DNA from: a virus
Length of the DNA stretch: 32,458 nucleotides
Virus record (IMG/VR): IMGVR_UViG_3300021185_000435
Coordinates: 1-32,458 of that record
Reading direction: 5' to 3' (one strand)
Below, piece after piece: positions 1 through 32,458 of the stretch (position 1 is its first letter; every line of letters starts with the position of its first letter). The notes under the pieces were generated by a model that saw nothing but the letters and a program-made list of their open reading frames with translations, did not search any database and had not been told where the DNA came from. The position numbers were made by a program, and so were the translations under genes.

Positions 1-348
1 TGGCGTTAGACTGTCCCAGTCCTTAATGACAGGCTTAGGCACTCCATAGTCCTCTCCGTAGCCCTCAAGCCCATGCTTCATACGGTCATGGTGTAGATAC
101 CAAGATAAAGCTAGAGTGTCGATCAAACGAGCTTTTACCTCAATGCCTAGAACCTTTTCCACCGCTGGTATATCAAAACGCACATGATTGTGACCTACGA
201 GTGCCTTGCGTGTAGTGAAGAACTCACGCATTTCATCGTAGTCATGCGTATGATGTACCGTCTTACCATCATCTGAATAAGACAAGACATGAATCTTGGT
301 CAACTCATCTAATAGACCGTCTGTTTCAATGTCATATACTGTTGTCAT
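1..348 (-). CDS. Family A DNA polymerase, N-terminal exonuclease part (cut by left edge)
   Basis: The first 116 residues are present; the gene continues beyond base 1. They match the 3'-5' exonuclease domain of T7 gp5-type DNA polymerase. An Exo I motif DIETDG lies at residues 6-11, with D6 and E8 as the expected metal ligands. An Exo II-like segment GHNHVRFD ends at D59. RLIDTLALSWYLHHD (about 75-88) corresponds to the T7 segment CIDTLVLSRLIHS. The domain would proofread during phage genome replication with the primase/helicase encoded next to it. The start ATG at 348-346 is preceded by GAGGT about 10 nt upstream and sits 3 nt after the helicase stop, so the two are probably cotranslated. 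The polymerase domain itself is outside the window. Confidence 0.88.
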   Translation of the reverse strand, partial: MTTVYDIETDGLLDELTKIHVLSYSDDGKTVHHTHDYDEMREFFTTRKALVGHNHVRFDIPAVEKVLGIEVKARLIDTLALSWYLHHDRMKHGLEGYGEDYGVPKPVIKDWDSLTP

Positions 349-351
349 ATT

Positions 352-1926
352 TTATAGTACCTCTGTTAATGTGAAGGTGTCTGTATTAAACCGCATCATC
401 CCTGCGTTACCTTCTTCTGAGCAAGGTCGGTTCTTTTCGATAGACAAGTACGTTGTGTTGCGCTCCTGTAAATCGTCAGATTCTTTGTCACGCTTAAGAT
501 CAATGATGACTGACGCACGTTGACCGATCATACGACAGTATTTCATCTGACCATCATCGTTAGTGTGGGCGATAGTCACGATACCCACGTTTAACTCAGC
601 AGACAGCTTCGATAGTCGTACCGATAGGTCAGCCAGCATTTGCTCTTTGCTCTCATCTGATGAACCCACAAGAACATCTTGGATAGGCTCAAAGAACACA
701 AACTTAACACCACAGGCTACAGCGAAGTAACGTATCTGGTCGATCAGGTCTTCTGCACCTTGACCATCACTAAGGTAGAACTGATAAAAGTTCTCATCCT
801 TCGTTAGATCACCAATGGCTTTAATCACCTGATCCTCTGCGCCCTTCTCTTCGATCAAGTCCCTGCGTGTCAGATTGTCATTACACTGGTAAGACACAAG
901 ACCTAACAAGGATCGTAGCTTTGTTTCCTCCAAGTGCCATGCAGCAATAGGAACCTCACGCTGTAACATATTGTACTCAAGGAACCGCATGATCTCCGTC
1001 TTGCCGATACCTGTGGGTGCTTTGACTACCGTGAAGTGACCTTGCATGAGACCAAGTATCTTATCGTCTAGTGCTTGGATGCCTGTAGGTACATACTGAT
1101 GCTCAGGTGTATCCTTGTACAACGACAAGAAATCCTGTGTGCTGTTCATCACATTCTCAGGTGTGAATTTACGGGCGTTCCACCATGCACTCTTGAAGTC
1201 TGCTGCCTTGCCAGCCTGTAGGAACTCGTTAGCATCTTTGTATGGTCGATGGTCAACACGATAGACTTTGTTGGGAAACAGTTTTGCTATACGGTCAGCG
1301 AGAGCATTACCAGCGTCATCGTTGTCAACCGACAGGATGATCTTCTCGAAACTACCTAGCCAATCCGCACAGTTCTCCCATAGCTTCTTAGAGGGCGTAG
1401 CAGAGGGTAACGACACGACAGGATTAGTGTACCCACTCTTGAGTATTTGTGCTACTGAGAGAGCGTCTAGTTCACCCTCAGTGATCGTAACCATCTTGGA
1501 GCTACCTGCGGTAAAGAAGTTCATACCGAAGAGTTCATCACCCTTGAACCCAGCCTTAGCGTAGAACCCCTTCTCGTCTAGCTTACGAACCTTAATTCCC
1601 CCGCTGGGGTACACATACTCCTGACGATCATCGTATGTTAGAACACCGTAGTCCTCCATTGTTTTACTGTTGATGCCACGCATGTTGGCATACTTACCCC
1701 CACTAACGTCTTCTATACGCTTGGGGGTAAAGTTTGTTACATTCATATCATAATCCTTATTTCCACTGACGGGGTATCTGTCTTGCGCCCAATCGAATGT
1801 CTCTCGTTTCGAGGGGTATCCATTGCTACAGGCGTGGCATTTACCGAAGCCATCAGTGTTCCAACTAAAGGCGTCAGAAGAGCCACACGATGTAAATGGA
1901 CAGGGTTGGTGTGCATGTTCAGCCAT
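352..1926 (-). CDS. T7 gp4-like bifunctional primase/helicase
   Basis: This 524-residue protein should prime lagging-strand synthesis and unwind DNA at the phage fork. A zinc-binding domain has C9-x4-C14 and C30-x2-C33. A TOPRIM primase domain has TEGELDALS (E150) and SVDNDDAG (D201, D203, D204). A linker leads to a RecA-type hexameric helicase with Walker A APTGIGKT (303-310), HLEET (331-335, probably supplying the catalytic Glu), a Walker B-like VKFVFFEPIQ strand and an IAHTND motif. Length and domain order fit T7 gp4 (566 residues). The polymerase gene follows 3 nt downstream. An in-frame Met61 has its own Shine-Dalgarno and may start a shorter helicase-only form (separate entry). The family call is secure; the host-specific priming sequence cannot be read from the gene. 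Confidence 0.93.
   Translation of the reverse strand: MAEHAHQPCPFTSCGSSDAFSWNTDGFGKCHACSNGYPSKRETFDWAQDRYPVSGNKDYDMNVTNFTPKRIEDVSGGKYANMRGINSKTMEDYGVLTYDDRQEYVYPSGGIKVRKLDEKGFYAKAGFKGDELFGMNFFTAGSSKMVTITEGELDALSVAQILKSGYTNPVVSLPSATPSKKLWENCADWLGSFEKIILSVDNDDAGNALADRIAKLFPNKVYRVDHRPYKDANEFLQAGKAADFKSAWWNARKFTPENVMNSTQDFLSLYKDTPEHQYVPTGIQALDDKILGLMQGHFTVVKAPTGIGKTEIMRFLEYNMLQREVPIAAWHLEETKLRSLLGLVSYQCNDNLTRRDLIEEKGAEDQVIKAIGDLTKDENFYQFYLSDGQGAEDLIDQIRYFAVACGVKFVFFEPIQDVLVGSSDESKEQMLADLSVRLSKLSAELNVGIVTIAHTNDDGQMKYCRMIGQRASVIIDLKRDKESDDLQERNTTYLSIEKNRPCSEEGNAGMMRFNTDTFTLTEVL
1744..1758 (-). promoter_or_regulatory. Internal ribosome binding site and start inside primase/helicase
   Basis: On the minus strand the sequence TAAGGATTATGATATG places AAGGA 7 nt before an in-frame ATG (1746-1744), codon 61 of the primase/helicase. 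Starting there removes exactly the zinc-binding domain and gives a 464-residue protein with TOPRIM linker and helicase. T7 makes gp4B from an internal Met64 in the same way. The signal is visible; its use is inferred by analogy. Confidence 0.55.
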
Positions 1927-1942
1927 GTGGCTCTCCTTGGGT

Positions 1943-2110
1943 TTACGCTGCTTCTCGTAGTTCTTCTAGGACTTCATCAAAAGATAAGACATCTAAATCT
2001 TGAAGGTCTCCCTTGTAGATAGCTACTACCTTTAGTTCATGGTCGATGACATAAGTGCCTCCGTATATGCTCATCATCTTCATGCAGTATTTCTCTAAGT
2101 CTTTTTCCAT
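1943..2110 (-). CDS. Small acidic protein of unknown function, 55 aa
   Basis: The frame begins MEKDLEKYCMKMMSIYGG and ends LEELREAA. AAGGAG lies about 10 nt before the ATG. It sits between the 115-aa gene and the helicase in the leftward array, with 16 nt to the helicase start. The protein is acidic, with a predicted alternation of beta-like (TYVIDHELKVVAIYKG) and helical C-terminal segments. I do not recognise a family. It is accepted as a gene because of its ribosome binding site and tight packing. Confidence 0.6.
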   Translation of the reverse strand: MEKDLEKYCMKMMSIYGGTYVIDHELKVVAIYKGDLQDLDVLSFDEVLEELREAA

Positions 2111-2127
2111 CGGTTATTCTCCTTGGG

Positions 2128-2475
2128 TTACTTGCGATTAATGAGGTATTTGTAGCCTACCTCTTTATATAAGTGGTTCATCTTTGTACGACCTTGACCC
2201 TTTTCTATCTCCACATCCCTCTGATCAAAGAAAGTGTCAGCATCATTATCAAGAAGCCAGCGCATAGGCATCTGACGATCAAGTTTATAAGAATGAAACG
2301 TAGTGTTAAGCAGTGCTTCCATGTCATCAAGTTGGGTCTTCCAAACGTGCGCTCTGACCACGTTAGCATCTGCCGCACGAATGTTCCTTGCTCCCTGACG
2401 AATAAGTAAGTTAACTCCCATTGGCTTACGGTCATTTAGTTCAAATAAGTCGAGTGTCTGTTGGTAATAGCTCAT
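2128..2475 (-). CDS. Hypothetical protein, 115 aa
   Basis: A mixed-charge soluble protein starting MSYYQQTLDLFELNDRKP. AGGAG stands about 10 nt before the ATG. It has no cysteines, no membrane segment and no motif I can assign. It lies 17 nt ahead of the 55-aa gene and 11 nt after the DUF3102-like gene, so it is probably expressed with the replication operon. Confidence 0.7.
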   Translation of the reverse strand: MSYYQQTLDLFELNDRKPMGVNLLIRQGARNIRAADANVVRAHVWKTQLDDMEALLNTTFHSYKLDRQMPMRWLLDNDADTFFDQRDVEIEKGQGRTKMNHLYKEVGYKYLINRK

Positions 2476-2486
2476 GGTCGGGTCTC

Positions 2487-3278
2487 CTAGTTTATGTTAT
2501 GTTTGTTTCTGCCTTCGAGTGGCAACTGTTCGCATAGTTCCATCAATATGTCGGACATCTCATGTAGTGCTGGTATTTTGATATCTACGACATCATCATG
2601 TATAGCTGAGTACAGGTACATCATAACGTCACGCCTATCAAACTTACTGATTAACTGTTCCATAGCGACAACAAGGTTAGTTGCTGATACATCTACGGTG
2701 CAATGCTCTGTACTTTTGATATGAGCATTTAAGTCAAACACATTAGGTCTACTCTCTATCTCCTTTCGTTTCTCTTCTGAACGATCCCAAGCCTCTTTAG
2801 CGGCCTCTACAGGGGTCTTTCGTTTCTCTTTAACGTCTTCAAGTATGTCACCGTAGTCAGGGTTCTCTTGTACTTCTTTGTACCCTGCCTTAGCTTGCTG
2901 TACTTCTTTAACCTTCATAGGTTTATCTGACGACATAATATCTTCGACAAGTTCGTCAGGTACAGATGGTGCTGCTAGTTCGTATAGAACTGTGATTGGT
3001 AACTGGTGTTGAATAAATTCTACACCGCCGAATCTTTTCCCGACCAGCATAATATTGTGACGTGTGTGTCTCTTAAGATCAGGAAACTCCTGCATACACC
3101 AATCGTGGAAGTCGTTATCACTGAGGTGCATATCACGACCATCTTGTAATGCCTGACCTGCCTTTATGATATTCTCGACAGCACCAGACAAATGCTTACG
3201 CACGTCACTAGCGACATCATTAAGACTACGAACCTTTGCTTGCGTAGTAAGCTGGTTGTAGTATTCATCATCGTCCAT
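2487..3278 (-). CDS. DUF3102-like DNA-associated protein, 263 aa
   Basis: The N-terminal part (about residues 17-80) contains AVENIIKAGQALQDGRD, then FHDWCMQEFPDLKRHTRHNIM. This matches the pattern of DUF3102/ParB-associated domains: a helix with 'aG..L' followed by 'F..W....f......a...m'. The middle (about 125-175) is highly charged and probably helical. The C-terminal part (about 195-255) is predicted alpha/beta. Relatives occur in phages and plasmids, some near partition or replication genes, but the function is not established. The gene is first after the promoter-like element at 3355-3383, with a leader of about 75 nt, so it may head a transcript reading into helicase and polymerase. GAAAGGGACGT precedes the ATG. 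Confidence 0.6.
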   Translation of the reverse strand: MDDDEYYNQLTTQAKVRSLNDVASDVRKHLSGAVENIIKAGQALQDGRDMHLSDNDFHDWCMQEFPDLKRHTRHNIMLVGKRFGGVEFIQHQLPITVLYELAAPSVPDELVEDIMSSDKPMKVKEVQQAKAGYKEVQENPDYGDILEDVKEKRKTPVEAAKEAWDRSEEKRKEIESRPNVFDLNAHIKSTEHCTVDVSATNLVVAMEQLISKFDRRDVMMYLYSAIHDDVVDIKIPALHEMSDILMELCEQLPLEGRNKHNIN

Positions 3279-3354
3279 ACTTACGTCCCTTTCTTATGTT
3301 ATATACACTAGAAGTAATATCTAAAGTCATAACTTATGTAAACCCTACACTTAC

Positions 3355-3383
3355 CTATAGGGATATATCTTTAGATTTGTAAC
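3355..3383 (-). promoter_or_regulatory. Putative phage promoter P1 (leftward), twin of the late promoter
   Basis: Read on the minus strand this is GTTACA, 17 nt, then CTATAG, with ATATATCCCTATAG as the core. The same element on the plus strand at 10921-10949 matches at 25 of 29 positions, including all 14 core bases. Spacing suits a bacterial sigma70-type promoter (-35 GTTACA, -10 CTATAG or TATAGG). The CCTATAGG end also recalls T7-type RNA polymerase promoters. It lies between the sigma gene stop and the DUF3102-like gene and would fire toward helicase and polymerase. Confidence 0.6.
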
Positions 3384-3399
3384 ATCACGAATTGTTACA
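3378..3399. repeat. Inverted repeat TGTAACA-N8-TGTTACA, operator-like
   Basis: Perfect 7-bp arms are separated by 8 bp. The right arm covers the sigma gene stop codon and the left arm overlaps the -35 of the leftward promoter. There is no run of T after it, so it does not look like an intrinsic terminator. The 16-mer ATCACGAATTGTTACA within it (3384-3399) recurs exactly at 10805-10820. Confidence 0.5.
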
Positions 3400-3976
3400 G
3401 AACTGACTTTCTTAACTTCTTCATAGCAGACGTTTCGTGTCTTGAGACCCACATCTTGCTTTTACCAACGACAGTCGATACATCATCTTGTGTCATATCA
3501 CTAAAGAATCTCATATCAATAACCTCCAATTCTTCTGTCGTTAATTTCTCACGGGCGGTCTTTAGGACATGCTTGGCGAACTCTTTAGTCTCATATCGCT
3601 CGACATGATCCCTACCTGAGCCACCGTACTCCTCATTGTACTGACCAGAGGTAGACGACAAAACAACCTTGAGCCACTTGTGTCCAGACTCAGACATATC
3701 CCCAATCTCATCATCCTCTATGTCTCGTGTAAGCCTTCGTGTGATATTGTGCGCTGGTACTGTAACAGGTAGCACATAAATGTTAAGATAGTCGTGCATA
3801 CGCCTCTTAGCTTCCCTGTAAAGGTGCGCTGGGTGTACCTCCTCTCCCTCATCAGCAAGTATCTCGTAGCACTTTAGTACACCCTCTTGCACCATGTCAT
3901 CACGATGTGAAGGTGCGTTAAATCTGTTGGCTAACTTCTCGCACATACCGACGATCTCAAGCCCAGTTAAGCTCAT
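3395..3976 (-). CDS. Sigma-70-like RNA polymerase factor, 193 aa
   Basis: A small two-domain sigma factor. Residues 13-70 resemble region 2, with DDMVQEGVLKCYE at 27-38 (compare the D-L-x-Q-E-G helix of sigma70) and a following basic helix REAKRRMHDYL. A variable linker (about 71-130) is followed by region 4 (about 140-192) with LTTEELEVIDMRF and a helix-turn-helix MTQDDVSTVVGKSKMWVSRHE, then KKLRKSVL. Region 4 normally reads the -35 element. It would redirect host RNA polymerase to phage promoters; the 29-bp element just downstream and its twin before the terminase are candidates. ECF-like proteins of phages vary greatly, so the specific promoter is inference. The start overlaps the 47-aa gene by 20 bp. 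Confidence 0.72.
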   Translation of the reverse strand: MSLTGLEIVGMCEKLANRFNAPSHRDDMVQEGVLKCYEILADEGEEVHPAHLYREAKRRMHDYLNIYVLPVTVPAHNITRRLTRDIEDDEIGDMSESGHKWLKVVLSSTSGQYNEEYGGSGRDHVERYETKEFAKHVLKTAREKLTTEELEVIDMRFFSDMTQDDVSTVVGKSKMWVSRHETSAMKKLRKSVL

Positions 3977-4100
3977 ACTCTACCTCCAAGTTTTCTAGCT
4001 CTCTCTGTCTCTTTCGGATCAAATAGACAGCTTCCTCGACTGTGACATCTTCAGACTTCTCTAACGCCCTAATGAGCTTCCTCATCTCTTCTTTAGTCAT
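3957..4100 (-). CDS. Small helical protein, 47 aa
   Basis: The frame reads MTKEEMRKLIRALEKSEDVT and is then helical with many Arg and Glu. GGAGGG lies about 11 nt before the ATG. It overlaps the DUF3310 gene by 4 bp (ATGA) and the sigma gene by 20 bp, so translation is probably coupled. No family is recognised; the position just before a sigma gene allows a regulatory partner role, but nothing in the sequence shows it. Confidence 0.6.
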   Translation of the reverse strand: MTKEEMRKLIRALEKSEDVTVEEAVYLIRKRQRELENLEVEYELNWA

Positions 4101-4408
4101 AGCTTGTCTTTACCCTCCAGTTGATTGATACGCATCTGTGCATAGCGTATGACCTTCTCAAGGTCTGTGATCTCGCTCTGCACCTCGTCCATACCCTCGT
4201 AGGGCTTGTATCCTGCACGACTGGCATATTTAATGATATTCCCACGCCAGAACTCAAAGCCATTCTGCATGATATATGTGATAGGTTCTATTTTCCATCG
4301 TGCGTAGTGCTTAGGTTCATTCACGATGTCTGCTGTATGTTCTGCCATTACGTTATCCTTAAAATCTTCATGCTCTGCTATCAGCTTACGCCACTCACTG
4401 TTAATCAT
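4097..4408 (-). CDS. DUF3310 protein (T7 gp1.7-like), 103 aa
   Basis: The hallmark segments are VNEPKHYARWKIEPITYI (residues 29-46) and GNIIKYASRAGYK (56-68), followed by EITDLEKVIRYAQ (79-91). This is the DUF3310 pattern 'HY..g.iE.......gf..GN..KY..R...K....DL.KA..Y'. T7 gp1.7, a member of this group, is a nucleotide kinase acting on dGMP and dTMP. The neighbouring ThyX makes dTMP, so a role in nucleotide supply fits. Met21 (MAEHTADIVN) is an alternative start; the longer form is kept because its ATG overlaps the preceding stop (ATGA). Confidence 0.78.
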   Translation of the reverse strand: MINSEWRKLIAEHEDFKDNVMAEHTADIVNEPKHYARWKIEPITYIMQNGFEFWRGNIIKYASRAGYKPYEGMDEVQSEITDLEKVIRYAQMRINQLEGKDKL

Positions 4409-4578
4409 TCTTCCTCCAGACAGAGGCTACACCATGTGCCTCTACTTGCATTACCACAAATGACACACTTGCGCCACTTGTTAACCTTATCACGATCCCT
4501 AGATGCCTTACGTTCCTTTGGTGTCATGGGTCTGATGTCACTAAAGTCTGCCTCTAAGGGCCACTCATTGTCCGTCAT
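4405..4578 (-). CDS. Zinc-ribbon-like protein, 57 aa
   Basis: It begins MTDNEWPLEADFSDIRP and carries C38-x2-C41 and C50-x2-C53 in CVICGNASRGTWCSLC, a compact zinc-ribbon arrangement, after a basic stretch KERKASRDRDKVNKWRK. Small zinc ribbons of this kind usually bind nucleic acid or protein. The stop overlaps the DUF3310 start by 4 bp, and its own start lies inside the end of the 58-aa gene. Function unknown. Confidence 0.68.
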   Translation of the reverse strand: MTDNEWPLEADFSDIRPMTPKERKASRDRDKVNKWRKCVICGNASRGTWCSLCLEEE

Positions 4579-4741
4579 TGTCTGTCTCCCAGTACAGGCC
4601 AGCCTTAACTAGCGACACAAAGCCTACGTTAAAGATGGCAGCAAAGGTCTTAGGGTCACACTCTACTTGCAACGTGGCACTACCATCCTCATGCTCAGTT
4701 ATGTCAGTTATCTTGACGGGTTCATTTACATACTCACTCAT
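4565..4741 (-). CDS. Hypothetical protein, 58 aa
   Basis: It starts MSEYVNEPVKITDITEHEDG, then a beta strand SATLQVECD and a helix KTFAAIFNVGFVSLVKAGL. The start overlaps the ThyX stop by 8 bp and the end overlaps the zinc-ribbon gene by 14 bp. Its sequence has the look of a small folded alpha/beta protein common in marine phages, but I cannot name a function. Confidence 0.62.
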   Translation of the reverse strand: MSEYVNEPVKITDITEHEDGSATLQVECDPKTFAAIFNVGFVSLVKAGLYWETDNDGQ

Positions 4742-5378
4742 CTCTCAATGCCACCCATGATACAGGGAACAGGTCTTCCATCTTAAGACTTATAGCCCAT
4801 GCTACTTCTTGTGTTTCTGCTTGCGTGTCTTCCTTACATCTCAGGTTAGCCATATCAGCAAAGGCGTCTAAGCTACCTGACCAGTACCATTCTGTCATAG
4901 TAGATTGGGGCAGTACAATACGGGCTTGCTCAGGTGCTACACCCTCAAACAGCAAGGTCTTGTAAGTTGACAACTGCCTGTTCCATTGTAACTCTTGGTC
5001 AAGTGTTATGTTTACGACACCCTCAGACCCTTGCTTCTTATCAAAACTACGCCCACGCCATTGCTTTGGTTCGTAGAACTCAGGTTCACTGTCCACATAC
5101 CTACGGCTGACCTCATTCCATCGCAGGAACTTATGCTTTACAAGTTGCCGTGCTACAAAGATCGGAGCCTTAACCCTAAAGGTAGCAAAGCAATGTCCGA
5201 ATGGGCTGATGTGTCTCTCCCTTGCAAGGTAACGGATCAGCTTTGCATCCTTCTCTTTGAGCTTAGGTGGCCCCCAAGCATCATACTCCAATTCGCTCTC
5301 ATTATCAAAACTCACCCTTGCGCTATTGGCAACCGTTATGTCACCGCCACAGTGGTGTATATACTCAGCTTTAATCAT
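4734..5378 (-). CDS. thyX: Flavin-dependent thymidylate synthase ThyX
   Basis: ThyX converts dUMP to dTMP using methylene-tetrahydrofolate, FAD and NADPH. The sequence shows RHISPFGH (residues 55-62), matching the 'H.SPFEH' FAD/dUMP segment, and KHKFLRWNEVSRRY (81-94), a variant of the ThyX signature RHRxxSxNExSxRY in which the first RHR reads KHK. NLRCKEDTQAETQ near 178-190 corresponds to the conserved 'R....AQ.EI' region. Length (214 residues) is normal. The ATG at 5378 is preferred over GTG at 5384 because AGGGG is 9 nt from it. It overlaps the upstream 59-aa gene by 8 bp. With the DUF3310 protein it probably raises the dTTP pool for phage DNA. Confidence 0.93.
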   Translation of the reverse strand: MIKAEYIHHCGGDITVANSARVSFDNESELEYDAWGPPKLKEKDAKLIRYLARERHISPFGHCFATFRVKAPIFVARQLVKHKFLRWNEVSRRYVDSEPEFYEPKQWRGRSFDKKQGSEGVVNITLDQELQWNRQLSTYKTLLFEGVAPEQARIVLPQSTMTEWYWSGSLDAFADMANLRCKEDTQAETQEVAWAISLKMEDLFPVSWVALRDE

Positions 5379-5550
5379 CAACACTTACCCCTATACATTC
5401 GATTGCTTCTTGCTTGTGATTGACCATAACCGAAGCATCCTTTAACGCAGCCTTGCATAAGGTTTCATTATCATACTTCCCCAAGTGGTAATACCTTACG
5501 CCTTGCTCAGGGACAACGACAAACCATATTAGTATCCATATAACATTCAT
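5371..5550 (-). CDS. Small protein with hydrophobic N-terminus, 59 aa
   Basis: It begins MNVIWILIWFVVVPEQG, a hydrophobic stretch of about 13 residues with no early positive charge, followed by a soluble charged tail with two cysteines (LCKAALKDA; ECIGVSVDD). This could be a signal peptide or a single membrane helix. The gene begins on the stop of the 54-aa gene (TGATG) and overlaps thyX by 8 bp. It lies two genes after a SleB-type hydrolase, so a lysis accessory role is possible but unproven. Confidence 0.6.
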   Translation of the reverse strand: MNVIWILIWFVVVPEQGVRYYHLGKYDNETLCKAALKDASVMVNHKQEAIECIGVSVDD

Positions 5551-5714
5551 CAGAACGGCACCTCTCCATTTCCATTGCGGGGGTCATTAAAGTAACCCTT
5601 TGCCAGATACTCTAGCCGTGGATCAAGTAGTTCCTCTAGCTCACGGATGATTGACTTGGGACGGATACCCATCTCTTCCAAGTGTTGCTCAAGTGTCATG
5701 TTAAACATTCTCAT
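5550..5714 (-). CDS. Hypothetical protein, 54 aa
   Basis: The chosen frame begins MRMFNMTLEQHLEEMGIRPK with a helical middle (SIIRELEELLDPRLEYLAKG) and a polar tail. The ATG overlaps the hydrolase stop (ATGA). GAAGGG lies just upstream, which would also suit Met3 or Met6. No family recognised. A longer frame runs back to 5783 inside the hydrolase gene and is not supported by a ribosome binding site. Confidence 0.55.
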   Translation of the reverse strand: MRMFNMTLEQHLEEMGIRPKSIIRELEELLDPRLEYLAKGYFNDPRNGNGEVPF

Positions 5715-6106
5715 TTCCCTTCGGGTGCTGTGTAAAAAACGTGTGTGCCAATGCGACCATCTCGGTGGTAACTTTTGGCCCAATATGGTGATACTGAAGT
5801 AGTATGATAGTGGGTAGAAGTCAAGCCTATGCGGTCACCTTTTAGTATAGATTTAGCTATAGTCTCAGCTATATCAATGGCTTGTCTGTCGAAGACGTTG
5901 CTGTTGTACTTACGATATTCATCAGATTTTCCATCGTGGGTGAACGAGAACTGCTTACGCTGGAAGACAACGGCACAGATTTCGTCGGGCCAACGGGGTG
6001 ATTCTACCCTAGTCATTACGACCTCAGCAACGGCCCTCTGTCCTTCCAGAGGTTCACTACGGCTCTCAAAGAAGACCGCTGCTGCAAGACACATGAGGGG
6101 AGTCAT
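5711..6106 (-). CDS. SleB-family cell-wall hydrolase, probable endolysin
   Basis: A 131-residue protein consisting of one Hydrolase_2/SleB domain. AAVFFESRSEPLEGQRAVAEVV (starting at residue 9) contains the expected catalytic Glu (E14) and the 'E...EG..AVA.V..NR' pattern, here with TR for NR. C44 and FQRKQFSF (48-55) match the 'V....QFS' segment. THYHTTSVSPYWAKSY and a late GTHVFY match the C-terminal half. SleB enzymes cleave peptidoglycan glycan strands. No signal peptide or membrane anchor is present, so export would need a holin or other route. Unusually it sits among nucleotide and replication genes rather than in a late lysis cassette. It overlaps its neighbours by 4 bp on both sides. 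Confidence 0.88.
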   Translation of the reverse strand: MTPLMCLAAAVFFESRSEPLEGQRAVAEVVMTRVESPRWPDEICAVVFQRKQFSFTHDGKSDEYRKYNSNVFDRQAIDIAETIAKSILKGDRIGLTSTHYHTTSVSPYWAKSYHRDGRIGTHVFYTAPEGK

Positions 6107-6411
6107 GCGATCTCATTACCCATACCAAAGATGTGACGACCACCAGCCTTGAGAGCCAGCACACGGTCAAGGCTAAAGCTCTTGTACTTGGGCTTCTCAC
6201 CATCCTTACCCACGAACATGGGGATCAGGTTATGCTTCTTGAGTACGTCAGCAGCCTTACGACCACGCTCACCACCCACAAGGTATTTCTTGACGTTCAA
6301 GCGACCATTGTATGTACGCTCTTCGTCGTCTTTAGTGAGGAACTTAACGGTTATGAACTCGTTAGCGTTCTCTGCCAGTACCATGCTTACCATGCGTGTA
6401 TCTAGTGTCAT
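6103..6411 (-). CDS. Small beta-rich protein, possibly Sm/SH3-barrel like, 102 aa
   Basis: The segments FITVKFLTKDDEERTYNGRLNVKKYLVGG and KYKSFSLDRVLALKAGGRHIFG suggest a small beta barrel. A 'V.F.tkDg..R....R..v..yl.gG' pattern is seen in phage proteins annotated as Sm-like or WYL-related; that link is a weak visual match. The start is MTLDTRM; the stop overlaps the hydrolase start (ATGA). A nucleic-acid-binding role is possible. Confidence 0.6.
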   Translation of the reverse strand: MTLDTRMVSMVLAENANEFITVKFLTKDDEERTYNGRLNVKKYLVGGERGRKAADVLKKHNLIPMFVGKDGEKPKYKSFSLDRVLALKAGGRHIFGMGNEIA

Positions 6412-6415
6412 GTTA

Positions 6416-6568
6416 TTACTCCGATTTAGTGTTGATTACATATATGGGCGAATCAGTTAGTGATCTTAGTGTACTTGCATGTTTATCAGCTTGTGCCTTG
6501 GACATCAAGGGTAACTTTAGTTGCATCAATATGCCATTTACTTCTGTTGATATTGCGAATTGTGTCAT
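6416..6568 (-). CDS. Hypothetical protein, 50 aa
   Basis: Starts MTQFAISTEVNGILMQLKLP and ends PIYVINTKSE. GAGG lies 9 nt before this ATG; an upstream in-frame ATG at 6577 has no spacing for it. The gene begins within the end of the 89-aa gene's neighbourhood (stop at 6570) and ends 4 nt before the next start. No family recognised. Confidence 0.5.
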   Translation of the reverse strand: MTQFAISTEVNGILMQLKLPLMSKAQADKHASTLRSLTDSPIYVINTKSE

Positions 6569-6569
6569 G

Positions 6570-6839
6570 TTACTCATCCTCGTCCCAGTACCAAGCGTTT
6601 GCATCATCAGGCAGTACCCTTCCTTCGTAGTGGTTAGGATCACCAACCTCATTTACAGGTGGACGGAAGTTAAACATATCCCTAATGGTATCTGTTGCAG
6701 TTTCTAGTGCCCTAAGATGGGATATACGCACGTCAAAGCTATCTCTGATCTCTTCTACAGCGTCATCAATCCTATTGTAAAGGTGCAAGAGCTTCTCTAG
6801 TTCTTCACGGGTCAGTTCTGTTTTGATTTGTCTGTCCAT
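6570..6839 (-). CDS. Hypothetical helical protein, 89 aa
   Basis: MDRQIKTELTREELEKLL is followed by long amphipathic helices (LLHLYNRIDDAVEEIRDSF) and an acidic aromatic tail (WYWDEDE). AAGGAG is 7 nt before this ATG, so a longer upstream reading is rejected. Acidic C-termini of this type can bind basic DNA-binding proteins, but the role is unknown. Confidence 0.65.
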   Translation of the reverse strand: MDRQIKTELTREELEKLLHLYNRIDDAVEEIRDSFDVRISHLRALETATDTIRDMFNFRPPVNEVGDPNHYEGRVLPDDANAWYWDEDE

Positions 6840-6868
6840 TTGTCTTCTCCTTATTTTCACTTGCGGTT

Positions 6869-7159
6869 CTAATTGATTCGCTCAGGTGTGTCAACCTTAA
6901 GTGGTGACCCTGACCACGATTTAATCGACATCCAGTCGAATGTAAAGTTAGCTCCAACGTAATCCCATACGGCCCAATACTCTGCGGCCTCTCTAGAGGT
7001 TTCATCCCACGACCACAAACATGGAATACTCTCAATCCTGAACGAGGCTATCTCACCACAGCGATACTGCATCTCAACATCAGCATCGACCATGATGTGT
7101 GTGTAACGATCAAACTTAGCTTCTTCTGCATCTTGGAACAGTCCGTTTACTTTTGCCAT
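6869..7159 (-). CDS. Hypothetical protein, 96 aa
   Basis: Begins MAKVNGLFQDAEEAKFDRYT; rich in aromatics with SFRIESIPCLWSWDETSREAAEYWAVWDYVG. AAAGGAG lies 9 nt before the ATG, which overlaps the previous gene's stop (TGATG). Seen as a folded alpha/beta protein without a recognisable family. Confidence 0.68.
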   Translation of the reverse strand: MAKVNGLFQDAEEAKFDRYTHIMVDADVEMQYRCGEIASFRIESIPCLWSWDETSREAAEYWAVWDYVGANFTFDWMSIKSWSGSPLKVDTPERIN

Positions 7160-7449
7160 CAGCGAATCTCCTTTGCTATATTCTCATACTCTACTAACTC
7201 AAGAAGATCGTCAAGTTTATTGTGAATGTCTCTGAGGCTCTCTTGCACACGATCCATGTCAAACTTAGCATCTGTCAGATATTCAAACAGGCTGTTGATC
7301 TTGTCTTGCTTAGTGACAGAGGTGTCATACTCTGGTGTATGGTTTACGTTGATCCCACGATCAATGTCCATCTTATATTCCCCTGCACGGGCTGACGCTT
7401 CGTGTGCGTCTTGCATGATAGCCTTAAGCTCTGCTAAGATATTTTCCAT
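7159..7449 (-). CDS. Hypothetical coiled-coil-like protein, 96 aa
   Basis: MENILAELKAIMQDAHEASA and FDMDRVQESLRDIHNKLDDL show heptad-like hydrophobic spacing at both ends. AAGGAGAAG precedes the ATG with suitable spacing; a longer reading to 7470 lacks a ribosome binding site. It is translationally coupled to the next gene by a 1-bp overlap. Function unknown. Confidence 0.68.
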   Translation of the reverse strand: MENILAELKAIMQDAHEASARAGEYKMDIDRGINVNHTPEYDTSVTKQDKINSLFEYLTDAKFDMDRVQESLRDIHNKLDDLLELVEYENIAKEIR

Positions 7450-7460
7450 TTTTCTTCTCC

Positions 7461-7835
7461 TTATCCACAATAGTCACAATTTGGTTTATTGCACTTAATT
7501 TCCACTGTAGGGGTATCTGTAAGCCCAGACAGCATTTCTGTCAACCACTGGTCATCATTATTCTTTGGAGGTAGCTTTTGGTAGCTCTCTTCTAGCTCTG
7601 GTTTATACTCCATGCTATCTACACGCATCTTTATATACTTGATAAACTCTACCCAAGTCTCCCTCTCTGGATCACCCTCCCACTCAGCTACCACCAGTGT
7701 CTCTGAGTCATCGTAGAACCAACCCTCTTTCATTACGATGTCTACCATCAAGGGCATACCATAAGCATCTACCTTAACGATCTTAGCCATGCGGCGTTTG
7801 CCCAGTGACTTTTCTATTTTGTTTATGTAGCTCAT
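7461..7835 (-). CDS. Hypothetical protein with C-terminal cysteine cluster, 124 aa
   Basis: Starts MSYINKIEKSLGKRRMAKIV after GGAGGTTCACC, which decides the start (a longer reading goes to 7862). The body is acidic, and the last residues CNKPNCDYCG give C-x4-C-x2-C, a possible metal-binding tail. It is the last gene before the repeat region at 7881-8028. No family recognised. Confidence 0.7.
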   Translation of the reverse strand: MSYINKIEKSLGKRRMAKIVKVDAYGMPLMVDIVMKEGWFYDDSETLVVAEWEGDPERETWVEFIKYIKMRVDSMEYKPELEESYQKLPPKNNDDQWLTEMLSGLTDTPTVEIKCNKPNCDYCG

Positions 7836-7880
7836 GGTGAACCTCCATAGGTTAAACTTCAATTTAGAATCACCTTACAT

Positions 7881-8003
7881 AATTCCCTCGGTGGGGTCAA
7901 CAGAATTATTTCCACTGGTGGGGTGACTCTCATTTTCCACTGGAGGGGTCATTTTCCACTGGAGGGGGGTCACGGTCATTTTCCATCGGTGGGGGGTCAC
8001 GGT
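7881..8003. repeat. Five degenerate direct repeats, iteron-like
   Basis: Five units begin at about 7881, 7908, 7932, 7951 and 7978. Each carries a core like TTTCCACTGGNGGGGTC, often followed by ACGGTC. Units three and four share ATTTTCCACTGGAGGGG exactly, and unit spacing is 19-27 bp. There are no unique spacers, so this is not a CRISPR array. Short tandem units next to a dyad resemble iteron origins or multi-site operators. They lie within the leftward transcript, upstream of the 124-aa gene. Confidence 0.75.
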
Positions 8004-8028
8004 ATACAATGGCATGCAATGGTATACC
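8001..8028. repeat. 28-bp imperfect dyad centred on GCATGC
   Basis: GGTATAC at the left and GTATACC at the right pair exactly around a central GCATGC (8012-8017). It abuts the last of the tandem repeats. It could be a binding site for a dimeric protein or a cruciform at an origin. Confidence 0.6.
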
Positions 8029-8033
8029 CAACC

Positions 8034-8049
8034 TGTAACAATTTGTGAT
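8034..8049. promoter_or_regulatory. TGTAACA-type motif, third copy
   Basis: TGTAACAATTTGTGAT differs at one base from the reverse complement of the 16-mer found at 3384-3399 and 10805-10820. A TTGACT follows immediately (8050-8055) but no convincing -10 is seen. All three copies are in control regions, which suggests an operator. Confidence 0.4.
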
Positions 8050-8200
8050 TTGACTCTCGCGGAAAAATAATGTGCGACAAAAATGCAACTGATTCGCACC
8101 TGCCGTCTCTTCCGTGTTTTGCGACCGCGATTTTGAAAATCTGGCCCTAGTTGGTATATTTTGGGGGGCGTCAATTCCCCCATGTGACGCTATGGAATTT

Positions 8201-8371
8201 TTACCAGTTAAGGGGGAAGTCGTTTCCATCTGGATCAACGGCAAAACCATCTGACCCTATGTCGTCTGGAAATTGAGCTTTCATTTTTGCGAGTAACTCG
8301 CGGCGATTGATTGCCTCAACAAAACCAGTTTCCATTCCATATTCGGATTCAAAGAAGTATTCATATTCCAT
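8201..8371 (-). CDS. Hypothetical protein, 56 aa
   Basis: Reads MEYEYFFESEYGMETGFVEA and ends FAVDPDGNDFPLNW. The frame is open up to 8485, but a good promoter at 8500-8528 would start RNA near 8493. AAGGA lies about 9 nt before the ATG at 8371, so the shorter form is chosen. The leader GAAACGCTGAT-x3-AAAGGA type sequence is shared with rightward genes at 8749, 9047 and 9318. It is the first gene of the leftward transcript. Function unknown. Confidence 0.62.
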   Translation of the reverse strand: MEYEYFFESEYGMETGFVEAINRRELLAKMKAQFPDDIGSDGFAVDPDGNDFPLNW

Positions 8372-8748
8372 TTTTGCCGTCCTTTTTATCAGCGTTTCAG
8401 TGACTCCTTTATGGGATGATTCGCTATACATTACAAGCAAAATGTTTTGCATAGCTACCATGCGCCTAGTGCATAGCTCTTTCAATAGGCATCCCCCATT
8501 TTATACAGCGATTCGGTAATGGAGTCAATAGTGCCTGAAACTCAATATAAGCCCGTTTTAAGCACGTTTTGACTCTCTGGTACTACGACCCAAAAAAGTG
8601 ATTCCCTGTGCTCTGTGCGAGTCAACCCCCCTGTTATGCTATTTGTACATACCCGATATGCAATTTTAGCATGGCTGGGGGTATTGCGAATCGTTTTGGA
8701 ATGGGTTATTTATAGTGTATCGAAACGCTGATCTTGAAAGGATAGCAA
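8372..8748. other. Divergent control region between leftward and rightward transcripts
   Basis: These 377 bases hold the leftward promoter (8500-8528) with its roughly 120-nt leader, several GANTC sites, a widely spaced inverted repeat ATGCTA/TAGCAT (8636-8672), and the start region of the rightward cassette. A TATAGT at 8711-8716 could be a -10 for the rightward genes, but no clear -35 is placed 16-18 bp before it. No gene is seen. Confidence 0.55.
8500..8528 (-). promoter_or_regulatory. Strong sigma70-like promoter, leftward
   Basis: On the minus strand TTGACT (8528-8523), 17 nt, then TATAAA (8505-8500). Both hexamers are near consensus with ideal spacing, so host RNA polymerase should use it early. 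A GANTC site (GACTC) overlaps the -35 and another (GAATC) lies in the spacer. It would drive the 56-aa gene and the leftward array. Confidence 0.72.
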
Positions 8749-8958
8749 ATGGCATACGCTTACACAGTGAAATTCGCGGATGATGGAATCATAGGGGTAT
8801 ATTCAACAATGCTTAAGGCTGAATATGCTGCTACAAGTTGGGTCGTCGATCAATGTTACGACCTGGTGATTGACCAGATTAAGAAAGAGAAAGACTCCCA
8901 GTGGATCTGGTTTACAAATGGCGACCATGCCTATATTGAGCGCTGGACAATCGAGTGA
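8749..8958 (+). CDS. Hypothetical protein, 69 aa
   Basis: MAYAYTVKFADDGIIGVYST leads into a helix with AEYAATSWVVDQCYDLVIDQ and an aromatic tail QWIWFTNGDHAYIERWTIE. GAAAGGA is 7 nt before the ATG and the leader GAAACGCTGAT is shared with the divergent gene at 8371. First gene of the rightward cassette. No family recognised. Confidence 0.65.
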   Translation: MAYAYTVKFADDGIIGVYSTMLKAEYAATSWVVDQCYDLVIDQIKKEKDSQWIWFTNGDHAYIERWTIE

Positions 8959-8971
8959 AGTAATATTGAAA

Positions 8972-8994
8972 CGAGGGGTTGACTTGACCCCTCG
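8972..8994. repeat. Inverted repeat CGAGGGGT-N7-ACCCCTCG over a promoter -35
   Basis: Perfect 8-bp arms with a 7-nt loop. There is no T tract, so it is not a classic terminator. Its loop and right arm overlap the TTGACT of the promoter at 8979-9008, a position suited to an operator, or to a hairpin ending the first gene's mRNA. Confidence 0.55.
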
Positions 8995-9008
8995 AATCAC
9001 CCTATAAA
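8979..9008 (+). promoter_or_regulatory. Sigma70-like promoter, rightward
   Basis: TTGACT (8979-8984), 18 nt, TATAAA (9003-9008), ahead of the gene at 9047. It lies within the rightward cassette, allowing genes from 9047 on to be expressed separately from the gene at 8749. GAATC lies in the spacer. Confidence 0.65.
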
Positions 9009-9046
9009 GATTGCACAAGTTAACACTGACACAAGGGAACGACAAA

Positions 9047-9301
9047 ATGGCATTCGCAATACAAGCTAACATCACAAGAGCACACAAAGAATCTTTGGGG
9101 TTTGAGTATGAAACTCGACTCGTCCGTGGTCGATTCTCTTGGGCGAAAGGTTCAATTGCTTCTTTTACCGATAGCAAGAATCCAGAGCCTAAACTCTTTG
9201 AGTGTGAGGATTCCGTCAATTCCTTCATCAAGGGCTTGCGCAAGGTATCTAAAACGGATAAGCACATTACAGTGATTGATTTCTCAATCGTTAAACACTG
9301 A
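9047..9301 (+). CDS. Hypothetical protein, 84 aa
   Basis: Starts MAFAIQANITRAHKESLGFE; beta-rich pattern ETRLVRGRFSWAKGSIASF and a basic C-terminal strand KHITVIDFSIVKH. AAGGGA precedes the ATG at 9047; an upstream TTG at 9011 would place the start only just after the promoter. Its leader (AACACTGAC-x3-AAGGGA) is nearly the same as that of the next gene. Function unknown. Confidence 0.65.
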   Translation: MAFAIQANITRAHKESLGFEYETRLVRGRFSWAKGSIASFTDSKNPEPKLFECEDSVNSFIKGLRKVSKTDKHITVIDFSIVKH

Positions 9302-9317
9302 TATAAGGGACGACAAA

Positions 9318-9578
9318 ATGACAAACGAACAGACAATCATAAAAAGCCTCGACGACTCAGCAATGGCGCGAGTCTACCATCGCAAACGCAAGGCCGTTAA
9401 CAAGGCCGCGACAATAACCGAAAGACTCGCCTTTGTTCTTGCCAAGTTAACTGGCATTTTATACTTCGGTTTTTTGTGTTTTTGCCTTGGCTATTTCTCG
9501 ACTCTGTATTTTGACGGACTCTTGTTTGAGATACCCGGCCTTGTGTCTTATTGGGTAGACTTTGGGGGTAAACAGTAA
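9318..9578 (+). CDS. Membrane protein, 86 aa
   Basis: A basic N-terminal domain (HRKRKAVNKAATITER, about 21-36) is followed by one hydrophobic segment LTGILYFGFLCFCLGYFSTL (44-63) and a short C-terminal part with PGLVSYWVDFGG. This predicts a single-span inner membrane protein with the basic N-terminus in the cytoplasm. AAGGGACGAC precedes the ATG. The stop overlaps the next start (TAATG). Possible roles include superinfection exclusion or pinholin-like function, but neither is shown. Confidence 0.65.
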   Translation: MTNEQTIIKSLDDSAMARVYHRKRKAVNKAATITERLAFVLAKLTGILYFGFLCFCLGYFSTLYFDGLLFEIPGLVSYWVDFGGKQ

Positions 9579-10198
9579 TGGAAACTCTAATCAAAAACAT
9601 CATTGCCACGCGCCGCAAGGCAACATCAGACGACATCAAGGCCGGAGTCTCATGGTATGCTATAGCGCAGCAGAATTGCCTAGACATTGCCGAGTCGCAT
9701 TGTATGCCTCTTAATATCGTCGTTGGTGTCGTTGCCGCCCTATCGCCTAACAACAAATGGACTCGCAACATTATTAACGCCACTGACCTCATAGGCGCTT
9801 TCATGAATGGTGACACCATTGAGTCGGTAAAGGTGTCCACCTATAACGCGATGAAACAAAAAGCTTGGGGTATCCTTGAGGCTATGCCAGAAGACAACGA
9901 ATCCATCATGCTCATGTTGAATGGACAGAAAATCATTGCCTTCTTTGAGTGCATCATGGACCTAGACTCTTGCTGCATCGACGGTCACGCCAGAAATATC
10001 GCATATAATGAGCGCATAGGCTTGACAGATGATAGGACCAACATTGGCAAGCGTGAATATAAAGAGCTTGTGCAAGCCTATGTGGCGGCCTCTAAGCGAT
10101 GCTCTATCGTGGACAATGGCAAGCGCCGCAATCTAAAGCCATACGAGTTGCAGGCTATAACGTGGACCGTGTGGCGTAAACAGTGGGGGATTGTATAA
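9578..10198 (+). CDS. Phage protein with LSP-NNKW and DGHA motifs, possibly HhH-glycosylase-like, 206 aa
   Basis: Helical protein of 206 residues. VVAALSPNNKWTRNI (about 51-65) and CCIDGHARNIAY (about 131-142) are its notable motifs. Together with a late YELQAITWTVWR they recall an uncharacterised phage family ('vaaLSP...W..N', 'vDgHa') that I associate loosely with helix-hairpin-helix DNA glycosylase-like folds. That link is from memory and weak: a catalytic Asp and a clear HhH GPG hairpin are not visible. The gene is translationally coupled on both sides (TAATG). It is the largest gene of the rightward cassette and carries several GANTC sites. A DNA-directed role, such as base excision or counter-defence, is conceivable. 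Confidence 0.55.
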   Translation: METLIKNIIATRRKATSDDIKAGVSWYAIAQQNCLDIAESHCMPLNIVVGVVAALSPNNKWTRNIINATDLIGAFMNGDTIESVKVSTYNAMKQKAWGILEAMPEDNESIMLMLNGQKIIAFFECIMDLDSCCIDGHARNIAYNERIGLTDDRTNIGKREYKELVQAYVAASKRCSIVDNGKRRNLKPYELQAITWTVWRKQWGIV

Positions 10199-10407
10199 TG
10201 AGACGACTAGAGATTGAATACAGGACTCTTGTGTTCCGCAAGGACTCTGACAAGTGGCATTGTTTCCACGCCTATCCTTGTCAGTATGCTTGCCTCGACC
10301 ACGCAGCAGAGTTGACCATCGACAAGCCGCACCTAGATTTTATTCCTGTTATGTGGCGCTTTGATGCTAACACTTACTCTTGTCTAACTGGCGATGACCC
10401 CGACTAG
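10198..10407 (+). CDS. Hypothetical protein, 69 aa
   Basis: Starts MRRLEIEYRTLVFRKDSDKW, coupled by TAATG to the previous gene. It has four cysteines and several histidines (WHCFHAYPCQYACLDHAAEL), which might bind metal. It is the last gene before the terminator at 10439-10460. Function unknown. Confidence 0.6.
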   Translation: MRRLEIEYRTLVFRKDSDKWHCFHAYPCQYACLDHAAELTIDKPHLDFIPVMWRFDANTYSCLTGDDPD

Positions 10408-10438
10408 ATTCCATAGTGACTCCCACGCTATGACATTG

Positions 10439-10460
10439 ACTCCGCTTAGGCGGGGTTTTT
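10439..10460 (+). terminator. Intrinsic terminator of the rightward cassette
   Basis: ACTCCGC, loop TTAG, then GCGGGGT form a 7-bp stem with one G-T pair, followed directly by TTTTT. It lies 31 nt after the last cassette gene and should separate the cassette from the late region. Confidence 0.8.
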
Positions 10461-10596
10461 GTCGTTGTGTCAATCGTTTAACCCATGGAATTGAACGGGC
10501 GTTCAGTTAATGGGGCGCAGTTTCAGACTGGCGAATCACATGGGGGAAGTGGGCGAATCGCCTATCCTCTGTCAAGTTTTTTCTTGTGTCAACTCA

Positions 10597-10645
10597 CGTT
10601 TTGTTACAGTTTTGCACGTTTTTGTAACATTAGTAACATTTTCGC
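10597..10645. promoter_or_regulatory. Cluster of TGTTACA/TGTAACA motifs
   Basis: TGTTACA is followed 15 bp later by TGTAACA as an inverted pair, and then by AGTAACA as a direct repeat. These are the same heptamers seen at 3378-3399. TTGTTA with 18 nt to TAACAT could also be a weak promoter. The cluster lies upstream of the late region and looks like a multi-site operator. Confidence 0.4.
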
Positions 10646-10698
10646 TTGGGACCCTTGACATTACGAGCGAATCATGCTTGGTGGGGCGTTAACCACAC

Positions 10699-10911
10699 AT
10701 GAATCCAAAACCAAAAATTACTTTTGCCCTGCCCACCACGTTCAAACGGGCGTCATATCTGAAGTACCCACGAAGGTATATATCGGCGAAAATCCGCTTA
10801 CGTTATCACGAATTGTTACAAAACGGTAATATTACTCACGAAAACACGACAAAAACTAGAAAATACTTTCGTTGTAAAACAACCGATTGTAAAATAGTTG
10901 ACAAAAAGTAA
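10699..10911 (+). CDS. Possible small basic protein, 70 aa
   Basis: An open frame starting MNPKPKITFALPTTFKRASY and ending CKIVDKK. It is very basic, with two cysteines near the end (FRCKTTDCK). The only ribosome binding candidate is GGTGGGG about 12 nt upstream. It lies in AT-rich control DNA and contains the operator-like 16-mer, so it may be a chance frame. Confidence 0.3.
   Translation: MNPKPKITFALPTTFKRASYLKYPRRYISAKIRLRYHELLQNGNITHENTTKTRKYFRCKTTDCKIVDKK
10805..10820. promoter_or_regulatory. Operator-like 16-mer, second copy
   Basis: ATCACGAATTGTTACA is identical to 3384-3399 and close to the reverse complement of 8034-8049. It is followed by GGTAATATTACT, itself a short palindrome. 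It lies about 115 bp before the late promoter element. Confidence 0.4.
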
Positions 10912-10920
10912 AAAAAGTGT

Positions 10921-10949
10921 GTTACAAAATCAAAAATATATCCCTATAG
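10921..10949 (+). promoter_or_regulatory. Putative late promoter P2 before the terminase genes
   Basis: GTTACA, 17 nt, CTATAG, with core ATATATCCCTATAG. It matches the leftward element at 3355-3383 at 25 of 29 positions. It is the only promoter-like element seen ahead of the structural genes and is oriented toward them. The recognising polymerase could be host RNA polymerase with the phage sigma-like factor, or a T7-type enzyme encoded elsewhere. Confidence 0.62.
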
Positions 10950-10967
10950 TAATATGAGAGAGAGAGT

Positions 10968-11164
10968 AACTTAAGTTTTAACGTAAATTATTACCACTAC
11001 GATTTATACTACTAAGCTATATAACGTAAGTCATAACTATAGTTACTCCCCTCAAGAACCACTCCTACAAGTTAAACCAAGAAGTATGAAATCATAGTAT
11101 AACTTAAGTTACAAAGTTCTTGCCGATTGACCGTAGGTAGTGGTATCGACTACCCACTTAAGTT
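10968..11164. repeat. Three AACTTAAGTT palindromes in the late leader
   Basis: Full copies lie at 10968-10977 and 11101-11110, and a nine-base copy (ACTTAAGTT) at 11156-11164. All three are followed or preceded by TA-rich flanks (GTAAC or TTAC). They may bind a dimeric regulator or be chance in AT-rich DNA. Confidence 0.4.
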
Positions 11165-11210
11165 ACCCTAATCTTGTCGTTATTAGCCCGTAGGGGCGGA
11201 GACTATCGTT

Positions 11211-11639
11211 ATGATCGCAGCACTACCCTACAGTAAATTAGTAGAGAAGCACATCTTGGAATGTATCCAAGGTGGCATAGGTATTCGTCAGATGATTGCC
11301 TCAATGCAACACCTACAGGATGCCCCAAAGTCTTTATCTACTATGTACAAAATCTATGGGTCGTTCATTGAGATGGAACGAGCAAAGATCAATGGTGCTG
11401 TCGGTAAGAGGGTTATAGACCAAGCCTTAGATGGTGACTTCAAATCACAAGAGTTGTTCCTACGATCTAAGGGTGGCTGGAGTCCAACACAGACTAACAT
11501 TGAAGTTGAGCAAGAGACTGACCCTGAACTAGACGAAAGTGCTACTGCTACACTTATGTCGTTACTTGGATACAACACAGATGCCCCCGAAGAAGAAACA
11601 ACCTGTACCTGCGAGAAGGATAACTGCCGATGCTCTTAG
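11211..11639 (+). CDS. Small terminase subunit (probable)
   Basis: This 142-residue protein has an N-terminal helical region that could hold a DNA-binding helix-turn-helix (about 8-50: LVEKHILECIQGGIGIRQMI). A middle segment GKRVIDQALDGDFKSQELFLRSKGGWSPTQ (about 65-94) is typical of small terminase C-terminal halves ('..lf.lK..GGW......'). An acidic tail ends in CTCEKDNCRCS, a cysteine cluster not usual for the family. It should recognise the packaging site and hand DNA to the large subunit, whose gene overlaps it by 59 bp. Position directly before the large terminase supports the call. Confidence 0.75.
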   Translation: MIAALPYSKLVEKHILECIQGGIGIRQMIASMQHLQDAPKSLSTMYKIYGSFIEMERAKINGAVGKRVIDQALDGDFKSQELFLRSKGGWSPTQTNIEVEQETDPELDESATATLMSLLGYNTDAPEEETTCTCEKDNCRCS

Positions 11640-12987
11640 GGGATTACCTCAGAGTAAAGTTAAGGACATCTTCGATCAACTAGGGCCACTCAAGACTGAG
11701 GAACTTAAGCATGACTGGATGTTTTGGGCGAGGGATAATCAGCTTGAGCCTAATGATCCCGATTGGAATGTTTGGTTTATTAATGCAGGTCGTGGATTTG
11801 GTAAGACTCGTTCTGGTGTAGAGTGGGTACGAGAGAATGTTAAACGTGGTGTCAAGCGTATAGCTGCTGTAGCTTCTACTAACTCAGATATCGAACGAGT
11901 TATGGTCAAGGGTGAATCTGGTTTCCTATCGGTATGCTGGAAGAACGATAGAACCTACAAGGGTAAGAATATGGGGTTCCCTGAGTGGTCTCCAACTAAG
12001 CGTACACTTACATGGGAGAATGGAGCGCAAGTACAATTCTTCTCCGCTGAGGAACCTGAGCGTCTCCGTGGCCCACAGTTTGAGTTAGCATGGTGTGATG
12101 AGACCGCTGCTTGGAACAAGGACATGGACACTTGGCAGATGCTACAGTTTTGTATGCGTCTGGGTAGACACCCAAGGATTATGGTTACGACTACCCCTAA
12201 GCCAACTAAACTTATTCGTCAGATACTCAAAGACCCTAAGACTGTAGTTACCTCTGGTAGTACCTTTGATAACTCAGCCAACCTAGCTACAACATACCTC
12301 GCTGCTGTTAAAGAGCAGTACGAAGGGACTAGGCTAGGTAGACAAGAGCTTTATGCTGAAGTCCTAGAAGAAGCTCAAGGAGCCTTGTGGACTACAGTTA
12401 TGCTAGATGACTGTTCAGTTAAGCATGAGGCAGTCCCAGACCTTTCCCGTATTGTCGTTGCACTTGACCCCGCTGTTACCTCTAACGCTGAGAGTGACAT
12501 GACGGGTATTATTGTCGCAGGTATTGACATTAACGGTATTGCCTATGTCCTCGGAGATTATACCGATAGGTTATCACCACAGGGTTGGGCATCTAAAGCT
12601 ATTCAACTGTATCACCAATATGAAGCTGACCGTATTGTAGCGGAAGTTAACCAAGGTGGTGATATGGTCAAACAGACTATTCACGGAGAAGACCCTAGTG
12701 TGCCATACAAAGCTGTTAGAGCTTCTCGTGGTAAGTTCGCTAGGGCTGAACCTGTATCAGCACTATATGAACGTGGGTTGGTAAAGCATGTAGCTAATCC
12801 CCCTGATGGTGCTTCGTTAAACGAATTAGAAACGCAAATGAGAACATGGGAACCACTAGGGTCGATTGGCTCCCCAGATAGACTTGATGCCTGTGTATGG
12901 GCAATTACAGACCTCTCACTTAACGGATATGCGAAACCCAAACTGACCCTCGCTTACTCAAGTGCTAAGGGACTTTCACAGAAATAA
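11581..12987 (+). CDS. Large terminase subunit (ATPase/nuclease)
   Basis: The 468-residue packaging motor. Walker A is GRGFGKT (70-76), Walker B ELAWCDE (168-174) with E174 as the catalytic Glu, and the coupling motif is MVTTTP (201-206). The RNase H-like nuclease domain has ALDPAV (D296), AEVNQGGD (E355) and SPDRLDA (D433, D436), the expected acidic set. It resembles the terminase type of gene transfer agents and HK97-like siphophages. The ATG at 11581 is chosen; the frame is open upstream to a GTG at 11539 inside the small subunit gene. No strong Shine-Dalgarno precedes either, consistent with translational coupling. It cleaves concatemers and pumps DNA into the prohead through the portal encoded next. 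Confidence 0.95.
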   Translation: MPPKKKQPVPARRITADALRGLPQSKVKDIFDQLGPLKTEELKHDWMFWARDNQLEPNDPDWNVWFINAGRGFGKTRSGVEWVRENVKRGVKRIAAVASTNSDIERVMVKGESGFLSVCWKNDRTYKGKNMGFPEWSPTKRTLTWENGAQVQFFSAEEPERLRGPQFELAWCDETAAWNKDMDTWQMLQFCMRLGRHPRIMVTTTPKPTKLIRQILKDPKTVVTSGSTFDNSANLATTYLAAVKEQYEGTRLGRQELYAEVLEEAQGALWTTVMLDDCSVKHEAVPDLSRIVVALDPAVTSNAESDMTGIIVAGIDINGIAYVLGDYTDRLSPQGWASKAIQLYHQYEADRIVAEVNQGGDMVKQTIHGEDPSVPYKAVRASRGKFARAEPVSALYERGLVKHVANPPDGASLNELETQMRTWEPLGSIGSPDRLDACVWAITDLSLNGYAKPKLTLAYSSAKGLSQK

Positions 12988-13003
12988 TAATGGAACCTAT
13001 CTC

Positions 13004-14341
13004 ATGGTTAAGAAGCTCTCAGAATCCAAAGCTAAATCTACTCTTGGTATAGCTGGTGATAACACACACAACGGTCAAATCCGTGCTGATGAGTTTCTCC
13101 CTGAACTGCGTGGCAAGAAAGCCATTCGCAAGTATCGTGAGATGCGTGACAATGATAGTACCGTTGGTGCTGTTATGTATTCTGTTGAGCAAATCCTCCG
13201 TGATGTTGACTTGCACGTTAACCCAGTTGACGAAAGTGATGCAGCTAAAGCGGAAGCTGACTTCGTTAAGAGCGTTCTTGATGACATGGATCATACACTA
13301 GATGACCACATTGCTGAAGCCTTGTCGTTTCTGTCGTATGGCTTTGGTTGGTTCGAGGTTATCTATAAGAGACGTGTTGGCCCTAACGAGCGTTCTGACA
13401 AGAAACACTCTAAATATACAGACGGACGTATTGGTGTACGCAAGATTGCTGCCCGTGCGCCTTGGACTATAAATAAGTTTGACGTAGATCAAAAGACTGG
13501 TGATGTTCTAGGTATTGAGCAATCAGTCGGACTTATGGCAAGTAAGAACTATATCCCACTTAATAAGTCCTTGTATTACCGCACTACCTCAATAAATGGT
13601 GATCCAAGTGGCCGTTCTATCCTTCGTAACGCTTATACTTCTTACGAGTATCTTAATAATCTACAGTCAATTGAAGCTATTGCAGTGGAGCGTGAGCTTG
13701 CTGGTATTCCTGTTGCCCGTATTCCTGCTGAATATCTTTCTGGCGATGCTTCTGTGGCACAATCAGGCTTCGTCAACAACTTGCAGCAAATCCTACGAGA
13801 CGTTAAGTTCAACGAGCAAGGTTACATTATACTGCCATCCGATACCTACCCCGATAAAGACGGAGCGCCTTCCTCTACTAGATTAGTTGACATTGAGCTT
13901 ATGGCATCCAATGGTAAACGCAACATTGACATCAATCCAATCGTTAGTCGTTACCAGCATGACATTGCTCGTTCTGTACTTTCTGAGTTTCTTCTTCTTG
14001 GTTCCTCTGGGGGTTCTTATGCCCTCTCCAAGTCGAAGACAGACCTGTTCCTCCGTGCGCTTGAGAGTTACATCCAAGCAATCGTTGATGTTCTCAACAA
14101 ACAGTTGGTCGAGCGTCTTTGGCAGTTGAACGGTCTGAATTATGATCTGATGCCAACTATCGAAGCTGGCGATGTTGCTCCACATGACTTGCGCGAAGTT
14201 GCTGCGTTCTTGCGTAACCTCAATGGCGCTAACATTGATGTGTCCTCTCACCCAGAGGTTGTTAAAGACCTTATGGACATAGCTGACTTGGAGTATGACC
14301 CTGAAGTTGGTCGTTCTACCACAGATGAGGAAGAAGTATAA
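13004..14341 (+). CDS. Portal protein
   Basis: This 445-residue protein follows the large terminase by 16 nt, the usual portal position. GKKAIRKYREMRDNDSTVGAV near the N-terminus and the long DDHIAEALSFLSYGFGWFEVIY segment match the Mu gp29/DUF935-like portal group ('yreM..d..i.a.l......i'; 'a..yGfs..E..w'). SSGGSYALSKSKTDLF (C-terminal third) matches the region before the final helices. Twelve copies would form the DNA entry ring at one capsid vertex. The ATG at 13004 follows TGGAACC; a GTG at 12962 is rejected because it lies inside the terminase gene without a ribosome binding site. Confidence 0.86.
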   Translation: MVKKLSESKAKSTLGIAGDNTHNGQIRADEFLPELRGKKAIRKYREMRDNDSTVGAVMYSVEQILRDVDLHVNPVDESDAAKAEADFVKSVLDDMDHTLDDHIAEALSFLSYGFGWFEVIYKRRVGPNERSDKKHSKYTDGRIGVRKIAARAPWTINKFDVDQKTGDVLGIEQSVGLMASKNYIPLNKSLYYRTTSINGDPSGRSILRNAYTSYEYLNNLQSIEAIAVERELAGIPVARIPAEYLSGDASVAQSGFVNNLQQILRDVKFNEQGYIILPSDTYPDKDGAPSSTRLVDIELMASNGKRNIDINPIVSRYQHDIARSVLSEFLLLGSSGGSYALSKSKTDLFLRALESYIQAIVDVLNKQLVERLWQLNGLNYDLMPTIEAGDVAPHDLREVAAFLRNLNGANIDVSSHPEVVKDLMDIADLEYDPEVGRSTTDEEEV

Positions 14342-14712
14342 TGGCAACTTTAAACAACAGAGTATTCGATAATGGACTTTCAGTATTAGACACTGAAGCT
14401 AATCGCTTGGACATTACCTCTCAGGAAGCTACAAGCTATACTGATGCTACCTCTACATCTACTTTAGGTAACTCATCTTCTATTTCCATTGCTGCCCCCT
14501 CAGATAGGTCTGGTGGTGGTCGTGAGGTAGTTGTAGCTTCCATAGCTGATGCTTCAGTTACAGGTAACGGTACAGCCACTCACTATGCAATAGTTGACAC
14601 GGTTAACTCTCGTCTTCTAGCCACAGGTTCTCTCACGGCAAGTCAAGTAGTTGCCTCTGGCAATACCTTTTCATTAGGATCGTTTACTATCGGTATCCCT
14701 GATCCTGCATAA
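14341..14712 (+). CDS. Virion-associated protein of unknown role, 123 aa
   Basis: Begins MATLNNRVFDNGLSVLDTEA with RLDITSQEATSYTDA following. Proteins with this 'rvfdnGLsvld.eA.ridicSqeptty' start are frequent just after the portal in marine phages, where they are uncharacterised. Low complexity, Ser/Thr/Gly rich, probably all-beta. It starts on the portal stop (TAATG). A head-surface or decoration role fits its place among head genes, but no structural evidence is visible. Confidence 0.65.
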   Translation: MATLNNRVFDNGLSVLDTEANRLDITSQEATSYTDATSTSTLGNSSSISIAAPSDRSGGGREVVVASIADASVTGNGTATHYAIVDTVNSRLLATGSLTASQVVASGNTFSLGSFTIGIPDPA

Positions 14713-14726
14713 TAAGGTTATTTAAT

Positions 14727-16181
14727 ATGACCAGCAGGATTTTACAGGAAGACAGTGGCTTAATTCTCACGCAAGCCAGTGAACCTATCATAAACGATAA
14801 CTTTATTGGAGCTAACAGTTTTTCTACTGGCTCCCCAGTTGTTCAGACCTCCGCAATATCTCAAGTCCATGTAATAGGTGCGACAAGTATTGTATTTGGA
14901 CAACCCGTAGTTTCTACTGCCCCAGTATCTCAAGTCCATGCGATTACAGCTACAGATGTAACGTCTGGTATTCCTACGGTAGGTAGTTCAGTCTTAACTC
15001 AGGCACACAGCCTAAGCTGCACCAACATAACTACAGGTACTGTCGTCATACAGGCGGCTACCATCGCCCAAGACCACGACCTAACCTCTGATCTAATTGT
15101 CACTGGGGCGGCTATTGTATCAAGCACAAGCCTAAGCCAGTTATATGACCTAAGTGCAGTTAGCTTTATCACAGCTTCTCCTGTTATTGCTAGTGCTACA
15201 CTCACGGAAAATGAGACAAACACCGCAGTTCCTATTCTGACTGGTGTACCAGAGGTTAACCCGACAGCAATAACTCAGAATAATGCACTGTCGGCTAAGA
15301 ATATCCTTACTGGCAGACCTGACGTAGAAGACGCAAGAGACCCTAACTTAATACTTGAACAGGAAATAGATCAGATGTTTGGAGGATGGCAGAGACGTAC
15401 ATACGAAGTACCAGATGGTCGCCTTGTTCAATCTGAGCGTGAGATACAAGCTACCTACGGTGATGTAGTATCTATCGACAAGAAAGCTAAGTCTCTCCTA
15501 AAGTTTGGCAAGTCTGCTGCGTTAAGTACAGACACGTTAGAGACCGTTTGGACAGTTGGCGGTAATGAAGTCTACATATCAGATGATGGCATAACTCACA
15601 TCTCCTCTTCGTCTACCTCTGATACACAAGAGATTAGAGTTGAGGGTCACACGATCTCAGGTAACGATTTAACCTTCGTGGTTCAGACTGTGACCCTTAG
15701 TGGTCAGACTTCCGTTGCACTAACTACAGGTCTCGCAAGGGTATCAAGAATATCTAACAACGGTGGAACTGATCTTGTTGGTCGAGTAGTTGTTTACGAA
15801 GATACAACGATAAGCGGAGGAATCCCAACAGACACAACTAAAATTCATATCGACATTCCTCTTGGCTTTCAGCAGTCTTTCAAAGCTGCAACATCCTTCA
15901 GCAAAGAAGACTATTATGTGATGACAGGTTTCTACGGTGCCGTTAGTGCCAAACAGTCTGCCGCAGTGGACTTCTACATCGAGATAAAAGAGCCTGACGG
16001 GGTATTCTTGCAGAGGGCTTGCTTTACTGCATCTTCATCAGGTGGAAACTCTGATATAAGTCTTGATCCCGCAATTATCGTACCAAATAACTCAGATGTT
16101 CGTGTGAGATGTGAGACATCGGATAACAATGCAGTCGTATTTGGTATATTTAAAGGCTATCTAGCAAAGGTTACAGGTTAA
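14727..16181 (+). CDS. Repeat-containing structural protein, 484 aa
   Basis: After a short N-terminus, residues 27-187 form seven 23-residue repeats, with an eighth partial one. Each has the pattern 'i.A..i.TG.PvV....lsQ.H.'. Such TG-P-V-x5-Q-H repeats are common in alphaproteobacterial phage and prophage surface proteins. Residues about 210-260 are charged and helical (LEQEIDQMFGGWQRRTYEVP). The C-terminal half (about 270-484) looks like a beta-sandwich domain. It probably decorates the head or acts as a fibre on it, given its position between portal and protease. It stops on the protease start (TAATG). Confidence 0.7.
   Translation: MTSRILQEDSGLILTQASEPIINDNFIGANSFSTGSPVVQTSAISQVHVIGATSIVFGQPVVSTAPVSQVHAITATDVTSGIPTVGSSVLTQAHSLSCTNITTGTVVIQAATIAQDHDLTSDLIVTGAAIVSSTSLSQLYDLSAVSFITASPVIASATLTENETNTAVPILTGVPEVNPTAITQNNALSAKNILTGRPDVEDARDPNLILEQEIDQMFGGWQRRTYEVPDGRLVQSEREIQATYGDVVSIDKKAKSLLKFGKSAALSTDTLETVWTVGGNEVYISDDGITHISSSSTSDTQEIRVEGHTISGNDLTFVVQTVTLSGQTSVALTTGLARVSRISNNGGTDLVGRVVVYEDTTISGGIPTDTTKIHIDIPLGFQQSFKAATSFSKEDYYVMTGFYGAVSAKQSAAVDFYIEIKEPDGVFLQRACFTASSSGGNSDISLDPAIIVPNNSDVRVRCETSDNNAVVFGIFKGYLAKVTG
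14805..15287 (+). repeat. Seven 23-residue coding repeats
   Basis: The repeats have exact 69-bp periodicity at protein level: units begin at residues 27, 50, 73, 96, 119, 142 and 165. The DNA copies have diverged well beyond the protein pattern; for example TCTCAAGTCCATG is kept only in the first two units. Confidence 0.8.
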
Positions 16182-17296
16182 TGAAAGTTGGTTCTAAAGT
16201 CTCTTGGAATAGCTCTGGCGGAACTGCCCGTGGTATCGTCCGTGAAGTCGTCCGTGACGGTAAGGTTTCTGGTATTCCAGTTAAGGTAACGGGTACAAAG
16301 GAAGAACCTGCCGCTCGTATCGAGATCATTGATGACGAAGGTAAGCCTACAGGAACAATGGTAGGACACAAGCTATCTACCCTTCGTAAAGCACAATACG
16401 CTAACGACATCTTCACTACTGAGCCAGAAGCTATCTCTCGTTCTATGGACTTGGGCATGGGTGGAGCCACTCACGTTTCTGACTACGATGGACAGGCTGT
16501 TTATATGCCCGGTGAAAGCCACGAGGCGTACCTTTCGTTCTACGAAGGGGGTAAGCCTACCGAAGAGGCAGAAGAGCCATCAGTGAGCCGCATAGAGGCT
16601 CTCAGGGCTGTTGTAGCTGAGATACTAAAGGTAGACTTTGCTAAAGCTGAGTATCAGGGCGAAACTGTTACCCTAAACAAGCCTCGGCGTATCAAGGGTG
16701 GCAACAAGAAGTTTGAAGTATTCGTACAGGACGGTGGTAAGGTTAAACGGGTAGCTTTCGGAGACCCTAACATGGAAATTCGTCGTGATGATCCTAAAGC
16801 TCGTGCCAATTTCCGCTCCCGCCATTCTTGCGATACCAAGAAAGATAAAACAACGGCTGGCTACTGGTCATGTCGTATGTGGGAATCCAACACATCGGTG
16901 GGTGAAATGACAAAGAATATTGAAGGTAAAATCCTCAAGACTGACGACGAACAGCGTATGGTCTACGGATGGGCTTCTGTAGTTACAGAAAAGGGTGAGG
17001 CAGTTATTGATCGTCAGGGTGACGTTATCGAAGCTGGCACACTGGTAAAAGCCGTTAACGAATTTATGGAGCATGTGCGGGTCGGCAAGGCCATGCACGT
17101 TGGAGATCAGGTTGGCGTAGTTGTCCACTCTCTTCCTATCACTAAAGAAATTGGTGATGCTCTTGGTATCCAGTCTGATCGTGAAGGATGGGTCGTCGCT
17201 TACAAAGTATTCGATGATACCGTCTGGGATATGGTCAAATCTGGTGAACTCGCTGCGTTCTCTATAGGTGGACGTGCTATTAAGGAGGAAATCTAA
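16181..17296 (+). CDS. Prohead maturation protease (XkdF-like) with N-terminal extra domains
   Basis: Three parts are visible in 371 residues. Residues 1-70 resemble a small Tudor-like barrel of the HVA1 type (VGSKVSWNSSGGTARGIV; PTGTMVGHKLSTLRK). Residues about 155-235 hold a cysteine-bearing segment (GGNKKFEVFVQDGGKVKRVA; RSRHSCDTKKDKTTAGYWSC) found in other phage proteins. Residues about 248-371 are the serine protease: KTDDEQRMVYGWASV, VIDRQGDVI, KAMHVGDQ with probable catalytic H306, and AAFSIGG with probable catalytic S361. It would cleave scaffold and capsid during head maturation. The fold's usual last strand, ELSLVDRPAN, is not in this frame but appears just beyond the stop, in the next gene. 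Confidence 0.83.
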   Translation: MKVGSKVSWNSSGGTARGIVREVVRDGKVSGIPVKVTGTKEEPAARIEIIDDEGKPTGTMVGHKLSTLRKAQYANDIFTTEPEAISRSMDLGMGGATHVSDYDGQAVYMPGESHEAYLSFYEGGKPTEEAEEPSVSRIEALRAVVAEILKVDFAKAEYQGETVTLNKPRRIKGGNKKFEVFVQDGGKVKRVAFGDPNMEIRRDDPKARANFRSRHSCDTKKDKTTAGYWSCRMWESNTSVGEMTKNIEGKILKTDDEQRMVYGWASVVTEKGEAVIDRQGDVIEAGTLVKAVNEFMEHVRVGKAMHVGDQVGVVVHSLPITKEIGDALGIQSDREGWVVAYKVFDDTVWDMVKSGELAAFSIGGRAIKEEI

Positions 17297-17300
17297 CTTG
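17282..17300 (+). promoter_or_regulatory. Strong Shine-Dalgarno before a TTG start, possible recoding site
   Basis: AAGGAGG (17282-17288) lies 9 nt before TTG at 17298, giving a good initiation site with a rare start codon. The same AAGGAGG lies just before the protease's last codon ATC and stop TAA followed by C. This layout resembles the bacterial RF2 site, where an internal Shine-Dalgarno promotes +1 frameshifting at a stop. A +1 shift here would join the protease to the next frame. Confidence 0.5.
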
Positions 17301-18158
17301 CCTAATCTCCTGAAAAACTTGCACCTTGAAGAACTTTCCCTTGTGGATCGTCCAGCCAATGCTCAGGCAATGGTATCACTCTTCAAGCGTGACAATTCCG
17401 AAGAGGAAATTACGAAAATGAATGAAGAAATGGAAGCCAAAGTAAAGGCGTACATGGACGACAAAGGCTGTGGACGTGGCGAAGCTATGAAAGCTCTCGG
17501 CTACGACATGGAAAAAGCTGATGAAGTTGTAACCGAAGAAGTCGCTGAGAAAGCCGCTCCTGAAGTTGAAGCTGTTGAGGCTCCTGAAGTTGACGTTGAG
17601 GCACTTAAGGCTGACGTTGATCGCCTTACTGCTGAAAACCAACACCTCCGCAAAGGTCTTATTGAGAACGGTTACGTTATCCGTGCTGACTCAATTGAGA
17701 AGAAAGCGGAAGAAGAAATGATGGACATCGACGGTGAGATGGTTGCCAAGAGCGACATCCCAGCCCCAGTCCTGAAAGCACTCGAAGCTGCTGCTGTAGC
17801 CAAGCGTGAACATGAAATCGAAAAAGCTGACCTTGAGTTGACAAAGAAAGCAGAAGAAGTTCTGCCACACTTTGAAGCTGGTGCAGCCAAGTCTCTTCTG
17901 AAGTCATTCTCAGAAGACGAAGGAATTATGGTAATGCTCAAAGCTGCTGATGCTGCCTTTGAAGCCTCCATGCAAGAATTTGGTAAGTCCGATGTAGACG
18001 GTGAGTTCGCTACCTCTGCTGACAAACTGGATGCTCTCGTAAAGTCCTACATGGACGAAAACCAACTGAAAAAGAGTGAGTTCGCCAAGGCTTATGCTGC
18101 TGTAGCAAAGACCGATGAAGGCAAAGCACTCATCACTAAATCCTATAAAGGGGAATAA
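17298..18158 (+). CDS. Scaffolding protein, beginning with a protease C-terminal motif
   Basis: A 286-residue acidic, Ala/Glu/Lys-rich protein, mostly helical. VDVEALKADVDRLTAENQHL predicts a coiled coil (about 95-120 from the TTG). Composition and place between protease and capsid are those of a scaffold, the internal core around which the prohead forms. The first residues, LHLEELSLVDRPANAQAMVS, match the terminal strand of prohead proteases ('l.EiSLVd.PAn..a') rather than a scaffold. So either this is a protease-scaffold fusion made by +1 frameshift, or an independent start at TTG 17298. Fused protease-scaffold genes exist in other phages. Confidence 0.75.
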   Translation: MPNLLKNLHLEELSLVDRPANAQAMVSLFKRDNSEEEITKMNEEMEAKVKAYMDDKGCGRGEAMKALGYDMEKADEVVTEEVAEKAAPEVEAVEAPEVDVEALKADVDRLTAENQHLRKGLIENGYVIRADSIEKKAEEEMMDIDGEMVAKSDIPAPVLKALEAAAVAKREHEIEKADLELTKKAEEVLPHFEAGAAKSLLKSFSEDEGIMVMLKAADAAFEASMQEFGKSDVDGEFATSADKLDALVKSYMDENQLKKSEFAKAYAAVAKTDEGKALITKSYKGE

Positions 18159-18160
18159 TC

Positions 18161-18532
18161 ATGGCCGTCATGCAATCTCGTGATAACCGCACTTTTATCG
18201 CTGGGGAAGACCTTTCCGCAGCACAATTCAAATTCGTAACTCTGGAAGCTGACGGTCAAGTTGATCTGGCTGACGCTGCTGGTGAGAACGCTATGGGCGT
18301 ATGTCTTGCTGGTGCTGCCGCTGGTGCTGCTGTAACAGTGTGTGTATCAGGTTCAGTTATGGTAACTGCTGGTGGTACTATTGCCGCTGGAGCCTCTCTA
18401 CAAACAGACGCTTCGGGTGATGCTATAACAGCCGCAAGTGGTGATGTAGTTCTTGGATACGCCCGTGAAGCTGGTGTAGACGGTCAAATCATCGAAATGG
18501 AAATGATCCAAGGTGGCAACTTAGTCGCCTAA
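18161..18532 (+). CDS. Capsid decoration protein, DUF2190-like
   Basis: A 123-residue beta-rich protein. MQSRDNRTFIAGEDLSAAQF followed by VTLEADGQVDLADAAGENAMGVCLA and late GDVVLGYAREAG fits the DUF2190 decoration fold ('...l.aG..v....l..v...g...ga...'). Such proteins sit as trimers on the capsid surface and stabilise it. It starts 2 nt after the scaffold stop and precedes the major capsid gene by 24 nt. Confidence 0.82.
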   Translation: MAVMQSRDNRTFIAGEDLSAAQFKFVTLEADGQVDLADAAGENAMGVCLAGAAAGAAVTVCVSGSVMVTAGGTIAAGASLQTDASGDAITAASGDVVLGYAREAGVDGQIIEMEMIQGGNLVA

Positions 18533-18556
18533 TCCAGCATTTAAAGGAATAATATA

Positions 18557-19537
18557 ATGCCTCTTTTAACTCCCTCACAGGTACATATCGACCAGCCGTT
18601 GTCTAACTTGACACTGGCCTATGTACAAGAACAAACTAACTTTGTCGCTGACAAGGTATTCCCAACCGTAGGTGTTGCTCGTCAGTCTGACAAGTATTAC
18701 ATCTATGACCGTGCAAACATGAACCGCTCTGGTGACGTAAAGAAACTTGCGCCACGCACAGAAGTTAACCGCATCGGTATGGCAATCTCCAACGCTGCTT
18801 ACTACGCTGACGTATATGGCCTCGGCATGGACTTCGATGAGCAAACTATTGCTAACGAAGATGCAATGTTGGAAATCCGTTCCGCTGGCGCACAGACATT
18901 GACAACTCGCTTGTTGATCGACCGTGAAGAGCGTTTCGCTGACACATTCTTCAAGGCTGGCGTCTGGACTACAGACAACACACCCGGCAACTTGTGGTCT
19001 GACTACACTAACTCCACACCAATCTCTGATGTAACTGCTGCTCGTCGTACCATGCAGTTGACATCTGGTGGTTTCAAGCCAAACACAATGGTTGTTGGTA
19101 AAGAAGTTCGTGACATCTTGGTTAACCACCCAGATATCCTTGCTCGTTTGAACGGTGGAGCAACTGTATCAAACACAGCTTTGATCACAGACGCTAAACT
19201 GGCTGAAATCTTTGAGGTAGAGAACTTCTACATCATGGAAGCTGTCAAGAACGGTGCTGTCGAAGGTCTGGCAGAAGCCAACGCCTTCATCGGTGGTAAG
19301 AACGCTCTGTTGGTACACACACCTCGTGCATCAGGTCTGATGACCCCTGCCGCTGGTCTGACATTCGCATGGAACTCAGTTCCCGGCGTAAACAACCTCG
19401 GTGTTACCGTTGAGTCCTTCTCTGACGATGCTCTGAAGCGTCAACAGGTTGCAGAACACATCCAAGTTAAAATGTCCTATGACATGAAAGTCACAGGCGC
19501 TGACTTGGGTTACTTCTTCTCAGCCGTAATCGCCTAA
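18557..19537 (+). CDS. Major capsid protein
   Basis: A 326-residue protein beginning MPLLTPSQVHIDQPLSNLTL. FVADKVFPTVGVARQSDKYY, then ERFADTFFKAGVW and PNTMVVGKEVRDILVNHPDI, are typical of the HK97-fold capsid group that lacks a long N-terminal propeptide. AAAGGAATAAT precedes the ATG. Codon choice is more C-rich in third positions than in neighbours (many AAC, GAC, TTG), as expected for the most abundant protein. The protease and scaffold genes lie just upstream and a strong RNA hairpin follows. Confidence 0.9.
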   Translation: MPLLTPSQVHIDQPLSNLTLAYVQEQTNFVADKVFPTVGVARQSDKYYIYDRANMNRSGDVKKLAPRTEVNRIGMAISNAAYYADVYGLGMDFDEQTIANEDAMLEIRSAGAQTLTTRLLIDREERFADTFFKAGVWTTDNTPGNLWSDYTNSTPISDVTAARRTMQLTSGGFKPNTMVVGKEVRDILVNHPDILARLNGGATVSNTALITDAKLAEIFEVENFYIMEAVKNGAVEGLAEANAFIGGKNALLVHTPRASGLMTPAAGLTFAWNSVPGVNNLGVTVESFSDDALKRQQVAEHIQVKMSYDMKVTGADLGYFFSAVIA

Positions 19538-19553
19538 GCGATAATACTAAAGG

Positions 19554-19583
19554 TGTACCCTGAGCTTAACGGCTTGGGGTACA
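19554..19583 (+). terminator. Hairpin after the capsid gene
   Basis: A 12-bp stem (TGTACCCTGAGC with GGCTTGGGGTACA, two G-T pairs) encloses a 6-nt loop. No T tract follows, so it is more likely a partial terminator or an mRNA-stabilising structure that keeps capsid transcripts abundant relative to downstream genes. Confidence 0.55.
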
Positions 19584-19631
19584 ACCCAATATATAACAGA
19601 ACATAACAGTATTCATATAATGGAGAGTCCT

Positions 19632-20057
19632 ATGCACCCCACATACTTGGGTTGGCAGGTCGATTGGCCTGTGTTTATCAAGATGCCACTACTGGCAGAT
19701 AATACGAATTGGAAACGTGGAGATCACTTTAACTGGGCAGAGCGAGGGATAGACCAAGACAAGGTTGCTACCCTGTACGCCGCTGGTTACGTTCACCACA
19801 ATAAAGAACTTGAGGTTCAGAATAAAGTTGGAGATCGACTGTCTGAACTAGCTGGTAAAGAATTAGAGACCTTGGTTAACCTTCTTAATGTTGAGGTAAA
19901 CAAGCGAACATCCAGCAAAGCTGAGTTTGAATCTAAGAAGTGTAAGAAGTCCAAGATTGACGATAAACAACGTGGTTTAATTCGTCGCTTCCTTAATGTT
20001 AATCGCTGGATTACAGAAGACTTCTACGAAATACGAGATAAGGTTCTCGCAGACTAA
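19632..20057 (+). CDS. Hypothetical head-completion region protein, 141 aa
   Basis: Starts MHPTYLGWQVDWPVFIKMPL with GGAGAG 6 nt before this ATG; the GGAG lies within an upstream ATG at 19620, so that start is rejected. It includes WKRGDHFNWAERGIDQDKVATLYAAGYVHH and a basic helical C-terminus. Its place between capsid and connector genes suggests a head protein, but the sequence is not recognised. The lysine-rich KKCKKSKIDDKQRGLIRRFL could bind DNA. Confidence 0.65.
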   Translation: MHPTYLGWQVDWPVFIKMPLLADNTNWKRGDHFNWAERGIDQDKVATLYAAGYVHHNKELEVQNKVGDRLSELAGKELETLVNLLNVEVNKRTSSKAEFESKKCKKSKIDDKQRGLIRRFLNVNRWITEDFYEIRDKVLAD

Positions 20058-20077
20058 TAACAACGGAGACGACTTAC

Positions 20078-20533
20078 ATGGCATGGTCTTACGATCCTAC
20101 AGACTTGGATACCACCACGGCCTCTGGTCGTCTCAACACAGTACGCCTGTTGGTTGGAGATACCGACACCGTTGACCAACAGGTTCAGAACGAAGAGGTT
20201 ACTTTTGCTCTCAGTGAGAACGGTAACAACGTGTACTACTCAGGTGCTTGGATTGCCCGTGTCATTGCCTCTAAGTATTCCCGACAGGTAACGACACAAC
20301 TAAGTGGTGCTTTGAGTGCCGACTACTCCGACCTAGCAAAACAGTACCAAGCTCTCGCAGACAACCTAGAGTATCAAGGTAAGACCGCAGGTGCTTCGGT
20401 GGGTGTCTTAGCTGGTGGCATCACTAAGAGTACCGTTGAGGCTGTACGAGACAATACTAACCGTATTGAAGGCTCTTTCCGTAGAGATCGTTTTAAGAAC
20501 CCACCAAGCTATCAAACACCTGAATACGAATAA
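20078..20533 (+). CDS. Head-tail adaptor (HK97 gp6-like)
   Basis: A 151-residue protein. RLNTVRLLVGDTDTVDQQVQNEEVTFAL near the N-terminus is the usual helix-loop of connector adaptor proteins ('vR.ligDtd..dp.l.deei...l'), followed by helices with ARVIASKYSRQVT. It probably forms a ring below the portal. Its place second after the capsid gene agrees. Confidence 0.72.
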   Translation: MAWSYDPTDLDTTTASGRLNTVRLLVGDTDTVDQQVQNEEVTFALSENGNNVYYSGAWIARVIASKYSRQVTTQLSGALSADYSDLAKQYQALADNLEYQGKTAGASVGVLAGGITKSTVEAVRDNTNRIEGSFRRDRFKNPPSYQTPEYE

Positions 20534-20543
20534 GGAGTAAGAT

Positions 20544-20903
20544 ATGTCATTTCGCTCCTTTGACTTGCTAAACCTAGTTAGAGACTTTGGGGAAACCCTT
20601 ACTCTACGCAAGGTTACTACAGCAGGAACGTATAATCCCGCTACAGGTGCAGTAGACAGTTCTGCCACTACTGACTATAGTGTTCAAGGATACCTTTACA
20701 ATTATAACGTAGGTGTCATAGGTGGTAACGATGAGGTTGTTAGAGGTAGTCGCAAGTGTATTATCTCAGCCTTAGACTTAGCTGCCATCCCTGACTTTGA
20801 TGACCTTATTATTGGCAGTGGTGATGCAGTTAAGGTCATCTCTATTGTGTCGTTATTTTCCGCTGGTACTGCTATAGGTTACATCTGTGACGTAGAGGAG
20901 TAG
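20544..20903 (+). CDS. Head-tail stopper/closure protein (probable)
   Basis: A 119-residue beta-rich protein with FGETLTLRKVTTAGTYNPATGAV followed by TTDYSVQGYLYNYN. The 'g..vtlr........d..tG........' pattern belongs to the head closure proteins (SPP1 gp16 class). These plug the connector after packaging. It follows the adaptor and precedes the neck protein, as expected. Confidence 0.7.
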   Translation: MSFRSFDLLNLVRDFGETLTLRKVTTAGTYNPATGAVDSSATTDYSVQGYLYNYNVGVIGGNDEVVRGSRKCIISALDLAAIPDFDDLIIGSGDAVKVISIVSLFSAGTAIGYICDVEE

Positions 20904-20907
20904 GGGC

Positions 20908-21327
20908 ATGAAGGCACAAAATCAGTTTGTCAAAGTTAACGCTTCGTTCTACAAGAAGATGGAGCAATTAGAAGACATTGTTGAGGATGCAGTCAAAGAA
21001 GAGTTGATCTCTATAGCTCAAAGTGCCGTTAGCTTCTCCCCTGTTGATACTGGTGCATATGTAACATCCTTCTCTTTTACTACTGGGGCTGGTCGCCCAA
21101 GGGGTAAATCTTCTGACAATAAGCCGAAGAAACAGAACCCACAACAGAAGATGCAAGAGGGCTTTCAGAACCTCCTCACAGACATCAACAAAATTGACCT
21201 AAAGAATACCGCAAGCGTCCAACTCAGGAATGGCTCACCTCACGCATATGACGTAGAGAATAAGGGGCCAACTTGGAGAAGGTCTGGGTATAAAGTTTTT
21301 GCAAAGATAAGGAATATCTATGGCTAG
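20908..21327 (+). CDS. Neck/tail-completion protein, HK97 gp10-like
   Basis: A 139-residue protein. SFSPVDTGAYVTSF (about 42-55) is the gp10-family signature 'aPvdTG.lr.s'. The C-terminus has SPHAYDVENKGPTWRRSGYKVF, matching the 'Ya..vE.Gt' region. These proteins join the tail to the head. It overlaps the next gene by 8 bp. Confidence 0.82.
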   Translation: MKAQNQFVKVNASFYKKMEQLEDIVEDAVKEELISIAQSAVSFSPVDTGAYVTSFSFTTGAGRPRGKSSDNKPKKQNPQQKMQEGFQNLLTDINKIDLKNTASVQLRNGSPHAYDVENKGPTWRRSGYKVFAKIRNIYG

Positions 21328-21742
21328 TATTCAGAATGATATTCGGGCTGCACTAGAAAGTCACTTAGCTGCAACATCAGGTCTACCATCCATAGCCTAC
21401 GAGAACGTAGCATTTGAGCCTACAACAGGCACTAGCTTCCTCAAGGTGCAATACCTCCCGACAGTCACTAGACCCGCTGTAAGGGGCTTAAACCCACAGT
21501 TGAGATACCAAGGTGTATTCTCTGTAACAGTCTTCGCCCCCGAAGGTCAAGGCCCAGCTACCGCAGACGACTACGCTAACAAAGTGATAGACGCCTTCGC
21601 AGCAACCACTGACATCTCGTTCACGAATGGTGATGCAGAAACAATCATAGTGTCTATTGATTACGCTGAACGTCAGCAAGGTATGATAGACAGTCCTTGG
21701 TACTTTGTTCCGATCAACATCGGCTGGTACATTTATAAATAA
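21320..21742 (+). CDS. Tail terminator protein, DUF4128-like
   Basis: A 140-residue alpha/beta protein. IRAALESHLAATSGLPSIAY at the start, GLNPQLRYQGVFSVTVFAPE in the middle and SPWYFVPINIGWYIYK at the end follow the tail terminator pattern ('i..aL...l......v...N..f.P......l....l', 'G......v.v....g'). It would cap the tail tube and stop elongation. Confidence 0.78.
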   Translation: MASIQNDIRAALESHLAATSGLPSIAYENVAFEPTTGTSFLKVQYLPTVTRPAVRGLNPQLRYQGVFSVTVFAPEGQGPATADDYANKVIDAFAATTDISFTNGDAETIIVSIDYAERQQGMIDSPWYFVPINIGWYIYK

Positions 21743-21763
21743 CTTCCCACAGGAGAAATCAAT

Positions 21764-22831
21764 ATGGCCTTTGCACAGGGTTCACGCTCCAGTCTGTCGT
21801 TTATCGTAGAATCTACGTTTGGTACGACACCATCTGGCAACTTTATTAACCTACCTTTCACCACCAACTCTATGAACCTGACTAAGGATCGTGTAGAAGG
21901 TAACGACATCCAAGCTGACCGTATGCCACGGGTTGACCGTCACGGTAACCGTCAAGTTGGAGGAGACATAGTATCTGATTTACGTGATTCTGACTTTGAT
22001 GTATTCCTCGAAGCTGCTATGCTTAATACTTGGTCAACTAACGTACTTAAAGTTGGGGTGACACCAAAGTTCTTCTCACTTCAAGATTACGCTGCTGACA
22101 TTGACCTTGCTCGTAGGTTCACTGGGTGTACAGTTTCAACGATGGGCATATCTCTTGCTCCAAACCAAATGGTAACGACTACCTTTGGTATTGTAGGCAA
22201 AGACATGAACCCTACGATAACTGCTGGTTCTTTTATATCTGGTGACTCATATACGATTGTTACGGTAGGTACTACAGACTTTACAGCTATCGGCTCTGCT
22301 GACAATAACGTAGGTACAACCTTCACTGCAACTGGTGTTGGTTCAGGCACAGGTACTGCATCGGTAGGCTTTGCGGTTCAACGTGCTGAGACAGCTAACT
22401 CGGGTTCTGCACCATTTGATGCTTACTCAGGTACACTTAAGTTAGGAAACACTGGTGGATCATTAACAGAAGCTGCTATCATCACGAGCATTGACTTGAC
22501 GCTAGACAATAGCTTCTCTCCTACTTTTGTTATAGGTGACTCTTCTGCACCATCACTTGAGTATGGACGTGCTGTAGTGGAAGGTACTATCACAGCTTAC
22601 TTTGAAGACACAGCCTTGATTGATCGCTTCATTAACGAAGTAGATACTGCAATGGAAGTTGTTGTAGGTGATGTTGCGGGTAATACCCTCACTTTCCTCT
22701 TCCCCAAGATCAAAGTTAACAGTGCTGACGTAGGTGTTGATGGCCCAGAAAGCCGTATGATCACTATGTCCTTCGTAGCCCTTTACGACAGCACAGAAGA
22801 TACTAACTTCAAGATCACAAGATCAGCATAA
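21764..22831 (+). CDS. Major tail tube protein with an inserted module
   Basis: A 355-residue protein. It opens with MAFAQGSRSSLSFIVESTFG and TTPSGNFINLPFTTNSMNLT, the usual beginning of this tail tube class. LTLDNSFSPTFVIGDSSAPSLEYGR and FPKIKVNSADVGVDGPE in the C-terminal half are typical. Residues about 153-201 are a separate Gly/Thr-rich module (separate entry) between two tube-like halves. The protein polymerises around the tape measure protein to form the tail. AGGAGAAATCAAT precedes the ATG. Confidence 0.85.
   Translation: MAFAQGSRSSLSFIVESTFGTTPSGNFINLPFTTNSMNLTKDRVEGNDIQADRMPRVDRHGNRQVGGDIVSDLRDSDFDVFLEAAMLNTWSTNVLKVGVTPKFFSLQDYAADIDLARRFTGCTVSTMGISLAPNQMVTTTFGIVGKDMNPTITAGSFISGDSYTIVTVGTTDFTAIGSADNNVGTTFTATGVGSGTGTASVGFAVQRAETANSGSAPFDAYSGTLKLGNTGGSLTEAAIITSIDLTLDNSFSPTFVIGDSSAPSLEYGRAVVEGTITAYFEDTALIDRFINEVDTAMEVVVGDVAGNTLTFLFPKIKVNSADVGVDGPESRMITMSFVALYDSTEDTNFKITRSA
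22220..22366 (+). other. Inserted Gly/Thr module in the tail tube protein
   Basis: Residues about 153-201 contain YTIVTVGTTDFTAIGSADNN and GTTFTATGVGSGTGTASV. This 'Y.I.tvGTTDFTaIGa..N.vGt.FtATg.g.GTGt' unit is a mobile-looking module met in many unrelated structural proteins of marine phages. In the tube it would probably form a surface-exposed decoration. The flanking tube sequence seems continuous across it. Confidence 0.65.
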
Positions 22832-22834
22832 GAA

Positions 22835-22909
22835 TACCTAGCTAGGTAGTGGAGGCTCCTGAGTCGGGTCGGGGGTCTCCACATTAATCAACCCGACATT
22901 AACCCCCCG
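22835..22909 (+). promoter_or_regulatory. Structured leader before the tail chaperone gene
   Basis: It has a perfect palindrome TACCTAGCTAGGTA (22835-22848), then GTGGAG (22849-22854) that pairs with CTCCAC (22877-22882). GTCGGGT (22863-22869) can pair with ACCCGAC (22891-22897), and CGGGGGT nearby with ACCCCCCG (22902-22909). The two sets cross, so they are alternative folds or a pseudoknot. A role in lowering or timing chaperone expression after the abundant tube mRNA is a guess. Confidence 0.45.
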
Positions 22910-22921
22910 AAGGAACTCGAC

Positions 22922-23320
22922 ATGGACTTAAAAGACCTGACACCGAATTTAGATGATATTGTTGTTGAGATTAAACATCCAGCAACAGGTGATGCGCTAA
23001 AGAATGATGATGGCACGAATATGACAATTACTATTCTTGCGCCCCATTCTAAAGAGTATAAGAAAGCCCAACACGAACAAATCAGCAAGCGGCTTAAGAA
23101 AGCTCAAAAGAGTAAGTCTCAAGATGTTGACTACTCAGACCTTGAGGAAGCTACGCTGGAGGTTCTAGCCAAGACAACTAAGGCTTGGGACATTACATAC
23201 AACGGAGAGAAACCTAAGCTCACTGTTGCTAAAGCCAAAGACCTCTACGAAGAAGTCTTCTGGATTAAGAACCAGATTGAGGAGGTAGTGACTGACTCTC
23301 TGGATTTTACGAAGGTCTGA
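22922..23320 (+). CDS. Tail assembly chaperone, first frame (gpG-like)
   Basis: A 132-residue soluble protein beginning MDLKDLTPNLDDIVVEIKHP, with a central basic helix (ISKRLKKAQKSKSQ) and a C-terminal helix AKDLYEEVFWIKNQIEEVVT. Position between tail tube and tape measure genes, and the overlapping second frame, identify the tail assembly chaperone pair (lambda G/GT type). It would coat the tape measure during tail assembly. The stop TGA is at 23318-23320. GAAGGAACTCGAC precedes the ATG. Confidence 0.78.
   Translation: MDLKDLTPNLDDIVVEIKHPATGDALKNDDGTNMTITILAPHSKEYKKAQHEQISKRLKKAQKSKSQDVDYSDLEEATLEVLAKTTKAWDITYNGEKPKLTVAKAKDLYEEVFWIKNQIEEVVTDSLDFTKV
23296..23320 (+). promoter_or_regulatory. 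Predicted -1 frameshift window in the tail chaperone
   Basis: The second frame (-1 relative to the first) is closed by TGA at 23293-23295 and the first frame ends at 23320, so any shift must occur between. The zero-frame codons are CTG GAT TTT ACG AAG GTC TGA. The four T residues at 23305-23308 let the Phe tRNA slip back by one on TTT. GGATTTT is not a canonical slippery heptamer. Confidence 0.6.
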
Positions 23321-23661
23321 TCTGTGAGCTAGTTGAGTGGGCTGAACACCAGTTTAAACTCAATAGGCCAGATCAGAGTGGCACTACAGAACGAGAACAT
23401 CTTGAACAAGTAGAGAGGCAGACTGGACGTAGAGTAGCAGCATTGGAACCCCCGACACCCTTCCCCATGCTAATATCCCACGTTTGGTCTGCCTTTATTG
23501 CTTTAAGCTCTAGCAGAGGGTCAGGCTTTAGTGGCCCAGCGCCTATTACGTTTGAGCAGATTAAGGCATGGAAAGAGCTTACAGAAACATCTATTGAGCC
23601 TTGGGAGATTGAGGCCATCAAGAGAATAGACCTAGAATACTTAAGGGTGGCAAATGGCTGA
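23296..23661 (+). CDS. Tail assembly chaperone, second frame (gpT-like extension)
   Basis: The frame is open from 23296 to a stop at 23659-23661 and encodes FYEGLICELVEWAEHQFKLN followed by PPTPFPMLISHVWSAFIALS and TFEQIKAWKELTE. There is no ATG, GTG or TTG with a ribosome binding site near its beginning; the first TTG and ATG lie around 23443-23469, well inside conserved-looking sequence. It is therefore best read as the T extension of a G-T fusion of about 246 residues made by -1 frameshift. In lambda, T recruits the tape measure to the tube. It overlaps the tape measure start by 8 bp. Confidence 0.68.
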   Translation, partial: LSGFYEGLICELVEWAEHQFKLNRPDQSGTTEREHLEQVERQTGRRVAALEPPTPFPMLISHVWSAFIALSSSRGSGFSGPAPITFEQIKAWKELTETSIEPWEIEAIKRIDLEYLRVANG

Positions 23662-25906
23662 CGATATTAGTTTAGTAGTTGGTGTAGACTACAAAGAATT
23701 AACCGGGCTTATCAAAACTAGCGAACAGAGCAAAAGAGTTCTAAAATCGGTAGCCCAAGAGTTTGCTAAAACTGGAGATCAAAAAGCCTACATGCGTGGT
23801 GTCATGCGGGTTGTGATGGCTCAAAAAAATCTCGGTAAAGAAGCTCAGTTAACTCAATCTAAGATTATGAAGCTCGGCGCTCAGATGAAGCAAGAGGCCG
23901 TGTTTGCAGAACAGTTGGCGAATGCAACAAACAGAGCCGGGACTGCTATGCAGCAGACTGCCCGAAAGACTAACCAACTTGGCGTACTTATGCAGCAGTC
24001 TGGTTACCAAGTAGGTGACTTTGCTGTTCAAGTCCAGTCTGGCACTAATGTCATGGTAGCTTTCGGTCAACAGGCAACACAGCTTGTGGGTACGTTTGCT
24101 ATGCTTGCTAAAAGCACTAGGATGATTGCATTATTTTCTGGTCTTGGTGTAGTTGTGCCTATATTAACTGCCCTCGGTGCTGCATTGATGAGGACTTCTA
24201 ATTCTGGTAAGAGCTTAAATGAGACTGTAGATGACCTATCCTCTTCTTTTAGCTCTTATATAACAGCGGTAAGCGGAGCTAATTCCTCTACAGAAGACCT
24301 GCTTAAAGTTTACGGTCGCATCACTCCAGAAATATTAGAGTTAGAGGAACGTCTACAGAGCTTAAAATTGCGTCAAGTTGCACTAGATGCACAGGCTACC
24401 GCCAAGGCTATCTCAAGTTGGGATTTTGGCGGGGCGGCTCTGGGTGGTGAACTTGATGACATAAGGGTCACATTCGACACCACCTCAGATAGAGCTAGGG
24501 TTTTACAGAGGGCCATTGCTGCAATAGGACAGGCAAAAGGCCCAGAAGAGACTTTGGCTGCAATACAAGCTCTTTCCGCTCAGGCTATAGATGCAGCGGG
24601 TGGCGTAGATAACCTCACAGAAAATCAAATAGAGTTTTTACAGCAGGTAACTGCCTCCGAGCAAGAGTTTCAAAGGCTCGTAAACATACTTGGGATAGTT
24701 AAGGTAGCTCAGGACGATGTTAACGACAGTAAAAACACCTCTTACAAAAGATTTGACGATCATATAAAGGCTTACCAGAAACACTTAGATCAAATTAAAA
24801 AGGCTAACGATAGTGCCGAAGAAGGTCTGTATGTAACGTGGCAGAAAATACAACTGTTGAAGGAAGAGGAAAAATCAGGCAAGGATTCAGTTGCGTATGC
24901 TGAACTTGTTGCTGAACAGGAGAGAGAAACCCTTAGAGCTAAGTTAGAGCAAGAAGGTGTTTCACAAACTCTTGTTGATGAGTCCTTGAAGTTACTTGAA
25001 ACTCAACAGCAGATAGCTGCGCAGATTAAAGCCTCAGCAGATCAGGCCGAAAGACTAAAGAATAACCTTGAGGTAGCCTCTACGTTCCGCGTTGGGGGTG
25101 GTATGGGTGAGTTTGCCAATGTTGCTGGCGGTCTTGAAGCCTTTGGTGGCGCTGGTTCATTTAAGTATGGCGGGTCTCAAAAGTTTAAGCCCAAAAAAGA
25201 ACCTGCTGTCAAAGAATCAGACCTAAGTAAACTACAGAAACAACTTGACCTAGAGGACGCACTCCTTGGTAAGACTGAAGCCAGACAAAGGGTACTAGAA
25301 GTACTTGGTGTTACCTTCGTAAAAGACAATCCTAATATTGTCGCTGGACTTGAGGAACAGATTAACAAGAACTTAGAGTTAGCCCGTGTGGAACAAGAGC
25401 GTATAGACCTTGCGAACACCATAGGTTCAGCTATGGAAAATAGCTTAATGTCTATGGTTGATGGAACTAAGTCAGTTAAAGATGCCTTCCGTGATATGGC
25501 TAGAGACATAATAGCTCATCTCTACAAAGTTATGGTCGTACAGCAAATGGTCAATGCTTTGGGTGGCTTTATGTCAGGCTCTAGTAATGCCACTATTGCC
25601 AAAATCGGTGGCGAACTAGAAAGTTATGACAATGGTGGTTACACAGGTAATGGCCCACGATCAGGTGGCTTAGATGGCAAGGGTGGCTTTATGGCTATGC
25701 TTCACCCAAGAGAGACTGTCATTGATCACGCTAAAGGTCAAAGTGGAGGTCAGGTCGTTGTAAATCAAGTTATCAACGTAACTACTGGTGTCCAGCAAAC
25801 TGTTCGCGCTGAGATTATGGGCTTAATGCCTCAAATTCAAGAAGCTAGTAAAGCGGCGGTTTTAGATGCTAAACGCCGTGGTGGTTCATTTGCGGGAGCA
25901 TTTTAA
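23654..25906 (+). CDS. Tape measure protein
   Basis: A 750-residue helical protein. The N-terminus (MADDISLVVGVDYKELTGLI) begins a long coiled-coil region. MQQSGYQVGDFAVQVQSG (113-130) and a hydrophobic stretch MIALFSGLGVVVPILTALGA (157-176) are typical of tape measures, where the hydrophobic part may cross the host membrane. The C-terminal part has GGFMAMLHPRETVIDHAKG, the usual pre-terminal motif. At about 0.15 nm per residue the tail would be near 110 nm. It sets tail length and passes with the DNA. The stop meets the next start in TAATG. Confidence 0.9.
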   Translation: MADDISLVVGVDYKELTGLIKTSEQSKRVLKSVAQEFAKTGDQKAYMRGVMRVVMAQKNLGKEAQLTQSKIMKLGAQMKQEAVFAEQLANATNRAGTAMQQTARKTNQLGVLMQQSGYQVGDFAVQVQSGTNVMVAFGQQATQLVGTFAMLAKSTRMIALFSGLGVVVPILTALGAALMRTSNSGKSLNETVDDLSSSFSSYITAVSGANSSTEDLLKVYGRITPEILELEERLQSLKLRQVALDAQATAKAISSWDFGGAALGGELDDIRVTFDTTSDRARVLQRAIAAIGQAKGPEETLAAIQALSAQAIDAAGGVDNLTENQIEFLQQVTASEQEFQRLVNILGIVKVAQDDVNDSKNTSYKRFDDHIKAYQKHLDQIKKANDSAEEGLYVTWQKIQLLKEEEKSGKDSVAYAELVAEQERETLRAKLEQEGVSQTLVDESLKLLETQQQIAAQIKASADQAERLKNNLEVASTFRVGGGMGEFANVAGGLEAFGGAGSFKYGGSQKFKPKKEPAVKESDLSKLQKQLDLEDALLGKTEARQRVLEVLGVTFVKDNPNIVAGLEEQINKNLELARVEQERIDLANTIGSAMENSLMSMVDGTKSVKDAFRDMARDIIAHLYKVMVVQQMVNALGGFMSGSSNATIAKIGGELESYDNGGYTGNGPRSGGLDGKGGFMAMLHPRETVIDHAKGQSGGQVVVNQVINVTTGVQQTVRAEIMGLMPQIQEASKAAVLDAKRRGGSFAGAF

Positions 25907-26538
25907 TGGCTATTAGTTACCCAAGAGACTTGCCAACGGTTACTGGAATTTCAAGTATTACACTTCGTGCTGTCAATCAAACAGCTATGACGAGTTCTCC
26001 ATTTACCTATAAGCAACAAATCCACAACCACTCAGGTCAGCGTTGGGAAGCTGAAGTACAACTCCCCGCAATGAGAGACGATACAGCAGAAGAGTGGACT
26101 GCTTGGCTGTTGAGCCTTAACGGACGTGCTGGCACATTCTTGATGGGTGATCCCAACAGGGCAACTCCCAGAGGATCAGCGTCTACAACGCCCGGCTCTC
26201 CTGTTATTAACGGAGAAAGTCAAACGGGTTCTTCCATTGCTATTGATGGGCTACCTGCAAGTGCTACAGGTTACTTGAAGGCTGGTGATTATGTTCAGTT
26301 TGGATCAGCCTCGACAGCAACCCTTCACAAGGTTCTTACGCAAATAGACACAAATTCATCTGGTCAAGCCACTCTTGATATTTGGCCGAATGTTGTAAGT
26401 GCTTCGGCGGATGGATCAACGGTTGTCGTCACCAATGCGAGGGGGCGCTGGCGTTTAAATTCAGGTCAACAGGATTGGTCTATAGATAATTCATCCTTTT
26501 ACGGCATTACTTTTGCAGCGGTTCAGGTGATCCCATGA
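25906..26538 (+). CDS. Distal tail protein-like, 210 aa
   Basis: Beta-rich protein. It begins MAISYPRDLPTVTGISSITL, and SPFTYKQQIHNHSGQRWEAE plus LLSLNGRAGTFLMGD follow the distal-tail pattern 'sp.tg..q....gg.r.w.......l.gr.gtF..gdp'. Residues about 90-200 add another beta domain (GYLKAGDYVQFGSAST). It would form the ring joining tail tube to the tip complex. Position after the tape measure fits. Overlaps the next gene by 4 bp (ATGA). Confidence 0.7.
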   Translation: MAISYPRDLPTVTGISSITLRAVNQTAMTSSPFTYKQQIHNHSGQRWEAEVQLPAMRDDTAEEWTAWLLSLNGRAGTFLMGDPNRATPRGSASTTPGSPVINGESQTGSSIAIDGLPASATGYLKAGDYVQFGSASTATLHKVLTQIDTNSSGQATLDIWPNVVSASADGSTVVVTNARGRWRLNSGQQDWSIDNSSFYGITFAAVQVIP

Positions 26539-27221
26539 GTCGTGATTTATCGAAAATACAAAACGTCATTGAGCTTGATGAGATATTTCCCTTTTTCGCT
26601 GTTGACCTAGAGTTTGGCAATGAGGTTCTTGACTTCGGGGGAACAATAATACCATCAAGAAACTTATACTTCTGGACAGGTCTTGGAGAGATAACCCACG
26701 GCGGCAATGTTTATACTGGTGCTGGGCAATTCCTAACAGTCTCCGATGTCACTGAAACAGCCGATTTAAGAGCCGCTGGTGCAACCATAAGCCTTTCTGG
26801 ACTGCCTAGCGAGATTGTAGCTTTGGCGCTTCAGCAGCCTTATCAGGGGCGTATATGCCGTATCAAATTTGGGATGCTAAACGCAAACAAAAACAAGACA
26901 ATCACGGAAGATGGCATTGGTATCACTTTAGAAGACACCAGTGATGTTGATAACACTGCGGGTGATCCAGAGGTCATGATTGATCTTTTTGTCGGATACA
27001 TGGATGAAATGAATATCCAAGAAAACCCTGACTCATCAACAATATCACTTTCTGTTGAAAACAAGCTAGTTGACCTTCAGCGGGCCAAGACCACACGCTA
27101 CACCTCTGAGTTCCAGAAGAAGAAATATCGTGACGCATTCCCATCGAGGTCAAATGAAGACAAAGCGTTTGACTTTATCAATGATTTGCAGGGCAAACCT
27201 TTAAATTGGGGGAAAACCTGA
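26535..27221 (+). CDS. Tail hub protein, DUF2163/GTA gp13-like
   Basis: A 228-residue beta-rich protein. LDFGGTIIPSRNLYFWTGLG, ITHGGNVYTGAGQFLTVSDV and ATISLSGLPSEIVALALQQPYQGR match the baseplate hub class seen in gene transfer agents and relatives ('G.........l..g..g.l...G..y.g......s......d......v.lsGl'). It probably forms part of the tip. Its order before an NlpC/P60-like gene and the J-like gene is the GTA order. A 1-bp overlap (TGATG) couples it to the next gene. Confidence 0.76.
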   Translation: MSRDLSKIQNVIELDEIFPFFAVDLEFGNEVLDFGGTIIPSRNLYFWTGLGEITHGGNVYTGAGQFLTVSDVTETADLRAAGATISLSGLPSEIVALALQQPYQGRICRIKFGMLNANKNKTITEDGIGITLEDTSDVDNTAGDPEVMIDLFVGYMDEMNIQENPDSSTISLSVENKLVDLQRAKTTRYTSEFQKKKYRDAFPSRSNEDKAFDFINDLQGKPLNWGKT

Positions 27222-27640
27222 TGCTCCAAGGTTGGGATATTCGCCTTGCAACTTGGATAGATTCAGTGCGTGATCAACCTTTTCGCTGGGGGCCGCATGA
27301 CTGCATAACCTTTGCAAACAACGCAGCCATAGCAATGCGAGGTTTTGGATTTGCCGATGAGTTCATTGAAGGTTACTCAACAAAAAAGGGCGCAATGGTC
27401 AGGTACAGACGCTTTCTGAAAAAAAGTGGTTACAATGACTTGACTGACGGATTGGACGACAGGCTAACGCGATTAAACACAAATTACGCCCCTAGAGGTT
27501 CGATAGTCGCACTTCCGCAAGAAGGTGTTTTGCCTTTCGCTTTTGGGGTTCAGATTGGAAAGTATTGTGCTTTTGTAGGAGACAAGGGTTTGGTACTATT
27601 GTATCCAGAGTCAAACTTTTTATACTGGGGTTTAAAATGA
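27221..27640 (+). CDS. NlpC/P60-like tail protein (DUF6950 type)
   Basis: A 139-residue protein. QPFRWGPHDCITFANNAAIA contains the 'pF.wG.hDC..f.a' segment, with C28 as the probable nucleophile. In gene transfer agents the protein at this position is a peptidase linked to cell-wall penetration. No second conserved His is obvious in the C-terminal half (AFGVQIGKYCAFVGDKGLVL), so catalytic activity is uncertain. The ATG at 27221 follows GGGGGAAAACC; it overlaps its neighbours by 1 and 4 bp. Confidence 0.74.
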   Translation: MLQGWDIRLATWIDSVRDQPFRWGPHDCITFANNAAIAMRGFGFADEFIEGYSTKKGAMVRYRRFLKKSGYNDLTDGLDDRLTRLNTNYAPRGSIVALPQEGVLPFAFGVQIGKYCAFVGDKGLVLLYPESNFLYWGLK

Positions 27641-30600
27641 GCTTGAGCGGCCTTTACAGAAGCACATCATTCTTGAGCCAAGGGCCAATGGGTCCACAGT
27701 CCTATATGAAGGACATACCTCAGGACCCTGTTACTCTTGTTGTCGCCGCAGTGTCCACCGCGTCCAGTGTTGCGGTCGCTGCTGCTGCTGGTAGTGTTTT
27801 TGCTTTCGGTGTATGGACTGGCGCTCAAGCAGTATTTGCTTCTTTTGTTTTCAACGCAGCCCTCGGATATGCTTTAAACTCTCTTGCGCCGAAACCTAGC
27901 CTCGGTAATGCTTCGGGTGGATATGGTGTAAATGTAAACGCTTTGTCGTCAAACGCTCCGACTCAAGTGGTATATGGTCGAACTAAAGTCGGCGGCGTTG
28001 TTTTTATGCAAAATGTGACGGGGACTCTACTTTCTCAGATGGTAGCCTTTGCAGACCATGAGATCGACGCCTTCGAAGAGGTTTATTTTAATGACGAAAG
28101 GGTATCTTCAAAGAGTGTTTTGCTTGGTTCTTTCAGAGTTGTTGAGGTAACAAATGAGGAGGGTTTATCTCGCTTTCCCGGGGCTATCTACTACAATGAA
28201 AGGTTTGGTACTTTAGACCAAGAATATGTCGATCTATCTTTGTTATCCTTAACTAAGTCGGATTGGGATAATGACCATGTTGCTGCTGGTGTGGCGTACT
28301 TGGCTCCTAGATATTATTATGACAGAGACTATTTCCCTAACGGGGTGCCAGTGATTTCATCACTAATCAGGGGCAAGAAGGTATATGATCCAAGGACGGG
28401 TGAAACTGCATTTACAGACAGCAGTGACGTTGAGATAGGCAGAAACCCAGCCCTGATCCTCAGAGATTATTTAATCTATTCTGGGATTGCAGAAGCATCG
28501 GAAATTGACGACGATGCCTTTAACGCGGCGGCAAACATTTGCGATGAGGATGTTGCGCTGGACGCTGGCGGCACTGAGAAGCGCTATCGTTGTGATGGAG
28601 CTTTTACCACTGAGGAAAACCCGCAAGACATCATCAAATCCATTATTTCCACTATGGGTGGCATGGTTTGGTATTCTGCGGGTAAGTGGTCTTGCAAGGC
28701 AGCGGCTTATACGACCCCAGTGCTTACTCTTGACGAGGATGATTTGCGCTCTGGCATTCAAATCAGCACTCGCAGAAGCCGCCGCGAGGGGTTCAATAAG
28801 GTCGTCGGTCTGTTTAGAGGCGATGAAACAAGCTGGCAGGTCACTAACTTTCCTGAAGTTAAGTCGGACGCATTTGTTATTATTGATGGCGGTGAGGAAA
28901 GCACTCTTGAGCTAGACCTCCCGTTTGTTTCAACATCAACTCAAGCGCAACGGATTGCCAAGATAGCTCTTTACAGAAACCGTGAGCAATTAAAGATTAG
29001 CGGCTCGTTTGGAATGAGAGCCTTGCAGCTTTCAGTTGGTGATATTGTTAAAATCACGAATAGTCGGCTTGGCTTTGTTGAAAAGCAGTTTGAAATAGTT
29101 GAGTGGACTTTTGGGTTGAACCCCGAAATGGCACTTGAGGTATCAATGACGTTGCAGGAAATCAGCGCAGCGATATTTGATTGGAACGCAGAGGAAAAGA
29201 CATTTGAGAGCAATAATACCACTCTTTCAAATCCCTTTGATGTTCCTCAAGTTGGGATTACTATAACAAACGAAAGCAGAGTTATAAACCAACACTTGAC
29301 AAACTTAATCGCCGTTGATGTTTCCTCGCATAGGCCCGATGAAATTGAGAGCGTTGAGGTTGAATATTTAAAGTACAACAACCAGACAGTGAAATATACT
29401 GACCTAGATACCAGCCTATCAAACGGTCAAATAGCTAGGGTAGATGGAACTTGGGGCGTATCTCAAGGTGGTAGTTTACTTACTCAAGTTGATGAGAACA
29501 CGAGTAGGTTTTACGTTGGCTGGTTGTCAGGTGGCCCCACAGAGAAATTTTTAGATGAGATTCGTGGAACATCATCGAATGGTAACGTCAGCTTTTTAGC
29601 CAATGAAAGAGGCGATTATGATGAGTTTACATTTTACTCAAGTCAATCAGGAAAAAGCGGATCAGCTAAATTTGACGTTCTAGCCATTCAAAAGCAACAG
29701 ACCGCCGCTGATGGTGGGTTTTATATTATTTTTGTAGATAATGTTTTTTCCGTTGGAACTTTAACAGGTTTAAGCACATCTGATAATGTAAATGTTTTCT
29801 TTGCTTGGGAGTTTCTGCGCACTGGTACTCAATCTGGTTACATATCTCTAGGCAAAGGTGATCTCGGCAGATATGAAATAATTGATGCGTCTGTTCAGAA
29901 TATAGATGATCCCGTATTCTCCAGATACTCTGTTAGAGCAAGAGCAACAAATTCCTTGGGTGTCAGAGGTGCTTATACCGAAGTTGGTCGTGCGTCATCA
30001 CATGACACAACTGGCCCAACAGCGGTTTCTAATATTGAGAAAAGTTTTTCTGATGGTTCATTGCACTTAGATTGGGAGCCATCAGCCAGCGGAGATTTGA
30101 GCCACTACAAAATCCACAGGAACTATGAAACTTCTGGTGCATCGTTCACCGACTTTCATACGCAGCCAGTTGTTGATCGCGTTGCTAGACCGTCAAGCGA
30201 TGTAATATTGGCACCTCAAGTTGGGACGTTCTTCATAGAGCCATATGACAAGGCTGGTAATGCTGGCACTGTAGCATCTATTGTGGTTACATCAAACGAT
30301 CTTGATACTCGGACTAATTCAACAAGCTATACGGCTTCAGGAACCACCTATGACTTTGCGACCCAAAGTGGAACTCGAACAAATACTTCGATCTGGACTT
30401 CAGGTGCGACAGGTGGAAAGGAAATACTACTGACTGATTATTCTTCCGCTCCCTCTGAGGGGTCAGTCTTGTCTTATGGTGCGAATGACCTTTTGGAAGA
30501 TAAGGTTGTTAGATTGACTGTTACAGAGCTTGAAGTGCAAAGGCACTCTGGTGATTCAACGGCACACTTTGGTGGGTCCGGTTATTCCGATCATTCTGGG

Positions 30601-30882
30601 CCTTGGTATCCAGATTTTGATAGCTTACCCAGAAACATTGACAGTTGGCCTAAAGATTACAATTTTGATGGCTTTGTGCTTGAGAATGCAAACTTCAAAG
30701 ATGTGTTTGTGGAGGTTTATGCTAACGCTCGAAAGGATGGTTCAAGTGATTTTACTGCCTATACTAGATTGCCATGCACACTTGAGGGTCGTTACTTTTC
30801 CTATAAATATGTGCTAAAGAGTACCTCAGATAATATATCCCCAGTTTTCCAGAAAGCTGTTATAACCTTGGAGTATAATTAA
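27637..30882 (+). CDS. Tail tip attachment protein, J/GTA gp15-like
   Basis: The largest gene, 1081 residues. It has an N-terminal hydrophobic segment (about 33-81: PVTLVVAAVSTASSVAVAAA onward), then PTQVVYGRTKVGGVVFMQNV, common to central tail-tip proteins. The middle (about 200-550) contains SARDYLIYSGI-like hub elements (NPALILRDYLIYSGIAEASE) and a TTRRSRREGFNKVVGLFRG-type strand region. A fibronectin III-like domain lies about 761-850 (FSRYSVRARATNSLGVRGAY; DLSHYKIHRN). The C-terminal third probably contributes to host recognition. The ATG at 27637 overlaps the previous stop (ATGA). Confidence 0.85.
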   Translation: MSLSGLYRSTSFLSQGPMGPQSYMKDIPQDPVTLVVAAVSTASSVAVAAAAGSVFAFGVWTGAQAVFASFVFNAALGYALNSLAPKPSLGNASGGYGVNVNALSSNAPTQVVYGRTKVGGVVFMQNVTGTLLSQMVAFADHEIDAFEEVYFNDERVSSKSVLLGSFRVVEVTNEEGLSRFPGAIYYNERFGTLDQEYVDLSLLSLTKSDWDNDHVAAGVAYLAPRYYYDRDYFPNGVPVISSLIRGKKVYDPRTGETAFTDSSDVEIGRNPALILRDYLIYSGIAEASEIDDDAFNAAANICDEDVALDAGGTEKRYRCDGAFTTEENPQDIIKSIISTMGGMVWYSAGKWSCKAAAYTTPVLTLDEDDLRSGIQISTRRSRREGFNKVVGLFRGDETSWQVTNFPEVKSDAFVIIDGGEESTLELDLPFVSTSTQAQRIAKIALYRNREQLKISGSFGMRALQLSVGDIVKITNSRLGFVEKQFEIVEWTFGLNPEMALEVSMTLQEISAAIFDWNAEEKTFESNNTTLSNPFDVPQVGITITNESRVINQHLTNLIAVDVSSHRPDEIESVEVEYLKYNNQTVKYTDLDTSLSNGQIARVDGTWGVSQGGSLLTQVDENTSRFYVGWLSGGPTEKFLDEIRGTSSNGNVSFLANERGDYDEFTFYSSQSGKSGSAKFDVLAIQKQQTAADGGFYIIFVDNVFSVGTLTGLSTSDNVNVFFAWEFLRTGTQSGYISLGKGDLGRYEIIDASVQNIDDPVFSRYSVRARATNSLGVRGAYTEVGRASSHDTTGPTAVSNIEKSFSDGSLHLDWEPSASGDLSHYKIHRNYETSGASFTDFHTQPVVDRVARPSSDVILAPQVGTFFIEPYDKAGNAGTVASIVVTSNDLDTRTNSTSYTASGTTYDFATQSGTRTNTSIWTSGATGGKEILLTDYSSAPSEGSVLSYGANDLLEDKVVRLTVTELEVQRHSGDSTAHFGGSGYSDHSGPWYPDFDSLPRNIDSWPKDYNFDGFVLENANFKDVFVEVYANARKDGSSDFTAYTRLPCTLEGRYFSYKYVLKSTSDNISPVFQKAVITLEYN

Positions 30883-31617
30883 ATGGCTACCCATGACTAT
30901 GTAATTGACAATGCAACGGCTCCAGCGGTCAGGGCAGATATAAATAGCGCACTGCAAGCTATTGTAAGCAACAACTCAGACACATCAGCACCTTCTACAA
31001 CCTTCGCCAATATGTTCTGGTATGAAACAGATACAAATTGGTTTTACATGAGAAACGAAGATGATGACGCATGGATCAAGCTATTTAAACTAAACCAAAG
31101 TTCAGACTTAATCCAAAACATTGCTGACAGCTTGGTCGTTGACATCAGCACTGGGGCCAGTATCGGCACTTTAGGCGTTCAGGTTTCAAGTAGCTGGACA
31201 GGTGGAATAGTAACAACTGAAACTTTGGTTTCTCCAGCAAAGGTTAAGGCTGCTGTTGATGCCTATGCGCCCATCGCTGGTTCTGCTAGATCGTTTGTTA
31301 GTGCAGAGCAAGCCTTAACTGCTGGAAACCTTTCAACTCTTGCACACAGTTTAGGTGCGGTTCCGAAGCTGATTGATGCAAGGTTCATCTGCAAAACTGC
31401 ATTTGATATGTTTTCTGTGGGTGATGAACTACAGAATTTTATATACATTAACGGTAGTGATGAAGGTGGGGTTGTCGTCTGGGCTGACGCTACAAACATC
31501 TATTGCCGACAGAATAGTGATAACTCCATTGCTTACTACAGCGGTGCTGGATCACTTGCTAGAACAACGACATCCCAGACAGCAAATTTTAAATTGCTTG
31601 TGAGAGCTTGGGTATAG
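30883..31617 (+). CDS. Tail tip/fibre accessory protein, 244 aa
   Basis: Starts MATHDYVIDNATAPAVRADI and continues with SALQAIVSNNSDTSAPSTTF and NMFWYETDTNWFYMRNEDDD, a module frequent at the start of marine phage fibre proteins, thought to attach to the tip. The C-terminal half (about 130-244) is a beta-rich domain with GLSTLAHSLGAVPK-like pattern seen in receptor-binding or fibre head domains. It starts directly after the J-like stop (TAA, ATG). Confidence 0.7.
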   Translation: MATHDYVIDNATAPAVRADINSALQAIVSNNSDTSAPSTTFANMFWYETDTNWFYMRNEDDDAWIKLFKLNQSSDLIQNIADSLVVDISTGASIGTLGVQVSSSWTGGIVTTETLVSPAKVKAAVDAYAPIAGSARSFVSAEQALTAGNLSTLAHSLGAVPKLIDARFICKTAFDMFSVGDELQNFIYINGSDEGGVVVWADATNIYCRQNSDNSIAYYSGAGSLARTTTSQTANFKLLVRAWV

Positions 31618-31626
31618 GGAAATAAA

Positions 31627-32458
31627 ATGGCTGATAAGAAAATATCCGAATTAGATGCGCTGACAGGTGCTAATACTGCTGATGATGATCGTTTAGTTAT
31701 TGTTGACACCTCTGCTGGTCTCACCAAAAACATTACGATGACTGAGTTTAAGAACGCTCTGGATACGGGATCAGGGTTCGTAAGGATCACTGGCGACACC
31801 ATGACAGGCCCGCTTGATGTGCAATCGACTATCACCAGCGATGGGCTAAATGTGGGCGGTAATATTCTACGAGATGTAGACAATAACAGCATGTTTATTT
31901 CTGGTGGTAATGCCGCTGCTACTGGTGCAAATATTGGCTTGTACGGATCAACAAGTGGCAACTCTAATGACATACTACTCAGAAGAAACAACGTAAAGTT
32001 TGCAGCATTTGACGGTGGCACGGGCGACATCTCCTTCTACGAGGACACAGGCACCACGCCAAAGTTCTTCTGGGATGCGAGTGCGGAGAGCTTGGGGATT
32101 GGTAGTTCTGCTATTTATGGTGACGGAGGCTCTACTCTAAGCCTTAGCGATGACTTGGGTGGAAATGTTGGGGGCCGTTTAGCTTTACATTATACTGGAA
32201 ACTCTGGCTATGCTCAAATCTCTACTTCAAATGCAAATGATGTTGTAATTGATGCTGATAGAACAAATGCAGGCAGCAACACTAATATACAATTCCGCAT
32301 CGACAATTCAGAACGCATGCGCATTTCAGCAACGGGATCGGTCGGGATTGGCACGAGTTCGCCTAGCCCAGATTACGGCTCTGATGTAGCTTTAGAAATC
32401 AAAGGTGCAAGTTCCCCCGGTCTTGTACTTAATGACACAGGACAGGCTTCTAAGTATG
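31627..32458 (+). CDS. Tail fibre protein, N-terminal part (cut by right edge)
   Basis: The frame is open for 277 codons to the edge. It begins MADKKISELDALTGANTADD, a known fibre attachment module ('kIseLt..t.l...D.l.ivD.s'). ITGDTMTGPLDVQ (about 56-68) and SVGIGTSSPSP (about 237-247) are standard repeats of phage fibres and fibre knobs. A central part (YGSTSGNSNDILLRRNNVKF) is fibrous beta. It should bind the host surface. The C-terminus, and any intramolecular chaperone domain, is outside the window. Confidence 0.82.
   Translation, partial: MADKKISELDALTGANTADDDRLVIVDTSAGLTKNITMTEFKNALDTGSGFVRITGDTMTGPLDVQSTITSDGLNVGGNILRDVDNNSMFISGGNAAATGANIGLYGSTSGNSNDILLRRNNVKFAAFDGGTGDISFYEDTGTTPKFFWDASAESLGIGSSAIYGDGGSTLSLSDDLGGNVGGRLALHYTGNSGYAQISTSNANDVVIDADRTNAGSNTNIQFRIDNSERMRISATGSVGIGTSSPSPDYGSDVALEIKGASSPGLVLNDTGQASKY

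Follow-up and report, generated by a model that had tools for sequence, protein, structure and literature searches.

The pac site of phage P1 carries a cluster of Dam sites in the region that is cut, and P1 makes its own methylase. In alphaproteobacteria, GANTC is methylated by CcrM, an enzyme conserved in most Alphaproteobacteria (PMC3973325), and methylated GANTC is preferred by GcrA (PMC3667746). Caulobacter transcription start sites with GANTC between the -35 and -10 elements form a distinct cell-cycle-regulated class (PMC4287350), and GANTC is enriched near alphaproteobacterial origins (PMC9836097) and in repABC modules (PMC11514494, PMC6090056). The depletion of GANTC described for pelagiphages in the accessible part of one study (PMC9516812) is genome-wide, and we likewise found avoidance outside of the region described below; an island of GANTC sites does not appear in that part of the study nor in two pelagiphages that we scanned, and no prior report of such an island in phages was found in the open-licence articles searched.

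The window analysed here is a virus record of 32,458 bases that encodes a primase-helicase, a sigma factor, a thymidylate synthase, and an endolysin on its minus strand and TerL, portal, capsid, tape measure, and tail fibre genes on its plus strand. Among cultured phages, it is most closely related to Roseobacter phage CRP-6 (TerL identity of 65%), which was isolated on Rhodobacteraceae strain FZCC0042 (PMC6918029) and has a genome of 45 kb, so that the window is probably a fragment. Judging from this relationship, the host is very likely an alphaproteobacterium; the hosts of relatives other than CRP-6 are assumed. No DNA similarity to deposited phages was found for positions 7000 to 12000 of the window.

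The initial annotation had counted 39 GANTC sites in 8041-10710 as compared to 2 in 1-2670 and 4 in 11211-13880, and exact counting returned the same three numbers, though the island is better delimited as 7867-10705 with 41 of the 79 sites of the whole window. Relative to a first-order Markov expectation of 3.9/kb, GANTC is ca. 3.7-fold more frequent in the island (ca. 14/kb) and ca. 3-fold less frequent in the remainder (ca. 1.3/kb). Among the thousands of words tested (all 4- to 6-mers and gapped words), it shows the strongest contrast between inside and outside, with 39 sites inside versus 37 in an 11 times longer outside stretch (binomial p of ca. 1e-21). The island enrichment is carried by codon choice: Island genes contain 23 GANTC where synonymous shuffling predicts 14.4, and 21 versus 10.4 +/- 2.0 under a model of late-gene codon usage (0 of 3000 draws reached 21), while genes outside of the island contain 37 versus 73 expected. 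The enrichment hence does not vanish after codon correction but appears as an excess inside and a deficit outside. It extends beyond promoters, with densities of 12.5/kb in coding and 14.9/kb in non-coding parts of the island, and neither fixed spacing nor helical phasing of the island sites was found. A-runs and some other words also differ between the island and the rest.

We detected the same pattern in relatives by using the gene of the large terminase subunit (TerL; 11539-12987, plus strand) as comparison anchor, which in the window follows a putative small terminase subunit gene (11211-11639, plus strand) assigned by position only and with no family match. CRP-6 has 38 GANTC in 2.65 kb at the same place 5' of its terminase genes, and an initial set of loci, each with 0.8 kb or more of sequence ahead of the terminase, shows without exception 4-15 GANTC/kb upstream and at most 1.6/kb downstream; the downstream figure for locus L001, 3.0/kb in 0.7 kb, is the window's own island stretch. 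A wider set from a profile search reached down to a TerL identity of ca. 60%, and an island is present in 63 of its 73 scored loci (median of 10.4/kb versus 0.75/kb downstream), the other 10 belonging mostly to one subclade with weaker avoidance. Across these 73 loci, which are homologous and thus not independent of one another, island strength correlates negatively with GANTC density outside (Spearman -0.38). The mean density over 23 loci has two peaks, at both control regions, and drops steeply at the terminase. The pattern reported in the initial annotation is thus kept in relatives, and selection favours GANTC within one delimited region and acts against it in the rest of the genome.

Positive selection for the island depends on its position rather than on one gene. 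The main gene of the slot differs among relatives (GENE-INDEPENDENCE) and is either DUF7178, GP88 (PF17338), DUF7227-like, or an unrelated gene, which in locus L022 encodes 478 aa on the opposite (minus) strand and contains 26 GANTC versus 12.4 under synonymous shuffling. The corresponding values for CRP-6 gp68 are 16 versus 6.4, and slot genes mostly exceed their codon-shuffle expectation, with DUF7178 alone non-significant in this conservative test. Conversely, GP88-type genes carry 13.46 GANTC/kb inside islands versus 0.32/kb in other alphaproteobacterial phages, and DUF7178 genes 6.27/kb inside versus 1.38/kb outside of islands. Selection therefore acts on the DNA of this position irrespective of its resident genes. 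At the level of single sites, aligned GANTC are retained more than anagram control words in all bins of at least 65% identity (0.74 versus 0.46 at 75-80%), and conservation within sites is 0.88-0.92 for G, A, T, and C and lowest for N (0.85). Purifying selection retains individual sites and constrains their central N least, while the overall set turns over. The preferred flank is C..G, and CGANTCG occurs 79 times in islands (8-fold above expectation) versus 0 times in downstream regions. Avoidance outside follows the same flank order, with observed/expected ratios of 0 for sites with both preferred flanks, 0.11 with one, and 0.22 with none, suggesting that one agent or reader probably drives both enrichment and avoidance.

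The left edge of the island, 5' of a leftward operon, is formed by an iteron-like array found by repeat search (7883-8000, plus strand; five copies of TTTTCCACTGGAGGGG(G)TCA), which has counterparts of 4-6 copies in the corresponding position of most relatives whose upstream sequence is long enough and might represent an operator or origin iterons. It is followed by short GTATAC/GCATGC repeats with AATG spacers (8003-8030), of which relative L035 has a longer array. Next come a small ORF of 94 aa with a mechanical TTG start and no family match (8201-8485, minus strand) and a sigma70-like leftward promoter of the form TTGACT-17-TATAAA (8500-8528, minus strand) with one GANTC on its -35 element and one in the spacer, identical in sequence in L027. 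The minima of cumulative GC (8653) and AT (8717) skew, which lie inside or adjoining the island in both the window and relative G001, mark 8653-8717 as a candidate replication origin or transcription divide. Rightward, all on the plus strand, follow a small ORF of 69 aa with a weak DUF7336 match below cut-off (8749-8958), a sigma70-like TTGACT-18-TATAAA promoter with GAATC in its spacer (8979-9008), a small ORF with 5 GANTC (9047-9301; ATG start within the mechanical ORF 9011-9301), and another with one apparent membrane segment (9318-9578; 5 GANTC versus 1.2-1.3 expected) whose family is present in 19 islands. The DUF7178 gene (9578-10198; PF23802, phrog_3842) that is swapped in relatives precedes a small ORF at 10198-10407 (mechanical start at 10183) and a TTGAC-N9-GAATC element with a -35 and a spacer GANTC, without a clear -10 (10655-10673), 5' of a last small ORF of 70 aa (10699-10911) with homologues of at least 89% identity in 5 islands. 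An AT-rich, GANTC-poor stretch with ACTTAAGTTA-type repeats (10912-11210) forms the right boundary between island and terminase. An Rfam search gave no match.

Islands hold sigma70-like promoter matches at 3-5 times the downstream density, and the form TTGAC-N9-GANTC-TATAA is shared by several of their promoters. A TTGAC 14 bp 5' of GANTC is found in 25 cases versus a background of 4.4, a peak that comes from related loci. The layout of CcrM/GcrA-type promoters, sigma70-like with GANTC between -35 and -10 and known from a CcrM-bearing host group (PMC4287350, PMC3667746), is present at both 8500-8528 and 8979-9008. While known cases have 1-3 sites per promoter, we find ca. 40 sites over 3 kb including coding sequence, and in a phage. 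The initial annotation was right to place an overlap of GANTC with a TTGACTC -35 hexamer at the strongest promoter (8500-8528), but TTGACTC is no commoner in islands than the excess of TTGAC predicts and a general TTGACTC enrichment was discarded. Its proposal of methylation-controlled promoters agrees with the alphaproteobacterial host suggested by CRP-6 and with the TTGAC-N9-GANTC-TATAA promoters, yet sites at promoters are a minority.

The virus probably uses a DNA methylation mark of its host as a switch or docking platform. More specifically, a plausible if still tentative reading of these sequence features is that the island serves as a cis-acting platform for the CcrM mark of the host, extending across the region of early control and the probable origin. 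Against this platform, the promoter form accounts for few of the ca. 40 sites, known GcrA promoters do not explain a need for sites in coding regions, and the origin call is weak because the skew switch coincides with divergent transcription and the iterons are possibly operators. As reader and mechanism, we infer the following. The mark would be N6-methyladenine in GANTC, and its writer would be host CcrM because an N6_N4-type methylase (PF01555, the only methylase family searched) was absent from the 13 phage records tested. The most likely reader would be GcrA together with sigma70 RNA polymerase, so that the methylated tract would draw the polymerase of the host towards the divergent early promoters. 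If passive replication outpaced CcrM, the tract would then be left hemi- or unmethylated, and this loss of the mark would alter early transcription or origin use as a replication-state clock, as proposed for repABC modules, with the absence of sites elsewhere confining the signal to one place. It is possible, though doubtful, that the methylation state of the dense tract acts for the phage as both a replication-linked clock and a polymerase antenna: Methylated incoming DNA would recruit GcrA-RNA polymerase to the early region, replication faster than CcrM would strip the mark and shut down this region or change origin use, and selection for the mark would extend into the codons of resident genes. 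If the platform reading is true, a viral DNA region would be defined by a host epigenetic mark rather than by genes, and, throughout a phage group that is abundant in the sea, selection would preserve this mark inside coding sequence. The idea that phages time their infection by reading host methylation becomes testable, and a cultured pair for such a test exists in CRP-6 on FZCC0042.

Alternatively, GANTC density might control initiation or re-initiation at a phage replication origin with promoters being secondary, which we consider rather unlikely. The skew minima that the window and G001 show within or beside the island, the 4-6 iterons at the left edge in most relatives, and the enrichment of GANTC described for the origins of alphaproteobacteria (PMC9836097) as well as for repABC modules (PMC11514494, PMC6090056), where repeats and a skew minimum likewise lie nearby, are in line with such an element. 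However, divergent transcription alone can explain the skew, the iterons lie directly 5' of the leftward operon and are possibly operators, and a typical origin has only a tenth of the island's length. No initiator was found in it, with neither matches to RepABC-type genes (repA/repB/repC) among the island proteins scanned nor a Rep-like protein in the island. The phage island differs from repABC modules by lacking a RepABC-type match, by the GANTC depletion in the rest of the replicon, and by its 39 sites in 2.7 kb versus ca. 9 in one module.

An unlikely role of the island is that of a decoy that soaks up CcrM or GcrA and stalls the host cell cycle; a methylase decoy was also among the options of the initial annotation. 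At around 100 phage copies, the ca. 40 sites per genome would be on a par with the sites of the host itself, the density is several-fold above that of GcrA-bound Caulobacter regions (1.78 per kb; PMC3667746), and phage phiCbK encodes a GcrA homologue, indicating that phages target this circuit (PMC7987155). Titration, though, would work without clustering, a fixed position, or avoidance outside, and these three features are all seen in most relatives; a decoy leaves unexplained why the sites form a single block and are rare in the remaining genome.

We regard it as improbable that the island marks DNA for packaging in the manner of the Dam sites in the P1 pac region. As in P1, a cluster of methylase sites lies near phage packaging genes, with the island ending ca. 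0.45 kb 5' of the small terminase gene. Unlike in P1, the terminase region is free of sites and an N6_N4 methylase was not found in the 13 phage records tested; in 250-bp bins across 23 relatives, the density at the terminase start is only 2.8 and then 0.5 GANTC/kb. A physical genome end at the island was rejected because contig ends do not pile up sharply in this region, though assemblies frequently break there.

Still less credible is a link to restriction, with a HinfI-type enzyme or a past defence driving avoidance and the island being exempt (e.g., as the first DNA to enter or because it is covered by protein). Avoidance of GANTC is indeed general in alphaproteobacterial phages and reported for pelagiphages (PMC9516812); in 18 other such phages (2 pelagiphages and 16 others, among them CRP-7, which infects the host strain of CRP-6), GANTC reaches 0.00-0.73 of expectation and no comparable island was found. 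But the frequency below expectation that characterizes avoided restriction sites is seen only outside of the island and reversed inside. Exemption would yield random density at most instead of the 3-4 times random observed, the sites inside are conserved by selection, a single cut site is enough to kill, and homologous early genes at the genome ends of other phages contain no GANTC. The island helps to separate two proposed causes of GANTC avoidance in alphaproteobacterial phages, since restriction predicts no island while interference by host methylation readers permits one.

Acquisition of a cassette from a GANTC-rich source, recent acquisition from a source without GANTC avoidance, as raised in the initial annotation, or an artefact of composition can practically be dismissed: Despite the differences in A-runs and some other words, the island stays put down to ca. 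60% TerL identity in diverged relatives with different genes and outlives gene replacement by unrelated genes, its enrichment is synonymous, the same gene families are GANTC-poor elsewhere, 3-4-fold over random is not explained by a mere absence of avoidance, and, unlike at the phiCbK cluster, tRNA genes are absent in 12 records.

The only GANTC cluster visible among the other phages scanned is the tRNA array of phiCbK, and a tRNA array was considered as a source of GANTC because the T-loops of phiCbK tRNAs make such clusters. This was rejected given 0 tRNA genes in the window, CRP-6, and ten relatives and no enrichment of TTCGANTC. A host search among genome contigs returned one contig of 5 kb in a Flavobacteriaceae MAG, unconvincing as a host link, that carries 10 GANTC within 1.3 kb of its start, 5' of its terminase.

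The left edge of the GANTC island carries an iteron-like array in the window (7883-8000), as it does in Roseobacter phage CRP-6 (locus L099, 44520-44878) and in the related phage locus L035 (6190-6536). CRP-6 additionally has a second array with the unit ATGTCACGTTGCA, and L035 an additional array of the 10-bp GTATACGATG. Within the island (8041-10710), AAAA and CCCC are likewise ca. 3-fold denser than in the remaining genome. The AT-rich stretch directly 5' of the terminase genes (window 10967-11170) contains repeated ACTTAAGTTA boxes that are common to the window and L035 and that are possible sites for the terminase or a regulator. The window also encodes a sigma factor of its own on the minus strand (3395-3976; phrog_351, phrog_1740), which may target late promoters.

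GP88-type genes, one of the exchangeable kinds found in the island slot of relatives, occupy the very first position in several marine podovirus records, i.e., CRP-2, CRP-4, HTVC024P, HTVC115P, and HMO-2011 (loci L100, L101, L103, L104, and L110), where they are nearly devoid of GANTC, the reverse of the island. GANTC avoidance is almost complete in RDJL Phi 1 (NC_015466, 62.7 kb; loci L173-L176), with a single site present for 353 expected. In phiCbK (NC_019405, locus L187), a GANTC cluster at 50.2-52.7 kb coincides with the tRNA array; the T-loops of tRNAs (TTCGANTC) are a trivial origin of GANTC clusters.
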